In this document: positions 1 to 64,000 of the stretch, one piece after another
Numbering within the stretch: the stretch's first letter is position 1
Layout: every line of letters begins with the position of its first letter
Assembly: GCF_011045165.1 (NCBI RefSeq)
Contig: NZ_JAAKZI010000020.1
Location: 1-64,000 of the forward strand
Reading direction: 5' to 3'
Origin: Arthrobacter silviterrae
Lineage (GTDB): Bacteria; Actinomycetota; Actinomycetes; Actinomycetales; Micrococcaceae
DNA: 64,000 nt
Program-made: the position numbers and the translations under genes
The notes under the pieces: model-generated
What the model was told of the DNA's origin: nothing
The model's database searches: none
The model's input: only the letters and a program-made list of their open reading frames with translations

Positions 1-144
1 CCCGCGGGCCGGTTCGCCCGGGCCGGTCCCGATCGCACGGCATCAGTTGCTGGGGGGACCTGCCCATCCAGGTTCCCGCCCCGCTCGAGCTGTGTCATGC
101 CATCACCGGCATTCGGCGGTGCAGGTCCTGCGACCTTCGCCGGT

Positions 145-296
145 CTGTGCCCGCAGGTGCTGCACCATCGAATGCTCCAGGGTGTCTGTGGCCGCAGGTG
201 CTGCACCATCGAATGCTGCAGGGTGCCTGTGCCCGCAGGTGCTGCACCATCGAATGCTGCAGGGTGTCTGTGCCCGCAGGAGCTGCACCATCGATG
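145..296. repeat. 41-bp tandem repeat, about 3.7 copies
   Basis: Four consecutive units begin at 145, 186, 227 and 268. Each starts CTGTGCCCGCAGG and contains TGCACCATCGAATGCT. The first three are full length and differ by single substitutions. The fourth diverges after TGCACCATCGATG. The period of 41 is not a multiple of three, so successive units would be read in different frames. That argues against a repeated peptide and for a noncoding minisatellite. It lies about 400 bp upstream of gltB. Confidence 0.9.
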
Positions 297-701
297 TGGA
301 TGTTGAATGATGGCGGAGCACCGATGGTCCCTGCCACTGCACGGTTGACCTGACTACGCTGAAATTCGCGCCGGAAGATGCCATTCATCAAATAATCTTA
401 CTGATCGTGCATATGATTTCATGATTCGAGATCGAAGTATTCTGTGGGTCAGGGTGGCTTATATAGTGGAAATCGCCGCGCAGACAGGCCCGCAACCACC
501 GTTGGGGGATGTTGTGCATTTGCACTACAGGAATACAGCCCGTGTGTATTTGCCACCAGTGCCGCCGGGACGGGCATGCAACCCGCCGGAGCACAACCGG
601 CATGCACCAACCAATACAGTTGCGCGGGAGATTGCCACCCGCAGACCGAGGGCCACCGCCGTCCCCATCCACCGTTCGACCAGGGGAAGGACTTCACCGT
701 C
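297..701 (+). promoter_or_regulatory. AT-rich leader upstream of gltB
   Basis: No convincing gene is visible here. The stretch 380-470 is markedly more AT-rich than its surroundings and holds a possible promoter, TTCTGT (440-445) and TATAGT (462-467) with a 16-base spacer. A short palindrome GTGCA-TT-TGCAC sits at 514-525. The gltB ribosome-binding site GGGGAAGG is at 683-690. The promoter call is weak. A long untranslated leader is inferred only from the distance to the start codon. Confidence 0.35.
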
Positions 702-3700
702 ATGACTCAGACTTCACCGCTCGCCCAGTCACCCTTCACGCGCTTTGCGCAGCTGCCCGCGCAGCAGGGGCTGTACCGGCCCGAGTCCGAAAAAGACGCC
801 TGCGGCCTGGCCATCGTCGCCACCTTGCGCGGCGAGCCCCGGCGTGACATTGTGCAAAGCGCCCTCGTGGCACTGCGCAACCTGGAGCACCGCGGCGCAG
901 TGGGCGCGGACGAAGGCACCGGCGACGGCGCCGGCATCCTCACACAGGTCCCCGATGCGTTTTTCCGCGCCGTGGTGGACTTTCCACTGCCCGCAGCCGG
1001 CAGCTACGCCGTCGGAACGGCCTTCCTCCCCACCGAGCCCAAGGACTTGGCAGCGACACGTGCCGGGCTGGAGGCGCTGGCCGAACGAGAAGGGCTGGAT
1101 GTCCTGGGCTGGCGCGAGGTGCCCATTGTGGCCGACCTGGTGGGGGCCAGCGCCCGGGCCTGCATGCCGCACTTCAGCCAGCTCTTTCTGGCGATCCGGC
1201 CCGGCAGCGAGGACGCGTCGAGAAAAGAAGTGAATGCGCTGGACGCAAAGGCCTTCCGCCTCCGCAAGCGCGCGCAGCACAAGTTCGGCGTGTACTTCCC
1301 CTCGCTGTCCTCCAAGACCCTTGTCTACAAGGGCATGCTGACCACCGCCCAGCTTGAACCGTTCTACCCCGACCTTTCGGATGCGCGCTTTGCCACCAAG
1401 CTGGCAGTGGTGCACTCGCGCTTCTCCACCAACACCTTCCCGTCATGGCCGCTGGCGCAGCCGTTCCGCACCATCGCCCACAACGGGGAAATCAACACGG
1501 TCAAGGGCAACCGCAACTGGATGCGGGCCCGCCAATCCACCATGTCCCACTCCCTGCTGGGCGACGCCCCTGAGGAACTGTTCCCGATCTGCACACCGGG
1601 GGCCTCCGACTCGGCATCCTTTGACGAAGTCGCGGAACTGCTGTGGCTGTCCGGCCGCCCCATCACCGAGGCCGTCATGATGATGATCCCGGAGGCGTGG
1701 GAAAACCACACCACCATGGACCCGGACCGCAGGGCCTTTTACGAATACCACTCCCTGATGATGGAGCCGTGGGACGGCCCGGCGGCCGTGTCCTTCACCG
1801 ACGGCACCCTGGTCGGAGCCACCCTGGACCGCAACGGCCTGCGCCCCTGCCGCTACTGGGTGACAGCGGACGGGCTGGTGGTCTTTGCCTCCGAAGTGGG
1901 CGTGCTGGACATCCCAGCGGAAAAGATCGTGGAAAAAGGCAGGGTGGCGCCGGGAAAGATGTTTGTTGTCGACACCGAGGCCGGCCGCCTGGTCCGCGAC
2001 GACGAGGTCAAGGCGCAGGCCGCCGCCAGCAGGCCCTGGGCCGACTGGGCCCGGGAAAACACCATCCGCCTCGCGGACCTGCCCGAGCGCGAGCACGTGG
2101 TCCACACCAGCGCCTCCGTCATCCACCGCCAGCGCACCTTCGGCTACACCACCGAGGAACTGAAAATCCTGCTCGGCCCCATGGCCCGCACCGGCGGCGA
2201 ACCCCTGGGCGCCATGGGCACCGACACGCCCGTCGCCGTGCTCTCCAAGCGCCCCCGCCTGCTCTTTGACTACTTTGTCCAGTCCTTTGCCCAGGTGACC
2301 AACCCGCCGCTGGACGCCATCCGCGAAGAACTGGTCACCTCGCTGAACACCGCCATCGGCCCGCAGGGCAACCTGCTCTCCCGCGCCAAGGTGGCCATGC
2401 CGCAGGTGGCCCTGACCTTCCCCGTCATCAACAATGACGAGCTCGCCAAGATCGCCAACATCGAAACCCCCCTGGCAGCCGACGGCACCGGCGGGGAGCG
2501 CATCGCCATGAAGGTGCGGGGCCTGTATAAGTTCGACGGCGGCGAGGCGGCCCTGCGCTCCCGGCTGACCGAAATCTGTGAGCAGGTTTCGGGGGCCATC
2601 AACAGGGGCGTGCAATATGTGGTGCTCTCGGACCGCGACTCCTCCGCTGCCTGGGCCCCGATCCCGTCCCTGCTGCTGCTCAGTGCCGTCCACCACCACC
2701 TGCTGCGCAGTGCCAACCGCACCAAGATCTCCCTGGTGGTGGAAGCCGGAGACGTCCGCGAGGTCCACCACGTTGCCGTCCTGATCGGCTTCGGCGCCGC
2801 GGCCGTCAACCCCTACCTCGCCATGGAATCCGTGGAGGAGCTGGTCCGCAGCGGCGACGTCGTGGGGGTCACCCCCGAACAATCCGTACACAACCTCATC
2901 AAGGGCCTGGGCAAGGGCGTCCTGAAGATCATGTCCAAGATGGGCATCTCCACCGTGGCCTCGTACTGCGGCGCCCAGACCTTCGAAGCGCTGGGACTGT
3001 CCCAGGAACTGGTCAACGACTACTTCACGGGCACCGTCTCCCAACTGGGAGGCGTGGGCCTGGACGTCATTGCCGCCGAGGTCACGGCCCGCCACACCCT
3101 GGCCTACCCCGTCGACGGCGTGGACGTGCCCCACCGCCCGCTGCTGGGCGGCGGCGAATACCAGTGGCGCCGCGACGGCGAACCGCACCTGTTCAACCCG
3201 GACACCGTGTTCCGACTGCAGCATGCCACCCGGGAACGCCGCTACGACATCTTCAAGAAATACACGCAGGGCATTGACGAGCAGGCCGGCAAGCTCATGA
3301 CCTTCCGCGGGCTGCTGAAGTTCCGCGACGGCCAGCGGCCACCGGTGCCGCTGGAGGAAGTGGAAGCAGTCAGCAGCATCGTCAAGCGCTTTTCCACCGG
3401 CGCCATGAGCTACGGCTCCATTTCCCAGGAAGCCCACGAGAACCTGGCCATTGCCATGAACCGGCTGGGCGCCAAGTCCAACACGGGCGAGGGCGGGGAG
3501 GACGTGGCCCGGCTGCTGGACCCGGAGCGCTGCTCCGCCATCAAGCAGGTGGCCTCCGGCCGCTTCGGCGTCACCAGCCTCTACCTGGCCAGCGCACAGG
3601 ACATCCAGATCAAGATGGCCCAGGGCGCCAAGCCCGGCGAGGGCGGGCAGCTCATGGCCAAAAAGGTCTACCCCTGGATCGCGGCCACCCGCCATTCGAC

Positions 3701-5315
3701 GCCCGGCGTCGGGCTGATTTCCCCGCCGCCGCACCATGACATCTACTCCATCGAGGACCTGGCCCAGCTGATCTACGACTGCAAGCGCGCCAACCCGGCC
3801 GCCCGGGTCCACGTCAAGCTCGTCTCCGAGATGGGGATCGGCACGGTCGCGAGCGGCGTGACCAAGGCCAAGGCCGACGTCGTGCTGGTTTCCGGGCACG
3901 ACGGCGGCACCGGCGCCAGCCCGCTGAACTCGCTCAAGCATGCCGGCATGCCGTGGGAACTGGGCCTCGCCGAGACCCAGCAGACGCTGCGCCTGAACGG
4001 GCTCCGCGACCGCGTGGTGGTGCAGGTGGACGGCCAGCTGAAAACCGGGCGCGACGTGGTGGTGGCTGCCCTGCTGGGTGCCGAGGAGTACGGCTTCGCC
4101 ACGGCCCCGCTGGTGGTTTCCGGCTGCGTCATGATGCGTGTGTGCCACCTGGACACCTGCCCCGTTGGCGTGGCCACGCAAAACCCGGAGCTGCGCCAGC
4201 GTTTCAGCGGCAAGCCGGAGTTTGTGGTCAACTTCTTTGAGTTCCTGGCCGAGGAGGTCAGGGAAATCCTGGCCGGGCTCGGGTTCCGCACGCTGGAGGA
4301 GGCCATCGGCCACGCGGACCTGCTGGACACGCGGGAAGCCGTGGACCACTGGAAAACGGCGGGCCTGGACCTTTCGCCCATCATGTCCGACGCCGGAGTG
4401 CCGGCAGGGACGCCGGTGCGCAACCTCACCACGCAAAACCATGAGCTGGACAAGCACTTCGACCAACAGCTGCTCACCATGGCGGCCGAGGCACTCAGCG
4501 ACCGCACGCCCGTCAAGATCAGCGTGCCGGTGGTCAACACCGACCGTTCCGTGGGCACGCTGCTGGGCTACCACGTCACGAAGGCGTTTGGCGTGAACGT
4601 GCTCGGGCCGGACACCATTGACGTCACCCTGACCGGCCAGGCCGGCCAGTCGCTGGGCGCGTTCATGCCGGCCGGCATCACACTGCGCCTCTTCGGCGAC
4701 GCCAACGACTACGTGGGCAAGGGCCTCTCCGGCGGGCGCATCACCGCCCAGCCGGACCGCGCCAGCTCCCTCGTGGCAGCCGATAACGTGATTGCCGGCA
4801 ATGTGATCGGTTACGGGGCCACCAGCGGGGAAATGTTCCTCCGCGGCCAGGTGGGCGAACGCTTCCTGGTCAGAAATTCCGGGGCCACCGCGGTCGTGGA
4901 AGGCATCGGCGACCACGGCTGCGAGTACATGACCGGCGGCCAGGCCCTCGTCATCGGGCCCACGGGACGCAACTTTGGCGCCGGCATGTCCGGCGGCACC
5001 GCCTATGTGCTGGACCTGGCCCGCAGCAACGTCAACACCACTGCCCTCGATTCGGGGGAGCTGTCCCTCATCCCGCTCGACGCCGAGGATGCAGACATTG
5101 TCCACGCGCTTTTGGCCCGGCACGTCGAGGAGACGGGCTCGGAGGTGGCCGCCGCGCTGCTGGCCGACTTCCCGGGCACGGTTGGGCGCCTGACAAAGGT
5201 CCTCCCGCGGGACTATGCAGCAGTTTTGGAAACCCGCTTGGCAGCAGCCGAGCTGGGCGAGGACCCCGACGGCGACGCCGTCTGGCACAAAATCTTGGAG
5301 GTAACCGGTGGCTGA
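702..5315 (+). CDS. gltB: Glutamate synthase (NADPH) large subunit
   Basis: Makes glutamate from glutamine and 2-oxoglutarate together with GltD. The protein is 1537 aa, normal for the alpha subunit. I start it at the ATG at 702, behind GGGGAAGG, although the frame is open further upstream. After a short propeptide, Cys34 in KDACGLAIV is the expected N-terminal nucleophile of the class II glutaminase domain (about 34-430). The central and FMN-binding synthase domains follow. Cys1142, Cys1148 and Cys1153 (C-x5-C-x4-C) fit the 3Fe-4S ligands. The C-terminal GXGXG beta-helix domain is intact. The stop overlaps the gltD start by 8 nt, which indicates translational coupling. Confidence 0.97.
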
Positions 5316-6762
5316 TCCCCGCGGTTTTTTGAAGAACCGGGAACGCATCACCCAGGCCAGGCGTCCCGTGCCGGTCCGCATCATGGACTGGAAGGAAGTG
5401 TACGAGAACCAGGACCACGAGGTGCTCAAGGGACAGGCCGGGCGGTGCATGGACTGCGGCGTGCCGTTCTGCCACCAGGGCTGCCCCCTGGGAAACCTGA
5501 TCCCGGAGTGGAATGACCTCACCTGGCGGGACAAGGGGGAGGAGGCAATCGAACGGCTGCATTCCACCAACAACTTCCCGGAATTCACCGGACGGCTGTG
5601 CCCGGCCCCGTGCGAGACCGCGTGCGTGCTGGGGATCAACCAGCCGGCTGTCACCATCAAGCAGGTGGAAGTTTCCATCATTGACGAGGCCTTCGCCCAG
5701 GACTGGGTGCACCCGCTCCCGCCGGCCAGGCTCACCGGCAAGACTGTCGCCGTCGTCGGTTCCGGCCCGGCCGGCATGGCCGCCGCCCAGCAGCTGACCC
5801 GCACCGGCCACACGGTGGCCGTGTACGAACGTGACGACAGGATCGGCGGGCTGCTGCGCTACGGCATCCCCGATTTCAAGCTGGAAAAGGACAAGCTCGA
5901 CAGGCGCCTGGAACAGATGAAGGCGGAGGGCACCCGCTTCCGCACCGGGGTGGAAGTGGGCAAGGACATCGGCTGGGACGAGCTGCGCCGCCGGTACGAC
6001 GCCGTCGTGGTGTGCACCGGTGCCACGGTGCCGCGGGACCTGCCCATCCCCGGCCGCCAGCTGGGCGGCGTCCACTTTGCCATGGAATACCTGGTGCAGT
6101 CCAACAAGGTGGTGGCCGGTGACACGGTGGCCGGCCAGATTGACGCCCGCGGCAAGCACGTGGTGATACTTGGCGGCGGCGACACCGGGGCGGACTGCCT
6201 CGGCACCGCCCACCGCCAGCAGGCTGCGTCCGTGACCACGCTCGCGATAGGCAAGCAGCCCCCCGTGGAACGCACCTCTGCCCAGCCGTGGCCCATGTTC
6301 CCGAACCTGTTCGAAGTGGCCAGCGCGCACGAAGAAGGCGGGGACCGCACCTACCTTGCCTCCACCGTGGAATTCCTCGGCGAGAACGGCCGGCTCACCG
6401 GGCTCAAGATAGCCGAAACCGAGTACGTGGACGGTCGCCGTGTGCCCAAGGTGGGCACGGAACGAATCATCCCTGCGGACCTGGTGTTCCTCTCGCTTGG
6501 TTTCACGGGCCCCGAAACGGCAGAGCTCACGCACCAGCTGCCGGTGGCGCTCAGCGCCCGGTCCACGGTGGAACGCGACGGCTACTACATGACCGCCAAG
6601 CCGGGCGTTTTCGCCGCCGGGGATGCCGGACGCGGGCAGTCGCTAATAGTCTGGGCCATCGCCGAAGGCCGTGCCTGCGCGGCTGCGGTGGACAAATTCC
6701 TCATGGGCGAGACATTCCTGCCCGCCCCCGTCTCACCCAGTGACTCCGCTATCAGTGTCTAG
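5308..6762 (+). CDS. gltD: Glutamate synthase (NADPH) small subunit
   Basis: The 484-aa beta subunit passes electrons from NADPH through FAD and iron-sulfur clusters to GltB. The N-terminal cysteine motifs [14 protein letters not shown] and CPAPCETAC supply the 4Fe-4S clusters. An FAD-binding Rossmann motif ([10 protein letters not shown]) lies near residue 150, a pyridine-nucleotide motif (GGGDTGADC) near residue 290, and the C-terminal FAD motif [11 protein letters not shown] near residue 430. The start is GTG at 5308, preceded at 5 nt by GGAGGT (5297-5302) inside the end of gltB. No terminator is obvious before pyk. Confidence 0.96.
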
Positions 6763-6831
6763 GGCCGACCCGCTAGGCTGGACGCAGGACACTAGATTTC
6801 CACTGTCAAACACACCACTTAGGTAGGTAAA

Positions 6832-8316
6832 TTGAGACGCGCAAAAATTGTGGCGACTTTTGGGCCGGCAATCGCCAGCTTTGAGAACACACTTGCGGTA
6901 CTGGATGCAGGGGTCAACGTGGCCCGCATGAACATGAGCCACGGCGACTACGCCGTGCACCAAATCACTTACGACAACGTCCGCAAGGCTTCCGAGCAGC
7001 TGGGCAAGACCGTGGCCATCATGGCCGACCTCCAGGGTCCGAAGATCCGCCTGGGCCGCTTCGAAAACGGCACCGGTTACGAACTGGCCGTGGGCGACGT
7101 CTTCACCATCACCACCGAGGACGTGCCCGGCACCAAGGACATCTGCTCCACCACGCTCAAGTCCCTGACGGAAGACGTCAAGCCCGGCGACATCCTGCTG
7201 ATCGATGACGGCAAGGTCTCCGTCCGCGCCACCGCCGTTGACGCCGTCAAGGTGGTCACAGAGGTGACGGTGCCCGGGAAGGTTTCCAACAACAAGGGCA
7301 TCAACCTGCCCGGCGTGGCCGTGAACGTCCCCGCCCTGAGCGAAAAAGATGAGGCGGACCTCCGCTGGGCCCTGGCCTGCGGCGTGGACCTGGTGGCCCT
7401 CTCCTTCGTGCGAGACGCGGCCGACATCACGCGCGTGCACGAGATCATGGACGAGGAAGGCCGCCGCGTGCCGGTCATCGCCAAGATCGAGAAGCCGCAG
7501 GCCGTTGACAACCTTGAGGCCATAGTTGATGCGTTTGACGCCATCATGGTGGCCCGCGGTGACCTGGGCGTGGAACTTCCCCTTGAGGACGTCCCGCTGG
7601 TGCAGAAGCGGTGCGTGGAAATTGCCCGCCGCTGGGCCAAGCCCGTCATTGTGGCCACCCAGGTGCTTGAATCCATGATCGAGAACCCGCGCCCCACCCG
7701 TGCCGAGGCCTCCGACTGCGCCAACGCCGTCCTGGACGGTGCGGACGCCGTCATGCTGTCCGGCGAAACCAGCGTTGGCGCATTCCCGATCGAAACTGTC
7801 AAGGTCATGGCCCGCATCATTGAGGCGGCCGAAAAGGACGGGCTCAAGCGCATCCCGCCGCTGGGCACCAACCCGAAGACCCGCGGCGGCGTCATCACGG
7901 CCGCTGCCGTGCAGATCGCCACGCAGCTTGACGCGAAGTACATTGCCACGTTCACGCAGTCCGGCGACTCCGCACGCCGCCTGTCCCGCCTGCGTCCGGC
8001 ACACCCGATCTTCGGGTTCACGCCCGTGGAGCAGGTCCGCAACCAGCTGGCGCTGACCTGGGGCGTGGAGCCCGTGCTGGTGCCCACCGTGCCGCACACC
8101 GACGCCATGACGGCCCAGGTGGACCGCAAGCTGCTGGAAAAGGGACTGGTGGAGGACGGCGACCTCGTCGTCATCGCCGCCGGTTCCCCTCCCGGACAGT
8201 CCGGCACCACCAACCTCGTCAAGGTCCACCGTGTCGGGGACGTCGCCGACCTGGGCCTGGCCGAGTCCGGCGCCAACAACAACCGGGAAAAAGTTGGCCC
8301 CTGGCCCACCAAGTAA
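6832..8316 (+). CDS. pyk: Pyruvate kinase
   Basis: Converts phosphoenolpyruvate and ADP to pyruvate and ATP, the last step of glycolysis. The 494-aa length is typical. The start is TTG at 6832, read MRRAKIVATFGPA, behind AGGTAGG. The N-terminal catalytic loop (NMSHGDY), the metal-binding active-site segment MVARGDLGVELP and the C-terminal allosteric domain with TQSGDSARRLSR are all present. It is followed by a strong hairpin at 8341-8373, so it is probably the last gene of its transcript. Confidence 0.96.
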   Translation: MRRAKIVATFGPAIASFENTLAVLDAGVNVARMNMSHGDYAVHQITYDNVRKASEQLGKTVAIMADLQGPKIRLGRFENGTGYELAVGDVFTITTEDVPGTKDICSTTLKSLTEDVKPGDILLIDDGKVSVRATAVDAVKVVTEVTVPGKVSNNKGINLPGVAVNVPALSEKDEADLRWALACGVDLVALSFVRDAADITRVHEIMDEEGRRVPVIAKIEKPQAVDNLEAIVDAFDAIMVARGDLGVELPLEDVPLVQKRCVEIARRWAKPVIVATQVLESMIENPRPTRAEASDCANAVLDGADAVMLSGETSVGAFPIETVKVMARIIEAAEKDGLKRIPPLGTNPKTRGGVITAAAVQIATQLDAKYIATFTQSGDSARRLSRLRPAHPIFGFTPVEQVRNQLALTWGVEPVLVPTVPHTDAMTAQVDRKLLEKGLVEDGDLVVIAAGSPPGQSGTTNLVKVHRVGDVADLGLAESGANNNREKVGPWPTK

Positions 8317-8340
8317 GCTGAGCCAGCCATCCCCAAAGCA

Positions 8341-8380
8341 CGACGGCGGCACCCATGGCGGGTGCCGCCGTCGCGCTTTA
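8341..8380 (+). terminator. Rho-independent-type terminator after pyk
   Basis: Perfect 14-bp inverted repeat, CGACGGCGGCACCC (8341-8354) and GGGTGCCGCCGTCG (8360-8373), with a 5-nt loop, followed by CGCTTTA. It begins 24 nt after the pyk stop. The same stem recurs at 28065 and, in a variant form, at 10433. Confidence 0.85.
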
Positions 8381-8384
8381 ACCG

Positions 8385-8421
8385 GTGGTCGAGCAGCGAG
8401 CCCTGCGAGCGCGTCGAGACC
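8385..8421. repeat. REP-like intergenic element GGTCGAG...CGAGACC
   Basis: Starts TGGTCGAGC and ends GTCGAGACC, with a GCGAG-rich centre, directly after the pyk terminator. A related, longer element occupies 10477-10553 and a short piece, GGTCGAGACAC, lies near 11493. Imperfect palindromes of this sort in intergenic positions suggest a dispersed repeat family. Family membership would need a genome-wide count. Confidence 0.5.
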
Positions 8422-8553
8422 CCGTCCGGCGGCCGAAGTTATCCACAGGCACCCCAAAATTCCGGACTTTGATCTGCCGTGATGGGCTACTGTTTCCACC
8501 ATCCCCGGAAGCGGAGTGCCGGGGATCCTTAGTGGAAACTCAGGCCGGGGGCG

Positions 8554-10428
8554 ATGGACATGCGGGTCGGAAAATTGATCGTGGGAGCGTGCCTGGCTTG
8601 TGCCGGGTTGCTGGCAGCGCTGGCGCCGGCGGCCGTTGCCGTCCCGGGTGAGCAGGGGGCCGCGGTAGAGGTGGTGGAGCCGGGCCCGGCCCCCGTAGCC
8701 TTGAAGGCGGGGCCCGACGGGAAGAGTTTTTGGGAGCTGACGGTGAAGGGCGGGGGAGCCTACATCGCTTCCTGGGAGCGCTCAACCGGGATCTGGGCTA
8801 CACCTGAAGAAGCCGGGGCAGCGTTGACTGGGATGTACGACTGCCGGAACAAGGCGGTCATGAAGTTCGTCGACCAATTCCCCACTTACCAGGCGTTCAA
8901 CGCTTCCCCGGGAGTCAAGGATGAGGCCGGCAAGGTGTCGTTCGTGGATCCCGCCACGGTCAAGGCGATGGAGAAGTGCCTGAAGGATTCGTCCATCAGC
9001 TCGGACCAGGTCAAATACGTGAAGGAGAAGACAACGGCGGGAAAGGCGACCGGAACGGTGGCCATCCAGATTCCGGCCGCGCTGACAGGGCCCGGCACCC
9101 ACGAGCTGTTTATCGCTAAATACGCCCTGCTGGCCAGCGGCAACCCTGCTTGTCCGAGTAAAACCTGGGCGCCCGGTCCGGACACGATGGGTGGGGCGGT
9201 GGGTGGCATGTGCAACCCCTCGCTCCAGGACATCAAAAAATTCACTGTGACGATCCCGCGCGAGGCTTCGGCAACTGTGCTGGGCGGCCCGGTTGCCGCG
9301 GCGGGCACGTGGTTCGAACCCAGCGCCTACAGCAACGCGCGGCCGCTGGACGTGGGTGCAACATCAGGAACTGTCGGCGCAACTGTGGCAGGCCTGTGGC
9401 CGGCGGCCGTTCCGGCGCTGGTGCTGGGCGTGGGCCTGGCCCTGCTGCTGGCCGTTCCGACTGCCCTGCTGTCAGCCGTGGCCGGCAGGCGGACGGGCCG
9501 CCTGGCGGGCGCAGTCCGCATCGTGGTGCCCGTGGCGGGGCCGCCTGTTGGCGGAGTGTCACGGCGCCGTTGGTGGAGCACCCGCACGCTGGGCATGGTG
9601 CACGGCCCGCTCGCGTTCCTGGTCCTCGTTGCCTGTTCGGCACTGGCCGCCGTCGGGCAACCCGGATTCGGCTGGAATGGTGGATCCGCGCGCCTGGCGT
9701 TGTCCTTCCTGGCGGCGTTCCTGCTGCTGAACTATGGATCCATGGTTTTCCGGTGGGCCATTGCTCGCCGCCACCGCCGCGGCAGTTTCCCCAGGGTCGC
9801 CGCCCGGCCCATCTACGTGGTGGTGCTGCTGGCCTCCCTGGCCGCGGCACGGGTTGTTGGCCTCGAACCTGCCCTCGTCTTTGGCGCAGTCCTCGCCATC
9901 GACTACAGCCTCAACACGGAGGAAGCAGGTCCCCGCAGGCCGGCGCTGGCTGCAATTGCGGGCAACCTCTTCTTGGCCGTGATGGGCTTCGCCGCCTGGG
10001 CCGGTTACAGCTTCCTTGCCGCCAACCACGTTGAAACATTCATCCGGTGGGGCGAGATCCAGCCGGACAGGGTGGCTGCCGTCAACGATGCAGCCGGGAT
10101 GGTGACGGTCGCAGCGGGGGAGTTCCTGGCCGTCATCGCCACCGTGGCCATTGCGGCCCTGCCCGTCACGTTGTTGCCGTTCGCTCCTTTTGAGGGGGCG
10201 CTACTGTGGGCATGGCGCCGGGGTGCCTGGCTACTCACGTACGCAGTTGCCGCTGCCGTCTTCAGTTTCGTGCTGGTGCCGTGGCCCGGATCCGTGGGAG
10301 CCATGGAAGGTCCCATTAATGCATGGCTTGGGCTGCATGCCGGCTACGCCGTCCTGGCCGGAGTGTTGTGGGCCATGATGGTGCTCCCGGTCCGGGGAAG
10401 GGGCGTGCCGTCCCCTGACCCCAGCTAA
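8554..10428 (+). CDS. Exported multi-pass membrane protein of unknown function
   Basis: The 624-aa product has a signal peptide at about 1-30 (hydrophobic core LIVGACLACAGLLAAL, then AVAVPGEQG). An extracytoplasmic domain of roughly 240 residues follows, with cysteines in MYDCRNK, KCLKD, PACPSK and MCNPS that could form disulfides. The remainder has about eight hydrophobic helices, with a conserved-looking LPFAPFEGALLWAW segment near the end. I do not recognise a family. The start is the ATG at 8554 behind GGCCGGGGG; the ATG at 8560 is an alternative. It is monocistronic between two hairpins. Confidence 0.8.
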   Translation: MDMRVGKLIVGACLACAGLLAALAPAAVAVPGEQGAAVEVVEPGPAPVALKAGPDGKSFWELTVKGGGAYIASWERSTGIWATPEEAGAALTGMYDCRNKAVMKFVDQFPTYQAFNASPGVKDEAGKVSFVDPATVKAMEKCLKDSSISSDQVKYVKEKTTAGKATGTVAIQIPAALTGPGTHELFIAKYALLASGNPACPSKTWAPGPDTMGGAVGGMCNPSLQDIKKFTVTIPREASATVLGGPVAAAGTWFEPSAYSNARPLDVGATSGTVGATVAGLWPAAVPALVLGVGLALLLAVPTALLSAVAGRRTGRLAGAVRIVVPVAGPPVGGVSRRRWWSTRTLGMVHGPLAFLVLVACSALAAVGQPGFGWNGGSARLALSFLAAFLLLNYGSMVFRWAIARRHRRGSFPRVAARPIYVVVLLASLAAARVVGLEPALVFGAVLAIDYSLNTEEAGPRRPALAAIAGNLFLAVMGFAAWAGYSFLAANHVETFIRWGEIQPDRVAAVNDAAGMVTVAAGEFLAVIATVAIAALPVTLLPFAPFEGALLWAWRRGAWLLTYAVAAAVFSFVLVPWPGSVGAMEGPINAWLGLHAGYAVLAGVLWAMMVLPVRGRGVPSPDPS

Positions 10429-10432
10429 AGCG

Positions 10433-10465
10433 CGACGCCGGCACCCAAGGCGGGCGCCGGCGTCG
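10433..10465 (+). terminator. Terminator hairpin after the 8554-10428 gene
   Basis: Inverted repeat CGACGCCGGC (10433-10442) and GCCGGCGTCG (10456-10465) beginning 5 nt after the stop codon, followed by TTGGTT. It is a sequence variant of the stem used after pyk. Confidence 0.75.
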
Positions 10466-10476
10466 TTGGTTAACGC

Positions 10477-10553
10477 TGGTCGAGCCTGGGCCCACGGCCG
10501 CGAGGGTCCCGCTGCGAGCTTGCGAGCAGTGGGAGCGGCTGGGGAGCGAGACC
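10477..10553. repeat. Long REP-like element between convergent genes
   Basis: Begins TGGTCGAGCC and ends GCGAGACC, framing GC-rich inner palindromes such as the GCTGCGAGCTTGCGAGCAG stretch. It fills the gap between the membrane-protein terminator and the end of pdtaR, which is transcribed towards it. It resembles the shorter element at 8385. Confidence 0.45.
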
Positions 10554-10556
10554 GGC

Positions 10557-11159
10557 TCAGTTGACCTGGTTGATGATGGTTTCAGCCACCTCGCGCATGC
10601 TGAGGCGGCGGTCCATGGAGGTTTTTTGGATCCAGCGGAAGGCCTCGGGTTCGGTCAGGCCCATTTTGGTGGTGAGGAGGCTCTTGGCGCGCTCCACAAG
10701 CTTGCGGGTGGCGAATTGCTCCTGGAGGTCGGTGACTTCGTTCTCCAATGCCTTGATTTCCTCGTGGCGTGAGAGGGCGATCTCAAGTGCCGGGATGAGG
10801 TCGGCGGGGGTGAACGGCTTGACCACGTAGGCCATGGCGCCGGCGTCGCGCGCGCGCTCCACCAATTCCTTTTGGCTAAAGGCAGTCAGGAGGACCACGG
10901 GGGCGATGCGGGCCTTGACAATCTGCTCGGCGGCGGTGATGCCGTCCATGACGGGCATCTTGACGTCCATGAGGACCAGGTCCGGCTTGAGTTCCTTGGC
11001 GAGTTCCACAGCCTTTTCACCGTTGTCGGCTTCGCCAACCACGTCATAGCCTTCGCCGCGCAGGATCTCCATGATGTCGAGACGGATCAGGGTCTCGTCC
11101 TCCGCGACGATGACGCGGCGGGCGGGGGTGGTGCTGGTGGATTCCGAATTTTCGGACAC
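10557..11159 (-). CDS. pdtaR: ANTAR-type response regulator (PdtaR family)
   Basis: A 200-aa two-domain regulator that binds RNA to antiterminate transcription when phosphorylated by a PdtaS-type kinase. The receiver domain (about 14-130) has the acidic pair AEDE, phospho-acceptor Asp65 in LVLMDVKMP and Lys in YVVKPF. After a coiled linker comes an ANTAR domain (about 138-198) with AKSLLTTKMGLTEPEAF and the IQKTSMDRRLSMREVA segment. I place the start at the GTG at 11159 because AAGGAG lies just upstream. The frame stays open further but without a better site. No kinase partner is next to it. Confidence 0.93.
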   Translation of the reverse strand: MSENSESTSTTPARRVIVAEDETLIRLDIMEILRGEGYDVVGEADNGEKAVELAKELKPDLVLMDVKMPVMDGITAAEQIVKARIAPVVLLTAFSQKELVERARDAGAMAYVVKPFTPADLIPALEIALSRHEEIKALENEVTDLQEQFATRKLVERAKSLLTTKMGLTEPEAFRWIQKTSMDRRLSMREVAETIINQVN

Positions 11160-11344
11160 TAAGGGCTCCTTGGAAGCTGGTGGCAGTGATTGTCGCCGCA
11201 GGGCGGAAAATCGACGCGCATGGGTGGCACTGGTTCTACAAAACAGCCTATCTGCATGTAGAGTGGATCCGCGCACTTGTTCGGAAGTGATTCACGAACG
11301 GGCGCGTGATCTTTGTAACGGAGCCCACGTGGGCCCCTGCAGAG

Positions 11345-11425
11345 GCCCAAGTGGCGGAATGGCAGACGCGCTGCACTCAAAATGCAGTATCGAGAGGTGT
11401 GTGGGTTCGAGTCCCACCTTGGGCA
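11345..11425 (+). tRNA. tRNA-Leu (anticodon CAA)
   Basis: The acceptor arms GCCCAAG (11345-11351) and CTTGGGC (11418-11424) pair perfectly. The anticodon stem CTGCA/TGCAG closes a 7-base loop CTCAAAA, giving anticodon CAA (codon UUG). A long variable arm, as expected for tRNA-Leu, precedes the T arm GTGGGTTCGAGTCCCAC. CCA is not encoded. Its 3' end served as an integration site (see the 26-bp repeat). Confidence 0.95.
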
Positions 11426-11429
11426 CATT
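11404..11429. repeat. Attachment-site copy 1 (tRNA-Leu 3' end)
   Basis: The 26 bases starting GGTTCGAGTCCCACC and ending GGGCACATT are repeated exactly at 12830-12855. This copy includes the T arm and acceptor 3' strand of the tRNA. Duplication of a tRNA 3' end is the footprint of tyrosine-recombinase integration; that interpretation rests on family knowledge. Confidence 0.85.
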
Positions 11430-11440
11430 TGTTCGAAGAA

Positions 11441-11469
11441 TGACCTCCTGGAAACAGGGGGTCATTTTT
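11441..11469 (+). terminator. Terminator downstream of tRNA-Leu
   Basis: Hairpin TGACCTCCTG (11441-11450) with CAGGGGGTCA (11455-11464), a GAAA tetraloop and one G-U pair, followed by a TTTTT run (11465-11469). It lies inside the inserted segment, so it probably arrived with the element. Confidence 0.85.
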
Positions 11470-11628
11470 CTTATCCGGACCTGTTGTTCGAGCTGGTCGA
11501 GACACTTTGTCGGGGCCCGGCCATGTCCTTGTTCGATCCAACTAGGCAGCGCACTTGGTCTCCGACGCAGATTTAGTTGATCGTCCCCGGCAGCTCCCTT
11601 TCTGAATGTTGCGAGGAGTTCGTCTCCG

Positions 11629-12009
11629 TCACTGTATCCATGGTCCGTCGGGGCAATTGCCACCGAACTTGGGGGTGCCTTTCTTCTCAGTAGACGGAAG
11701 CCCACCCAACACCGGTGTACGACAGATGCCAAGGTCGAGGCCTTTTGCACCAACCACCAGGACACGCCGTGGGCCATGGCGGTCCCTGTGGGCTGCTGCG
11801 TAAATTTCGGCCACGATCAAGTCGACGTCCGTCTCGTCGGCATAGCTGGCGTAGATGTCTGCGGTGGGACGGTTGCCAATGCCCTGCCGGATCAGTGCTG
11901 CTCAGCCAAGCAACTTGATGTAGCCATTTGTGCCGCGTGCCACCAGCCGTCTGGTGAGCTCATGGAGGAGAGTCGGGATTTCGGCGCCGGTGAGCTCGCC
12001 GGCGCTCAT
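11629..12009 (-). pseudogene. Broken nucleotidyltransferase (AbiEii/DUF6036-like toxin remnant)
   Basis: The ATG at 12009 overlaps the stop of the XRE gene as ATGA, the arrangement of a coupled toxin-antitoxin operon. The reading begins MSAGELTGAEIPTLL, reaches YIKLLG, then hits TGA at codon 36 (11904-11902). In the same frame it continues AALIRQGIGNRPTADIY and VDLIVAEIY to a stop at 11629. With GGA instead of TGA it would read LLGGAALI...TADI, which resembles the glycine motif and first Asp of a nucleotidyltransferase. The second Asp of the DxD pair is also lost (Tyr at codon 53). After about codon 85 the sequence is no longer recognisable. The family call is inferred from motif spacing and context. 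Confidence 0.6.
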
Positions 12010-12626
12010 GCGGTAGCCAGGCTGCGTTCGCGGATGAAGACGTTCATTGCCGCAAGCTCGTGAGGTGTTTCAGACTTTGTGAGTTCCTTCATGGGTTCGC
12101 GGACGGTCCGGTAGGACTCGGCCGGCATCCACGCCTCGTTGAGGGGTTGGATGCGTTTGGTCCAATCTGGGGCGGGTTGGTTGAGGCGGTGTGCGGTGTA
12201 GTTGGTGATTCCGGCCAGGGCTGCGGACCATTGGGGGTCATTGAGTTGCGGGCTGCGTTGGATTAACGGCCTGCCGGCTTTCAGGGATGCGCTGGCGTAG
12301 TCGGCGAGCATCTTGGTGGCGAATTCAAAGTCCCTCTTCGCGAGAAGGTCTGTGAAGGTGGCTGCGTAGTCGCGCCGTTCCGGGTCGTGGTCCATGCCGA
12401 CGGGGATGGGGGTTGTCGTGACTAGCGATAGGCCGAGCGCTGCGAACACCGCCAAAGTCTTGCCGAGTTCAGCGCGCTCGTGGCCCGATTCGAGGTCGAT
12501 GAGGAATTTCCGCGAAACAGCGGCGGCGTCAGCCAAGGCTTGTTGAGTAAGGCCCTGGCCTATTCGTTGGCGGCGGATCAATGCACCGGCCGCGGCCGGT
12601 GTGTCTATGGTGTTCTCAAATGTCAT
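12006..12626 (-). CDS. XRE-family regulator, probable antitoxin
   Basis: A 206-aa protein with an N-terminal helix-turn-helix (about 15-70: IRRQRIGQGLTQQALADA, then AAVSRKFLIDLESG). Its C-terminal half (about 90-206) resembles regulators paired with AbiEii/DUF6036-type nucleotidyltransferases. The start is the ATG at 12626 behind GGGAAGGG. An 18-bp palindrome 27 nt upstream fits autoregulation. It is the first gene of a two-gene unit whose second member is broken, so it may now be an orphan. It lies between the two tRNA-derived repeats, so it was horizontally acquired. Confidence 0.75.
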   Translation of the reverse strand: MTFENTIDTPAAAGALIRRQRIGQGLTQQALADAAAVSRKFLIDLESGHERAELGKTLAVFAALGLSLVTTTPIPVGMDHDPERRDYAATFTDLLAKRDFEFATKMLADYASASLKAGRPLIQRSPQLNDPQWSAALAGITNYTAHRLNQPAPDWTKRIQPLNEAWMPAESYRTVREPMKELTKSETPHELAAMNVFIRERSLATA

Positions 12627-12652
12627 GGCCAAATCCCTTCCCTCATCCATTG

Positions 12653-12670
12653 TGTCACCGAGCGGTGACA
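12653..12670. promoter_or_regulatory. Palindromic operator of the XRE gene
   Basis: TGTCACCG-AG-CGGTGACA is a perfect inverted repeat with 8-base arms and a 2-base centre, located 27 nt upstream of the XRE start codon. Such a site is typical for an autoregulating HTH dimer. No promoter boxes are assigned. Confidence 0.7.
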
Positions 12671-12829
12671 TCCGCATCTCCATGTCTGAAGACGTAGAGA
12701 ATAGTGGTTCCATTGCGGACTGTTCCCGCCGGGAACACATGTCCCTCGGGACGGGCCCGGACTGCGTCGTACTGGGCCGTACTTCCGCAGAAACTCGTGG
12801 CTTCCCAGTGTTTGCAAGGGTTGAAGTCT

Positions 12830-12855
12830 GGTTCGAGTCCCACCTTGGGCACATT
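12830..12855. repeat. Attachment-site copy 2
   Basis: An exact 26-base copy of the tRNA-Leu 3' end at 11404-11429, here preceded by unrelated sequence, so it is not a functional tRNA. It marks the right boundary of a 1.4-kb inserted segment. The terminator at 12856 follows directly and was probably the original terminator of the tRNA gene before insertion. Confidence 0.85.
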
Positions 12856-12880
12856 AAACCCCCTGAACTCAGGGGGTTTT
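12856..12880 (+). terminator. Terminator beside attachment copy 2
   Basis: Perfect 11-bp arms AAACCCCCTGA (12856-12866) and TCAGGGGGTTT (12869-12879) with a 2-nt centre, then T. It starts immediately after the repeated tRNA end, the position expected for the native tRNA-Leu terminator displaced by the insertion. Confidence 0.85.
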
Positions 12881-12891
12881 CGTGTTTAAGC

Positions 12892-12919
12892 GTTGACACG
12901 ATGTTGACACCCGTTGACC
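12892..12919. repeat. Three phased GTTGAC direct repeats
   Basis: GTTGACAC (12892), GTTGACAC (12903) and GTTGACC (12913) are spaced 11 and 10 bases apart, one helical turn each, on the outer side of attachment copy 2. This could be a cluster of protein-binding sites, for example recombinase arm sites or a regulator site. It is near no intact gene, so its function is unknown. Confidence 0.45.
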
Positions 12920-13208
12920 GGTTGCTCCCCTGAGAGGCAATGTTGGGGCGCATCCTGAAAGCCCGACATCGAAGTTGCTGTTGGCTTGAGACGGCCCCGT
13001 GCTGACGAATTCGGGGAGAACTTCTCCTCCACCCCGATCATCGTGTGCCGGAGCCTCAACGCCGGTTAGCTCCATGTCGGGGCTCACCAGCGCCACTAGC
13101 CTCGGAAGTACTGGACGCCCCCAGCGTGGCCGTTTCTTGATCTGGCATGAGCAGGACCCTTCAACCATGTCCCCTTGAAACGAAATCCCGCGGAAAGTGC
13201 CTTTCGTT
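12920..13208. other. Intergenic stretch with no recognisable gene
   Basis: I see no open frame with recognisable domain content, no tRNA and no clear hairpin. The segment lies between the GTTGAC repeats and a degraded XRE fragment, so it is probably part of the same scar of decayed acquired DNA. Confidence 0.4.
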
Positions 13209-13329
13209 TCAACAATGCCTACGTTCAAGCAGCGGCCGCCCTGCTTTCAGCAATGCGCTGGCGTAGCCGCTTCGTGGTCGATGGGGAATTTCCGTGAAAC
13301 CTTGGCCGCATCAGCCAAAGTTTGTCGGC
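13209..13329 (-). pseudogene. Internally deleted second copy of the XRE gene
   Basis: Read on the minus strand, one frame gives TLADAAKVSRKFPIDHE, matching ALADAAAVSRKFLIDLE of the intact XRE protein. The next frame gives GYASALLKAGRPLLERR, matching DYASASLKAGRPLIQRS. The roughly 60 residues between these blocks in the intact protein are missing, and the frames differ. It is therefore a remnant of a homologous gene with an internal deletion, lying outside the tRNA-repeat bracket. Confidence 0.7.
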
Positions 13330-13451
13330 TCCGATCTGCGTCCAACTGGACTGAAATCGGCTTGTTTCCGCGGGCGAGCAGCACATGTAGGCGGCCTCCC
13401 CGGATTGCGGGCGTACCCTGAGTCCAAAACGTTGACTGAAATCAGGATGGT

Positions 13452-13640
13452 GTGGCGAACTCAGGATCCGGTGACTCGGTGGTGGACCGGGTGGTCCGCC
13501 TCATTGCCGCATTCCCGGAGGGGGCTGGCAGCCTCCAGCTGTCGGAGCTGGCCCGCCGGGCGGGGCTGCCACTCACCACTGCGCATCGCCTGGTCCAGCA
13601 ACTCGCCGGGCACGGTCTGGTGGAGGCACTGCGCGCCAGC
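13452..13640 (+). pseudogene. IclR-family regulator, N-terminal fragment
   Basis: From the GTG at 13452 the frame encodes a clear IclR winged-helix domain: VVDRVVRLIAAFPEGAGS, then LSELARRAGLPLTTAHRLV and QQLAGHGLVE. After LVEALR the similarity stops and the frame runs into unrelated low-quality sequence. The effector-binding domain of about 180 residues is absent. It is a truncated, frameshifted remnant. Confidence 0.6.
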
Positions 13641-13771
13641 TCGGCGAGCTCCACTCAGTGGTTTCCTCCCGGCACGCACGGGCATACCTTGCCGAGTCTT
13701 ACACGGGATGGCCGGGCGAGCCATAAGGGCCCTCAACCAAGGGTCCCGAATCACCTTCTGGCGGCCCGGCC

Positions 13772-13846
13772 ATGCTGGTGGACCCAACGACTGTCGTGGT
13801 CAACGTACTGGGCAATTGCGTTCCCACATTAGTCGTGGGCACATGA
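13772..13846 (+). pseudogene. Possible C-terminal scrap of a dicarboxylate symporter
   Basis: The frame starting MLVDPTTVVVNVLGNCV and ending LVVGT-stop resembles the C-terminal segment of DctA/GltP-type symporters, where a T-x-x-x-N-x-x-G-N-x-x-x-T pattern is common. Only about 25 residues are involved, so this is a weak call. It adds to the picture of decayed DNA between the island and the protease gene. Confidence 0.25.
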
Positions 13847-14198
13847 GAAAACCGCTTCCCCGCGTTTCGCCGGACTGGTCCGATCCACGCCAGATCGAAT
13901 GGTTGACAGCGCCATTGAGGGCGAGCCTGCCGAACACGATACCGGTGCGTGGATCGGTCATCGCACCGTTGATGGAATTGGATGGTAGGCCGGGGAACTG
14001 GATGTGGGATGCATTGCCTCATCTGGCGGCGAGTGATCGATGGTTTTAGGGAAATTCAGCCCATGACCCGTTCACCGACGGCGTACCGCCGACAGGACTA
14101 TGGCAGGCGTCACTTTCGTTGTAGTGGAATATGGCGCAGGGCATTAGTGGCAAGCGGCGCCACCCACAACCAGCCACGTCCGCCCCGGGAGGTGTGCG
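13847..14198 (+). other. Gene-free stretch upstream of the PDZ protease
   Basis: No supported gene. Two frames stay open for 40-70 codons but show no recognisable motif. The last part holds the ribosome-binding site CGGGAGG (14186-14192) of the next gene and must contain its promoter, which I cannot place. Confidence 0.4.
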
Positions 14199-15176
14199 GT
14201 GAAAGAAAATTCGGAGATGTCCCAGCCCGGGCTTGAAACTGAGGATGTCATGGACTCATATTCCCGGTCCGTCATTGCGGTTGCCGAGGCGGTGGCGCCC
14301 CACGTGGTCGCCGTCGAGGTGTCAGGCACAGGCCGCAACGGCCGCACGCGCACGGGTGCGGGCTCCGCCGTCGTCTTTACCGAGGATGGCTACATGCTCA
14401 CGAATGCCCACGTGGTGGCCGGCGCCAGCAGCGGGTGGGCAGCCTTCGCCGACGGCACGGGAACCGACATTGAAATCAGGGGAGCGGACGTACTTTCCGA
14501 CCTGGCCGTGATCCGCGGCCTGTCCCACATGCATGCACCGGCCCGCCTCGGCGACGCAGAGGGGCTGCGGGTGGGCCAGCTGGTCATTGCCGTGGGCAAC
14601 CCGCTGGGCCTGGCCGGTTCGGTGACGGCCGGCGTGGTCAGTGGCCTGGGACGGTCCATGCCCACGGCCCTCGGACGGAACCGGCGGGTGATTGAGGACG
14701 TCATCCAAACCGATGCGGCACTGAACCCCGGCAATTCGGGCGGGGCGCTGGCCGACGCCCAGGGGCGGGTGGTTGGCATTAATACCGCTGTCGCAGGTGC
14801 AGGGCTGGGCCTGGCTGTTCCAATCAACGCCACCACCCGCAGGATCATCTCGGCCCTCATGACGGACGGGAGGGTCCGCCGCGCCTACGTGGGCCTGGTC
14901 AGCTCGCCGGTCCGGCTCAACGAAACTCTGGCCGTCCGGACGGGGCAGCAGGAGGGCCTGCGCGTGGTGGATGTCATGGCCGGCTCCCCGGCGGACCGGG
15001 CAGGGCTGAAGTCCGGGGACCTGGTGCTCACCGTTGCCCAGCGCCCCGTTTCAAGTGCGCAGAGCCTGCAAAAGCAGTTGTTTGCCGAGGCCATCGGTGC
15101 GCCGCTGGCAGTGACGGTGCTGCGAAACGGGGCCATGGTGGATGTGATTGCGGTCCCGGTGGAGACGACCGAGTAG
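14199..15176 (+). CDS. Trypsin-like serine protease with PDZ domain (HtrA/DegP type)
   Basis: A 325-aa protein with an intact HtrA catalytic triad: His71 (LTNAHVVAG), Asp101 (LSDLAVIRG) and Ser180 (NPGNSGGAL). A PDZ domain spans about 235-320, with AGSPADRAGLKSGD as its core. The usual N-terminal membrane anchor or signal peptide is missing: the first 30 residues are acidic and polar. It may therefore act in the cytoplasm, or the true start could lie elsewhere in the decayed upstream region. The start is the GTG at 14199 behind CGGGAGG. It faces pcaR convergently with no obvious terminator. Confidence 0.9.
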   Translation: MKENSEMSQPGLETEDVMDSYSRSVIAVAEAVAPHVVAVEVSGTGRNGRTRTGAGSAVVFTEDGYMLTNAHVVAGASSGWAAFADGTGTDIEIRGADVLSDLAVIRGLSHMHAPARLGDAEGLRVGQLVIAVGNPLGLAGSVTAGVVSGLGRSMPTALGRNRRVIEDVIQTDAALNPGNSGGALADAQGRVVGINTAVAGAGLGLAVPINATTRRIISALMTDGRVRRAYVGLVSSPVRLNETLAVRTGQQEGLRVVDVMAGSPADRAGLKSGDLVLTVAQRPVSSAQSLQKQLFAEAIGAPLAVTVLRNGAMVDVIAVPVETTE

Positions 15177-15225
15177 GCCTTGGTATTGAACGGCCATCGA
15201 CGGAGGAAGCTGCCTGGCAGCCCCG

Positions 15226-16029
15226 CTACTTCCCGGCGGCCACGTCCGCGGAGATGAGGGCCGCCGTGCGCAGCAGTTGTTCGCGGACGGTGGCCAAGAA
15301 GCCGGGCGGATCAGCCTTTGCGTTTACCGCCTGGGCCTGCAGGGAGACATTGACGGCGGCCACGACGGTCCCGCCGGCGTCATGCACCGGTGCCGCCATC
15401 GACATCAGGCCGAGCTCCAGCTCCTGGTCCAGGAGGCACCACCCCTGAATTCGCACAGCCTGGAGAGCCTCGCGGATTCCGGCTTCGGTCCCGACAGCCG
15501 TGGGGGTCAGGGGCACCACGGCGTGGGAGGCGAAATATGCGTTGAGCGCGGCCGGCGGCAGCCCCGCCAGCAGCACCCTTCCCATGGACGTGGCGTAGGC
15601 CGGAAAACGGGTGCCCACAGTGATTCCCACGCTCATGATGCGCCGGGTGGCAACGCGGGCCACATAGCTGATGTCGCCGCCGTCGAGCACGGCCGCGGAG
15701 GTGGATTCACCCAGCTGGGTGGACAGCGCCTGCAGGTGCGGCTGGGCCAGCTGCGGAAGGGACAGCGCGGACAGGTAGGCGTACCCCAGCTGCAGCACGG
15801 ACGGGGTCAGGGAAAACTGCCTCTCATCGGTGCGGACGTAGCCCAACTCCACCAATGTGTGCAGGAAGCGCCGGGCGGTGGCCCGGGTCAGCTGCGTTCT
15901 TTGGGCGACCTCGGAAAGCGTCATGGCCGGGTGGTCGGCGTCGAACGCCCGGATCACTGCCAGCCCGCGGGCCAGGGACTGCACATACTGGTCGCTGGCC
16001 ACGGGCGGGGCGGTCTGCGCTTCGGTCAT
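15226..16029 (-). CDS. pcaR: IclR-family regulator of the beta-ketoadipate genes (PcaR type)
   Basis: 267 aa. The N-terminal winged helix (about 17-75: LARGLAVIRAFDADHPAMTL, then RTQLTRATARRFLHTL) is followed by a full IclR effector domain (about 90-260) that includes GTRFPAYATSMGRVLLAG. This is the PcaR/PobR/CatR subgroup, which responds to beta-ketoadipate or protocatechuate. It is the last gene of the pca operon, 4 nt after the pcaJ stop, so it is co-transcribed with the genes it probably activates. Effector identity is inferred. Confidence 0.88.
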   Translation of the reverse strand: MTEAQTAPPVASDQYVQSLARGLAVIRAFDADHPAMTLSEVAQRTQLTRATARRFLHTLVELGYVRTDERQFSLTPSVLQLGYAYLSALSLPQLAQPHLQALSTQLGESTSAAVLDGGDISYVARVATRRIMSVGITVGTRFPAYATSMGRVLLAGLPPAALNAYFASHAVVPLTPTAVGTEAGIREALQAVRIQGWCLLDQELELGLMSMAAPVHDAGGTVVAAVNVSLQAQAVNAKADPPGFLATVREQLLRTAALISADVAAGK

Positions 16030-16033
16030 TTCC

Positions 16034-16708
16034 TTATCCTAGCGCCGCCGTCAGGGGCACCGGGACGCGGTCCTGAAGCTCAGCCAGCGTGGTGCCGAAC
16101 GTTTCCCTGACCTGCACGCCGTCCGCCCCCAGGAGGAAAACAGCCTCATTGGTGTAAATCCTTGTCACGCAGCCCACGCCCGTGACCGGGTAGCTGCAGG
16201 CCTGGACCAGCTTGGCGGAGCCGTCCTTGGCGAACAGGCTCATCATGACGTAAACCTCCTTGGCCCCGGTGGCCAGGTCCATGGCACCCCCGACGGCGGG
16301 AATCGCGTCGGGTGCGCCGGTGTGCCAATTGGCCAGGTCGCCGCCTGCTGACACCTGGAACGCCCCGAGCACGCACACGTCCAAGTGGCCCCCGCGCATC
16401 ATGGCGAAGGAATCGGCGTGGTGAAAGTAGGATGCCCCGGGCAGTTCGGTGACCGGAATCTTGCCGGCATTGATCAGGTCCTGGTCGATGTCGTCGCCGT
16501 GGGCCTCGGGCCCCATGCCAAGCATGCCGTTTTCGGTGTGCAGCGTGACGGCCTGCTCCGGGCGGAGGTAGTTGGAGACGAGGGTGGGCTGGCCGATTCC
16601 GAGGTTGACGAAGGAGCCGGCCTTGATGTCGGAGGCGACCAGGGCGGCCAGTTCCTCGCGTCCCAGCCGGGTGGCGCTGTGCGCAACGTCTGCTGCCTGG
16701 GTGTTCAT
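16034..16708 (-). CDS. pcaJ: 3-oxoadipate CoA-transferase, subunit B
   Basis: Transfers CoA from succinyl-CoA to beta-ketoadipate with PcaI. The 224-aa protein has the class I CoA-transferase beta fold, with catalytic Glu59 in HTENGMLGMG and the glycine-rich VNLGIGQPT near the N-terminus. The ATG overlaps the pcaI stop by 4 nt, giving translational coupling and equal subunit supply. Confidence 0.94.
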   Translation of the reverse strand: MNTQAADVAHSATRLGREELAALVASDIKAGSFVNLGIGQPTLVSNYLRPEQAVTLHTENGMLGMGPEAHGDDIDQDLINAGKIPVTELPGASYFHHADSFAMMRGGHLDVCVLGAFQVSAGGDLANWHTGAPDAIPAVGGAMDLATGAKEVYVMMSLFAKDGSAKLVQACSYPVTGVGCVTRIYTNEAVFLLGADGVQVRETFGTTLAELQDRVPVPLTAALG

Positions 16709-17397
16709 GGCCTTGCCTCTTCCCTTTCCGGCGCCGCAGCGGGTATCCGGACGATCGTGTTGACGTAAATGCCGGGCGTGACGACGATTTCCGGGTCGAG
16801 CCCGCCGGTGTCGACAATATTGCTTACCTGGACGATGCTGGCCTTGGCCGCGGCAGCCATGATGGGACCAAAGTTCCTGGCGGTCTTGCGGTAGATGAGG
16901 TTCCCCGCCCGGTCGGCCGTCAGCGCCTTGATGAGGGCGAAATCGGCGTGGATGGGGGTCTCGTACACGTGGCCCCGGCCGTCGATCACCCGGGTTTCCT
17001 TGCCTTCGGCCAGCATGGTGCCAAAGCCGGTGGGCGTGAAGAACCCGCCTATCCCCGCCCCGGCGGCCCTGATCCGTTCGGCCAGGTTGCCCTGCGGGAC
17101 CAGCTCCAACTCGATCTCTCCGGCCCTGTAGGCGGCGTCAAAGTGCCAGGAGTCGGGCTGCCGCGGGAAGGAGCAGATGATCCGGCGGACCCTGCGTTCC
17201 TTGATCAGCAGTGCCAGGCCCGCGTCGCCCTGGCCGGCGTTGTTGTTCACCACGGTCAGGCCGGTGGCGCCGCCGTCGAGCAGGGCATCGATGAGTTCCA
17301 TGGGCTGGCCGGCATTGCCGAAACCGCCGATCAGCACGGTTGAATTGTCCCCGATGCCGGCCACGGACTCGGCCGCGGAGTTTGCAATTATGGGCAT
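16705..17397 (-). CDS. pcaI: 3-oxoadipate CoA-transferase, subunit A
   Basis: The 230-aa alpha subunit has the CoA-binding glycine motif GGFGNAGQP near residues 24-32 and GGFFTPTGFGT near 113-123, both typical of class I CoA-transferase alpha chains. It lies 9 nt after pcaF and overlaps pcaJ. It acts as a heteromer with PcaJ to activate beta-ketoadipate for thiolysis. Confidence 0.94.
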   Translation of the reverse strand: MPIIANSAAESVAGIGDNSTVLIGGFGNAGQPMELIDALLDGGATGLTVVNNNAGQGDAGLALLIKERRVRRIICSFPRQPDSWHFDAAYRAGEIELELVPQGNLAERIRAAGAGIGGFFTPTGFGTMLAEGKETRVIDGRGHVYETPIHADFALIKALTADRAGNLIYRKTARNFGPIMAAAAKASIVQVSNIVDTGGLDPEIVVTPGIYVNTIVRIPAAAPEREEARP

Positions 17398-17406
17398 TGG
17401 CTTCCC

Positions 17407-18621
17407 CTAGTTCTTCGCCGCGTTGATGGGTGCGCTGACGTTCTCCAGCACAATGGCCAGGCCCTGGCCAACGCCGATGCAGATCGCGGCCACACCCCAA
17501 CGTTCCCCCGAAGCCTGCAGGCTCCGGGCCAGTGTGCCCAGTAGGCGCGCGCCGGACGCGCCCAGCGGGTGGCCCATGGCGATGGCTCCGCCGTGACGGT
17601 TCACGAGCTCCGGGTCAATGCCCCAGGCATCGATGCAGGCCAGCGACTGTGCGGCAAAGGCCTCATTAAGTTCGACGGCGCCCACCTGCTCCCAGCCGAT
17701 TCCCGCCTTTGCGAGGGCCCGGTTTGCGGCCTCGACGGGCCCATAGCCAAAGAATTGCGGGTCCACGCCGCTGGCGCCGCGCCCGGCGATCCGGGCGATC
17801 GGGTCCAGCCCCAGGATCCCGGCGGCCGCCTCCGAGCCCAGCCAGGCTGCGGAGGCGCCGTCGGACAGGGGAGAGGAGGTGGCCGCCGTGACCGTGCCGC
17901 CCAGCTCCTCTTTCCGGAAGACCGTCTTCAGCCCGGCCAGTTTCGCAGCGGTGGAGCCGGGGCGGATGCCCTCGTCCCGCAGCAGCTCCGTGCCCGGGAC
18001 CGCGGTGGTGAGGTTGTCGTAGAAGCCTTCGTCCCAGGCTGCAGCCGCCAGGTTGTGGGAGCGGGCGGCAAATTCATCCTGGCGTTCGCGGGTGATGCCG
18101 TACTTTTCGCCCAGTTGCTCGGTGGCCTCGCCCAGGGACACCGTCCATTCCCCGGGCATGTCCGGGTTGACCAGCCGCCAGCCCAGGGTGGTGGAGGACA
18201 GGGACAGGTCACCGGCCGGGAAGGGGCGCTCTGTCTTGGGCAGCACCCACGGCGCCCGGCTCATCGACTCGGCGCCGCCCACCAGCACCAGCTCGGCGTC
18301 GCCGACGTTGATTTGGCGGGAGGCGATCATGGCCGCGTCCAGGGAGGAACCGCACAGGCGGTTGACTGTGGTGCCCGGAATGGAGGTGGGCAGCTCGGCC
18401 AGGAGGGTGGCCATCCGTGCCACGTTCCTGTTTTCTTCCCCGGCGCCGTTCGCGTTGCCAAACACCACCTCGTCAATCCTGGTTACGTCCAGCCGGGGCG
18501 CGCGGGCCACGGATTCCCTGACCACGTGTGCGGCCAGGTCATCCGGGCGGACCGCGGCCAGGGCGGATCCAAACTTGCCGAAGGGTGTGCGGACAGCGTC
18601 GTAAAGGTACGCGTGGTTCAT
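17407..18621 (-). CDS. pcaF: 3-oxoadipyl-CoA thiolase
   Basis: Splits 3-oxoadipyl-CoA into succinyl-CoA and acetyl-CoA, the final step of the pathway. 404 aa from the ATG at 18621, which overlaps the pcaC stop (ATGA). Cys90 in VNRLCGSSLDA is the acyl-accepting residue. Downstream are NEAFAAQSLA, the HPLGASGAR histidine and CIGVGQG with the second catalytic Cys. The frame is open upstream into pcaC, but that extension is an antiphase shadow. It resembles the thiolase at 40939, so the two are paralogues with different substrates. Confidence 0.94.
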   Translation of the reverse strand: MNHAYLYDAVRTPFGKFGSALAAVRPDDLAAHVVRESVARAPRLDVTRIDEVVFGNANGAGEENRNVARMATLLAELPTSIPGTTVNRLCGSSLDAAMIASRQINVGDAELVLVGGAESMSRAPWVLPKTERPFPAGDLSLSSTTLGWRLVNPDMPGEWTVSLGEATEQLGEKYGITRERQDEFAARSHNLAAAAWDEGFYDNLTTAVPGTELLRDEGIRPGSTAAKLAGLKTVFRKEELGGTVTAATSSPLSDGASAAWLGSEAAAGILGLDPIARIAGRGASGVDPQFFGYGPVEAANRALAKAGIGWEQVGAVELNEAFAAQSLACIDAWGIDPELVNRHGGAIAMGHPLGASGARLLGTLARSLQASGERWGVAAICIGVGQGLAIVLENVSAPINAAKN

Positions 18622-19115
18622 GGCAGTTCGTCTTTCTGGGTGGCTGCTTCGGCTGGCTCGTTGTCGAGGCCGGCAAAGACTTCCTGGGCGGTCTTGAAGG
18701 CCGTGTTGGCGGAGGGGACCCCGCAGTAGATGGCGGTTTGGAGCAGGATTTCCTTGATCTCGTCCCGGGACAGTCCGTTGCGCAGCGCCGCCCGGAGGTG
18801 CATGGCCAGTTCTTCCCAGTGGCCGTGGGCCACCATGGAGGTAATGGTCACCGCGGAGCGCATCTGCCGGCTGAGGCCCGGCCGGGTCCAGATGCCGCCC
18901 CATGCGATGCGGGTGATCATGTCCTGGAAGTCGGCGGTGAAGCCGTCCATGGCTGCGCCGGCCTGGTCAACATGGGCGTCCCCGAGTACTTCGCGGCGGA
19001 CTGCCAGCCCGGCGCGGTACACCTCCGCCGTGGTGGCCTCCGGTGTGACTGCGCCTTGGGGCGGCACGTCTTCGGATCCGGCGCTGCCGGGCTGGGGTGC
19101 TGTTGTGGCGGTCAT
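18618..19115 (-). CDS. pcaC: 4-carboxymuconolactone decarboxylase
   Basis: Converts gamma-carboxymuconolactone to beta-ketoadipate enol-lactone. The 165-aa AhpD-like helical protein has the segment EILLQTAIYCGVPSANTAF near residues 120-138, typical of the family. An alanine/threonine-rich extension of about 30 residues precedes the domain. It is separate from pcaD here, whereas many actinobacteria fuse the two as PcaL. Both flanking junctions are 4-nt overlaps. Confidence 0.93.
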   Translation of the reverse strand: MTATTAPQPGSAGSEDVPPQGAVTPEATTAEVYRAGLAVRREVLGDAHVDQAGAAMDGFTADFQDMITRIAWGGIWTRPGLSRQMRSAVTITSMVAHGHWEELAMHLRAALRNGLSRDEIKEILLQTAIYCGVPSANTAFKTAQEVFAGLDNEPAEAATQKDELP

Positions 19116-20002
19116 GGCTGGTTCCCTTCGATCAGGCTGCGGAGCAGCCGGGCCACCTCGCCGGGCGCTTCGGCCGGGGCCAGGTGGGAAACATGCGGGA
19201 GGGTCACGGAAAGCGCCCCGTTTGGTGAGGGAGCGTTGGGGGTGGCGTTGACGGCGTCCACCATGGCCTGCGCCATCTCCGGCGGCGCCACGGTGTCCTC
19301 CTCTCCGGCCACGGCCTGGAACGGCACCCTGATCCGGCCCAGTTCGCCGCGGACGTCAAAGCCGGCCAGAGCGCCGCAACAGTGGGCGTAGCTGAAGCGG
19401 TCGGCGTCCCGCAGGGAATGGAGCAGCCGGCTGGCCAGGACGGGGTCGCGGTCCATGGACCCCTTGGCAAACCAGCGCTGGGCCGAGCCTTGGATCATGA
19501 CGGGCGTGCCCTGGGTGCGGACGGTATTGGCCCTCTCGGCCCACGCTTCGGGTGAGCCGAGCTTGGGCCCGGAGCACTGCACGGACAGGCCCAGGAGCCG
19601 CGTTCCGTGGTCAATTCCGAGCTGCAAACCCACTGCCCCGCCCAGGGAGACGCCGGCGTAGTGGAATTGTGCGCCCGGGGCGATCGAATCAACCAGTGTG
19701 ATGACGGCTTCCGCGAGCCCGGCGACGGTGAAGGGCGACTCCGAGGCGGGGGACACCCCGTGCCCCGGCAGGTCCCAGGCAACCACGTCCACAGGGGTGC
19801 CGCCGTCGTCCTGGCCGCCTGTCCCGCCGCCTGTGCCGCCGCCCAGGAGGGCCCCCACGTGCTCCCACAGCACGGAGGAAGTGCCCAGTGAACAGCCCAC
19901 CACCAGCAGCGGGTGCTGCCCGAGGGGCCGCTGCGGGGACAGCAGCACCGCCTTGACGGCGGGCACGCGGGTGTCCACGACCATTTCCCTTGCCTCACTC
20001 AT
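19112..20002 (-). CDS. pcaD: 3-oxoadipate enol-lactonase
   Basis: An alpha/beta hydrolase that opens the enol-lactone to beta-ketoadipate. 296 aa from the ATG at 20002. The nucleophile is Ser119 in YAGVSLGGAVG, the general acid/base region includes AGEEDTVAPP, and the catalytic His is in LPHVSHLAPAE near the C-terminus. A low-complexity glycine/threonine insert (about residues 54-69) interrupts the region before the DLPGHG oxyanion segment. This insert is unusual and probably forms a surface loop. The frame extends further upstream, but that part overlaps pcaB in another phase. Confidence 0.9.
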   Translation of the reverse strand: MSEAREMVVDTRVPAVKAVLLSPQRPLGQHPLLVVGCSLGTSSVLWEHVGALLGGGTGGGTGGQDDGGTPVDVVAWDLPGHGVSPASESPFTVAGLAEAVITLVDSIAPGAQFHYAGVSLGGAVGLQLGIDHGTRLLGLSVQCSGPKLGSPEAWAERANTVRTQGTPVMIQGSAQRWFAKGSMDRDPVLASRLLHSLRDADRFSYAHCCGALAGFDVRGELGRIRVPFQAVAGEEDTVAPPEMAQAMVDAVNATPNAPSPNGALSVTLPHVSHLAPAEAPGEVARLLRSLIEGNQP

Positions 20003-21419
20003 GGCTGGTTCCTTCCGGCGCCCACTGGGGGTGGGCGGCAAATATTCGTGTGACAATTGCACGGCTTTCACCCAGGTAGCCGGCAGGATCCAGCAAGGCG
20101 TCCAGCCCGGCATCGGACAGTGCGTGCCGCGGCACGGCGTCCCGCAGGAGCCGGGCGAATTCCGCCCCCTGGTCCCCGGCGGGTGCTGCCAGGGCCCGGT
20201 CCACCGCGGCCTGGAACAGTTCCCTGCCGCCGGCGCTGCCGCCCCCGTCGCTGAGCAGGGGCACCACGGCGGCACTGACTGCCTCGCTCAAGAGCAGCGC
20301 GCCGCTGAGTCCCAGGTTGCGGCGCATGGCGGCCGGAAAAACCTGCAGGCCGCAGGCCACTTCGCGCAGGGCGGCCAGGGCGCCGCCAGCCAGTTGTAGG
20401 AGGGACAGCAGTGCGGCCCACTCACTGTGCCAGGCGCCGCCAGGGCGTTCGTCGACGGACAGGGCGGCCGCTAGGTGCAGTTGTGCCGCATGGTGGGGGG
20501 CTGCCAGGGCCGCACTGCGCACCAGCACGGACAGGACGGGGTTTTGCTTCTGCGGCATGGCCGAGGAAACGCCGCGGCCCGCGGCCCGGGGCTCGGCCAG
20601 CTCGCCAAATTCCGGACGGCTGAGCAGCAGCACATCGTTGGCGACCTTCCCCGCCGCGTCACACAGGGAGGCAAGGGCGTCACCCAGGGCTGTCACGGCG
20701 GCCCGGTTGGTGTGCCACGGCGCCGGCGCCGCAGCCAGGCCCAGCTCACGGGCCCAGGAATCGGCCAGCGTGAAAGGATCCGTGCCCGCGCTGGCGGCCA
20801 GGACGGAGCCGGCAGCCAGCGTCCCGGACGCCCCGCCGAACTGCACCGGGAACTCGATGGCGTCCAGTCGTGCTGCAGCCGACGCGAGCCCGTGGAACCA
20901 TTGCGCCGCCTTCAGCCCAAAGGTGGATGGCAGGGATTGCTGGGTCAGCGTCCTTGCCACCTGCAGCGTGTCGAGGTGGGATTTGGCCAAGCCGGCCAGT
21001 CCCGCAGCGGCGCCCGCCACGTCCTCCCGGAGGGCGGCCACGGCCCTCCGGGCCAGCCACATCAGGGCGGTGTCGAGCACGTCCTGGCTGGTCAGCGACG
21101 CATGGACGGCAGCAGCCGCCGGCGCATTGCGGCCGGCCACCAGGGTGCGCAGGCGCGCCACGATGGGGATCACGGGGTTCCCCCCTCCCTGCCCGGCCGC
21201 CGCCAGTTCCGCGGCGTCGAAGGAGCCTTCCCGCACCGCTTCCTGGACCGAGGCGGCTGAGCCGGCCGGGGCCAGGCCCGCATTTTCCAGGACCGCGACC
21301 CACGCGGATTCAACCGCGAGCACGGCCGCCACCACGGCGTCGTCGTCCGTCAGCGACCTCAGCTGCGGGTCGGCGGTGGCGGGGGAAAGCAGGCCAAAGG
21401 TGCCGGGCACGGACCTCAC
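19995..21419 (-). CDS. pcaB: 3-carboxy-cis,cis-muconate cycloisomerase
   Basis: Converts 3-carboxymuconate to gamma-carboxymuconolactone. 474 aa of the fumarase/aspartase superfamily, with the signature loop SSAMPQKQNPVLS near residues 285-297 that carries the catalytic Ser. The start is the GTG at 21419, forming a GTGA overlap with the pcaG stop. The 3' end overlaps pcaD by 8 nt. The C-terminal helical domain is complete. Confidence 0.93.
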   Translation of the reverse strand: MRSVPGTFGLLSPATADPQLRSLTDDDAVVAAVLAVESAWVAVLENAGLAPAGSAASVQEAVREGSFDAAELAAAGQGGGNPVIPIVARLRTLVAGRNAPAAAAVHASLTSQDVLDTALMWLARRAVAALREDVAGAAAGLAGLAKSHLDTLQVARTLTQQSLPSTFGLKAAQWFHGLASAAARLDAIEFPVQFGGASGTLAAGSVLAASAGTDPFTLADSWARELGLAAAPAPWHTNRAAVTALGDALASLCDAAGKVANDVLLLSRPEFGELAEPRAAGRGVSSAMPQKQNPVLSVLVRSAALAAPHHAAQLHLAAALSVDERPGGAWHSEWAALLSLLQLAGGALAALREVACGLQVFPAAMRRNLGLSGALLLSEAVSAAVVPLLSDGGGSAGGRELFQAAVDRALAAPAGDQGAEFARLLRDAVPRHALSDAGLDALLDPAGYLGESRAIVTRIFAAHPQWAPEGTSHE

Positions 21420-22012
21420 GCTCCCTGGGCTGGGGCGTGCCGGGCGCCGTCGAACTCCAGGAACACGGTCTCGCCGTCACCTTGGAGGCGAAGGTCCCAG
21501 CGCAGGCCGCCGTCGGGCTCGCGGCTGGCCAGCAGGGTGGACCGCCGCTCCTCCGGGAGGGAGGCAAGCAGGGGGTCGGCGGCGAGGGCCGCAGTGTCCT
21601 CGGGCAGGTAGATCCGGGTGAACAGGCGATTGGTGAGCCCTCGGGCAAACAGCACGACGGCGATGAACGGTGCCGCTCCGGGGCGGGTGGCGCCGGGGTT
21701 GACCGTGGTGAAGGTGTACCTGCCCGTGTTGCCCGTCGAGGCACGGCCCCAGCCGGTGAACGTGTAGCCGTCGCGGACCAGGGAGCCTGTTTCGGCGACA
21801 ATGTTGCCGTCCGCATTGGGCTGCCAGATCTCCAGGATGGCGTCCGGAATGGGAGCTCCGGCGCCGTCGGTGACAGTGCCCTGCAGGCGGATGCTGCCGG
21901 GGCGTCCAGGGGCGGCGAGTTCGTTGTCCTTCTCAAAGGGCAGTGCGTAGCCGAAGAAGGGCCCCACCGTTTGGCCTGGGGTTGGGGTGAGTTTATCCAT
22001 GGTGTTCGCCAT
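21416..22012 (-). CDS. pcaG: Protocatechuate 3,4-dioxygenase alpha subunit
   Basis: The 198-aa non-metal-binding partner of PcaH in intradiol ring cleavage. TPTPGQTVGPFFGYALPF at the N-terminus and the transthyretin-like beta core with AILEIWQPNADG are diagnostic. Two starts are possible: ATG at 22012, overlapping pcaH by 20 nt, or ATG at 22000, which has GAGG at a better distance. I give the longer form. Confidence 0.93.
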   Translation of the reverse strand: MANTMDKLTPTPGQTVGPFFGYALPFEKDNELAAPGRPGSIRLQGTVTDGAGAPIPDAILEIWQPNADGNIVAETGSLVRDGYTFTGWGRASTGNTGRYTFTTVNPGATRPGAAPFIAVVLFARGLTNRLFTRIYLPEDTAALAADPLLASLPEERRSTLLASREPDGGLRWDLRLQGDGETVFLEFDGARHAPAQGA

Positions 22013-22793
22013 CCTCGCCGAGTGCCTCAGTTTCCGTCCAGGTCCGCTTTGGGCCGGTCAGGACGATGTCCCAGTTGTAGCCCAGGGACCATTCGGGGGA
22101 GGTCAGCTCGTGGTTGTACGTGGCCACGAGCCTGTCCCGGGCGTCCTGGTCCACAATGGACTGGTAAATGGGATCCAGCGGAAAGAGCTGGTCCCCGGGG
22201 AAATACATTTGCGTGATGATCCGCTGTGTGAACTCGCTGCCGAAGAGTGAAAAGTGGATGTGCGCCGGGCGCCAGGCGTTGATGTGGTTCTTCCACGGGT
22301 ACGCGCCCGGCTTGATGGTGGTGAACGCGTAGGATCCGTCCGCGCCAGTGATGCAGCGGCCCACGCCCGTGAAGTTCGGGTCGATGGGGGCCGGGTGCTG
22401 GTCACGCTTGTGGATGTACCGGCCCGCCGCATTGGCCTGCCAGATTTCCACCAGCTGCCCGGCCACGGGGCGGCCGTCGCCGTCGAGCACCCTGCCCGCC
22501 ACCTTGATGCGTTCGCCCTGGGGTTCGCCGTTGTGGACGATGGTCAGGTCCGCCTCGAGGGGGCTGACATCCTGGTGGCCGAACGCGGGGGAGGCAAGTT
22601 CAATGGTTTCCGGGTCCGTGTGGTGCAGGTTTTTGGTGGGGTGGCGCAGGATGCTGCTCCTGTAGGGGGCGTAGTCCAAGCTGGGCTGCGTCAAGGGTGC
22701 AGCGCCTGCTGCCAGGGACTGGCGGTACGTGGAGGCAATGGCCTGGATCTCGGCGCTCATTTCCTGCTGGGTGTTCTGCCGCGGGCTGGTCAT
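21993..22793 (-). CDS. pcaH: Protocatechuate 3,4-dioxygenase beta subunit
   Basis: The 266-aa Fe(III)-binding subunit that cleaves protocatechuate to 3-carboxymuconate. All four iron ligands of the family can be placed: Tyr126 (AGRYIHKRD), Tyr165 (PGAYPWKN), His178 and His180 (RPAHIHFS). The spacing of 39 and 13/15 residues agrees with the known enzymes. The start is behind GGAAAGGAAGG. It lies 66 nt downstream of qsuB, the only sizeable gap in the operon, which could hold an internal promoter. Confidence 0.96.
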   Translation of the reverse strand: MTSPRQNTQQEMSAEIQAIASTYRQSLAAGAAPLTQPSLDYAPYRSSILRHPTKNLHHTDPETIELASPAFGHQDVSPLEADLTIVHNGEPQGERIKVAGRVLDGDGRPVAGQLVEIWQANAAGRYIHKRDQHPAPIDPNFTGVGRCITGADGSYAFTTIKPGAYPWKNHINAWRPAHIHFSLFGSEFTQRIITQMYFPGDQLFPLDPIYQSIVDQDARDRLVATYNHELTSPEWSLGYNWDIVLTGPKRTWTETEALGEDGEHHG

Positions 22794-22859
22794 GGTGCCT
22801 TCCTTTCCTGTGTTTGCTGGGTGGTTGGGTTCAATTTCGTGTTGTAGCTTTGCCGTGCA

Positions 22860-24710
22860 TCAGGGGCTGGAATGCCGCTGGCCATATTGGACTGCATGCC
22901 GGACGGGCGCGTTGGGCGCGCCGTAACCGTCGTAGCCGCCGCGCCTCTCGACCATTTCAAAGAACACGCTGCCCACCGTGGCGGTGTAAAAGTGCAGAAA
23001 TTCGCCGTCTGCGTCCCTGTCATAGAGCAGGTTCAGCTCCCGCAGGGTGTCCAGGAAATCCGGTTCCAGGTCAAAGCGGGCCGCCAGATCCTGGTAATAG
23101 TTTTCCGGGATGTCCAGGAACTTCAGGCCGCGTTTCCTGGCGGCGCGTGCCGTGGCGACCAGGTCGTCCACGGCAAAGGCGATGTGTTCCTGGTAGCTCT
23201 TGTGGACGCCGTCGCCCTGCTGGATGAGCGGGGCCAGGTTGAGGACAAGGCGCACGCCGCGGTTGGAGGTGTCCATGACCTGGGAGCGGACCAGGCCTGT
23301 GGGGCTCGGCACTTCAGCGAAGGGCTGGGGTTCCAGCGCCAGGGCGCTGGTGTAGAACAGCACGGCTTCGTCAAAGTGCTGCCATGGCTGGGCCAGGTTC
23401 ACGTGGTCGATGACAGCCCCCGGCCTTCTGCCGCCCCGTCCGGCGGCGCCGGGCCCGAATTCGCTTGTCCATGCCGCCGTGCCGTCGGCGCTGCCCTGGC
23501 ACAGGAAGATTTCCGTGGAGTCGGGGGCGGCGATGCCCTGGAAGACTTCCTCGTCCGCCTGCGACTTGCGGGGGACCACCGGGGCCAGGAGCTGCTGTGC
23601 CCGGGATGACGCCAGGAGGGGATTCTCGACGTCGAAGCCAAGGGCCGAGATGGCAGGCTCCGCACCCTCCGGGGCTGCCTCGTTGATGACCACGCGCGCC
23701 TGGCCCATGGTCCACAACTGGACGTCCTTGGTGCGGTGTCGCCCCTCGGACGTGAAGCCCAGCTGTCCCAGCAGTGTCTCCACGGCAGGGGTGCTGGCGG
23801 CCTTGACCTCGGCAAAGTTGAACCCGGTGGGCTCGGGGACCCGGGGGAGCGTGGCCATGCGCAGGGGTAGCCGTTCCGTTTCGCCTGCCGACGCCAGCCA
23901 GGCGGCGCCTTGCTCCTGGAGCCAAACCAGGGAACGCATCGCGTCAACGGCGGTTCTCGTGACATCGGACTGGCGGAAGACGTCGTTGAAGATTTCCAGG
24001 GAGACGGGACCGTCGTACCCGGTGCGGGCCAGGTGCCCCATGAACTTGGCGAGGTTGAACTGGCCCTCCCCGGGAAAGACCCTGTAGTGGCGGCTGAGGG
24101 ACAGCACGTCCAGGGACAGCTTGGGGGCGTCCGCAACCTGGACAAAGAAGATCTTTGCCGCTTCCAGGTTTTCAATCGGGGCGGTGTCCCAGTCGCGGGA
24201 GAGGATGTGGAAGGAATCCAGGCAGGTTCCCAGATTCGGGTGGTCCACGGCCTGGACCAGGCGGTGGGCGTGCTCAAAGTCGTTGACGTACCGGCCCCAG
24301 GCCAACGCCTCATAGGCAACCTTGACGCCGTGGTCCCCGGCCAGGCCCGCCAACTGGGCCAGCTGCGCAGCGAGGATGTCGTCCTCCCCGCGCGTGGCGG
24401 TGGCCACGTTGGAACACGCCAGGATCGTGTCGATGCCCAGCCTGCCCATGAGTGTGAATTTCGCAGCGGCCCGGCGGAGGTTGGCTGAGAGCTGTTCATC
24501 GTCCACGCCGTCGAAGTCCCGGAAGGGCTGGTAGAGGTCAAGGGACAGGCCCAAGTCCGCCGCCCGGCTCCTGACTTCCTCCGGGCTCATGGCGGAGGTG
24601 ACCAGGTCCTGTTCAAAGATTTCAATTCCGTCAAAGCCGGCCCTGGCACAGGCGGCCATCTTCTCCTCGAGCGTGCCTGACAGGCAGACAGTGGCGATTC
24701 CGGTGCGCAT
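22860..24710 (-). CDS. qsuB: 3-dehydroshikimate dehydratase fused to a VOC domain (QsuB type)
   Basis: Makes protocatechuate from 3-dehydroshikimate, linking shikimate catabolism to the pca genes. 616 aa in two parts. The N-terminal TIM barrel (about 1-280) has metal ligands Glu134 (AYEALAWG), Asp165 (CLDSFHIL), Gln191 (FVQVADAP) and Glu239 (SLEIFND). The C-terminal part (about 290-605) is a two-module VOC domain resembling hydroxyphenylpyruvate dioxygenase, with IDHVNLAQPWQ and FFEMVERRGGYDGYG. It shares one base with the qsuD stop (TGATG). Confidence 0.93.
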   Translation of the reverse strand: MRTGIATVCLSGTLEEKMAACARAGFDGIEIFEQDLVTSAMSPEEVRSRAADLGLSLDLYQPFRDFDGVDDEQLSANLRRAAAKFTLMGRLGIDTILACSNVATATRGEDDILAAQLAQLAGLAGDHGVKVAYEALAWGRYVNDFEHAHRLVQAVDHPNLGTCLDSFHILSRDWDTAPIENLEAAKIFFVQVADAPKLSLDVLSLSRHYRVFPGEGQFNLAKFMGHLARTGYDGPVSLEIFNDVFRQSDVTRTAVDAMRSLVWLQEQGAAWLASAGETERLPLRMATLPRVPEPTGFNFAEVKAASTPAVETLLGQLGFTSEGRHRTKDVQLWTMGQARVVINEAAPEGAEPAISALGFDVENPLLASSRAQQLLAPVVPRKSQADEEVFQGIAAPDSTEIFLCQGSADGTAAWTSEFGPGAAGRGGRRPGAVIDHVNLAQPWQHFDEAVLFYTSALALEPQPFAEVPSPTGLVRSQVMDTSNRGVRLVLNLAPLIQQGDGVHKSYQEHIAFAVDDLVATARAARKRGLKFLDIPENYYQDLAARFDLEPDFLDTLRELNLLYDRDADGEFLHFYTATVGSVFFEMVERRGGYDGYGAPNAPVRHAVQYGQRHSSP

Positions 24711-25639
24711 CAGCCGGCCGCCCCGCTGAGCAGCGGCTGGGTTCCATGGCTGGTGGCCGCTGTTGCGCTGCCTTCGCGTTCAACCATGTCCAGAAAGTGG
24801 GTGCGCATGTGGTCGGCGTCGGCGTCCCTGCCGGTAAACAACCGGAAGGCGTCCGCCGCCTGGCCCACGGCCATGCGTCCGCCGTCGAGGACCAGGCAGC
24901 CCCGCTTGCGTGCATGCTGCACCAGTTCAGTCTCGATGGGCCGGTACACAATGTCGGCCACCCAGTGGTGCGGGGTCAGCAATTCCAGGTCAAAGGAGGC
25001 GCCGGGGTGCTCCTTCATGCCCATGGGGGTGCAGTTCACCAGGCCGTCGGCGCCCGGCACCAGCATATCCAGCCCGCCAATGCCGCCACCGGAGACTGTG
25101 CGGTCCGGGAACAGGCCCTGAAGTTCTTCAGCCCGGCTGACGGCCCGGCCGCCATCCATGTCCACCAGGTCCAGGTGTTGCACCCCGGCGCTGAGGAGGG
25201 CGTACGCCACAGCCGAGCCCGCCCCGCCGGCGCCGAGTTGGACCACGCGGCCCACGGGGGCGTTCGGCAGCCCGGTGGCAAAGGCCCCGCCGAAGCCCGA
25301 GAAGTCGGTGTTGTGGCCAATAAAGCCACCGTCCCGGATCAGCACGGTGTTGACGGCGCCAAGCCTGCGGGCGTCCTCGGACACCTCATCGAGGAAGGGC
25401 AGCACCAGCTGCTTGCAGGGGTGGGTGACGTTGAGGCCGTTGAAGCCCATGCGGGCGGCGGCTTCCAGCAAGTCGCCGACGGCGGTGGGGGCCAGTCCAA
25501 GTTCCAGCAGGTCGATGGGGCGGTACAGCAGGCGCAGTCCCTGGCGGTCGGCTTCGCGTTCGTGCAGGGCCGGCGACAGGGAGGGCAGGACGCCTTCCCC
25601 GATGAGCCCCAACAAATATGACTCGGCTCGAATACTCAT
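24710..25639 (-). CDS. qsuD: Quinate/shikimate dehydrogenase (catabolic AroE paralogue)
   Basis: Oxidises shikimate to 3-dehydroshikimate, and probably quinate to dehydroquinate. 309 aa. The substrate domain has SLSPALHEREAD and NVTHPCKQ with the catalytic Lys; the nucleotide domain has LGAGGAGSAVAYAL. Near position 190 VDMDGGRA carries an acidic residue that favours NAD over NADP, as expected for a catabolic enzyme. I choose the ATG at 25639 because AAAGGAG lies 8 nt before it; the ATG at 25645 is too close. It is the first gene of the long pca operon. Confidence 0.9.
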   Translation of the reverse strand: MSIRAESYLLGLIGEGVLPSLSPALHEREADRQGLRLLYRPIDLLELGLAPTAVGDLLEAAARMGFNGLNVTHPCKQLVLPFLDEVSEDARRLGAVNTVLIRDGGFIGHNTDFSGFGGAFATGLPNAPVGRVVQLGAGGAGSAVAYALLSAGVQHLDLVDMDGGRAVSRAEELQGLFPDRTVSGGGIGGLDMLVPGADGLVNCTPMGMKEHPGASFDLELLTPHHWVADIVYRPIETELVQHARKRGCLVLDGGRMAVGQAADAFRLFTGRDADADHMRTHFLDMVEREGSATAATSHGTQPLLSGAAG

Positions 25640-25746
25640 GCGCATGGCTCCTTTGGGGTTGTCACCGCGGGCCGGGAAGGTGGGTCCGTCCGGCGGACGC
25701 TCCGGTGACATGAATGACATTACAACACTTGTTCGTATTTTGTACA

Positions 25747-25767
25747 GATGTTCACATCTTGAACATC
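25747..25767. promoter_or_regulatory. Operator palindrome before the qsu/pca operon
   Basis: GATGTTCA-CATCT-TGAACATC is a perfect inverted repeat with 8-base arms, 108 nt upstream of qsuD and just after the IclR gene. A second, looser box TGTTC-N7-GTACA (25729-25745) adjoins it. The surrounding 80 bases are AT-rich, as expected for a promoter. Binding by the adjacent IclR protein is inferred. Confidence 0.6.
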
Positions 25768-25775
25768 GTGAAAAG

Positions 25776-26546
25776 TTATCTGACGGGCAATTTGACGGAC
25801 AGCTCGGCGGCGGCGGATTTCAGCAGCGGAACATGGGCCACCATCTGTTCAATGGTCAGCCGGAATATCGGGGCCGCAATGGCCAATGAGGCAAACGCAA
25901 CGCCCTGGGCATTGAGTACCGGCACGGACACCGCGCGCATGCCCAGTTCGTTTTCCTCGTCCATGACGGAATAGCCCTGGCTGCGCACCCGGGCAATCTC
26001 TTCACGGAAGGTGTCCCTGTCCGTAATTGACCTGGCGGTCAGGGGCTTGAGTTCCAGCTCCTCCACCAGCCGGGTCCGGTCGGCATCCGCCGCGAAGGCC
26101 ACCAGCGCCTTGCCCACGGAGGTGGTGTGGAGCAAGCCCAGGTGGCCTGGATCGCTGGTAACGCGGAATGTCTGGGGTCCGTCCACCTTGCTTACGGTGA
26201 GGTGCCGTTCGCCGTCGCGCACGGAAAGTATGGTTGCCTCACCGGTCACGTCGGTGACCCGCTGCAGGATGGGCATGGCAGTGCCGGCAAAGCCGTGGTG
26301 GTTGGAGACCTGCTGGCCCAGCTGGAAGACGCGCAGGCCCAGCCGGTACAGCCGGCCGTCCGGTTCGTAGTCAACAAAGCCGTCCCGGGTCAGTGAGCCC
26401 AGCAGCCGGTAGGTGGTGCTGAACGGCAGGGCGGCCAGCTTGGAGAGTTCGGAGGCACTGGCCCCCCGCGGCTCCGAGCCCAGCAGCACCAGCAGCCCCA
26501 GCGCCTTGCCGATCATGTCAGTCTTGGTGTCCTCAGTCACAGTCAT
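25776..26546 (-). CDS. IclR-family regulator of quinate/shikimate use
   Basis: 256 aa from the ATG at 26546. The winged helix (about 10-70) contains GASASELSKLAALPFSTTYRLL, and the effector domain (about 85-250) has LLHTTSVGKALVAFA and GYSVMDEENELGMRAV. It sits between the shikimate operon and the divergent transporter, with palindromes on both sides, so it probably controls both. An ATG at 26564 is an alternative start; neither has a strong ribosome-binding site. Confidence 0.85.
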   Translation of the reverse strand: MTVTEDTKTDMIGKALGLLVLLGSEPRGASASELSKLAALPFSTTYRLLGSLTRDGFVDYEPDGRLYRLGLRVFQLGQQVSNHHGFAGTAMPILQRVTDVTGEATILSVRDGERHLTVSKVDGPQTFRVTSDPGHLGLLHTTSVGKALVAFAADADRTRLVEELELKPLTARSITDRDTFREEIARVRSQGYSVMDEENELGMRAVSVPVLNAQGVAFASLAIAAPIFRLTIEQMVAHVPLLKSAAAELSVKLPVR

Positions 26547-26550
26547 GATT

Positions 26551-26661
26551 CCATGTTGCCACATGGTGGGAGCTATGACTAGATGGTGAAAGTAATCCTT
26601 GACAAGTGACGCCAGTCACGGCCATGATTTCTACATAGCACAAGTCGTTGCCACAATGTGG
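26551..26661. promoter_or_regulatory. Divergent control region, IclR gene and transporter
   Basis: A transporter-side promoter is suggested by TTGACA (26599-26604) and CATGAT (26623-26628) with an 18-base spacer. Three short palindromes lie here: CCATGT-N4-ACATGG (26551-26566) at the regulator start, GTGAC-N4-GTCAC (26606-26619) inside the promoter spacer, and CCACA-A-TGTGG (26651-26661). One or more are likely regulator sites. Confidence 0.5.
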
Positions 26662-26733
26662 AAACGCCGCGAAAACTTTGAACTACGCAACACGCCAGTA
26701 TTTTGAGACACCGCAGTCACACAAAGGAATCCG

Positions 26734-28050
26734 ATGAAACAAACAATGCGCCTCAGCGAGCGAGGCCTGGCCCCCACTGAAGGGACTCCCAAGAAGGCGG
26801 CCCTGGCCAGCTTCCTGGGCAGCGCGGTCGAATACTACGACTTCTTCATTTTTGGATCTGCCGCGGCATTGATCTTCCCCCACGTCTTCTTCCCCAGCGC
26901 AGATGCCAACGCCGCCATCATGTCCTTTGCCACGTTTGGCTTTGCCTACGTTGCCCGGCCTTTCGGGGCTGTCATCCTGGGCCATTTTGGCGACAAGATC
27001 GGCCGGCAAAAGGTCCTGCTTTTCACCTTGGTCCTCATGGGTGGATCCACATTCATCATTGGCTGCCTGCCGGACTTTGCCACGGTGGGTTGGCTGGCGC
27101 CGATCCTGCTGGTGCTGGCCCGCCTGTGCCAGGGACTCTCCGCAGCCGGTGAGCAGGCAGGGGCTTCGTCCCTGACGCTCGAACATGCCCAGGACCACCA
27201 GCGCTCCTTCTTTACTTCGTGGACGCTGACCGGCACGCAGGGCGGGCAAATCCTGGCGGCCCTCATTTTCATCCCCGTGGTTGCGCTCCCGGACGACATC
27301 AAGTACGGCATCGGCTGGCGCATCCCGTTCTGGGTCAGTGCCATCGTGGTGGTCATTGCCTTCTTCATCCGCAGGTCCCTGGCCGAGCCGCCCGCGTTTG
27401 CGGAGGCCAAGAAGAACGACCAGATTGCCAAGCTGCCCATTGCCGAACTGCTCAAGCACCACTGGCGCGACGTTGTCAGGGTTATCTGCTGCGCGTTCAT
27501 TGCTGCCGTCAGCACGGTCTTTGGCGCCCTGGCCATCAAGTATGCCCAGGACGTGGCGCACGTGAACAACACCATCACCCTGTGGCTGGTGGTCGCCGCC
27601 AACTTTGTGGCCTTGTTTACCCAGCCGATGTTCGGCAAGCTCGCGGACCGGATCGGCCGCAAGCCTGTGTTCATTTACGGCGCCCTGGCCAGCGCGGTCA
27701 TGACCCCGCTGTTCCTGCTGTCCCTGGAATCGGGCAGCGTGCCGCTGATGTTCCTTGTCTCGATTGTCTACTTTGCCTGCGGCTACGCTGCCGCCAATGC
27801 CGTCTGGCCATCCTTCTACGGCGAAATGTTCAGCACCAAGGTCCGTTTTTCCGGCCTCGCCATTGGCACCCAGATCGGCTTCCTGATGGCAGGCTTTGCA
27901 CCCGCCATTGTTGCCGCCATGGGCGGAATCAAGCCCGGCGGGTGGGTCCAGATCAGCATCTTCACCGGAGTCATCTGCATCATTGCCGCCGTCTCGGCCT
28001 CAACGGCCAAGGAGACGTTCAAGGTCCCCACGGCGGAACTGGGCCGCTAG
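26734..28050 (+). CDS. MHS-family MFS transporter, probable shikimate/quinate importer
   Basis: 438 aa with 12 predicted helices and the metabolite:H+ symporter signatures AVEYYDFFIFGSAAAL near the N-terminus, GHFGDKIGRQ after helix 2 and ADRIGRKP in the second half. The start follows AAAGGA. It is divergent from the IclR gene and the qsu/pca operon, so shikimate or quinate is the most likely substrate, in line with ShiA-like proteins. The family also carries alpha-ketoglutarate and proline, so this is inference. Confidence 0.85.
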   Translation: MKQTMRLSERGLAPTEGTPKKAALASFLGSAVEYYDFFIFGSAAALIFPHVFFPSADANAAIMSFATFGFAYVARPFGAVILGHFGDKIGRQKVLLFTLVLMGGSTFIIGCLPDFATVGWLAPILLVLARLCQGLSAAGEQAGASSLTLEHAQDHQRSFFTSWTLTGTQGGQILAALIFIPVVALPDDIKYGIGWRIPFWVSAIVVVIAFFIRRSLAEPPAFAEAKKNDQIAKLPIAELLKHHWRDVVRVICCAFIAAVSTVFGALAIKYAQDVAHVNNTITLWLVVAANFVALFTQPMFGKLADRIGRKPVFIYGALASAVMTPLFLLSLESGSVPLMFLVSIVYFACGYAAANAVWPSFYGEMFSTKVRFSGLAIGTQIGFLMAGFAPAIVAAMGGIKPGGWVQISIFTGVICIIAAVSASTAKETFKVPTAELGR

Positions 28051-28064
28051 CCCCCTTGCCAAGA

Positions 28065-28117
28065 ACGACGGCGGCACCCGGCTTGCGCTTTCAGCGCGCG
28101 GCGGGTGCCGCCGTCGT
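28065..28117 (+). terminator. Terminator after the MHS transporter
   Basis: Perfect 16-bp arms ACGACGGCGGCACCCG (28065-28080) and CGGGTGCCGCCGTCGT (28102-28117), with a 21-nt loop that can itself pair (GCGC/GCGC). The stem is the same sequence used after pyk. Confidence 0.85.
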
Positions 28118-28203
28118 GCGGGAAGAAAAATTTCATCAAAATTGCCGATGGATTTAATGTGGGCAACAGCTTGGGTTAGACCGGGCGGCCTACTTTGAAT
28201 CAC

Positions 28204-31101
28204 ATGACAAAACCGCAAAAAGTCCCTGGCAAACCGTCCGACAACAAACTCTCCCGCCCATTTGGCCTGAGCAGGATGTCAACGGCCGTCGTGAGAAACA
28301 AGCCGCTGGCGATCGTGGCCGCAAGCTGTACCTTGGCCCTCCTGGGCGGCGGGATCGCTGCCGCCTCGATCATTCCCTTCAACCAGCAACAGGTCGGCGC
28401 CCAGACCGAAAATGGGCAGCAGATCTCCTCGAACCAGGTCATCAAGCCCATCGGCGACCGGCTCATGACTCCGTTCGGCAAGATCATGGGTTCCACCGTC
28501 AGCCCCGACGGCCGCTACCTGGTGGGGACCAGCGCCGACCGTTCCGTCGACCTGCAGGTTTTCGACCTCAAGACGTACCAGCCCGTCGCCGCCGCAGGCA
28601 CCCTCGCTGCGGCGTCGTTCGCGACGGCGGCGGGCAGCGCAGGCTACCCGGCCATCGCCTACCAGCACCTGACCGACGGCACGGTGGGCCAGGAAGGTCC
28701 GGTCTTCTCGCCCGACGGCAAGTTCCTCTATTCACCGGTTGCCACCGGGATCGTCCGCTACCCCTTCAATGCAGACGGATCGCTCGGCGCAGGCACGAAG
28801 ATCGGCATCCCGACAGTTGGCGGCGCGAAGGCGCTGACCGCCGGCATGGCGTTCTCGCCCGACGGGGCCACGCTGTATGCCGCCGTCAATGGCCAAAACT
28901 CCGTCGTCGCCCTTGACCCGGTTGCTGGCACCATCAAAGCGACCTTCGCCACGGGGATCGCGCCCCGCCAGCTCAAGTTCGCCGGCGGCAAGCTGTACGT
29001 CTCCAACGAAGGCGGCCGCCAGGCCGTTGCCGGGGACGCGACAATGGGCTCCTATGGCTCGCAGGTTCCCGCCGACACCTACCTTGGCACCTCCACGACC
29101 GGCACACTCAGCGTCATAGACACGGTGAACGCCTCGGCTCCTGTCGCTTCCATCGACGTCCAGCTCCACCCCACTGCGCTGTACCTTGACGGCGCCGCGC
29201 TGTACGTGGCGAACACCAACAGCGACACCGTTTCCGTCGTGGACACCGCCTCCGGCAAGGTGGTCCAGACCATCGCAACCCAGCCGTGGGCTTCGTCGCA
29301 GGTGGGATATGAGCCCACATCCATCACGATGCAGGGGGACCACCTGCTGGTCTCGCTGGGACGCGCGAACGCTGTCGCCGTCTACAAGGTCAACAGGACC
29401 GAGCCGAAGGACCCTGCCAGCTACATCGGCCTGCTGCCGACGGACTACTTCCCCGGGAACGTGGCGGCCGTGAACGGCCAGATTGTGGTCACAAACATGC
29501 GCGGCATTGATGCGCGCGGCCCGGAGCTGAGCTTCAACAAGGGCCCGGGCACCACGGTTGCAACCGGCCACGGCACCCACTCCACCACGGCGTCGCTGAC
29601 CAAGTTCACCCTGCCCTCGGACGGCCAAATCCAGCAGTACACCGAGACGGTGTTCAAGCAGAACGGCTGGAATGGCAGTGCCGTTAAGGAAGCGACGGCG
29701 GCAGCCGCCGCCAAGATTCCGGCCGTGGCCGTGCCGAAGCGGATTGGGGATCCGTCCACCATCAAGCACGTGTTCCTGATCGTCAAGGAAAACCGTACCT
29801 ACGACCAGGTCTACGGCGACATGAAGCAGGGCAACGGCGATGCCTCGCTGGCTCAGTTTGGTGCGAAGGTCACCCCGAACCAGCATGCGCTGGCCAGCCA
29901 GTTTGGCCTCTACGACAACACCTACGACATCGGCACGAACTCGGCCGAGGGCCACAACTGGATGATGCAGGGCGACAACCCCGCGTACACAGAGACCAGT
30001 GCGGGGGAGTACACGCGCTCCTATGACACGGAGGAGGACGTGCTGGGCCACCAGCGTTCCGGATTCCTCTGGACGGCCATCCAGTCCGCGGGCAAGACTG
30101 CACGGAACTACGGCGAGTTCCTGTATGGCGAGGGCAAGCCGGCCGGCGCAACGTGGCAGCAGTATTACTGCGCGGCGTCGAGCACCATGGCGGGAGGCGA
30201 CCCGGCCCAACTCTTCACCCCGGCGCTCCAGCTGCACGCCAGCTCGACCATTCCTTCGCTCAACGCGATCAGCGACCCGAACGCGGCCCCGTTCGACACC
30301 TCGGTGCCTGACATCTACCGCTACGCCACCTGGAAGCAGGACTTCGAGAAAAACGGCCCGAAGAACTTCCAGATGACATGGCTTTCCAGCGACCACACGG
30401 GCGGCACGGCGGGCCCGTCAGCCCAGGTTGCCGACAACGACCTCGCCGTGGGCAAGATCGTCGACGAAATCTCGCATTCCCCGTACTGGAAGGACTCGGC
30501 GATCTTCATTGCCGAGGACGACAGCCAGGACGGCGCCGACCACGTTGACGGCCACCGGGCACCCGTCCAGGTCATCAGCCCGTACGCGGTGCACGGCAAG
30601 ACGGTCAGCACGTTCTACTCGCAGATCAACATGGTCCGGACCATCGAGCAGATCCTCGGTGCGCAGCCGCTCAACCAGAAAGTCGCTGCGGCAACCCCGA
30701 TGTTTGACGCCTTCACCAACAAGGCCGAGCTGACGCCTTACACGGCGGTCCCGAACCAGGTTCCGCTGACCGAGGGCGTCAAGACGGCTCCGGCCTGCGG
30801 CAATGACACGCTGGGCCAGACGGGCGCTGCGGCCGCCGCGGTCAACGCCGCCGCGGCCGACGCGGTGGCCGTTCCCGCCTCGATGCAGGCGATTGCCGGG
30901 GAATGGGACAGCTGGTCCAAGAAGCAGCACCTGACCGGCAACGGCGCCAAAGAAGACTCCGCGAACCCGTACCTGTTCAACCGCTGGACCTGGTACCAGG
31001 CACACCGCTGGCAGAGCCCGTACCCGGGCGACACCGAAATTTATGGGCCGGACAACGTGCCGGGCGTCCCCGCAGGCTCCACCGGACACGCGGACGGCTG
31101 A
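28204..31101 (+). CDS. Membrane-anchored YncE beta-propeller / phosphoesterase fusion
   Basis: 965 aa. A hydrophobic segment at about 33-58 (AIVAASCTLALLGGGIAAAS) is a signal anchor. Residues about 90-440 form a YVTN/YncE-type beta-propeller with repeated motifs such as VSPDGRYLVGTSADRSV and FSPDGATLYAAVNGQNS. Residues about 515-850 are a phosphoesterase of the alkaline-phosphatase/phospholipase C superfamily, with the metal-site motif VKENRTYDQVYGD and IAEDDSQDGADHVDGHR. The substrate is unknown. A TTG at 28195 would add three residues. It is monocistronic with a strong terminator. Confidence 0.85.
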   Translation: MTKPQKVPGKPSDNKLSRPFGLSRMSTAVVRNKPLAIVAASCTLALLGGGIAAASIIPFNQQQVGAQTENGQQISSNQVIKPIGDRLMTPFGKIMGSTVSPDGRYLVGTSADRSVDLQVFDLKTYQPVAAAGTLAAASFATAAGSAGYPAIAYQHLTDGTVGQEGPVFSPDGKFLYSPVATGIVRYPFNADGSLGAGTKIGIPTVGGAKALTAGMAFSPDGATLYAAVNGQNSVVALDPVAGTIKATFATGIAPRQLKFAGGKLYVSNEGGRQAVAGDATMGSYGSQVPADTYLGTSTTGTLSVIDTVNASAPVASIDVQLHPTALYLDGAALYVANTNSDTVSVVDTASGKVVQTIATQPWASSQVGYEPTSITMQGDHLLVSLGRANAVAVYKVNRTEPKDPASYIGLLPTDYFPGNVAAVNGQIVVTNMRGIDARGPELSFNKGPGTTVATGHGTHSTTASLTKFTLPSDGQIQQYTETVFKQNGWNGSAVKEATAAAAAKIPAVAVPKRIGDPSTIKHVFLIVKENRTYDQVYGDMKQGNGDASLAQFGAKVTPNQHALASQFGLYDNTYDIGTNSAEGHNWMMQGDNPAYTETSAGEYTRSYDTEEDVLGHQRSGFLWTAIQSAGKTARNYGEFLYGEGKPAGATWQQYYCAASSTMAGGDPAQLFTPALQLHASSTIPSLNAISDPNAAPFDTSVPDIYRYATWKQDFEKNGPKNFQMTWLSSDHTGGTAGPSAQVADNDLAVGKIVDEISHSPYWKDSAIFIAEDDSQDGADHVDGHRAPVQVISPYAVHGKTVSTFYSQINMVRTIEQILGAQPLNQKVAAATPMFDAFTNKAELTPYTAVPNQVPLTEGVKTAPACGNDTLGQTGAAAAAVNAAAADAVAVPASMQAIAGEWDSWSKKQHLTGNGAKEDSANPYLFNRWTWYQAHRWQSPYPGDTEIYGPDNVPGVPAGSTGHADG

Positions 31102-31133
31102 CCGTCCGGCGGCGGCACCTGCCAACCTGAAAA

Positions 31134-31169
31134 CGGTGAAGGCCACCTCCCCGGAGGTGGCCTTCACCG
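31134..31169 (+). terminator. Strong terminator after the phosphoesterase
   Basis: Perfect 17-bp arms CGGTGAAGGCCACCTCC (31134-31150) and its complement (31153-31169), with a 2-nt loop. It could also stop transcription arriving from the convergent amidohydrolase gene. Confidence 0.85.
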
Positions 31170-31246
31170 CTTGTCCCGGCGCTGACTACATCCTCAATCG
31201 CCCTGTGGCGGGACCGGGGCGTGGTGATTGACGGTTTCTGCCGCGT

Positions 31247-32470
31247 TTAGTCCTCCGCCGTTCCCACCTTGGACAGGATGGCCGCCAGGGCCGCGCGCAC
31301 GCCGGTGCTCAAAGTGGGTTCGATCGCCGGGGCGAACCGCGGGGAGTGATTCCCGAACACCGGTCCGCCGTCTGCCAGCTGCTCGGCGGGACAGCCGCCA
31401 AACCGCCAGTACACGGAGGGAACGGCTATGGCGTCGGCGAGGGTGCCGAAGTCCTCGCTCCCCATCGTCGGTGGCAGCTCGGTGACCGAGTCGCTGCCCA
31501 AGGCCTCCCTGAACCGGCGGATGAGCAGGGCCGTTTCTGCCGGGTCGTTGTAACAGCGCGGAAAGGCGGAAAGTTCGGTAATTTCCGGCGCCGGCGCAGC
31601 GGTGGCTGCTGCCTCGGCGAGAATGATCCGCCTGATGCCGGCCAGGACCTTCTCCCGGACGTCCGGGGTGAACGTGCGCACGTTGACTGTGAACTCGGCT
31701 GAGGCGGGGATGATGTTTTCCTTCAGGCCCGCATGGAAGGTGCCGACGGTGACGACGGCCGAATCCAGCGGGTGCGTTTCCCGCGACACCAGCGTCTGGA
31801 GCCTGACCACCATGTGGGCGCCGAGCACTATCGGGTCAACGGAATCCTGGGGCTGGGAACCGTGGGCCTGGACGCCGCGGACCACCACCTTCCAGGAGTC
31901 GGCCATTGCCATGGCATGGCCGCTGCAGACGCTGACAGTGCCGCTCGCGCCAGGCATGACATGCTGACCGAAGACAATTTCTGGCTTGGGGGCCTTCTCC
32001 CAAAGCCCGTCCTCCACCATGGCGCGGGCCCCGGCAGCTGTTTCCTCGCCCGGCTGGAAGATGAACACGACGGTGCCGGCCCAGGCATCCTTCGCCCCCG
32101 CCAGCAGCGCCGCGGCCGTCAACGCGGCCGTGATGTGTGTGTCGTGCCCGCGGCCGTGCATCACGGTGGCCGTGCTGGCGTAGGGCAGGCCTGTCTCCTC
32201 CCGGATGGGCAGGCCGTCCGTGTCGGCGCGGAATGCGACGACTGGCCCGTCCCCATTGCTCAGAATGCCAACCACTCCGGTGCCCCCGCAGCGGAAGTTT
32301 TCCAGGCCCAGCTCTGTGAGCCTGCCGGCGATCAAGTCTGCTGTTTTGTGTTCCTGCATGGAGAGTTCCGGGTTGGCATGCAACGTTCGGTAAAGCTGGT
32401 GCATCTGGTGGGACTCTTGCTCACCTAGCTCCAACCGGGTGGGCGGAATGGCGGATCGCGGGGTTGGCAT
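31247..32470 (-). CDS. M20-family amidohydrolase (N-acyl-amino-acid hydrolase type)
   Basis: 407 aa with the M20D fold: catalytic domain, dimerisation insert near 185-290 and C-terminal metal residue in FGNHSPRF. Glu-Glu in QPGEETAAGA and His in FGQHVMPG are conserved. The usual MHACGHDAH motif reads MHGRGHDTH, so the metal-ligand Cys is replaced by Arg107. Activity may differ from typical aminoacyl hydrolases. It lies 60 nt downstream of the LysR gene on the same strand and probably shares its transcript. Confidence 0.85.
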   Translation of the reverse strand: MPTPRSAIPPTRLELGEQESHQMHQLYRTLHANPELSMQEHKTADLIAGRLTELGLENFRCGGTGVVGILSNGDGPVVAFRADTDGLPIREETGLPYASTATVMHGRGHDTHITAALTAAALLAGAKDAWAGTVVFIFQPGEETAAGARAMVEDGLWEKAPKPEIVFGQHVMPGASGTVSVCSGHAMAMADSWKVVVRGVQAHGSQPQDSVDPIVLGAHMVVRLQTLVSRETHPLDSAVVTVGTFHAGLKENIIPASAEFTVNVRTFTPDVREKVLAGIRRIILAEAAATAAPAPEITELSAFPRCYNDPAETALLIRRFREALGSDSVTELPPTMGSEDFGTLADAIAVPSVYWRFGGCPAEQLADGGPVFGNHSPRFAPAIEPTLSTGVRAALAAILSKVGTAED

Positions 32471-32530
32471 GGTGTTCCCTCCTGATGTCGAGCACCAGGC
32501 TAGGTTGCCAGCGACCCCAAGTGCAAGCGG

Positions 32531-33445
32531 CTATGCGTGCGTGGCAGGTTCCGCTGCGCGCTCAAGCGGGAATGCCTTCTTCGCCAGTTCGACGACGGTG
32601 CGCAGCGCCAGCGAGGGATTCGTGTCCCGCCAGGCGAGCGCGATGGGCAGCACGCCAGTGGCCTCGGCAAGAGGGCGGTACGTCACGCCGTCGACCTGGA
32701 TGTGGGTGGAGGAGCCCACCACGATGGAAACCCCCACATCCGCCCCCACCAAGGCCAGCATGCTGTAGGGGTCCGGGGCTTCCTGGGCAATGTGGGGCAC
32801 GAAGCCCGCGGCCGTGCAGAGTGAGATCATGGCGTCGCGGATCCGCGAGCCGTGCGACGCCGGGTAGGCGATGAACCGCTGGTCCCGCAGTTCGGCAATG
32901 CTGATCGGCCCTCCGCGGGCCAGCGGGTGGTCGCTCGGAACGGCAACGATGAGTGTCTCATTTCGAACCAGGTGCGCCGATATGCCTGTGGGTGTTGGGG
33001 AGCTGACCACTCCCAGGTCTATCTCCCCGTCGCGCAGCAGCGTCAGCGCCTCGCCTGAGTAGAGCTGTGGCTGAAGTTCAAGGCTGATTCCGGGCTGCTC
33101 GCGCGAAACCTCCCTGGCCAGGATGGAAAGGATGGAATATCCGGTGGTGCCGGCAAACCCCACCTTGACGCTGCCAATCTCACCCTGCTTTGCGGCCCGG
33201 GTGATGCGCTTGACTCCGTCCACATGGATGTGGATGGCCTTCGCCGGTTCCAAGAGGGCCACGCCCGAAGGGGTCAGGCGGACCTTGCGTGTGGTCCGCT
33301 CGAACAGTTCGGTTCCCAGCTCCTTCTCCAGCATGCGGATGATCCGGCTGAGTGCCGGCTGGGCCACGTGCAGCTTTTCGGCCGCGCGCCCGAAATGAAG
33401 CTCCTCCGCGACGGCCAGGAATGCCTCAAACTGCCGAAATTCCAT
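32531..33445 (-). CDS. LysR-type regulator
   Basis: 304 aa with an N-terminal helix-turn-helix (about 1-60: FRQFEAFLAVAEELHFGRAA, LHVAQPALSRIIRMLE) and a periplasmic-binding-like effector domain (about 90-295). It is divergent from the MHS transporter that heads the glutarate operon, so it most likely controls that operon and itself. The M20 gene downstream may belong to the same regulon. Confidence 0.88.
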   Translation of the reverse strand: MEFRQFEAFLAVAEELHFGRAAEKLHVAQPALSRIIRMLEKELGTELFERTTRKVRLTPSGVALLEPAKAIHIHVDGVKRITRAAKQGEIGSVKVGFAGTTGYSILSILAREVSREQPGISLELQPQLYSGEALTLLRDGEIDLGVVSSPTPTGISAHLVRNETLIVAVPSDHPLARGGPISIAELRDQRFIAYPASHGSRIRDAMISLCTAAGFVPHIAQEAPDPYSMLALVGADVGVSIVVGSSTHIQVDGVTYRPLAEATGVLPIALAWRDTNPSLALRTVVELAKKAFPLERAAEPATHA

Positions 33446-33609
33446 GTGGGCTGGGTCTCCTTGGATGGCTGCCGGCCGGTGCCGGCACGATTATTGTGAA
33501 TTTTACATCAATTACTGCGCAACTATGTCTTGGACTCAAAGGATCAATTCTGAAATAGTGACATGCAGCATAGGGGTGAGTGAGGCCCCACACCTTTTGG
33601 AGGAAATGA
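33446..33609. promoter_or_regulatory. Divergent promoter region, LysR gene and transporter
   Basis: A 164-base AT-rich intergenic region. An interrupted dyad ATTGTGAA...ACATCAAT lies around 33494-33513, the sort of site LysR proteins bind. The transporter ribosome-binding site GGAGGA is at 33598-33603. Exact promoter boxes cannot be assigned. Confidence 0.4.
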
Positions 33610-34953
33610 ATGAGCATCAGGAACGCATCAATAGAGCAGGTGCCCGCCGTGTCGGTCATTGGGCCGGCACAAGCCCGCCGGGCCGGAATCGCGGCCTTTG
33701 TGGGCACGACCATAGAGTGGTTTGACTTCTTCATCTACGGCACCGCTTCCGCACTGGTCCTGGGGAAGCTGTTCTTTCCGGAAACGTCTCCTGCCATCGG
33801 AACGCTGGCGGCCTTCGCGACCTTTGCCGTCGGCTTCATTGCACGCCCCTTGGGCGGCATCATTTTTGGCCACTTCGGCGACAAGTTCGGCCGCAAGAAC
33901 ACTGTCATCACCACGCTGTTGTTGATGGGCGGTGCCACCGTTGGCGTTGGCTTGCTGCCCACCTACGCGCAGATTGGCGTGCTGGCGCCCATTCTCCTGG
34001 TGCTGCTGCGGATCATCCAGGGTGTGGCCATGGGCGGTGAATGGGGCGGGGCGGTGCTCATCGCCACGGAGTTTGCGCCTCCCAAAAAGAAGATACTCTA
34101 CGGCGCTTTTGCCCAACAGGGGTCACCTGTGGGAAACCTGCTGGCCACCGTGGCCTTTCTTGCCCTCACGTCCCTGAGCGCGGAGTCGTTTGGCTCCTGG
34201 GGCTGGCGGCTGCCCTTCCTGGCCTCGGCCATTCTCATTCTCATTGGCCTGTACGTCCGCCTGAAAATCAGTGAGGCGCCTGAAATGCTCAAGGCCATCC
34301 AGTCCAAGACCAGCAAGCGTGTTCCGCTCCTCGAAATCCTGCGCAACCATTACGGCGTGGTCCTGCTGTCCGGCGGCGCCGTGGTTGCTGGCGTGTCACT
34401 GACTTATGTGAAGACCACCTTTGCTCTGTCCTGGGCCACGCAGGATCTGGGCTACAGCCGGGCGGAGTTCCTGCAAGTCATCACGGTGGCGCTGGTGGCC
34501 CAGGTGTTTATTCAGCCGCTCGGCGCCCTCCTTGCGTCCAAAATCAATGTGCGAACGGCGATTTTGTGGATGCTGGTGCCGGAAATTGTTCTGCTGCCCT
34601 TCATGTTCACCATGATCAGCACCGGCAACATCATCCTGGCGATGCTGGGCATGGTCCTGGCAACAATCCCCACCTGCATGTACTACGCAACGCTTGCCGG
34701 AGTACTGGCCCAGCTGTTCCCGGCACATATCCGGTACACCGGAATTTCCGTCTCGTACCAGCTCGCCACCGCGATCTTCGCCGGTACGGCGCCCTTCTTG
34801 AGCCAAATGCTCCTCAACGTCAGCGGCTCCATCTGGGCTGTTGTCTGCCTGGGCATCGGCTACGTTGTTCTCTCCCTTGTCTGCATGCTGGCGCTGTTGC
34901 GTGGCAAGGCCTGGACCGGACGGGACGGCCAGGCCGAAACCGCCAGCCCCTGA
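33610..34953 (+). CDS. MHS-family MFS transporter heading the glutaryl-CoA operon
   Basis: 447 aa, 12 helices, with TTIEWFDFFIYGTASAL, GHFGDKFGRKN and GVAMGGEWGGAVLIATE, all typical of metabolite:H+ symporters. The start has a strong GGAGGA. The downstream genes handle glutaryl-CoA, so glutarate or a related dicarboxylate is the likely substrate (inference). An 8-bp inverted repeat (34959-34966 with 34993-35000) follows the stop and may partly terminate transcription before the dehydrogenase genes. Confidence 0.85.
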   Translation: MSIRNASIEQVPAVSVIGPAQARRAGIAAFVGTTIEWFDFFIYGTASALVLGKLFFPETSPAIGTLAAFATFAVGFIARPLGGIIFGHFGDKFGRKNTVITTLLLMGGATVGVGLLPTYAQIGVLAPILLVLLRIIQGVAMGGEWGGAVLIATEFAPPKKKILYGAFAQQGSPVGNLLATVAFLALTSLSAESFGSWGWRLPFLASAILILIGLYVRLKISEAPEMLKAIQSKTSKRVPLLEILRNHYGVVLLSGGAVVAGVSLTYVKTTFALSWATQDLGYSRAEFLQVITVALVAQVFIQPLGALLASKINVRTAILWMLVPEIVLLPFMFTMISTGNIILAMLGMVLATIPTCMYYATLAGVLAQLFPAHIRYTGISVSYQLATAIFAGTAPFLSQMLLNVSGSIWAVVCLGIGYVVLSLVCMLALLRGKAWTGRDGQAETASP

Positions 34954-35049
34954 CCGCCAGCGCCGGACGGCCATCGCCTGACCGCCGACGGCCCGGCGCT
35001 GCACCGCCAAACATTTAATGAAGAAATCTTGAAAGGCACGTCAAACTCC

Positions 35050-36735
35050 ATGAACTTTGCAAGCAGCGATCCAGCCCTGATGCCCCTGGTGGAGCGCTAC
35101 CTCGCCCCCGAGGACCGGAACCTGCTGGTCCCGGTGCTCACCGAACTGGGCGCCGACGTCGCCAACCGCCTCTCGGCCCTGGCCGACACGGCGGACAAGA
35201 ACAAGCCAACACTGGAACACTTTGACCGCGACGGCAAACGGGTGGACCGCATCAGCTACCACCCCAGCTACGTGGAGCTGTCCAAGGCGGCGTATGAGCA
35301 GTATGGCCTCTCCGCCCTGTCCCACCGCGGCCTCCATGGCTGGACGGAAACCCCGCCGCACCTGGCGAAATACGCCCTGTCCTACCTCTTCGTGCAGGCG
35401 GAATTCGGGCTTGCCTGCCCCGTCTCTATGACCGACGCCGCGGCGCGCACGCTGCGCAAGTTCGGCGATCCGGAGCTCTTTGGACCCTACATTGACGGAC
35501 TGACCTCCACCGAGCCGGAAAGCCGCTTCACCGGCGCCATGTTCATGACCGAAACCCAGGCCGGAACCGACATTGCCATGACCGAAACCCAGGCCGTGCC
35601 CGACGGCGGTGCCTGGCGGCTGAGCGGGAAGAAGTGGTTCACGTCCAACCCCGACGCCGATGTGGTCCTGACGCTGGCCAAGTACCCCGGCGGCCCGGAC
35701 ACCACCCGCGGCGTGGGCCTGTTCATGCTGCCCAAGGTGCTGCCGGACGGCACCCGCAACAGCTACGTCATTGACCGGCTCAAGGACAAGATGGGCACCC
35801 GTTCCATGCCCAGCGGCGAAATCACCCTTGACGGGGCCTACGCGCTGCAGGTGGGCGAGCTCGACCGCGGTTTCAAGCAGATGGCGGAGATGATCAACAC
35901 CTCACGGCTGTCCAACGCCATGCGCTCTGCCGCACTGATGCGCCGTGCCGTCGTCGAGTCCGTGGACCATGCACGGCGTCGGGTGGTCTTCGGGAAGCCG
36001 CTGATGCAGCAGCCCCTCATGCGCAACACCATCCTGCCTCTCGCCCTGGAAGCCGAGGCCGCACTCGGGCTGATCTTCCACTCCGGAGACACGCTGCAAA
36101 AGGCCGACGGCGGCGACGCGAACGCCAAGTCCCTGATTCGAGTGCTCACCCCAATCGCCAAGCACTACATTTGCAAGAGGGCCCGCTGGGTCACCGGTGA
36201 GGCCATGGAGATCCGGGGAGGGAACGGCTACATTGAGGACTGGCCCAACTCGCGCCTGATGCGCGACTCCCACCTCGGTTCCATCTGGGAAGGATCCTCC
36301 AACGTGATCGCCCTGGATGTGCTGCGTTGCATGAAGCAGTACGGGGCCCACCGCGTAGTCGCCGACTCAATGCTCGAAAAGCTCTCCGCCTTGCAGGCCA
36401 CCGACGCAGCCCCGGGCGCGCAGCAGCTCACGGAGGCCTGGCACCTGGTCCTCACCCGCGGGGATGCCCTCCTCGCGGGTGCGAACCAGGACGCCCAGGC
36501 GCTGATCGGCCACTACACCAACACCCTGGCCCAGCTGGTCATGTCCACCCTGCTGCTCGAGCAGGCCATCCACGAGTCAGCCAACGGCTACCGAAAGCTG
36601 ATGGTGGCGAACTCCTACCTGGACGTGATCGTCAATGGCCGCACCGGCGCGCTGCCGGCGGCCCTGCAGTGGCTCGATGAAATTGTTGACGGGGACTCCG
36701 TGCCCCGTGAAGCGGCACTGAGCGTTTTCAAATAG
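35050..36735 (+). CDS. AidB-like acyl-CoA dehydrogenase
   Basis: 561 aa, longer than ordinary acyl-CoA dehydrogenases (about 390) and like the AidB branch. The FAD-binding segment is MTETQAGTDIAMTETQA; KKWFTSNPDADV and WEGSSNVIALDVLRCMKQYG are also typical. A C-terminal extension of about 130 residues follows. AidB of E. coli is linked to alkylation damage, but here the gene is in a catabolic operon, so an acyl-CoA oxidation role is more likely. I choose the ATG at 35050; a TTG at 35029 is possible. Confidence 0.85.
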   Translation: MNFASSDPALMPLVERYLAPEDRNLLVPVLTELGADVANRLSALADTADKNKPTLEHFDRDGKRVDRISYHPSYVELSKAAYEQYGLSALSHRGLHGWTETPPHLAKYALSYLFVQAEFGLACPVSMTDAAARTLRKFGDPELFGPYIDGLTSTEPESRFTGAMFMTETQAGTDIAMTETQAVPDGGAWRLSGKKWFTSNPDADVVLTLAKYPGGPDTTRGVGLFMLPKVLPDGTRNSYVIDRLKDKMGTRSMPSGEITLDGAYALQVGELDRGFKQMAEMINTSRLSNAMRSAALMRRAVVESVDHARRRVVFGKPLMQQPLMRNTILPLALEAEAALGLIFHSGDTLQKADGGDANAKSLIRVLTPIAKHYICKRARWVTGEAMEIRGGNGYIEDWPNSRLMRDSHLGSIWEGSSNVIALDVLRCMKQYGAHRVVADSMLEKLSALQATDAAPGAQQLTEAWHLVLTRGDALLAGANQDAQALIGHYTNTLAQLVMSTLLLEQAIHESANGYRKLMVANSYLDVIVNGRTGALPAALQWLDEIVDGDSVPREAALSVFK

Positions 36736-36758
36736 GCACCCGAAAAGACTGATACACC

Positions 36759-37940
36759 ATGAAAACAACGAAGCACCCTACATTCACCGGGCCGCTGGCC
36801 GGCATCAAGGTCGTTGACCTCTCCAAGATCCTCGCGGGCCCCTATGCCACCATGTCACTTGCAGACCTGGGCGCGGACGTCACCAAGGTGGAACACCCTG
36901 ACGGCGGGGACCCCACACGCTCCTGGGGCCCGCCCGTCGAGGGCACCGACGCCACGTATTACCTGGCCATCAACCGCGGCAAGAAATCCGTCACCATCGA
37001 CCTGAAGTCCGTGGAGGGCCAGGAAATCGTGCACCGCATGCTGGAAGAGGCCGACGTGCTGGTGGAAAACTTCCGCCCTGGCTCCGGCCTGCAGCGCACC
37101 TTCGACTACAAAGTGCTCTCCGAGCGGTACCCCAAGCTGGTGATTCTTCACATCTCGGCGTTTGGGGACCACGGGCCACTGCGCGACGAGCCGGGCTACG
37201 ACATGATCGCCCAGGCAGCGGGAGGGCTCATGTCCCTCACGGGGGAGCCGGGCGGCGCGCCACTCAAGGCGGGCTTCGCCATGGGCGATTTGGGCGCCTC
37301 GCTGTTTGGAATCATCGGCCTGCTCGCAGCCCTCGTGGAGCGCTCGCGCACCGGGCGTGGACAGTACGTGACCACGTCCCTGTACGAGTGCCAGCTGGCA
37401 CTGCATGTCAACTGGGCTACCAACTACTTTGCCGACGGCGTGCGCCCCGGCCCCCTGGGTTCAGGCCATCCCAACCTGGTCCCGTACCAGGCGTACCAGG
37501 CCCGGGACGGCTACTTCGTCATCGCCGTCGGAAACGACGCCATGTGGCAGAAGCTCTGTGCAGCCATCGGCCGCCCGGACCTGGGCGCGGACGCGTCGCT
37601 GCTGGCCAACAACGGGCGGCTGGCCAACCGTGAACGGCTTAACGGGGAGCTTGAAAAATCCCTGAAGGCCAAGACTGTGGCGCAGTGGTGCGGACTGTTC
37701 GCCGAACGCGGCGTCCCGGCCTCCCCGATCCGGAGCCTCGACGAAGTCTATGCGCACCCCCACACCCAGGCCCTGGGAATGGTCCAGATTGCCGACCACC
37801 CCGTCATCGGGGACCTCAAGCAGGTTGCCTTCCCCGTGAACTTCCGCGGCCGCCGGCCGGAGGTCCGCACCGCCCCGCCGATGCTCGGTGCCGACAACGA
37901 CACCGTGCTGCCGAATTATTCACCGCTCCCAACGGCCTAA
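36759..37940 (+). CDS. Class III (CaiB/Frc-type) CoA-transferase, probably glutarate-specific
   Basis: 393 aa with the family III fold. GIKVVDLSKILAGPYATM lies at the N-terminus, catalytic Asp177 in AMGDLGASLFG, and VENFRPG near 103-109. It would move CoA from succinyl-CoA or another donor to a dicarboxylate. Its position directly before glutaryl-CoA dehydrogenase makes glutarate the natural substrate, as for SUGCT-type enzymes. Spacing to its neighbours is 23 and 42 nt. Confidence 0.85.
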   Translation: MKTTKHPTFTGPLAGIKVVDLSKILAGPYATMSLADLGADVTKVEHPDGGDPTRSWGPPVEGTDATYYLAINRGKKSVTIDLKSVEGQEIVHRMLEEADVLVENFRPGSGLQRTFDYKVLSERYPKLVILHISAFGDHGPLRDEPGYDMIAQAAGGLMSLTGEPGGAPLKAGFAMGDLGASLFGIIGLLAALVERSRTGRGQYVTTSLYECQLALHVNWATNYFADGVRPGPLGSGHPNLVPYQAYQARDGYFVIAVGNDAMWQKLCAAIGRPDLGADASLLANNGRLANRERLNGELEKSLKAKTVAQWCGLFAERGVPASPIRSLDEVYAHPHTQALGMVQIADHPVIGDLKQVAFPVNFRGRRPEVRTAPPMLGADNDTVLPNYSPLPTA

Positions 37941-37982
37941 GCGCCGCCTCAAGACTTCGCCACAGAAAAGAGACACCCCACC

Positions 37983-39167
37983 ATGAACACTCTTGCCATC
38001 GACCCCGCCCTGGCCAACTCCGACGTGTTGAACCTCGACGCCCTCTTCAGCGCCGAAGAACTCGCCTTCCGCGACACCGTGCGCGGTTTTGTGAACGACC
38101 GCATCAAGCCGAACATCAAGGATTGGTACGAGGCAGCCCATTTCCCGGTGGAAATTGCCAGGGAAATGGGTAGCCTGGGTTTGCTGGGCATGCATTTGAA
38201 GGGCTACGGGTGCCCGGGCCGGTCCTCCGTTGAATACGGCATCGCGGCGATGGAGCTGGAAGCCGGGGATTCCGGCCTGCGCACCTTCGTCTCGGTGCAG
38301 GGTTCGCTGGCCATGACAGCCATCCACAAGTGGGGGAGCGAGGAGCAGAAGAACACCTACCTGCCCGGCATGGCCAGGGGTGAGATCATCGGGTGCTTCG
38401 GGCTGACCGAGCCGACGGCGGGATCGGACCCCTCCTCCATGCAAACGCGCGCGGTGCGCAGCGATACCGGCTGGGTGCTCAACGGGGCCAAGCGGTGGAT
38501 TGGGCTGGCCACCATTGCCCAGGTGGCAGTGATCTGGGCCATGACGGACGACGGTGTGCGCGGCTTCCTCGTGCCCACGGACACCGCCGGCTTTACGGCC
38601 ACCGCCATTGGGCCGAAGCTCTCGATGCGCGCCTCCATCCAATGCGACATCACCTTCGAGGACGTCCTGCTGCCGGCTGACGCCATCCTGCCCGGCGCCA
38701 AGGGCCTGCGCGGGCCCTTCTCCTGCCTCAACGAGGCCCGCTACGGCATCATCTGGGGCGCCATGGGCGCGGCCCGCGACTCCTACGAAACCGCCCTGAA
38801 GTACTCCCTGGAGCGCATGCAGTTCGATAAGCCCCTGGCCGGCTACCAGCTGACCCAGCTCAAGCTGGTAAACATGCTGCTGGAGATCCAAAAGGGCACC
38901 CTGCTGGCAATCCACACAGGCCGCATGAAGGATGCCGGAGTCCTCCAGCCCGTGCAAATCTCGGTGGGCAAGCTGAACAACTGCCGCGAGGCCATCGAGA
39001 TTTGCCGCGAAGCACGCACCATCCTGGGCGGCAACGGCATCACCTTGGACTTCTCGCCACTGCGCCACGGCAACAACCTCGAATCCGTCCGCACCTACGA
39101 GGGCACCGATGAGGTCCACACACTGATCCTGGGCAACCACATCACCGGCCAGCCGGCTTTTCGGTAG
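37983..39167 (+). CDS. gcdH: Glutaryl-CoA dehydrogenase
   Basis: Oxidatively decarboxylates glutaryl-CoA to crotonyl-CoA with FAD. The 394-aa length fits. The segment GCFGLTEPTAGSDPSSMQT is characteristic of GCDH rather than of straight-chain dehydrogenases. Glu373 in RTYEGTDEVHTLILG is the catalytic base. IGLATIAQVAVIWA and the C-terminal RTILGGNGITL also match. It defines the operon as a glutaryl-CoA pathway. Confidence 0.92.
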   Translation: MNTLAIDPALANSDVLNLDALFSAEELAFRDTVRGFVNDRIKPNIKDWYEAAHFPVEIAREMGSLGLLGMHLKGYGCPGRSSVEYGIAAMELEAGDSGLRTFVSVQGSLAMTAIHKWGSEEQKNTYLPGMARGEIIGCFGLTEPTAGSDPSSMQTRAVRSDTGWVLNGAKRWIGLATIAQVAVIWAMTDDGVRGFLVPTDTAGFTATAIGPKLSMRASIQCDITFEDVLLPADAILPGAKGLRGPFSCLNEARYGIIWGAMGAARDSYETALKYSLERMQFDKPLAGYQLTQLKLVNMLLEIQKGTLLAIHTGRMKDAGVLQPVQISVGKLNNCREAIEICREARTILGGNGITLDFSPLRHGNNLESVRTYEGTDEVHTLILGNHITGQPAFR

Positions 39168-39188
39168 CCGGGGCGGCAAGGGACGACC

Positions 39189-39965
39189 ATGGCGTTTGAG
39201 ACGATCCTCACTGACATCAACAACGGGCTCGGCACCATTACCATCAACCGGCCCGGAGCGCGCAACGCACTGAACCCCACAGTGGTGCGCGAGCTCCGCG
39301 CGGCCTTGGAGGGGTTTGCCGACAAGGACGAGCTCCGGGCCGTTGTCTTCACCGGTGCCGGCGAGGTGGCCTTCGTGGCGGGCTCAGACATCACCGCGTT
39401 GGCCGGTTACGCGGCCGGTGACGGACTAAGCGCAAAAATGCAGCGCTTTTTCGATTATCTCGAGGACTACGAACTGCCGACCATTGCCGCGATGAATGGC
39501 TTTGCGCTCGGCGGAGGTATCGAGTTGGCCATGGCCTGCGACATCCGCATCGCTGCCGAATCGGCCCGCTTCGGCCTGCCGGAGACGAACTTGGGGATCA
39601 TCCCCGGGGCAGGCGGCACCCAGCGCCTGTCCCGGCTGGTCGGCAAGGGCCGCGCTGTCGAGCTCATCCTCACGGGACGCATCTTCGACTCCGAAGAGGC
39701 GCTTCGGATGGGGCTCGTCACCGAGGTGGTGCCTCCACCGGAATTGATGGACGCGGCCCGCAGGACGGCCGGGCAGATCATGGCCAAGGGGCCCCTGGCC
39801 GTCCGGCTGGCCAAGCTCGTCATCAAAAACGGGGCAGAAACTGACCAGCGCACGGGCCTGCTCCTCGAACGGCTGGCCCAGTCCCTGCTGTATACCAGCA
39901 GCGACAAGTCCGAGGGCTTGAACGCCTTTCTGGAAAAGCGCCCGGCTGCGTTCACCGGGTTCTGA
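39189..39965 (+). CDS. Enoyl-CoA hydratase (crotonase)
   Basis: Hydrates crotonyl-CoA to 3-hydroxybutyryl-CoA. 258 aa, standard length. Oxyanion-hole segments FVAGSDITALA and FALGGGIELA are present. The catalytic glutamates are Glu112 (GGGIELAMAC) and Glu132 (LPETNLGIIPGAGGTQ), 20 residues apart as in classical crotonases. It begins 21 nt after gcdH behind GGGGCGGCAAGGG. Confidence 0.92.
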   Translation: MAFETILTDINNGLGTITINRPGARNALNPTVVRELRAALEGFADKDELRAVVFTGAGEVAFVAGSDITALAGYAAGDGLSAKMQRFFDYLEDYELPTIAAMNGFALGGGIELAMACDIRIAAESARFGLPETNLGIIPGAGGTQRLSRLVGKGRAVELILTGRIFDSEEALRMGLVTEVVPPPELMDAARRTAGQIMAKGPLAVRLAKLVIKNGAETDQRTGLLLERLAQSLLYTSSDKSEGLNAFLEKRPAAFTGF

Positions 39966-40002
39966 ACCGCACGCCCACGCACAACCTTCAAGGACAACAC
40001 TT

Positions 40003-40881
40003 ATGCACATCAACAACATCCTGGTCGTCGGCTCCGGCGCCATGGGCTCCCAAATCGGCTTGGCCGCCTCCCTGGCCGGATACGCCACCACCATCCACGA
40101 CATCGCCGCGGAACCGCTGGCCGCGGCCAGGGAGCAGATTGCCTCCCGCCTGGACAGCTCGGTGGCAAAGGGCAGGCTGTCCCGCCCCGACGCCGACGCG
40201 GCACTGGCACGGCTGTCCTTCACGACATCGCTGGAAGAGGGGGCTGCCGGCGCCGACCTCGTCATCGAGGCGGCCACGGAACGGCTGGATGTCAAGCGGG
40301 CCATCTTCGCTGCCCTCGATGCAGCAGCGCCGCCACATGCGATCCTGGCCACCAACTCCTCCACCCTGGGCTCCTCCAAGGTGGCGGGGTCCACCTCCCG
40401 TCCGGGGAAAGTCTGCAATATGCACTTCTTCAACCCGGCCCTGGTCATGAAGTGCGTGGAGGTGGTCCGCCACCCGGGCACCTCCCAGGAAACCGTTGAC
40501 ACCGTCATGGAGCTGGCCCGGCGGCTGGGGAAGGCACCCGTGCTCATCAACCACGAGATCCCCGGCTTCGTGGCCAACCGCCTGATGGGTGCCATCCGGG
40601 ACGAAGCACTCCGCCTTTACGCGGAAGGCATCGCCACCTTTGAAGACATCGACACGGCCGCGAAGACTGCACTGGGGCACCCCATGGGCCCGTTTGAACT
40701 CATGGACCTGGTGGGCCTGGACGTCAGTTACCTGATCCGTCATGCCACATTCGCCGAAACCGGTGACCCGGCGGACCTGCCCCACCCGGCCCTGACCGAG
40801 ATGTATGAACGCGGCGACTACGGCCGGAAAACCGGAAAGGGCTGGTACCGATACGGCGAGGCCGCAACGGCGGTCAAGTAG
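40003..40881 (+). CDS. 3-hydroxybutyryl-CoA dehydrogenase
   Basis: Oxidises 3-hydroxybutyryl-CoA to acetoacetyl-CoA with NAD. 292 aa. The NAD-binding motif is VVGSGAMGSQIGLAA; the catalytic pair is His141 (NMHFFNPALVM) and Glu153 (KCVEVVR). The C-terminal domain has GFVANRLMGAIRDEA and GPFELMDLVGLDV. It sits between the crotonase and thiolase genes in pathway order. Confidence 0.92.
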   Translation: MHINNILVVGSGAMGSQIGLAASLAGYATTIHDIAAEPLAAAREQIASRLDSSVAKGRLSRPDADAALARLSFTTSLEEGAAGADLVIEAATERLDVKRAIFAALDAAAPPHAILATNSSTLGSSKVAGSTSRPGKVCNMHFFNPALVMKCVEVVRHPGTSQETVDTVMELARRLGKAPVLINHEIPGFVANRLMGAIRDEALRLYAEGIATFEDIDTAAKTALGHPMGPFELMDLVGLDVSYLIRHATFAETGDPADLPHPALTEMYERGDYGRKTGKGWYRYGEAATAVK

Positions 40882-40938
40882 CAGCCCCTCCTTGCAAGTC
40901 CCTGGAACCAAACACGATCCGACTGAAGGAGTTTTTCA

Positions 40939-42150
40939 ATGGCCGAGGCATTCCTCGTTGGCGGCACCCGAACCCCGGTGGGGCGCTACGGCGGCGCGCT
41001 GTCCGCCGTGCGTTCCGACGACCTCGCTGCACTGGTGGTCCAGGATGCGGTGCGCCGGGCCGGCGTCGATCCCGACACCGTGGATGAGGTGATACTCGGC
41101 AACGCGAACGGCGCCGGGGAGGAAAACCGCAACGTTGCCCGGATGGCCTGGCTGCTGGCAGGCTTTGGCGACCACGTGCCCGGGCTGACCGTGAACCGGC
41201 TGTGCGCCTCCGGACTGAGCGCCATCATCCTGGCCGCGCAAATGGTCAAGGCGGGCGCGGCGGACATTGTGGTGGCCGGCGGCGTGGAATCCATGAGCCG
41301 TGCACCGTGGGTTCAGGAAAAGCCCGGGAAGGCGTTTGCCGAGCCGGGGGCCGTCTTTGACACCTCGATTGGCTGGCGGTTCACCAACCCGCGCCTCACC
41401 TCCGGGGACCTGACCCGGGGCGGGGAGATGACGTTCTCCATGCCGGAAACGGCGGAAAAGGTGGCCCAGGTCCATGGGATCTCGCGCGAGGACTCCGATG
41501 CCTTCGCCGTCCAGTCCCACGAACGGGCGCTGGCCGCCATCGCGGCGGGACGGTTCCGGGAAGAAATCGTGCCCGTCGTCATTCCGGGACGAAAGGGCAG
41601 CACGGTTGTCGACACCGATGAGGGCCCCCGGCCGGGAACCACCACGGAGGTGCTGGCCGGGCTTCGTCCCGTGGTGAAGGGCGGTGCGGTGGTCACGGCG
41701 GGAAACGCAAGCACCCTCAACGATGGTGCCTCGGCCATTGTTGTCGCTTCGGAGGCTGCCGTGGCCAAATACGGGCTGGCCCCGCGCGGGCGCATCGTCG
41801 ACGGCGCCTCGGCGGGCGTGGCGCCGGAAGTCATGGGGATCGGCCCGGTTCCGGCCACGGAAAAGGTCCTGGCCCGTGCGGGGTGGCACATTGGTGAACT
41901 GGGCGCCGTCGAACTTAATGAGGCCTTTGCCACCCAGTCGCTGGCCGTGATGCGTGCCCTTTGCCTGGACAATGGCATCACCAACAACGACGGCGGCGCA
42001 ATTGCCCTGGGGCACCCGCTCGGTTCCAGCGGCTCCCGGCTGGTGGTCACGCTGCTGCGTCGGATGGAGCAGGACAATGTCCGGCGCGGACTGGCCACCC
42101 TGTGCGTGGGCGTCGGCCAAGGCACCTCGCTCCTCGTCGAACGGCCGTGA
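40939..42150 (+). CDS. Acetyl-CoA acetyltransferase (thiolase)
   Basis: Cleaves acetoacetyl-CoA to two acetyl-CoA, completing glutarate breakdown. 403 aa, with Cys89 (VNRLCASGLSA), the NEAFATQSLAV loop, the catalytic His in LGHPLGSSGSR and the C-terminal CVGVGQG. It resembles pcaF in this window but serves a C4 substrate by context. The stop overlaps the next gene as GTGA. Confidence 0.9.
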   Translation: MAEAFLVGGTRTPVGRYGGALSAVRSDDLAALVVQDAVRRAGVDPDTVDEVILGNANGAGEENRNVARMAWLLAGFGDHVPGLTVNRLCASGLSAIILAAQMVKAGAADIVVAGGVESMSRAPWVQEKPGKAFAEPGAVFDTSIGWRFTNPRLTSGDLTRGGEMTFSMPETAEKVAQVHGISREDSDAFAVQSHERALAAIAAGRFREEIVPVVIPGRKGSTVVDTDEGPRPGTTTEVLAGLRPVVKGGAVVTAGNASTLNDGASAIVVASEAAVAKYGLAPRGRIVDGASAGVAPEVMGIGPVPATEKVLARAGWHIGELGAVELNEAFATQSLAVMRALCLDNGITNNDGGAIALGHPLGSSGSRLVVTLLRRMEQDNVRRGLATLCVGVGQGTSLLVERP

Positions 42151-43760
42151 CATACATGGTCGCCATTCTTGCCGCCGATGCCATCCACGTCTCCTTTGTT
42201 CCGCACCGGCAGGTCCAGGCCCTTGTCATTGACGGCGAAAAGGTCGTGTTCGCCGGCACCTCCGAGGAGGCCCACCGACGCTACCCGCAGGCGGACCAGT
42301 CCCTTGAACTCAACGGAACGATCATCCCCGGACTGGTCGACAGCCACGTCCACACCGTTTTCACCGGGATGACCGGGCAATGGGCGAACCTTCGGCCCGA
42401 AGCCGTCGGCTCCATGGACGCGCTGATCGCCGCCCTGGTCCGTTGCGGGGCCAGCCAGGGCTGGTACCGGGGATGGGGGTATGACGACACCCTGCTGCTT
42501 GAGGGCCGCCACCCCAGCAGGCATGACCTGGACCGCGTCTCGGTGGGAGACCCGGTGCTGGTGACCCACCTCTCCGGCCACTTCGCTGTCGCCAACACCC
42601 GGGCGCTTGAACTGGCCGGAGTCTGGGACGGGACCCCGGACCCGGTGGGCGGGAGCTTCGTCCGGGATGAAGCCGGCCGGGCATCGGGGCTGTTGTGGGG
42701 GATCGGCGCTGTCCGGGCAGTGCGCGAGCAGTGCCCCCAACCCGAACGCGGGGACGGTCTGCGTGCGGCACGCGAGGCGATGGACCAGGCCGTTTCCCAG
42801 GGAATCACCCAGATTCACGACATGGCCATCGGCTCGCAGTTCGCAGCCCGGGAGCTGGACATGCTCAGGGAGATCGCGGACGCCGGGGCGATGCCGGTGC
42901 GCCTGTTCGGATATTTGATTGGCGACCTTGTGCCTGAAATCGTTGCCCGGGATCCTGAACTTTTCCGGCACTCGACGGCGTCCCGCCTTCAGATTCGCGG
43001 GGCGAAGCTGTGGGCGGACGGCTCCATCCAAGGACTCTCGGCAGCCGTCGTTGACGGATATGAATGCTGCCCTGAGTCGCACGGCAACCTGCTGCTGTCC
43101 TCGGCCCAAATCGTGGCTAAGGCCCAATCTTTGCTGGCAGCCGGGGCCCAGCTGGCAGTTCATGCCAACGGGGATGGGGCAATAGGGGAAGTCATCGAGG
43201 CCTTCCGCGAGTTGCGCGGCCTGGCGGCAGGGGAGGGGTGGGCCAAACACCGAATTGAGCACTTCCAAATGGCCCACCCCGAACACATCAAGGCGGCGGC
43301 GGAAGTGGGCCTGGGCGCCTCACTGTTTACCAACCATGTCCACTATTGGGGGGACCGCCACCGGGACCGCTTTGTGGGACCGGCCCGGGCCGAACGCATG
43401 AACCCGCTGCGTGAATGCCTGGACCATGGACTCACGGTTGGCATGCACTCGGATTCACCCGTTACGCCCATGAACATTTTGGCCACGATCGAGACCGCGG
43501 TGACCCGTTCCACCCTCGGGGGCTCAATACTCGGGGCCGCACAGGGGGTGTCGGCGGCGGAGGCGTTCCACGTTGCCACGGCCCTGAGCGCTGACCTTGT
43601 TGGTATGGGAGGGGCAGTCGGCACCTTGGAGCCGGGAATGCTTGCCGACCTCGTCCTGCTCGACCGTGACCCCCTGCTGGCCGGGGATGCCCCCGGCCAT
43701 ATTTCCGCCAGCGTGGTCAAGGCAACCATGGTGGGCGGTGAATGGGTTTATGGCGCTTAG
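42147..43760 (+). CDS. YtcJ-like metal-dependent amidohydrolase
   Basis: 537 aa of amidohydrolase family 3. The metal motif is LVDSHVHTVFTG near residue 62; later ligands lie in HANGDGAIGEVIEAF, HRIEHFQMAHPEH and MHSDSPVTPMN. GTG at 42147 overlaps the thiolase stop by 4 nt; the ATG at 42156 is an alternative. The substrate is unknown. Position at the end of the operon suggests it releases an acid that feeds the pathway, for example from an amide or N-acyl compound (inference). Confidence 0.82.
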   Translation: MTYMVAILAADAIHVSFVPHRQVQALVIDGEKVVFAGTSEEAHRRYPQADQSLELNGTIIPGLVDSHVHTVFTGMTGQWANLRPEAVGSMDALIAALVRCGASQGWYRGWGYDDTLLLEGRHPSRHDLDRVSVGDPVLVTHLSGHFAVANTRALELAGVWDGTPDPVGGSFVRDEAGRASGLLWGIGAVRAVREQCPQPERGDGLRAAREAMDQAVSQGITQIHDMAIGSQFAARELDMLREIADAGAMPVRLFGYLIGDLVPEIVARDPELFRHSTASRLQIRGAKLWADGSIQGLSAAVVDGYECCPESHGNLLLSSAQIVAKAQSLLAAGAQLAVHANGDGAIGEVIEAFRELRGLAAGEGWAKHRIEHFQMAHPEHIKAAAEVGLGASLFTNHVHYWGDRHRDRFVGPARAERMNPLRECLDHGLTVGMHSDSPVTPMNILATIETAVTRSTLGGSILGAAQGVSAAEAFHVATALSADLVGMGGAVGTLEPGMLADLVLLDRDPLLAGDAPGHISASVVKATMVGGEWVYGA

Positions 43761-44955
43761 CTTGGCCGTGCCGCTGCGCCGGGTACGGCGCTATGGGGCA
43801 ATCTCGTTCATAACCGGCGTCTACTTTGCCTTCCACACTATGGCTATTACGGCAATAGCCGTTAGTGCGCCTGGACTGGCAGACGCCTCGATCGCCGTAA
43901 CGATCTACATGGGCCTTGGCCTGCTGCTCGATTCGCCCGCAGCGCAGTTGGGGGCCCGGTATGGATTGAAGCCGCTGGTCGCTGCCAGCGGGGGCCTCAT
44001 AGTGTTGACGGCCAGCGCCGCCGTGCTGCTGGGGACAGGCTGGTGGATCATGGTGTTCGCCGCGGTCTTCGCCGCGTGTTCCAGCCTGATCTATATCCCT
44101 ACACTGGCACGGTACTCCGAACTCCTGGGGCCGGCGCAGGCAGCAGGCCAAAGGATGTCGGTGTTGGTGCAGCGGGGAGGGGCCCTCATCGCTTCGGGAG
44201 CCATCACCGTGGCCTTGGGCCGGGAAGCCCCTGCGGAACTGTTATTCGGCCTCCTCATCTCCGGCGCCCTGCTCCTGGGCGCCGCGTTTACACTGCCGCG
44301 GGGCACAAATCCGGGGCAGTCGTCCCGGCCGCCGGCGCCAGCCAACACCGGCGCAGTGGCGGCCATTCGGTTTTCCGTGGCCGAAATGGCGCGGTCTTCC
44401 GTCATGGTCAAGGGGGCCGTTGCCGCTGCAACCATGCCCATCGTGTTTACGGCTGCCGGTTCCGCCCTGCCCGTTGCGCTCCCGGGTCTGGGCGGCGCCA
44501 TTGGGCTGGGACTGGTCCTGCGGGAGCTGTTGGCGATGGCGACCGCCGGATTCATGGGGCGTGGTTCGCTGGCACGGACCAACATCGAGTTCGCCGCGGC
44601 AGTGGTTGGGGCCGGCGCAGGATTCTGGTATGGCGCCGTGGCGGGCAGCCCGGTTGCCGTCGCCGTCGGGCTTGGACTCAGCGGACCCCTCATCGGGGCT
44701 GCCATCATGGCCTCCACGCTCAACACCCGGCAGGCAGCATTGGCCAGCACCCGCCCATGGGCCTGTTTTGCCGGCATGGGCATGGCAGCGCGGGCCGGCG
44801 GCCTGGCCGGCCCGCTGCTGCTGGGGTGGATGCTGACGTTTGGGCGAACCGGGCTGGCCGCCGGATTTGTGGTGCTTCTCGCGGCAGCTGGGCTTGCCGT
44901 CGCCCGGCGGAGTGCTGGTGCCCTTATTTCGCCCCGAGGAAAATCGGGTTCGTGA
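43750..44955 (+). CDS. MFS-like transporter
   Basis: 401 aa from the ATG at 43750, overlapping the amidohydrolase end by 11 nt. About 11-12 hydrophobic helices are visible, for example AISFITGVYFAFHTMAITAI and VVGAGAGFWYGAVAGSPVA, but no classical symporter signature, so it belongs to a divergent MFS group. Coupling to the amidohydrolase suggests it handles that enzyme's substrate or product. Its last 32 bases overlap the end of the convergent gene at 44924. Confidence 0.75.
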   Translation: MALSLAVPLRRVRRYGAISFITGVYFAFHTMAITAIAVSAPGLADASIAVTIYMGLGLLLDSPAAQLGARYGLKPLVAASGGLIVLTASAAVLLGTGWWIMVFAAVFAACSSLIYIPTLARYSELLGPAQAAGQRMSVLVQRGGALIASGAITVALGREAPAELLFGLLISGALLLGAAFTLPRGTNPGQSSRPPAPANTGAVAAIRFSVAEMARSSVMVKGAVAAATMPIVFTAAGSALPVALPGLGGAIGLGLVLRELLAMATAGFMGRGSLARTNIEFAAAVVGAGAGFWYGAVAGSPVAVAVGLGLSGPLIGAAIMASTLNTRQAALASTRPWACFAGMGMAARAGGLAGPLLLGWMLTFGRTGLAAGFVVLLAAAGLAVARRSAGALISPRGKSGS

Positions 44956-46495
44956 GGGCCGCCATGGGACCGAGCTGCAGGGCGGTCCCCATCGCGGTCC
45001 CGTTGCTGGGCGTTCCGTCCGCCATCGGGTGCCGGACCTCAAGGCGCACGTACGCCGCGAGCTGCGGCGTCGTCACCCAGGTGATGGTGCCCCGGCCGGC
45101 GGCGGGCAGGTTCTGCTGGAGGGTCTGGCCCTCGTCGGTGATGAAGCGGACCACGCCGTTGGGCACGCCGGAAACCGCCGCCGTCACCGTGACGGGGGAA
45201 TTCGCTGCAACGTCAAGCCGCTCCCCGATGCCGGCGCTCCGTCCGCCGGAGGACACCGTGAAATCGACCGATACATCGGCAGATTCGGCGATCCAGCTTC
45301 TGCCGTTGCGGATGCCCTCCAACAGGGCATCACGGGAGAGGGCTGCGGCATGGACAACGTTGTGCGGGAAGCCGATCACCTGGGGTGCGCTGTGGGCGTC
45401 GCTGTTGCCCATGGCCGGGAGCCAGCGGCCGCCGGAACGCACCGACTGGGCCAGCATGGAATCCCAGCTGTTGATGGCGTATTCGTCATCGGCGGTCCAC
45501 GGGCCGGTCCACACTTCGACGGCGTCGGCGTCGTCGTAGCCGAACTTCCAGCGGCAGGCAACGTAGGGGCAGAAGGGGTGGGCCGGTACCACGATCCCGC
45601 CCGAGGAACGGATGTGCTGCGCCTCCTGTTTGAAGCCCTTGTCCCGCGCCCGGTAACGCCAGTCGATCCAGTCGCCCGGCTCCAGCCCCAAGGCGAGGTA
45701 GTGTCCATTGCGCGTGGTGACTTCCTCGCCCGTGAGGATGAGCAGGTCATCCCCGGCAAGCGGTCCCCACGCCCCATGCGAGGCGGGCGTGTTGTGGTCG
45801 GTGCTGACCATGAAGTCCAGGCGGGCGGCCCGGGCCCCCGCCGCCACTTCATCGGGGGTGCGCTTGCCGTCGGAATAGACCGTGTGGAGGTGGGCGTCGC
45901 CGCGGTACCAGCCGGCTCCGCGCCCGGTAATCGCCTGGGCGGGGTACAGCGGGCGGTGGGGAGCGCCGTCGGGCCCGTAGTCCAGGGTGATGTTGACGGT
46001 GTAGTCCATGCCCTCCGCGGCGACCTGGTAGGGGCCCAGCACGATGTTCCAGGTGCCCCTGCCGACCGGGCCGGGGAGGTAGCCCGGCGTCGCTTCGGCG
46101 GCGCTGATGAAGAATTCACTGCGGAATCCCCCGGACCAGCCCCGGAAGCCCTTGCCGGCAAGTTTTGTGCCGTTTTCGTCGAAGATGCCGATGTCGCAGG
46201 CGTTGTTCAGCAGGCCCGAGGCAACGTGGGGCCTGCTGTACGTGTACTGCACACTGATCTTGTTGACACCGGCGGGCACGTCGAAGGGAAGGTAGACGAA
46301 GTCGGCGGCGCCGGTGTCCAAGTGCCCCGTGATCGTCTTGTTTTTGCTGGTTCCGGAGTCGGCGGCAGCGAACTGTACCGGAGCCAGCGTCAGGGCGGCG
46401 CCTGTCAGGGCTGCGGCCAGGAAACCGCGGCGGGAAGTTGAGTGGATGACATTGTCGGCCTCGTGGGCCTTGCATGGTGAATTCAGGGGCTTCAC
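44924..46495 (-). CDS. Tat-exported PHP-domain (CehA/McbA-type) metallohydrolase
   Basis: 523 aa. A twin-arginine signal (STSRRGFLAAALTGAALTLA) occupies about 20-45. Residues about 50-190 form a beta-rich domain. Residues about 205-400 are a PHP-type metal site: GDAHLHTVYSDGKRTPDEV, MVSTDHNTPASH, PAHPFCPY and GNSDAHS. A C-terminal beta domain of about 100 residues follows. Relatives hydrolyse phosphoesters or carbamates; the substrate here is unknown. The frame ends inside the convergent transporter gene. Confidence 0.85.
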   Translation of the reverse strand: MKPLNSPCKAHEADNVIHSTSRRGFLAAALTGAALTLAPVQFAAADSGTSKNKTITGHLDTGAADFVYLPFDVPAGVNKISVQYTYSRPHVASGLLNNACDIGIFDENGTKLAGKGFRGWSGGFRSEFFISAAEATPGYLPGPVGRGTWNIVLGPYQVAAEGMDYTVNITLDYGPDGAPHRPLYPAQAITGRGAGWYRGDAHLHTVYSDGKRTPDEVAAGARAARLDFMVSTDHNTPASHGAWGPLAGDDLLILTGEEVTTRNGHYLALGLEPGDWIDWRYRARDKGFKQEAQHIRSSGGIVVPAHPFCPYVACRWKFGYDDADAVEVWTGPWTADDEYAINSWDSMLAQSVRSGGRWLPAMGNSDAHSAPQVIGFPHNVVHAAALSRDALLEGIRNGRSWIAESADVSVDFTVSSGGRSAGIGERLDVAANSPVTVTAAVSGVPNGVVRFITDEGQTLQQNLPAAGRGTITWVTTPQLAAYVRLEVRHPMADGTPSNGTAMGTALQLGPMAALTNPIFLGAK

Positions 46496-46549
46496 GGTAG
46501 TGGGCGGGGGTTAAGGGAACTTGAAATCCGCCAAAACCGGAAATGAAAT

Positions 46550-46585
46550 CAACGCCCCCCGGCCGCGCGGCCGGGAGGCGTTGAC
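46550..46585 (-). terminator. GC-rich hairpin after the phosphatase gene
   Basis: AACGCC...CCCGGCCG pairs with CGGCCGGG...GGCGTT around a short GC centre, lying 17 nt beyond the stop of the minus-strand phosphoesterase and before the start of the next minus-strand gene. It separates the two transcripts. Confidence 0.65.
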
Positions 46586-46601
46586 AAAGCGGGTGCCGGG
46601 C

Positions 46602-48323
46602 TCAGCTGCCGGAGTCGGGACGCCCGTTGCCCCGGCCATTGCCGGTGTGCGTGATGGCCGCGACGGTGCCGTTCTGTTCGTTGAGCAGGACCAAGTCGCT
46701 GCGCTGGTGGTGGAAGTTGAACATGTTGGCCAGGGAGCCTGCGGTGGCGTCGGCTGACGCGTCGCCGATCTGCCCGGTGTGCCAGTTGTCCTCGATGAAG
46801 CGCAGGATCGAGGACTGGTTGCTCTCTGTGTGGTCCACGAAGTTCTTCTTCGCATAGGGGGAGATCACCAGCAGGGGCTGGCGCGGGCCCGGGCCGCAGC
46901 GGTCGGCATAGCCTCCGCCCATCGGGACGCCGGCGGCTGCTGCGTTTTGGCACCAGGCGGCGTCGTCGGCGGTGTTGGAGGAATTCTTCACGGTCGCGGC
47001 GACGTGGTCGTACCAGCCGTCCGAGTCGTCATAGGCAATGACCACGGCCGTGCTGTCCCAGTTCTTCGACTTTTGGATATTGTTCACGGTGGCGGTGATG
47101 AAGTTCTGCTCATCGAGCGGGTCCGAGTACGCGGCGTGCCCGTCCTGGGACATCCCGGCCTTCAGGAAGGACACGGCGGGCATGTTGTCCGTGTTGACCA
47201 CATGGTTGAAGGCGGTGAGGTCGTACTGGTGGTTTGCCTGGCCGTTGTGCCCGATCTCCGCCGGCGAGGCAGGTGCCAGGTGGTGCGGGTTGGCGGTGGA
47301 GGCGTAGTACTGGAAGGGCTCGTGGTGAGGGGAGTAGTCGGTCACTTTAGCGCCGGCTGCGTTGCCGTGGGAGGACAGGCACGACGCCGGGCTGCCCGCG
47401 GTTGAGGGGGTGGTTGGGGCAAACCCGCCCTGGAACCAGCCCCACGAGACGCCCTTGGCGTTGAGGAGGTCGCCAACGTTTTTCCCGGTCATGGCGGCCA
47501 GGTTGTTGGCACTGGCGTGGCTGTTGTTGGAGCAGTCGTCGTAGACGGGATCCGGGTCGTTGGTGACCGTTCCGATCCCGTTCGCGTCGGGCTGGCGGAC
47601 CGTGTAGCTTCCTGCCGCCGGGGTGGCCACGGGGGCGCCGGCGGCGGAGAACTCCTTGACGCCGTGGGTCTGGCCCGCGACCAGGTTCAATGCACCCGGT
47701 GTGGAGGGGCCAAGGGTGGTGCTGAAGTGGTTGTCGCTCATGGCGTAGTTCTGGGCGTAGTTCCAGATGCCGGTGACGGTGTTGCCGTCGTAATAGTCCA
47801 TGGTCAGGCCGGGGCGGCCGAACTGGTTCGCCCCGCAGCTGTCGCGGCTGGTGAATTGGACGAACTTGTCCATCAGCCCGGCGTTGTACGCCTTCTGTTC
47901 CGAGGTGTAGCCGTGGTCCTGGTCGCAGGTGACGGCCTGCATGGGGGAGAGCCGGGCCGGCTGGATGGAATTCGGGTTGTTGGGGGCCAGCAGCCCCGCA
48001 TTCGCCAGCGTGTTGATGCCCTTCGGCGTGTTCTTCGCCGCCGTGAACGCCGGTGCTGCGATTCCGCTGCCCTGCTGTGTTTCGCCCGGCGTGTTTGCGG
48101 CCTGCGGGTACGTCGCGAAGTAGTGGTCAAAGGAAACGTTCTCCTGGAAGATCACCACCACGTGCTTGATGGGCGTGGCGGTGCCGTGCGGGCTTTCGCC
48201 GGCAGTCCCCGGCGCGGCGCCTAGGCCCAGCAGGCTGGCTGCCAGCAGGGAAACCCCGGCCACGGCGGCCGTTGACGCCGCGGCCGCCCGTTTGCGGCTG
48301 GAAGGTTGTTTGAATTCAGGCAT
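46602..48323 (-). CDS. Secreted phosphoesterase (phospholipase C/acid phosphatase type)
   Basis: 573 aa from the ATG at 48323. The signal peptide is AAASTAAVAGVSLLAASLLGLG near 14-36. The phosphoesterase domain begins IKHVVVIFQENVSFDHYFATYP, the metal-site signature of the bacterial phospholipase C/acid phosphatase family, and continues to IAYDDSDGWYDH and LLVISPYAKKNFVDHTE. A short C-terminal tail follows. It is secreted and may scavenge phosphate from organic esters. Upstream sequence has a possible phosphate-control element. Confidence 0.87.
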   Translation of the reverse strand: MPEFKQPSSRKRAAAASTAAVAGVSLLAASLLGLGAAPGTAGESPHGTATPIKHVVVIFQENVSFDHYFATYPQAANTPGETQQGSGIAAPAFTAAKNTPKGINTLANAGLLAPNNPNSIQPARLSPMQAVTCDQDHGYTSEQKAYNAGLMDKFVQFTSRDSCGANQFGRPGLTMDYYDGNTVTGIWNYAQNYAMSDNHFSTTLGPSTPGALNLVAGQTHGVKEFSAAGAPVATPAAGSYTVRQPDANGIGTVTNDPDPVYDDCSNNSHASANNLAAMTGKNVGDLLNAKGVSWGWFQGGFAPTTPSTAGSPASCLSSHGNAAGAKVTDYSPHHEPFQYYASTANPHHLAPASPAEIGHNGQANHQYDLTAFNHVVNTDNMPAVSFLKAGMSQDGHAAYSDPLDEQNFITATVNNIQKSKNWDSTAVVIAYDDSDGWYDHVAATVKNSSNTADDAAWCQNAAAAGVPMGGGYADRCGPGPRQPLLVISPYAKKNFVDHTESNQSSILRFIEDNWHTGQIGDASADATAGSLANMFNFHHQRSDLVLLNEQNGTVAAITHTGNGRGNGRPDSGS

Positions 48324-48377
48324 GGAATGGTCCAATCGTTGCCGATCTGGTGCCGGTAAGGAATGCCGGCCTTTGAC

Positions 48378-48451
48378 TGCACGGGAGCCCAAAACACTCC
48401 AATATCCCGTGCACGGCAACACTAGGTCCCCACCATGAATTCGGGGTGAAC
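48378..48451. promoter_or_regulatory. Dyad and possible PHO box before the phosphoesterase
   Basis: TGCACGGGA (48378-48386) and TCCCGTGCA (48405-48413) form a perfect 9-base dyad. Further upstream, the minus strand reads GTTCACC (48451-48445), followed 11 nt later by a degenerate copy, resembling the direct-repeat unit bound by PhoP in actinobacteria. Regulation by phosphate is inferred and weak. Confidence 0.3.
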
Positions 48452-48539
48452 CCGGGGTTTCAGGGAGCGGAACCTTCACTGCGGTTCGGCCGCGCAGGGC
48501 GGCACGCAGCCTGCCCCGGGCCGCCGAAGTCCGCCGTGG

Positions 48540-48818
48540 CTAGGGTTCCTTGGTCAGGACTTCGAACTCTTCGACCCCCAGGACCTCCATGTGCTGCCCC
48601 GCCGTGGTCTCCGTGCGAATCTTCTCCACGGCCTGCTCGCTGCCGGCGAGTGCGGCCTCGTCATCCCAGAGGGTCACGGACAGGGACTTGCCGTCCTTGC
48701 CCAGCAGGTAGTAAATCCCCTTGCAGCCGGCCAGGCCAAGCACCTGGCTGACGGTGGCAGCTGACGGTGCTCCGGTGCTTCCGGGGCCTGGACGGTAGGT
48801 GCTGACTCTTGCGAACAT
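48540..48818 (-). CDS. Small ABM-like (dimeric alpha/beta barrel) protein
   Basis: 92 aa from the ATG at 48818, directly behind GGAGGA. The pattern MFARVSTY at the N-terminus, GCKGIYYLLGKDGKSLSVTLWDDEAAL in the middle (here cut across two strands) and VEEFEVL at the end matches small antibiotic-biosynthesis-monooxygenase-like proteins. No specific reaction can be named. It is divergent from the amidase remnant. Confidence 0.6.
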   Translation of the reverse strand: MFARVSTYRPGPGSTGAPSAATVSQVLGLAGCKGIYYLLGKDGKSLSVTLWDDEAALAGSEQAVEKIRTETTAGQHMEVLGVEEFEVLTKEP

Positions 48819-48923
48819 CGATTCCTCCACTGTTGCGGCGACGTGTTCCCAGCCTCCCGTGCCCGAAACGCCGTCGGGCCGCAGGGCTGCTCCCACGGGG
48901 CGTGTGCCCCTCCAACAAGTTAG

Positions 48924-49490
48924 GGTCCAAACGCGTCCGGGCGGGCCATCGCCGAGATGGAGCCCCTGTACCAGCGCTACGATGCCTTTGTCACCATTTG
49001 TTCGGGAGAGGCCCCGACATTCCGCGCACACGACTCCCGCGCATTCTGGCGGCGGGCCAACCACTTCACGGCGGCGAACGTCACGGGCCAGCCTGTGCTG
49101 GCCCTGCCCAGCGGCTTTGGCCCGTCCGGATTGCCGCTGGGCATGCAGCTGCTGGGGCGGCCGTTTGGGGAAGCCGTGATTTTGCGGATCGGCCACGCAT
49201 ACCAAAGGGCCACGGAGTGGCACCTGCGGCACCCCGCACTGGTTCCCCATGCATCGGCCCCACCCGTCGAAGAACCGGAAACCCTCACGGAACCGCACGG
49301 GGAGGCGGTGACGGCCCTGCGTGCCGAATGCCTGGCGGCGGCCGGACGGGCGGGCCTGGACTTGGACAGGCGGATGCTTGCCCAATTGCTCGACGGGGCG
49401 CCGTACGCCCTCGCCATGGCCGATCGCATGCCACGGGACCACGGCTACGCCGAAGCGCCGGCCAATGTTCTCACCCTGCAGTCCCCATGA
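48924..49490 (+). pseudogene. Amidase, C-terminal remnant
   Basis: The frame encodes only the last third of an amidase-signature enzyme: EMEPLYQRYDAFVTICSGEA, RANHFTAANVTGQPVLALP, GLPLGMQLLGRPFGEAVILR and a C-terminal tail typical of amidase relatives. The Ser-Ser-Lys catalytic region, normally about 250 residues earlier, is absent, and a stop (48921) precedes the fragment. It ends in ATGA with a possible start of the next gene. An open frame remains, so a short protein could still be made. Confidence 0.7.
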
Positions 49491-49588
49491 CTGCCACCCT
49501 GTACAGCGTCAACTCCCCGGACCTGCCGCAGCCACCGGCGTGGCAGTCCGCCGGCCCCAAATTCTTCACTCCCAGCGAAAGGCAGTCC

Positions 49589-49999
49589 ATGTCAGTCACC
49601 CTCGCCCAGGCCAACCAGGCCAACCAGGCCATTGCAGCCGCCATTGGGAAGGCGCACGTCCTGGGCATCAACATCAGCGTCTCCGTATGTGACCCAGGGG
49701 GCAGGCTGGTGGCCTTCGCCCGGATGGACGGCAGCCATTGGGGCGCCGGCTACGGCTCACAGGGCAAGGCAGTCGCCTCCGCCGGGTTCGCCAGGCCCAG
49801 CGGTCTGTTGGCTGAGCGGGCGGCGGCGCCCATCATGAGGGGCATCGCCCAGGCCGAGGGCGGGCACATGTTTTATGCCAAGGGAGCGGTGCCAATCTTC
49901 ATCGATGGCGCACTGGCAGGGGCATGCGGCGTGGGCGGCGGCACCGGCGAGCAGGACGAGGAATGTGCCGTTGCCGGGTCAACTGCCGTGCTGGGGTGA
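49589..49999 (+). CDS. GlcG/HbpS-family protein
   Basis: 136 aa from the ATG at 49589, which has GAAAGG before it and matches the usual family start (SVTLAQA). GINISVSVCDPGGRLVAFAR, YAKGAVPIFIDGALAGACGVGGGTGEQDEECA and the glycine-rich core are typical. Members bind heme or small cofactors; the role here is unknown. An ATG at 49487 overlaps the amidase stop and would add 34 residues. Confidence 0.8.
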   Translation: MSVTLAQANQANQAIAAAIGKAHVLGINISVSVCDPGGRLVAFARMDGSHWGAGYGSQGKAVASAGFARPSGLLAERAAAPIMRGIAQAEGGHMFYAKGAVPIFIDGALAGACGVGGGTGEQDEECAVAGSTAVLG

Positions 50000-50036
50000 A
50001 GCACCCGGTCCAGCCATCCAGAAGAAGGATTAGCCC

Positions 50037-50636
50037 ATGATTTACGAATTCCGCTCCTACCAGGTGGAGCCGGAAAATGTCCCTGAGTTTGAGCGGCGGT
50101 TCGGGCAGGCCTACCCCGACAGGGATGCCTTCTCGCCCCTGGCCGGATTTTGGCACACCACGGACGGGCCGTGCAGCGAAGTGGTTCACGTGTGGCCGTA
50201 CCGAGACCTGGCGGAACGCACCCGCCTTCGGGCCCTCGCGGCCCAGCACCCCAACTGGCCGCCGGCCACCGGCAGCTTCGTCAACCGGATGATGGTTGAA
50301 CTGGTCCTTCCGTTCGATTTTGTCCAGGGTCCGCAGCCTGGCAGCCCAGGGCCGTTCTATGAGATCAGGTACGACTACTTCAAGGTCTGCGAGCTGCGTG
50401 CCGCAGGGGAGGCCTGGTCCCGTGCGATCCAGGAGCGCAGCCTGACGGAGCCCCTGGTGGTTGCCGGCCGCCTGGAGTTCGGCCAGAGCAACGGGATTGT
50501 CCAAATATGGGCACGTCCGCAAGCTGGCGCGGGCCCCATGGAAGGGTCCAACCCCACCGGCGCCCATGATGGTCCGGCGCCGACGTCCACCGTGACCAAG
50601 CAGCTGGCCCCTGCGGCCTTCTCACCCCTGCAATAG
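50037..50636 (+). CDS. NIPSNAP-family protein
   Basis: 199 aa. Two ferredoxin-like modules are visible: MIYEFRSYQVEPENVPEFER with WHTTDGPCSEVVHVWPYRDLAER, then YEIRYDYFKV with an RSLTEPLVVAGRLEF segment. The first module is a clear NIPSNAP domain. Bacterial members are often near aromatic or amide catabolic genes, but function is unknown. The start is behind AGAAGGA. Confidence 0.8.
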   Translation: MIYEFRSYQVEPENVPEFERRFGQAYPDRDAFSPLAGFWHTTDGPCSEVVHVWPYRDLAERTRLRALAAQHPNWPPATGSFVNRMMVELVLPFDFVQGPQPGSPGPFYEIRYDYFKVCELRAAGEAWSRAIQERSLTEPLVVAGRLEFGQSNGIVQIWARPQAGAGPMEGSNPTGAHDGPAPTSTVTKQLAPAAFSPLQ

Positions 50637-50672
50637 CACGCCGCGCCGGGCTACGGGGCAAGGCCCCACAGC

Positions 50673-51158
50673 TCAGGACGACGGCGGCGTGCCCGGGGCC
50701 TCATACAACCGGGAGACCACCTCGGCAACACAGCCGGGCTTCTTCGCCTCCCCGTTGAATTCCTGTTCGACGGTGACCTGGACGGTTGACTGTGCCCAGT
50801 TTTCCTGGCGGTCAAGGTCCACCAGTTTGATCCGGCCGCGCACCCGCGAACCGGCCAGGACCGGAGCCGGGTAGCGGACCTTGTTGGAGCCGTAGTTCAC
50901 GCCCATGGACAACCCGTCCACCCGGTAGGTGTCGAACATGAACCCGGACACCAGGGAAAGGGTCAGGTAGCCGTGCACCAGCGTGGTGCCGAACGGCCCC
51001 GCTGCCGCCCTTTCCGTGTCGACATGGATCCACTGGTGGTCGTTGGTTACGTCAGCGAAGGCATTGATGTCCGCCTGGGTGATGGTGCGCCATTCCGTGA
51101 CGCCAATTTCCTCACCCACGTGCCTGGCGAAGTCGTCTATGCCGTTGAAGGTCCTCAT
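50673..51158 (-). CDS. MaoC-like (R)-enoyl-CoA hydratase
   Basis: 161 aa hot-dog fold. The hydratase motif is DVTNDHQWIHVDTERA, with the catalytic Asp/His pair, followed by PFGTTLVHGYLTLSL. It probably hydrates enoyl thioesters. The start overlaps the SDR stop (ATGA), so the two are co-translated and may form a reductase/hydratase pair. Confidence 0.88.
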   Translation of the reverse strand: MRTFNGIDDFARHVGEEIGVTEWRTITQADINAFADVTNDHQWIHVDTERAAAGPFGTTLVHGYLTLSLVSGFMFDTYRVDGLSMGVNYGSNKVRYPAPVLAGSRVRGRIKLVDLDRQENWAQSTVQVTVEQEFNGEAKKPGCVAEVVSRLYEAPGTPPSS

Positions 51159-51913
51159 GCCTTGGGCCCGCCAGCCACATACAGCACTTGGCCGGAGACA
51201 AAACCGGCATTCTCGGACGCGAAGAAGGACACGGCGTTGGCAATGTCCGCGGGCTTGCCAGTGCGGCGCACCGGGATGGCTGCGGCGGCCTTGGCCGTGA
51301 ATTCCTCGAAGGTGATTCCCATCCGCTGCGCCGTGGAGGCCGTCATCTCGGTTTCGATGAAGCCCGGGGCGATCGCGTTGGCAGTCACACCGAAGGGCCC
51401 AAGTTCCAGGGCCAGGGTCTTGGTGAACCCCTGGAGGCCTGCCTTCGCCGCGGAGTAGTTGGCCTGGCCGCGGTTGCCCAGCGCCGAGGTGCTTGAGAGG
51501 TTGATGATGCGGCCCCATTTTGCCTCGACCATGTGCTTTTGGGCCGCGCGGGAAACCAGGAAGGAGCCGCGCAGGTGCACGTTCATGACCAGGTCCCAGT
51601 CGGTGACGGACATCTTGAAGAGCAGGTTGTCGCGGATGATGCCGGCGTTGTTGACCACCACCACCGGCGCACCCAGCTCGCTGGCGGTCCGGGCGACGGC
51701 GGCGTCCACGGCGGCTTCGTCGGAGATGTCTGCCACGATCCCGATGGCCCGGTGCCCGGCCGCCGTCAACTCGGTGGTGAGGGCGTCCAGTCCCTTTTGG
51801 TCGAGGTCGATTGCGGCAACCTGGAAACCGTCGGAGGCCAGGCGCCGGGCAATGTCGGCGCCGATCCCGCGTCCTGCACCCGTGATGATGGCCGTGCGCT
51901 GCTGTTCAGTCAT
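51155..51913 (-). CDS. Short-chain 3-oxoacyl reductase (FabG-like)
   Basis: 252 aa SDR. The NAD(P) motif is TGAGRGIG near residues 11-18. NNAGI follows, the catalytic Ser is in INLSSTSALG, and Tyr and Lys in YSAAKAGLQGF. The C-terminal segment PADIANAVSFFASENAGFVSGQV is typical of FabG/PhaB. Coupled to maoC, it fits 3-oxoacyl-CoA reduction; use in fatty-acid synthesis cannot be excluded. Confidence 0.88.
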   Translation of the reverse strand: MTEQQRTAIITGAGRGIGADIARRLASDGFQVAAIDLDQKGLDALTTELTAAGHRAIGIVADISDEAAVDAAVARTASELGAPVVVVNNAGIIRDNLLFKMSVTDWDLVMNVHLRGSFLVSRAAQKHMVEAKWGRIINLSSTSALGNRGQANYSAAKAGLQGFTKTLALELGPFGVTANAIAPGFIETEMTASTAQRMGITFEEFTAKAAAAIPVRRTGKPADIANAVSFFASENAGFVSGQVLYVAGGPKA

Positions 51914-51950
51914 GTAGAAACCCGATTCCCTTGTCTGCTGTGACGCTGTT

Positions 51951-52610
51951 TTAACGGTAGGTGATCCACGAATGTGGAAGGTGGGCGTGGTCGTTGAATG
52001 TCACCATTGTCTGCCCCGATGAACCGGAGACAATCTTGGTAACGCCGGAATTGACCGTGACCCGGTTGAGCGCCAGCCATTGCGGGAATCCGCCGTCGAG
52101 GAGCCGGGCGGCTGCCCAGGCGATGGCGCCGGAGCTGGAGACAACCAGCGCGCTCTGCCCCGATGCGAGCCCGTCAAGTGCGCTGATGAGTGCCGCGTCG
52201 ACGCGGCTGGTGAAGGCGGAGTACGTCTCACGGTAGTCGCCGTCGTGCTCACCGGAGGCCCAGCGGGCGGAAGCCTTCTCGAGCAGCCGTTGGAAGGCGC
52301 GCGAGTCAGTCCGGGCCTGCGGATCGTCCGCGGGGCAGGCACCGATCAGCTCGGTGGCGTTGAATTCGTCCCAGCGCGGGTCAACGCAGGCCGGGGTGGT
52401 CCAGCCGGCTGCTTCGAGGATCCCTTGTGCCGTTTGGCGCTGCCGCAGCATGGCGCCGGTGACAATGCGCACCGGGGAGGCGCCTGCCTGCATGAGAGCG
52501 CTTCCGAGGGCCTGGCTCTGTTCCCTGCCGCGCGGCGACAGGCGGTCATAGTCTTCGGTGCCGAAGGAAGCCTGTCCGTGCCGGACCAAGTAGAGAACGC
52601 TCACATGCAT
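51951..52610 (-). CDS. Histidine phosphatase family protein
   Basis: 219 aa phosphoglycerate-mutase-like phosphatase. The active-site motif YLVRHGQASFG lies at the N-terminus, TGAMLRQRQTA supplies the second Arg, and LVVSSSGAIAWAAA replaces the common H-G pair with S-G at the second site. That substitution may lower or alter activity. The substrate is unknown. Confidence 0.8.
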   Translation of the reverse strand: MHVSVLYLVRHGQASFGTEDYDRLSPRGREQSQALGSALMQAGASPVRIVTGAMLRQRQTAQGILEAAGWTTPACVDPRWDEFNATELIGACPADDPQARTDSRAFQRLLEKASARWASGEHDGDYRETYSAFTSRVDAALISALDGLASGQSALVVSSSGAIAWAAARLLDGGFPQWLALNRVTVNSGVTKIVSGSSGQTMVTFNDHAHLPHSWITYR

Positions 52611-52703
52611 GACCCTAACCAACAGCGGGTCCCGGAGATACCCTCTCGCCCCTATCGGGGTGAAACGGAGGGGCAATCCCTGTTGCCCAATCCGGCAGCC
52701 GAA

Positions 52704-53120
52704 CTATTCCCCGGCAGCCTCGGCCGAAACCAGGGGGTCGGGCCCGCGAGGGGGCAAGGGGCCGGCAGCTTCCACCGGGAATTGGTTCCGCACCCAGTAT
52801 TCGTAACCGCCGATCATTTCGCGGACGTCCAGGCCCGCGGCGATCAGCCGGCGTGCCGTGTGGGTTGCCCCGTTGCAGCCGGGGCCCCAACCGTAGACAA
52901 TGTAGCGCCGCTCCCGGGGCAGCAAGGCAAGTGCCTCCTCGAGACCCGCCACGGGCAGGTGCAGAGCACCTGCCACGTGGCCGTGGTCCCAGGAAAGCTG
53001 TTTGCGGGTGTCGACGATGACGGCGGCCCCGCCGGCCTGTGCTGCGGCGGCGGCGACCACGTCAATTTCGTAGGCCAGCCTTGCATCGACGAAGGCGAGC
53101 AGCTCACTTTGGGTCACCAT
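52704..53120 (-). CDS. Single-domain rhodanese-like protein
   Basis: 138 aa. VIVDTRKQLSWDHGHVAGALHLP and the active-site loop YGWGPGCNGATHTA with Cys82 are visible, so a persulfide carrier or sulfurtransferase is possible. It overlaps the deacylase end by 7 nt. Its location in the D-amino-acid cluster might reflect handling of sulfur amino acids (speculative). Confidence 0.82.
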   Translation of the reverse strand: MVTQSELLAFVDARLAYEIDVVAAAAAQAGGAAVIVDTRKQLSWDHGHVAGALHLPVAGLEEALALLPRERRYIVYGWGPGCNGATHTARRLIAAGLDVREMIGGYEYWVRNQFPVEAAGPLPPRGPDPLVSAEAAGE

Positions 53121-54682
53121 GGGGCGCCTGCCCGCCGCAGGCCCATGCCTGGTTTTCCGGAGGCAACGGAGCCGCCGCGCAACACTGCCTGCCCTGCCAC
53201 CAGGACGTCGTCAATTCCCACCGACTCGCCCAGCGGATCGTCATAGGTGGCTTGATCGGCCACGGCGAGCGGGTCGACAACCATGAGGTCGGCCACCCAG
53301 CCGGGGGAGACCCTGCCGCGCCGGCCGAGGCCGAAGCGGGCTGCGGGCGCCGTTGAAAGGTGGGCTGCTGCCTGCGGCCATGACCAGGTGCCGGTTTCAC
53401 GCACGTATTGGCGCAGGTACCGGGCGAAGGTGCCCCGGGCCCGCGGATGCGGGTGTGCGCCAATGAAGATGCCGTCGGAACCGCCCATGTGGCCCTCCTG
53501 GGAGAAGATGGCAGCCAATTCGGCGACGGGGCGCCGGTGCCGCACGGCCATGACGGCGTTGACCTCCAGACGTGACGCGGCCAGCACATCCAGGCTGAAG
53601 TCGATGGGGTCGGTGCCGGCGCGTGCGGCGGCTGCCTCGAGTGTCAGCCCGTGCGCCCAGGCATAGCCGGCGGCGCCGATGTGGGCGAGGGTGATCATGG
53701 ACAGCCAGTCCGGCCCCAGGCTGGCATTGCGCTTAATGGAGGGGAACCAGTCGCGGCGCAGGCGGGCCCGTTCGGCGGGGTCGTTCAGTGCCTTGACCAC
53801 CGTTTCGGCAGGCTGCACGGAGAGTTCGTGGGGCAGCAGCGGCATGGCCAGCAGGGTGCAGCCGCGGGTGTAGGGGTACGCGTCAAAGGTGGCATCCACG
53901 CCCGCGTCCCGGAGGTACCGCAGCTGGGCATCGATGATGTGCGCCTGTGCGTGGAAGTGCGATATGTGGATGCGGGCGCCAGATACGGACGCGATGTGGG
54001 CGATCTCGGAAATGCCCGCGGCCGAATTGGCCTCGTAGCCGCCCCTCATGTGCGTGACATACACGGCCCCGGCATCAGCCACCGGGGCACAGAGTGCGGC
54101 GATCTCATCCGCCGTGGCAAAGATTCCGGGCACGTAGTCCAGCCCCGTGGACAGGCCGACGGCGCCCTCCTGGAGCCCCTGCGTGACCAGGGCGGCCATG
54201 GCGGCCGTTTGGGAGGGGGTTGCAGGCCCGCTCGACCGCCCGCACACTTCCGCCCGGACGGTGCCCGCGGGAACAAGGTAGGCATAATTCAGCCGCGACC
54301 GTCCGTCAACGGCGCCGAGGAATGCAGCCACACCGCCGCCGCGGTAGTGCGGGTGCGCTCCGTTGATGGCCGCAAAATACCCGCCGGCGTAGCTGCCGTC
54401 GCCGGGTGCGTAGGAGACCCCGTCCTGCCCGGCAACCACCGTCGTCACCCCCTGTTTCAGGAGGGCCCGCTGGACTGCCTCGTCCTCGATGAAGCCGTCG
54501 GCGTGTGAGTGCACGTCAACAAATCCCGGCAGCACGTACCGTCCGCGGCAGTCGATGGTGTCATCGCCTGCCTGCGGGGGCAGGTCCCCGACCTCTGTGA
54601 TGGTCCCGCCGGCAATGCCGACGTCGGCCGTTCGCATTCCCTGGTCGTCTACGACGGTTCCGCCGCGCAACACCAAACGCAT
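53114..54682 (-). CDS. N-acyl-D-amino-acid deacylase family amidohydrolase
   Basis: 522 aa from the ATG at 54682 behind AAAGGAA. His58 and His60 (VDVHSHADG) are the entry metal ligands. ISHFHAQ and the late GSDGIFIGAHPHPRARGTF motif are also present. In D-aminoacylases a Cys ligand occurs in a GNCG motif; here the position reads AGQDG, with Asp87. The enzyme probably frees D-amino acids from N-acylated forms. It is followed by a D-amino-acid PLP enzyme and RidA on the same strand, which supports the D-substrate role. Confidence 0.85.
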   Translation of the reverse strand: MRLVLRGGTVVDDQGMRTADVGIAGGTITEVGDLPPQAGDDTIDCRGRYVLPGFVDVHSHADGFIEDEAVQRALLKQGVTTVVAGQDGVSYAPGDGSYAGGYFAAINGAHPHYRGGGVAAFLGAVDGRSRLNYAYLVPAGTVRAEVCGRSSGPATPSQTAAMAALVTQGLQEGAVGLSTGLDYVPGIFATADEIAALCAPVADAGAVYVTHMRGGYEANSAAGISEIAHIASVSGARIHISHFHAQAHIIDAQLRYLRDAGVDATFDAYPYTRGCTLLAMPLLPHELSVQPAETVVKALNDPAERARLRRDWFPSIKRNASLGPDWLSMITLAHIGAAGYAWAHGLTLEAAAARAGTDPIDFSLDVLAASRLEVNAVMAVRHRRPVAELAAIFSQEGHMGGSDGIFIGAHPHPRARGTFARYLRQYVRETGTWSWPQAAAHLSTAPAARFGLGRRGRVSPGWVADLMVVDPLAVADQATYDDPLGESVGIDDVLVAGQAVLRGGSVASGKPGMGLRRAGAPW

Positions 54683-54708
54683 GGTGGGTTCCTTTCGGGG
54701 GTCGACTC

Positions 54709-56016
54709 TTAGAAAAAGGTGCGGACCAGTTCGACGACGAGGTCGCTGTCCTGTGAGGCGGTCATGGGCAGGTAGTGCCACTTGTCGAATGTCGTGCAGG
54801 GATGCGAAAGCCCCAGGGAGACCACCGAACCAAGCCCCAGGTCCCGGCCGCTGTGCACCAGATAACTGTGCTGGTCGTTCATGGCGGGAATGCTTGAGCC
54901 GGCCAGCGGCGTCCAGGGGCCTTGCAGGTCCGGCGCCTGCCGGCGGGGGATGGGCAGCCCCTCGTCGAAGGGGAAGTCGCGCTTGCCGCCGTCGAGCAGG
55001 GAAAGGCCGGGCTCCGGGTGGGACACCACGCGGGCCATGCCGCGCATGGCCGGAAGCAGGCGGCCTGCCCCGGTCTGGCCCGCCCCGGCCTGGCCCGCCG
55101 GGCGTCCCTCGTCGAGCGGGGAAATCCGGCGGTAGAAGCCGTCGTCGTGCGTGATGTAGGCGCCGCTGCGCAACGTCCAGCGGGTGTGCGGGTCCGCAGC
55201 TACGGCGTCCGCGTACACCTCGGCGACAACGTCGAAGTAGGCGCTGCCGCCGGCTGTGACGAAAATGTCGCCGTCGTCGTACAGCCCGCCCAGCGCCTGG
55301 TGCAGTTCGAGTTGTTGCCGCAGGTAGCGCCGGACGTTCGCAAGTGTCTCCTCCGAGCGGTCGTGCCCGAGGGAACCTTCGTAACCGCCGACGCCGGCCA
55401 GGCGGAGCACGTCCGAGGCGGCGGCGAGCCGGGCCACCTCAAGGGCTTCGGCGACAGACCGTGCACCGGTGCGCCCGCCTTCCGCACCCAGTTCGACGCA
55501 CACATCCACCGGCCGGGGCAGCTCAACGCTGCGCAGGCCGTGTTCCATGGCCGCGATGGTGGCCACGGAATCTGCCCAGCAGACAAACCGGAACTGCGGA
55601 TCGGCCAGTTCACCGGCAAGGTAGCGCAGGGAGCGGCCGTCGACGACGGCGTTGGCCAGCATGATGGAGTCCAGCCCGAAACTGCGTGCGGTGCGCACCT
55701 GCCCCATGGTGGCCAGCGTGATGCCGGTGCTGTCCGCGTCGAGCTGCCGCTGCCACAGCTGCGGGGCCATGGTGGTCTTGCCGTGCGGCATGAGTTGCAG
55801 CCCCCGGGACGAACACCACCTGGACATGACGTCAACATTGTTGTCAATGGCTGACTGGTCCAAGGCAACCAGCGGCGTCCAGAATTCGGGGAGACGGGGC
55901 CGGGTGGCCAAAAATTCCGTCACGGTCATGCCAAACGCGCGTTCAGGGATCCCCTTGTCGCGCGGGGAAAGGCGTTCTTCCCCGAGTTCCTCCAGCCGCA
56001 GCTTCCTGGTTGCCAT
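54709..56016 (-). CDS. D-serine/D-threonine-type PLP enzyme (DSD1/alanine-racemase fold)
   Basis: 435 aa. The PLP lysine is Lys80 in LMPHGKTTMAPQ. The barrel includes CVELGAEGGRTGARS and GGSAYFDVV, and the C-terminal domain has SLGLSHPCTTFDKW, whose His and Cys match the zinc site of D-serine dehydratase/D-threonine aldolase relatives. It would degrade a D-hydroxy amino acid. The gene starts 13 nt after ridA. The start is the ATG at 56016 behind AGGGCAGGG. Confidence 0.85.
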   Translation of the reverse strand: MATRKLRLEELGEERLSPRDKGIPERAFGMTVTEFLATRPRLPEFWTPLVALDQSAIDNNVDVMSRWCSSRGLQLMPHGKTTMAPQLWQRQLDADSTGITLATMGQVRTARSFGLDSIMLANAVVDGRSLRYLAGELADPQFRFVCWADSVATIAAMEHGLRSVELPRPVDVCVELGAEGGRTGARSVAEALEVARLAAASDVLRLAGVGGYEGSLGHDRSEETLANVRRYLRQQLELHQALGGLYDDGDIFVTAGGSAYFDVVAEVYADAVAADPHTRWTLRSGAYITHDDGFYRRISPLDEGRPAGQAGAGQTGAGRLLPAMRGMARVVSHPEPGLSLLDGGKRDFPFDEGLPIPRRQAPDLQGPWTPLAGSSIPAMNDQHSYLVHSGRDLGLGSVVSLGLSHPCTTFDKWHYLPMTASQDSDLVVELVRTFF

Positions 56017-56029
56017 CCCTGCCCTGTCC

Positions 56030-56422
56030 CTACTTGCTTTCCGGAACGGCGGCGACCACGTCGATTTCCACCAGAATGCCTGCCAACTGCGACCCCACCG
56101 TGGTGCGCACGGGATAGGGCTCGGAGAAGAATTCCTGGTAGGCGTCGTTGAACTCGGCAAAGTCGGCCAGGTCGGCGAGGTGCACCGTGGTCTTGACGCA
56201 GTGGTCCATGGTCAGCCCCCGTTCCTTGAGGATGGCCTGCACATTGCGCAACACCTGCCGCGTCTGCTCGCCCACGGAATCGGGGACGGCTCCGGTGGCG
56301 GGGTCCTGCGGCCCGAAGCCTGCCGTGTAGAAGAACCCGTTTGCCTCAATGCCCTGGCTGTAGGGGCCGGCGGGCTGCGGGGCGTTGGTGGTGCGGAACG
56401 CGGTCTTCGGGGTGAAGTTCAT
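56030..56422 (-). CDS. ridA: RidA-family enamine/imine deaminase
   Basis: 130 aa. QPAGPYSQGIEANGFFYTAG and the C-terminal VRTTVGSQL with LVEIDVVA are family signatures. RidA proteins hydrolyse reactive 2-aminoacrylate-type intermediates released by PLP dehydratases. Its position just before the D-serine/threonine-type enzyme fits that clean-up role. The frame extends upstream, but the ATG at 56422 begins the conserved sequence. Confidence 0.9.
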   Translation of the reverse strand: MNFTPKTAFRTTNAPQPAGPYSQGIEANGFFYTAGFGPQDPATGAVPDSVGEQTRQVLRNVQAILKERGLTMDHCVKTTVHLADLADFAEFNDAYQEFFSEPYPVRTTVGSQLAGILVEIDVVAAVPESK

Positions 56423-56490
56423 GGATGGTCCATTTCTGTAGGTGGTGCGCGGTGGTGCGGCTGTGCGGATGGCGTTCCTTGCAGGCAAGG

Positions 56491-57825
56491 CTACGCGTGC
56501 AGCCGGCCTGCGTTCTCGACGTCGGGCCGGAACGAAGCATAGGCGGTTGCAACAATGCCGATGACACAGATGACGGCGGCGTAGACGATGACCGGCCACA
56601 CGCTCCCGAACGCCGCGGCGAGGGCTGTTGCGATCAGGGGCGCAAAGCCGCCGCCGATGGTGTTGGAAATCTGGTAGCCGATGTTGACGCCGGTGGTGCG
56701 TGCCTCGACGTCGAACATTTCAACGAGCATCGTCTGAAGGGTGCCCTGCATGGCCACGCCGGGAATGACGAAGCCGATGATCATGCCCAGCCAGATGAGT
56801 ATGGCCACCTCGGTTCCGTAGAGCACGAAGGCGGGGTAGATAAGCAGGGCAAAGCCTATGCAGCCGCCAATGTAGGTCTTGCGGCGCCCGATTTTGTCCG
56901 ACAGGGCTCCCCACAACGGGGCCGCGAAGATTTGGAGCACTCCCACGATCATGGTTCCGATGAATCCAACCTGGGCGTGGGTGCCCTTGGACACCATGTA
57001 GGCCAGACCGAAGGTCAGGATGATGTAGCCGGCGATGCTCTGCGGCAGTCCAATGAGGATGCCCAGTATGGCGTTCTTTGGGTGGCGGAAAACCTCCTTG
57101 AGGGGGGACTTGCGTTCCTGTGGCTTGTTGGCCCGGGCGGCGGCGAGTTCCTTGAACTCGTCCGATTCCTCCAGCTTGGAGCGCAGCACGATGGCCACGA
57201 CGGCCAGGACCAGTGCGAACACGAACGGTATCCGCCAGCCCCAGGCGATGAAGAACGAATGCGATCCGGCCCCGACCAGCGTCATGAGTCCGGCAGAGGC
57301 GACATTGGCGATTCCCGCGCCGCTGATCAGCAGCGCCCCAAACAGTCCGCGGCGGCCGGCGGGTGCGTGTTCGACAACCAGGGTCGCGGCACCGCCCATC
57401 TCGCCGCCCACGAAGAGGCCCTGGCACATGCGGAAGACCAGCAGCAGGATCGGGGCGGCAATGCCAATGGCATTGGTCGAAGGAATCAGGCCGATGGCTG
57501 CCGTGGAGAGGCCCATGCCGATGACGGTGATCATGAGTGCCGTCTTGCGGCCCAGCCGGTCGCCGATGTGGCCAAAAATGAGGCCGCCAACCGGGCGCAG
57601 CAGGAAGCCGAACGCGAAACTGGCGAAGGATGACAGTGTTCCCACGACAGCGTTGTCATTGGGGAAGAACACCGTGGGGAACACGGTGGCCGAGGCCAGC
57701 CCGTAGAGGTAGTAGTCGAAATACTCCATCAAGGTTCCGACCGCACCACCGGCAATGGTGCGGCGCTGTTTTGCCGAAATCGTCGATCTCCACGACGCTT
57801 GCTGCGCCTGGTGGGTTACTGCCAT
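56491..57825 (-). CDS. MHS-family MFS transporter of the D-amino-acid cluster
   Basis: 444 aa, 12 helices. AVGTLMEYFDYYLYGLASA, GHIGDRLGRKTA and CQGLFVGGEMGGAATLV match the metabolite:H+ symporter group, and ALSDKIGRRKTY is the second-half repeat. It is the first gene of the minus-strand cluster and divergent from the DauR-like regulator, so it probably imports the substrate of the deacylase or of the PLP enzyme. Confidence 0.85.
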   Translation of the reverse strand: MAVTHQAQQASWRSTISAKQRRTIAGGAVGTLMEYFDYYLYGLASATVFPTVFFPNDNAVVGTLSSFASFAFGFLLRPVGGLIFGHIGDRLGRKTALMITVIGMGLSTAAIGLIPSTNAIGIAAPILLLVFRMCQGLFVGGEMGGAATLVVEHAPAGRRGLFGALLISGAGIANVASAGLMTLVGAGSHSFFIAWGWRIPFVFALVLAVVAIVLRSKLEESDEFKELAAARANKPQERKSPLKEVFRHPKNAILGILIGLPQSIAGYIILTFGLAYMVSKGTHAQVGFIGTMIVGVLQIFAAPLWGALSDKIGRRKTYIGGCIGFALLIYPAFVLYGTEVAILIWLGMIIGFVIPGVAMQGTLQTMLVEMFDVEARTTGVNIGYQISNTIGGGFAPLIATALAAAFGSVWPVIVYAAVICVIGIVATAYASFRPDVENAGRLHA

Positions 57826-57903
57826 GGGAGCCTCCTTGCCCGCCTCAATGAATTCCTGGAGCCGCCGGCTGTGCCGCGACTTGTTTCAAATTAGCAGGGC
57901 TTG

Positions 57904-57943
57904 AACAATATGTCTACGGCTTTTACAATTTGTATATATTGTT
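57904..57943. promoter_or_regulatory. Dyad in the divergent transporter/regulator promoter region
   Basis: AACAATAT (57904-57911) and ATATTGTT (57936-57943) form a perfect 8-base dyad with a 24-base spacer, in the most AT-rich 60 bases of this part of the window. The spacing of 32 bases between half-sites is three helical turns. It probably overlaps promoters of both divergent genes and may be the site of the YheO/DauR-type regulator. Confidence 0.55.
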
Positions 57944-57964
57944 TCGTGCGTATAGGACTGACAT

Positions 57965-58723
57965 ATGACTGAGGACTTTATGGCGGCGAGTGCAGCCCCT
58001 GCCGGCGTGGACCAGTTGGCCCACATGGGGACCTACGAGTCCGTGGCCGACATTTTGGTGGTGTTCCGGCCTGTCATGCACGCCATGGCTGCTGCCGCCG
58101 GACCGGGCTGCGAGGTGGTCCTGCATGACCTCTCGGCCCCGAATCCGGATCTCCGCCACACCATTGCGGCCATTGAGAACGGGCATGTCACGGGGCGTGA
58201 GATAGGGGGCCCGTCCTCGAGCCTGGGCGCAAGCGTGATCCACAACCAGTCTGCTGACCACAACGCCTTTGGCTACCGGGGCATCACCAGCGACGGGCGC
58301 CAGCTGCGCTGCTCCTCCGTGTATTTCCGCAACGCAGCCGGGCGGATCATTGCCGCCCTGTGCATCAATGTCGACGTCAGCGCCATCCACCAGGCGCGGG
58401 CCATTCTGGGCGGACTCCTGCCGCAGGAAGCGGCGAGTTTCCCGGAACAGCCCAACGAATATTTTGGCCGGGACCTGGTTTCCGTGATGGATGTGATGAT
58501 TGCCGAGGCCATCCGGGAAGTCGGCAAGCCGGTGGGGCAGATGAGCCGGGATGACCGCATCGCTGTGCTCACCACCTTGGACCAGCAGGGGGTGCTGCAG
58601 ATGCGCAAGGGCATTGAAAGGATTGCGGCGCGCCTGGACATCTCCAGGGTCACCGCCTACTCCTACCTTGACGAGGCCCGCAGCCAGGGCCTGGACCCGG
58701 CCGCGGCCGCTGCGGAACGGTAG
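57965..58723 (+). CDS. DauR/YheO-type regulator (PAS-like plus HTH)
   Basis: 252 aa. The N-terminal YheO PAS-like domain (about 22-145) has GPGCEVVLHDLSAPN, TGREIGGPSSSLG and NAAGRIIAALCINVDVS. The C-terminal helix-turn-helix (about 190-245) has RIAARLDISRVTAYSYLDEA. DauR of Pseudomonas controls D-arginine catabolism. The adjacent D-amino-acid genes support a similar role, but the ligand is unknown. The start is behind AGGACTGAC. Confidence 0.88.
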   Translation: MTEDFMAASAAPAGVDQLAHMGTYESVADILVVFRPVMHAMAAAAGPGCEVVLHDLSAPNPDLRHTIAAIENGHVTGREIGGPSSSLGASVIHNQSADHNAFGYRGITSDGRQLRCSSVYFRNAAGRIIAALCINVDVSAIHQARAILGGLLPQEAASFPEQPNEYFGRDLVSVMDVMIAEAIREVGKPVGQMSRDDRIAVLTTLDQQGVLQMRKGIERIAARLDISRVTAYSYLDEARSQGLDPAAAAAER

Positions 58724-58778
58724 GGAAATATGCCACGTGCAGCCGGGACCAACTGACCCAAACGGGTGTATGGTTCAA

Positions 58779-58809
58779 AAATCCCCGGTCCGACGCCGAA
58801 CGGGGGTTT
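58779..58809 (+). terminator. Hairpin between the DauR-like and kinase genes
   Basis: AAATCCCCG (58779-58787) pairs with CGGGGGTTT (58801-58809), with one wobble pair and a 13-nt loop. The 3' arm ends 2-3 nt before the kinase ribosome-binding site AAGGAG. It may terminate transcription of the upstream gene or influence translation of the kinase. Confidence 0.45.
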
Positions 58810-58824
58810 GTGAAGGAGCATCCC

Positions 58825-60663
58825 ATGACGCAAAATGGGCTTGGCATCGAATCGTGGCCGCCTCCGGTCGCAGCGCTGCTCCTGGACCTGAGCGCGGATT
58901 TGGCCTGTGTGGCTGGCTATGACGGCATTTTCCGGGAAGCCACGGGCGACTGGGAGGGGCTCCTTGGCTGGACGGAAGAGGATTTGTTCTCCCGCCCCTT
59001 CATGGGTTTTGTGCACGGGGATGACGCCCAGGCCACGACGGAACAACTGGACGCCGCACGGGGAGGGACCGGCATCGTCCATTTCCAAAACCGCTTCATT
59101 GCCGCAGACGGGTCGAGCCGGTGGCTGTCCTGGACAGCCGTCGGAATGCCCGGGGAGCAGGCCTTCCGGGCCGTGGCGCAGGACCTCACGCCGAAGCACG
59201 ACGCCGAAGTGCGCGGACGTGAGAGCGACCAGCGCTACCTGGACCTCATCGAGTCCGCCCACGACATTGTCCAAAGCATCCTGCCCGACGGCCACTTTGA
59301 TTTCGTCAACCGCGCCTGGCACGACAACCTCGGCTACACCCTTGAGGATCTGCCCGGGCTGACCCTTTTCGACATCGTCACCGAGGCCGACCACGAACAC
59401 TGCTCCATCCTCATTGCCCAGATCATGAGCGGAATGTCCTTCGACCAGGTGGAGGTGACGTTTGTAGCCAAGGACGGGCACACCTTTCCTGTCGAGGGGA
59501 ACGCGACAGGGAGGTTCCGGGACGGGCAGTTCGTTGCTACGCACACCTTTTTCAGGGATGTGAGCGACCGAAAGAAGGCGGAGGCACTGCAGGCCGCCTA
59601 CCGGCGCCAGTTGGAGGATGAGGTCGCGGAACGTTCCGCAGCGCTGGTCCAGAGCGAAAAGCTGGCCACCCTTGGGCGCCTCAGCGCAGGCATGGCCCAC
59701 GAACTGAACAATCCGGCCGCTGCTGCGCGGCGCGGGGCGGCACTCCTGGAAGAAACCTTTTCCAGGACCTGCTCGGCCCTGCTCACCCTGGCCCGCGCAA
59801 CGCAGGACCCCGCCGAAGCCAAGCAGCTTGCCAAGCTCATGGAAGCCGCCGCGGCACACCCAACGGACTCCGGCCGGCTGGATCCGCTGGACCGGGGCGA
59901 CCGTGAGGACGAGGTGGGGGACTGGCTGGCGGCCCACGGGCTCGCCGATTCCTGGGAGGCTGCGGGCTCCCTTGTCGAACTGGGGATGGCCGCGGCGGAC
60001 CTTGACGGGTTGGCAGCAACGTTCGCCCCGGGCCGCCTGGAGGCAGCGATCACGGCCCTGTCGGAGGCGCACAACGCGTATGGCCTCATCGCCCAGATCG
60101 GGCACGGGTCGGCACGCATTTCGCAGATCGTGGGCGCGCTCAAGGACTACAGCTACATGGACCGCGCACCTGTGCAGGATGTCGACGTCCAGGAAGGGCT
60201 CAACGGAACGCTCGTCATGCTCGCGTCCAAGCTCAGGCTGGGCATCGAGGTGGTCCGCGACTACGGTGCCGATGTTCCCCGCATCGAAACCCTGGGCAGC
60301 GAACTGAACCAGGTGTGGACCAACCTCATTGACAATGCTGCCGATGCGATGGACGGTGCCGGGCACCTGACCATCCGCACCCGGACCGCCGAAGGCGGGG
60401 TCGCCGTCGAGATCGAGGACGACGGGCCCGGCATTCCGCCCGAGGTGGTGGGGAAAGTGTTTGAACCGTTCTTCACCACGAAGCCCCCGGGCCAAGGAAC
60501 CGGGCTGGGGCTGAGCATTGTCTCCAACATGGTCCGGGGCATGGGCGGCACCATTGACGTGGTGTCTGCGCCCCGGCACACCGTGTTCCGGGTGTGGCTG
60601 CCGCTTCGGCTGCCCGACACCGGAGCCGCCGCGGGTGACACGCACAACGGGAGGCCGGCATGA
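58825..60663 (+). CDS. Soluble PAS sensor histidine kinase
   Basis: 612 aa from the ATG at 58825, which has AAGGAG 7 nt before it; the GTG at 58810 lacks one. Two PAS modules (about 15-125 and 135-250), a coiled-coil linker (250-275), then the phosphorylation site His292 in GMAHELNNPAAA. After an unusual 130-residue helical insert, a HATPase domain (about 475-595) carries NQVWTNLIDNAADAM, DDGPGIP and GQGTGLGLSI. There is no membrane segment, so it senses a cytoplasmic signal. Its stop overlaps the next start (ATGA), tying it to that protein as cognate partner. Confidence 0.9.
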   Translation: MTQNGLGIESWPPPVAALLLDLSADLACVAGYDGIFREATGDWEGLLGWTEEDLFSRPFMGFVHGDDAQATTEQLDAARGGTGIVHFQNRFIAADGSSRWLSWTAVGMPGEQAFRAVAQDLTPKHDAEVRGRESDQRYLDLIESAHDIVQSILPDGHFDFVNRAWHDNLGYTLEDLPGLTLFDIVTEADHEHCSILIAQIMSGMSFDQVEVTFVAKDGHTFPVEGNATGRFRDGQFVATHTFFRDVSDRKKAEALQAAYRRQLEDEVAERSAALVQSEKLATLGRLSAGMAHELNNPAAAARRGAALLEETFSRTCSALLTLARATQDPAEAKQLAKLMEAAAAHPTDSGRLDPLDRGDREDEVGDWLAAHGLADSWEAAGSLVELGMAAADLDGLAATFAPGRLEAAITALSEAHNAYGLIAQIGHGSARISQIVGALKDYSYMDRAPVQDVDVQEGLNGTLVMLASKLRLGIEVVRDYGADVPRIETLGSELNQVWTNLIDNAADAMDGAGHLTIRTRTAEGGVAVEIEDDGPGIPPEVVGKVFEPFFTTKPPGQGTGLGLSIVSNMVRGMGGTIDVVSAPRHTVFRVWLPLRLPDTGAAAGDTHNGRPA

Positions 60664-62327
60664 CTATGAACGCAGCGGCGCCGCAGCGGCCCGTGATTCT
60701 CGCCGTCGACGACGACCCGGCTGTCCTCAGTGCGGTGCGAGGGGACCTGCGCAGCCGGTACGGGCGCCACTACCGGGTGCTGACGGCGGCCGGCGGCGCC
60801 GAGGCCGTCGGCACCCTCAGGCAGTTGAAAGTCCGGGGCGACGCGACCGCCGTCGTGGTCTCTGATCAGCGCATGCCTGGGGTTGCCGGGACAGAGGTGC
60901 TCACTGCTGCCCGGCAGCTGTTCCCCGGGGTGCGCACAGTGCTGCTCACCGCCTACGCCGACACGGAGGTGGCCATTGGGGCCATCAACGACCTTCACCT
61001 TGACTACTACATCCTCAAGCCCTGGGATCCGCCCGAGGAGCGCCTGTTCCCCGTCATCGACGACCTGCTGGAAGACTGGCACGCCAACAACCAGCCCAGT
61101 TATGCCCTGACGCGGGTGGTCGGCAGCCGGTGGTCGGCGCGCACGCATGAGGTCCGCGACTACCTACAGCGCAACCAGGTGCCGATGCAATGGTTCGACG
61201 TCGACTCCAGCCCGGAGGGCCGGCAATTGTTCGAGGCCGCGGGCCAGGACGGGCTGCCCCTCGTCATCACGCCGGACGGCACGGCCCTCCACGCCCCCGA
61301 TGTGGCCGCCCTGGCTTCGGCGCTGGGCCACAAGACCCATGCCGACGGCGAAGTCTTCGACCTGGCGATCATTGGGGCCGGGCCCGCCGGGCTGGCTGCC
61401 GCCGTGTACGGGGCCAGCGAGGGCTTGCGGACAGTCTGCCTCGAGGCAATGGTCCCCGGCGGACAGGCGGGGCAATCCTCACGCATCGAAAACTACCTGG
61501 GATTTCCGACAGGGATTTCCGGGGCCGACCTTGCGCGGCGGGCCGTGACACAGGCGCGGAGATTCCAGGTGCAGCTGCTGGCGCCGTCGCCCGCCGCGGG
61601 GCTTGACCTTTCGGGGCCGTACCCCCGGCTGGAACTGGCGGATGGTGCTGCCATCAGCGCCGGCGCCGTCATTCTGGCCTGCGGAGTCGCCTACAACAGC
61701 CTCGGCGTCCCCGGCAGCACCGAATTGGAGGGCCGCGGCGTGTTCTACGGGGCCTCGCTGGGCGAGCGCGACACCGTCCGCGATGAGGACATTGTCATTG
61801 TGGGCGGGGCGAACTCGGCCGGCCAGGCGGCCGTCTACTTCTCCGAGTACGCGCGCTCCGTGACCATCCTGTGCCGTGCCAGCGAGCTTGGCGCCAAGAT
61901 GTCCGCCTACCTCGTGGAGCAAATTGCCGGGCGGGCGAATGTCACTGTCCGATGCGGGACATCCGTGCTGTCGGTTGAGGGTTCGGAACGCCTGGAGGGC
62001 GTGGTCATTCACGATGCCGCCACGGGCGTCAGCGAACGCCTGCCGGCGTCGGCGCTGTTTGTCTTTATCGGCGCCCTGCCGCGCACCGACTGGCTGCCGC
62101 CGCAGATAGCGAGGGACGGGCGCGGATTCATCCTCACGGGGCCCGCGCTGGGCGGGCGGCGCCACCGTACGGCCGACGGAGACCGCGATCCGTTCCTGTA
62201 TGAGACGAGCGCAGCGCGCGTTTTTGCCGTCGGGGACGTCCGGGCCAGCTCCGTCAAGCGGGTTGCCTCCGCAGTGGGCGAGGGGTCGGTGGCCGTCCAG
62301 TTTGTCCACCAGGTCCTGCATGGCTGA
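60660..62327 (+). CDS. Receiver - glutaredoxin-like - thioredoxin-reductase-like fusion
   Basis: 555 aa. The receiver domain (about 10-135) has VDDDP, phospho-acceptor Asp69 (VVVSDQRMP) and Lys in YYILKPWDPP. A thioredoxin-fold segment (about 150-230) ends with LPLVITPDG but has SRWSART where CxxC would be. A thioredoxin-reductase-like flavoprotein (about 240-550) has IIGAGPAGLAAAVYG, IVGGANSAGQAAVYF and VFAVGDVRA. The usual CATC redox pair is replaced by Gly364-Ala-Ser-Leu367. FAD and NAD(P) binding look intact, so it may reduce something other than a disulfide. Translationally coupled to the kinase. Confidence 0.9.
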   Translation: MTMNAAAPQRPVILAVDDDPAVLSAVRGDLRSRYGRHYRVLTAAGGAEAVGTLRQLKVRGDATAVVVSDQRMPGVAGTEVLTAARQLFPGVRTVLLTAYADTEVAIGAINDLHLDYYILKPWDPPEERLFPVIDDLLEDWHANNQPSYALTRVVGSRWSARTHEVRDYLQRNQVPMQWFDVDSSPEGRQLFEAAGQDGLPLVITPDGTALHAPDVAALASALGHKTHADGEVFDLAIIGAGPAGLAAAVYGASEGLRTVCLEAMVPGGQAGQSSRIENYLGFPTGISGADLARRAVTQARRFQVQLLAPSPAAGLDLSGPYPRLELADGAAISAGAVILACGVAYNSLGVPGSTELEGRGVFYGASLGERDTVRDEDIVIVGGANSAGQAAVYFSEYARSVTILCRASELGAKMSAYLVEQIAGRANVTVRCGTSVLSVEGSERLEGVVIHDAATGVSERLPASALFVFIGALPRTDWLPPQIARDGRGFILTGPALGGRRHRTADGDRDPFLYETSAARVFAVGDVRASSVKRVASAVGEGSVAVQFVHQVLHG

Positions 62328-62409
62328 AGGCGGGACGGGGCAGATGGATTGTTCTTGAGCCGGCGGGCCATCCGGGCCCCGACTTTCACTGGAGATAAGG
62401 ATATTTTCG

Positions 62410-63867
62410 ATGAGTAGTGCGAACACGGGCCAGGCCAAGGGCCGGGGGCTGGAGGTACGGTCGATTGACTATGTGCCGCTGAGCGAACGCCACGGGAAGG
62501 TCTCCCACATTGGGCCCCTGTGGTTCATGAGCAATGCCCAGATCGCCACGCTTGCCGTGGGCCTGATCAGCATCACGACCGGTGGAAACCTGGTCTGGTC
62601 ACTCATTGCCATCGCCGCGGGGACCTTGGTGGGGACCTTGTTCATGGCGGCCCACTCATCGCAGGGGCCGCAGCTGGGCCTTCCGCAAATGATCCAGTCC
62701 CGTCCTCAGTTCGGCTACATTGGGGCCCTGCTGGTGTGGCTGTTCGCCTATTTGCAGTATGCCGGCTTCAACATCTTCAACACCGTCCTGGCCGGCCAGG
62801 CCTTGGCCGGATCCGTCCACAGCGGTTCGGTTAACGTGTGGTTCTGGGTGGTGACGATTGTCGCCGTCGTCGTGGCCCTTTTTGGCTATGACCTCATTCA
62901 TGGCTTTGAGCGCTACCTGACGTACCTGACCATCGCCATGCTGGCCCTGCTGACGGTGGCGGTCGTGACCCACCTCTCCATGCCGGCCGGGGCCTTCGAC
63001 TTGGCCGGCTTTCACCTGGTGCCTTTCCTGGGCCAATTGGGCGTTGCCGCCGGCTACCAGATTTCCTGGGCCATCTACGTTTCCGACTACTCCCGCTACC
63101 TGCCGCCAACGTCAGCGCGTGGCACCTTCCGGTGGACCTTCTGGGGAAGTTCACTTGGCGGCATCTGGGTGATGTTCCTCGGCGCCTTCATCGCCGCCGC
63201 GGCAGGCAAGAACTTCGACACCATCGGCTCGATTCAAGCCACCGCGGGCAAGCTGTTCCCGGGATTCGGATCTATTGCCCTGTTCATTGCCGCCTTGGGC
63301 CTGGTCTCAGTCACCGCCCTGAACATGTATGGGGGTTCGCTCACGCTGATCTCATCGATCGACAGCGTGCGGACCATCCGGCCCACGCTCAGATTGCGGG
63401 TGGTGACGATTTTGATTACGGCTGCGCTTTCGCTGGTCTTCGCCAACCTCGCCTCCGCCGACTTCCTGGCCAACTTCAACGACTTCCTGCTGCTGGTCCT
63501 GTACTTCTTCATCCCGTGGACGGCCGTCAACCTAACCGACTACTTCATCGTTCGCAAGGGCCACTATGCCATCGCGGAGATCTTCAAGCCCAACGGCATC
63601 TATGGGCGGTGGGGCTGGCCGGGAATCATCGCCTACCTGGTGGGGTTCGTCGTCATGATTCCCTTCTTCTCGGCCGGCGCGCTCTTCGTTGGCCCAGTGG
63701 CGGCTGCCATGAACGGGGCCGACATCTCGCTGTTCATCGGGCTTCCTGTCTCGGCAGTTCTGTACTGGCTGCTCACCCGGAACATCGATGTGGCCGGCGA
63801 GGCTGAACTGGCCCGGGCACAGGCCGCTCAACTGGAAGAGGCGGCCCACGAGCACATCCTGCCGTAG
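62410..63867 (+). CDS. NCS1-family purine/cytosine permease
   Basis: 485 aa with 12 hydrophobic helices. Near the N-terminus, IDYVPLSERHGK and GPLWFMSNAQIATLAVG are typical of CodB-like NCS1 proteins, as are QISWAIYVSDYSRYLPP and FIPWTAVNLTDYFIVRKG. It probably imports a nucleobase or related compound. It lies 82 nt after the receiver fusion on the same strand, so it might be co-transcribed. The start is behind AAGG at 62397. Confidence 0.87.
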   Translation: MSSANTGQAKGRGLEVRSIDYVPLSERHGKVSHIGPLWFMSNAQIATLAVGLISITTGGNLVWSLIAIAAGTLVGTLFMAAHSSQGPQLGLPQMIQSRPQFGYIGALLVWLFAYLQYAGFNIFNTVLAGQALAGSVHSGSVNVWFWVVTIVAVVVALFGYDLIHGFERYLTYLTIAMLALLTVAVVTHLSMPAGAFDLAGFHLVPFLGQLGVAAGYQISWAIYVSDYSRYLPPTSARGTFRWTFWGSSLGGIWVMFLGAFIAAAAGKNFDTIGSIQATAGKLFPGFGSIALFIAALGLVSVTALNMYGGSLTLISSIDSVRTIRPTLRLRVVTILITAALSLVFANLASADFLANFNDFLLLVLYFFIPWTAVNLTDYFIVRKGHYAIAEIFKPNGIYGRWGWPGIIAYLVGFVVMIPFFSAGALFVGPVAAAMNGADISLFIGLPVSAVLYWLLTRNIDVAGEAELARAQAAQLEEAAHEHILP

Positions 63868-63883
63868 CCCGGGGACTCCGACG

Positions 63884-64000
63884 TCAGTTCCCCGGGTTGC
63901 CGGCCGTCGGAAAATTTGGCGTCTGCCACCTCTCGCCGGTGGCCGTGATGGCGAAGGCTTCGACGCCCGAAAGCCCGCTGATCCAGGATTTCGCCTTGTC
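63884..64000 (-). CDS. C-terminal end of a minus-strand gene, cut by the window edge
   Basis: The last 38 codons are visible on the minus strand, reading SWISGLSGVEAFAITATGE and ending FPTAGNPGN-stop. The frame is open to the edge. A C-terminus with GVEAFAITATG resembles ApbE-type flavin transferases only loosely, so I do not name it. It converges with the permease gene 16 nt away. Confidence 0.45.
   Translation of the reverse strand, partial: DKAKSWISGLSGVEAFAITATGERWQTPNFPTAGNPGN

Follow-up and report, generated by a model that had tools for sequence, protein, structure and literature searches.

A 1.4-kb integrase-less unit at tRNA-Leu(CAA) of Arthrobacter silviterrae: a candidate cassette moved by the enzyme of another element

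Excerpts of the published literature already describe tandem islands at RNA genes both with and without integration modules (PMC3146451, PMC5704250, PMC10872708). The ssrA islands of Dehalococcoides, as excerpted, lie in tandem at the 3' end of this RNA gene, carry short direct repeats of that end and fall within 100 kb; 16 of 31 hold an integration module, and the 15 without one were suggested to be possible cis-mobilizable elements (PMC3146451). The locus described here is alike in its tandem islands at an RNA gene 3' end, with and without an integration module. It differs in its enzyme, a tyrosine integrase mostly at tRNA rather than the serine recombinase DsiB of a six-gene module, as well as in the distinct left end of its integrase-less units, a covarying palindrome at their right (R) ends and gene pairs at these R ends, as far as the excerpts of that paper extend (PMC3146451). 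Likewise, the accretion of ICEs and IMEs yields integrase-less segments flanked by attL and attR, arranged in tandem arrays with related elements at a single target gene; CIMEs are defined in the excerpted account by ICE or IME decay, whereas the left end seen here differs from that of the integrase-bearing elements (PMC5704250). The additive flexible genomic islands of Methylopumilus, with 20-bp repeats at tRNA-Lys and sizes of 330 bp to 42 kb, share recurring tRNA 3'-end repeats, variable cargo and a wide size range with the present locus; conserved arm architecture, integrase position and gene pairs are not among the features described in the excerpt (PMC10872708).

Integrons and CALINs, in the excerpted text, are similar in outline through an integrase at a fixed anchor, units in one orientation and integrase-less arrays; here, in contrast, the att site is formed by a tRNA 3' end next to arm repeats of double-stranded appearance, and mapped units span 1.3-69 kb (PMC11389934). 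The sites seen at this locus are the tRNA 3' end, linear motifs and a palindrome, and its integrase is known by general tyrosine-integrase Pfam matches only. Tycheposons also occur in stacked and integrase-less forms. They resemble the present system in having a tyrosine recombinase beside a tRNA with cargo and, according to the excerpts, belong to a different phylum (PMC10872708, PMC11389934). No open-licence PMC paper was found in which Arthrobacter, genomic island, tRNA-Leu and integrase occur together. What appears new in the Micrococcaceae is the combination of a tRNA-linked integrase, a separate left end of the integrase-less units, typed palindromes and R-end gene pairs, of which no description was found in the open-licence PMC literature, itself partly represented by excerpts.

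The window is the whole 64,000-nucleotide stretch of A. silviterrae analyzed here (contig NZ_JAAKZI010000020.1, positions 1 to 64,000). ARAGORN recognises no tRNA gene within it besides tRNA-Leu(CAA), behind which lie two stacked units; unit 2 starts at the second att copy (12830) and is decayed. The features are as follows.

11345-11426, forward strand: tRNA-Leu(CAA), target of the integration, the attachment core being its 3' end (ARAGORN 11345-11426, Rfam 11345-11425)
11404-11429, forward: att copy 1, the last 22 tRNA bases plus CATT (repeat search, genome pattern search)
11427-11728, forward: left (L) end of unit 1, class II subfamily B, apparently noncoding, with a terminator-like hairpin at 11439-11466 (profile, comparison with genome G004)
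11803-12009, reverse: remnant of a DUF6036 nucleotidyltransferase, codons 1-69 of 186 (tblastn, 68% identity; Pfam PF19502 on the relative in genome G021)
12006-12626, reverse: XRE-family regulator, 206 aa, open frame, 85% identical to that of G021 (tblastn; HTH_3 at 22.4 bits, cut-off 23)
12706-12852, forward: R end of unit 1, comprising the palindrome TGTTCCCGCCGGGAACA at 12721-12737, a spacer, the motif TCCCAGTGTTTGCAAGGG from 12803, and att (covariance model)
12830-12855, forward: att copy 2 (repeat search, genome pattern search)
12853-13103, forward: L end of unit 2, class II subfamily B, with a hairpin at 12856-12880 and GTTGACA repeats (profile, comparison with genome G014)
13219-13325, reverse: remnant of a second gene of the same XRE family in unit 2, internally deleted (direct repeats D1 and D2, tblastn)

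As reported in the initial annotation, the repeats bounding the first unit are exact. The 26-mer GGTTCGAGTCCCACCTTGGGCACATT is present at 11404-11429 and 12830-12855 with 100% identity and a spacing of 1426 bp. It occurs twice in the whole genome (4,287,170 bases, 106 contigs) even with up to three mismatches allowed, and the reversed 26-mer, used as a control pattern, has no match in the same genome. Both borders carry a direct repeat of the target 3' end, and the target tRNA gene is intact. The proposal of site-specific integration at this end agrees with the repeat, the conserved ends, the clade integrases found behind the same tRNA and the junction in G014 (89% over 108 bp). Among the genomes examined, we found neither relatives without the XRE gene that carry both copies at the same spacing nor a repeat that is common genome-wide.

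The 1426-bp segment of unit 1 consists of an L end, the truncated DUF6036 nucleotidyltransferase, an intact XRE gene and an R end, so that its earlier description as a regulator and a broken nucleotidyltransferase holds. Its L end matches the profile at 11428-11717 (E 7e-64, the window itself being among the profile seeds), shares 79.6% identity with the G004 L end over 11626-11728 and carries no arm repeat of any type tested. The R end matches the covariance model with an E-value of 1.4e-32, the window being one of the model's 37 sequences. Positions 11804-12853 are 83% identical to the distal-att end of the first unit of G021, where the nucleotidyltransferase has 186 aa; the window copy aligns over codons 1-69 only. 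The XRE gene has a dN/dS of 0.16 against G021, and of 0.08-0.19 across six relatives, which indicates that it is under constraint during evolution. The absence of an integrase from the segment was also borne out: with the integrase of related islands as query, no clade integrase or remnant was detected from 10145 to the window end at E≤0.05, and none of the 19 PF00589 matches in the genome falls on contig C20. No clade integrase was found in the genome as a whole, where the best relative is 26% identical.

Unit 2 begins with a 248-bp L-end profile match (12856-13103, E 3e-45), also a profile seed, that is 89% identical over 108 bp to the sequence directly behind the tRNA in G014. Its XRE remnant is recognised by the direct repeats D1 and D2 (81% and 76%) and by a weak tblastn piece covering XRE aa 27-60 (E 0.024); no R end or third att was recognised behind it in the window. 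A T-tailed hairpin does follow the second att copy, as first noticed, but such hairpins are seen in the sequence 3' of both copies, at 11439-11466 and 12856-12880. The one at 12856 had been taken for the original tRNA terminator. It opens the L end of unit 2 and is that unit's rather than the terminator of a virgin site; class II left ends bring their own hairpin. In the suggested comparison with an empty site in relatives, G014 has the copy-2-like sequence directly behind its tRNA, forming the same junction as unit 2 without unit 1, but this sequence is a full class II L end of another unit, and G014 was rejected as a virgin site.

Across the family, islands are stacked head to tail behind tRNA-Leu(CAA), successive units being separated by an att copy, and the longest stacks reach about 240 kb. 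Comparison of tRNA flanks, with stretches from 20 of 22 same-genus genomes, revealed that several carry extra tRNA 3'-end copies downstream, each after a common short sequence. The tRNA 3'-end pattern matched every one of 28 genomes, of which 23 belong to the genus, that of the window among them, and five are others carrying XRE relatives; these matches include the tRNA genes. Forward att copies number 10 in G017 (966,756-1,207,645), seven over 87 kb in G388 and six over 66 kb in G005. The G017 stack, behind one integrase, contains 11 R ends within 242 kb of the tRNA. An L end comes after every one of them, in one case matched over just 102 bp, and all have a single orientation. G015 has an open-frame tyrosine integrase directly behind the tRNA, a further att copy 11.4 kb on and a TIR protein in its stack cargo. 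The first unit of G021 is without an integrase; its cargo includes a SngB match (Shango) and transposase-like genes, and a nucleotidyltransferase-XRE pair adjoins the distal att.

We mapped 46 units, which range from 1256 bp to 69 kb with a median of 11.5 kb; the stacks were hand-chosen, those of G402, G404, G328, G316 and G430 for closely spaced R ends, so the sizes lean small. By left end, 31 units are class II, 3 carry an integrase and 12 are unrecognised. Two units are tiny, namely that of the window and a 1256-bp unit of G017 whose L and R ends flank open frames for RHH and Doc. Sharing of whole units, considered as proof of movement, failed as a line of evidence: none was found between the genomes compared (one per species), and the best pair, window unit aside, covers 47% of a unit.

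The conserved order at the right of a unit is palindrome, spacer and tRNA 3' end, and this R end is typical of the units. At E≤1e-15, the covariance model detects it in 91 of 395 family genomes and 8 of 32 genera; the 37 sequences behind the model come from some of these genomes, where matches are non-independent, and G010:C2 was excluded from the R-end profile. At E≤0.01 the model matches 394 of 395 genomes, and these weak matches, most of which we take as the tRNA itself, were excluded from the counts. The palindrome is mostly GTGTNNACA-N-TGTNNACAC or TGTTCCC-N-GGGAACA and ends some 95 bp ahead of att. The two halves covary: paired cells make up 93.6%, 41 cells are changed on both sides, none of 500 shuffles reaches the observed paired cells, both-side changes or covariation score, and sliding the partner half abolishes the signal. 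Two of the five measures fall within the shuffles (both-side-change pairs in 456 of 500, further pair types in 340 of 500). We read the palindrome as a putative two-fold protein site that comes in several specificities; its types are GG, TG, GC, GT and TCC.

Left ends are of two classes. Those of class I lead from att through two direct copies of a 9-mer, about 21 bp apart, to the start of the integrase, and the repeats resemble the half type of the R palindrome. Class II ends share the first part and then continue into a different conserved stretch of about 200 bp. They have in common a hairpin and some 260 bp of conserved, apparently noncoding sequence and fall into three subfamilies. Among 45 full L ends, 32 carry the inverted motif TCATS-N14-26-RYRTGA. 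The mapped stacks have 48 class II L ends longer than 100 bp: 39 adjoin an R end, 7 lie directly behind the tRNA, and two (G404:5375, G178:17813) have no recognised R end or tRNA alongside. The possibility that the class II end is a degraded integrase start was rejected, the profiles matching at most 72 bp at the left ends of open-frame integrases. Repeat and palindrome types were compared between the two ends of a unit. Of 24 units that could be scored, 16 have their R type represented at the L end, against 8.7 expected (p 0.0006), in a test devised after the pattern was noticed and with some 'units' later seen to span a decayed boundary. The test started from 37 neighbour pairs, 13 of which, including the window unit, were dropped as having no recognised repeat or palindrome. 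Agreement for pairs across an att is 11 of 22.

The integrases form a clade with Pfam matches to PF00589, Phage_int_M and Phage_int_SAM_3. With the G015 integrase, itself a PF00589 match, as query, 43 matches were obtained in 40 of 395 genomes at E≤1e-90. Placement was checked for all 43. Directly behind tRNA-Leu(CAA) are 37, including those of G398, G348, G121, G357 and G228, with the G004 and G005 integrases placed by position; at ≥53% identity to the query, the proportion is 36 of 36. Internal stops interrupt six of the 37 (G379, G170, G154, G004, G357, G005), and an open-frame integrase adjoins the tRNA in 7 of the 28 genomes. Strains with an open frame at this place include G013, G015, G017 and G178. 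The stricter proposition that no clade integrase lies anywhere but at the tRNA failed, with 6 of 43 elsewhere. An open-frame integrase of G204 sits at an internal att copy, the next copy being 1.9 kb on; G114:C11 is behind tmRNA, G292 beside tRNA-Ala, and the two integrases of G427 and that of G409:C12 have no RNA gene in the flank examined. A more distant integrase (G013:C131, 38%) is behind tRNA-Ser. Behind the integrase of G013 there are genes of the excisionase-type HTH_17 family (E 1.8e-11), and in G017 such a match occurs at the same place below the cut-off.

Two kinds of gene pair recur at R ends. Genes or fragments of XRE-nucleotidyltransferase or RHH-Doc type lie within 2 kb of 23 of 78 distinct R ends, with XRE or nucleotidyltransferase at 14, RHH or Doc at 11 and both kinds at two, at one of which the XRE belongs to the neighbouring unit. 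At least 1.7 kb of upstream sequence was available for 70 of the 78, and R-end matches covering less than most of the profile were excluded. Some gene-pair matches are fragments, and in L116 they are located 1.5-1.9 kb away. Across the mapped stacks, 36 aligned pieces of pair genes have an R end no more than 2 kb downstream; the 4 exceptions include three at one place in G404. Pfam identifies the second pair as Fic/DOC (E 4e-15) and RHH_1 (E 7e-5). The adjacency of XRE and DUF6036 is kept as a pair in relatives; in the window, the second gene is cut. This pair is possibly a toxin-antitoxin system; no mention of DUF6036 was found in the open-licence PMC literature. Integron cassettes also carry toxin-antitoxin pairs, with which the toxin-antitoxin-like pairs of stack units may be compared. 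In Shewanella, the excerpted account has the HipAB toxin-antitoxin stabilising a composite island (PMC8978831).

Taken as a whole, the window segment is almost certainly one unit of a tRNA-Leu(CAA) stack system. The initial annotation offered two origins, mobilisation in trans or the stump of a larger element, and both are partly true: the class II left end is typical of units without an intact integrase, and the cut nucleotidyltransferase means that internal DNA was lost. We favor, at a probability of roughly 0.55, insertion of unit 1 as an integrase-less unit in trans by a tRNA-linked integrase, with a subsequent internal deletion, over a CIME-type stump. Conserved ends, one-way stacks and integrases mostly at the tRNA are directly observed. 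In the favored reading, a tyrosine integrase would be supplied by an autonomous (class I) element, either resident at the same tRNA or newly arriving there, and would recombine the att of the excised unit with the tRNA 3' end. Unit 1 would land between the tRNA and the older unit 2, older units being pushed outward, and the insertion would copy the last 22-26 tRNA bases and bring a new terminator. Displaced integrases would decay. The cargo of unit 1 would have included the XRE-nucleotidyltransferase pair next to the R end, and whatever DNA separated the L end from nucleotidyltransferase codon 69 would have been deleted later. As the genome yielded no clade integrase, unit 1 is probably stranded now.

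Movement in trans is favored by the unique exact repeats, the recurrent ends, the tRNA-linked integrases, the G017 stack, the 1256-bp unit and the type agreement. Counting against it are the truncated integrases at class II L ends in G005, the buried integrase of G204, the 12 of 46 units without a recognised L end and the two isolated L ends; movement of an integrase-less unit was also unseen. Its odds, and those of an integron-like reading, are lowered because the integrase is not always at the tRNA.

The strongest competitor, against which we judge the odds to lie somewhat, is that unit 1 descends from an autonomous island with its own integrase that later lost this integrase and its cargo and kept attL and attR, in which case the class II L end would serve these elements as a secondary or alternative left end. 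CIMEs are described in the excerpted literature as having lost integration and transfer genes with attL and attR kept, and tandem elements as generally decayed (PMC5704250). Unit 1 has this feature, being without integration genes and retaining both attL and attR. Loss of internal DNA is evident from the nucleotidyltransferase cut at codon 69, and mapped XRE units other than that of the window measure 4-30 kb. Three class II L ends in G005 run directly into 5'-truncated integrase remnants; the G204 integrase at an internal att and remnants away from the tRNA (G388:2033426, G010:C34, G019:C77) also fit such decay. Although the nucleotidyltransferase is truncated, the left end is unlike that of integrase elements, and its conserved stretch of about 200 bp is not obviously a repeated product of class I decay. 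In addition, the 1256-bp RHH-Doc unit of G017 is a tiny unit with both ends in place.

Trans insertion by the tRNA-linked integrase must also be weighed against an autonomous class II family with another, unrecognised recombinase, which we consider very unlikely. The 12 units of 46 with unrecognised left ends leave room for it. So do two PF00239 matches of G425: the one at 2225238-2225642 lies within the mapped stack, and another, partial and located at 2437013, would do so if the stack reaches the integrase at 2.498 Mb. A serine recombinase in each unit was nevertheless rejected, as no PF00239 match lies in the stacks of G017, G388 and G274. Inside the stacks of 12 genomes, PF00589 matches the head integrase, broken copies (G004, G005) and, within the broken G004 integrase, several other tyrosine recombinases grouped together. 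Between the first and last att of G017, no PF00589 beyond the head integrase was found; two further matches are 2-4 kb past the last att. When the genes called within 2.4 kb after each left end were compared, at most four per end, an integrase and a transposase formed the largest shared clusters among the matches listed. Finally, copying of the tRNA 3' end by tandem duplication or illegitimate recombination, with the segment being no mobile unit, draws on the repeat itself and nothing else, and is scarcely credible because the inner flanks of both att copies are conserved element ends that recur across genera (91 genomes, including the source genomes of the model).

The 1.4-kb unit is thus proposed as a candidate cassette moved by the enzyme of another element, being a very small example of stacked mobile islands that have their ends in common and in many cases follow a single integrase gene. 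More tentatively, and at odds slightly longer than those of a CIME-type stump, the Micrococcaceae may possess an integron-like system. An integrase at tRNA-Leu(CAA) would insert and remove, in trans, a pool of integrase-less cassettes of 1.3 kb to tens of kb that share L and R ends dedicated to this purpose. Cassette and integrase would be matched through several palindromic specificity types, and toxin-antitoxin-like pairs at R ends would hold the cassettes in place; the window unit would be a minimal stranded cassette. These soil bacteria keep long stretches of variable genes behind one tRNA, including defence-like cargo such as the SngB match of G021 and the TIR protein of G015, and the mini-unit illustrates how few parts can mark a unit of a stack. 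If movement in trans is true, it would represent gene capture by cassette logic outside integrons, with unit boundaries, type matching and addiction-like pairs that would be testable from sequence alone.

The cargo regions of two units, in positions relative to the tRNA, are as follows:

L052 (G021), 474-7436: three large cargo genes of an integrase-less unit
L046 (G015), 1908-10677: cargo of a unit with an integrase

The L052 genes are probably a Shango defence system: one encodes a helicase-like protein, another a BrxC/D-type ATPase that matches SngB (E = 2e-176), and the remaining one a further large protein. The L046 unit encodes a TIR protein (PADLOC TIR-TM, E = 2.6e-43) and a large protein judged by eye to be ATPase-like. 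In the window, decayed unit 2 is followed by two genes, in this order:

13452-13832: gene, apparently truncated to judge from its short length, whose product has an IclR-type HTH domain (E = 6e-14 in Pfam)
14199-15176: trypsin-like protease with a PDZ domain

A stretch resembling GGTCGAGCTTGTCGAGAC is present at window positions 11439-11520 and in other left ends with the hairpin beginning TTCGAAGAATGACC; it occupies the place of the 9-mer repeats found in other left ends, and we take it to resemble a dispersed repeat of these genomes. Left ends of subfamily C (L093, L095, L103, L104, L112) have a second 9-mer palindrome ~370 bp from att, the copy of the tRNA 3' end, and its type is often that of the right end of the same unit.

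Three G005 loci (L037, L099, L101) retain a 5'-truncated integrase remnant directly after a class II left end, with 117, 176 and 156 as the respective first residues kept. The broken tRNA-linked integrase gene of G004 contains three adjacent tyrosine recombinases on the opposite strand (C1:1250712-1253186), similar to a recombinase-in-trio element.

Relatives of the G015 integrase are also found away from tRNA-Leu(CAA). An open-frame integrase with 45% identity to that of G015 is located between two att copies spaced 1.9 kb apart (L219, G204:C3, 1383-3281), in a unit that apparently consists of this gene and little else. More distant members of the group are found behind tmRNA (L217, G114:C11), adjoining tRNA-Ala (L221, G292) and behind tRNA-Ser (L222, G013:C131). 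As a result, related elements may target other RNA genes.
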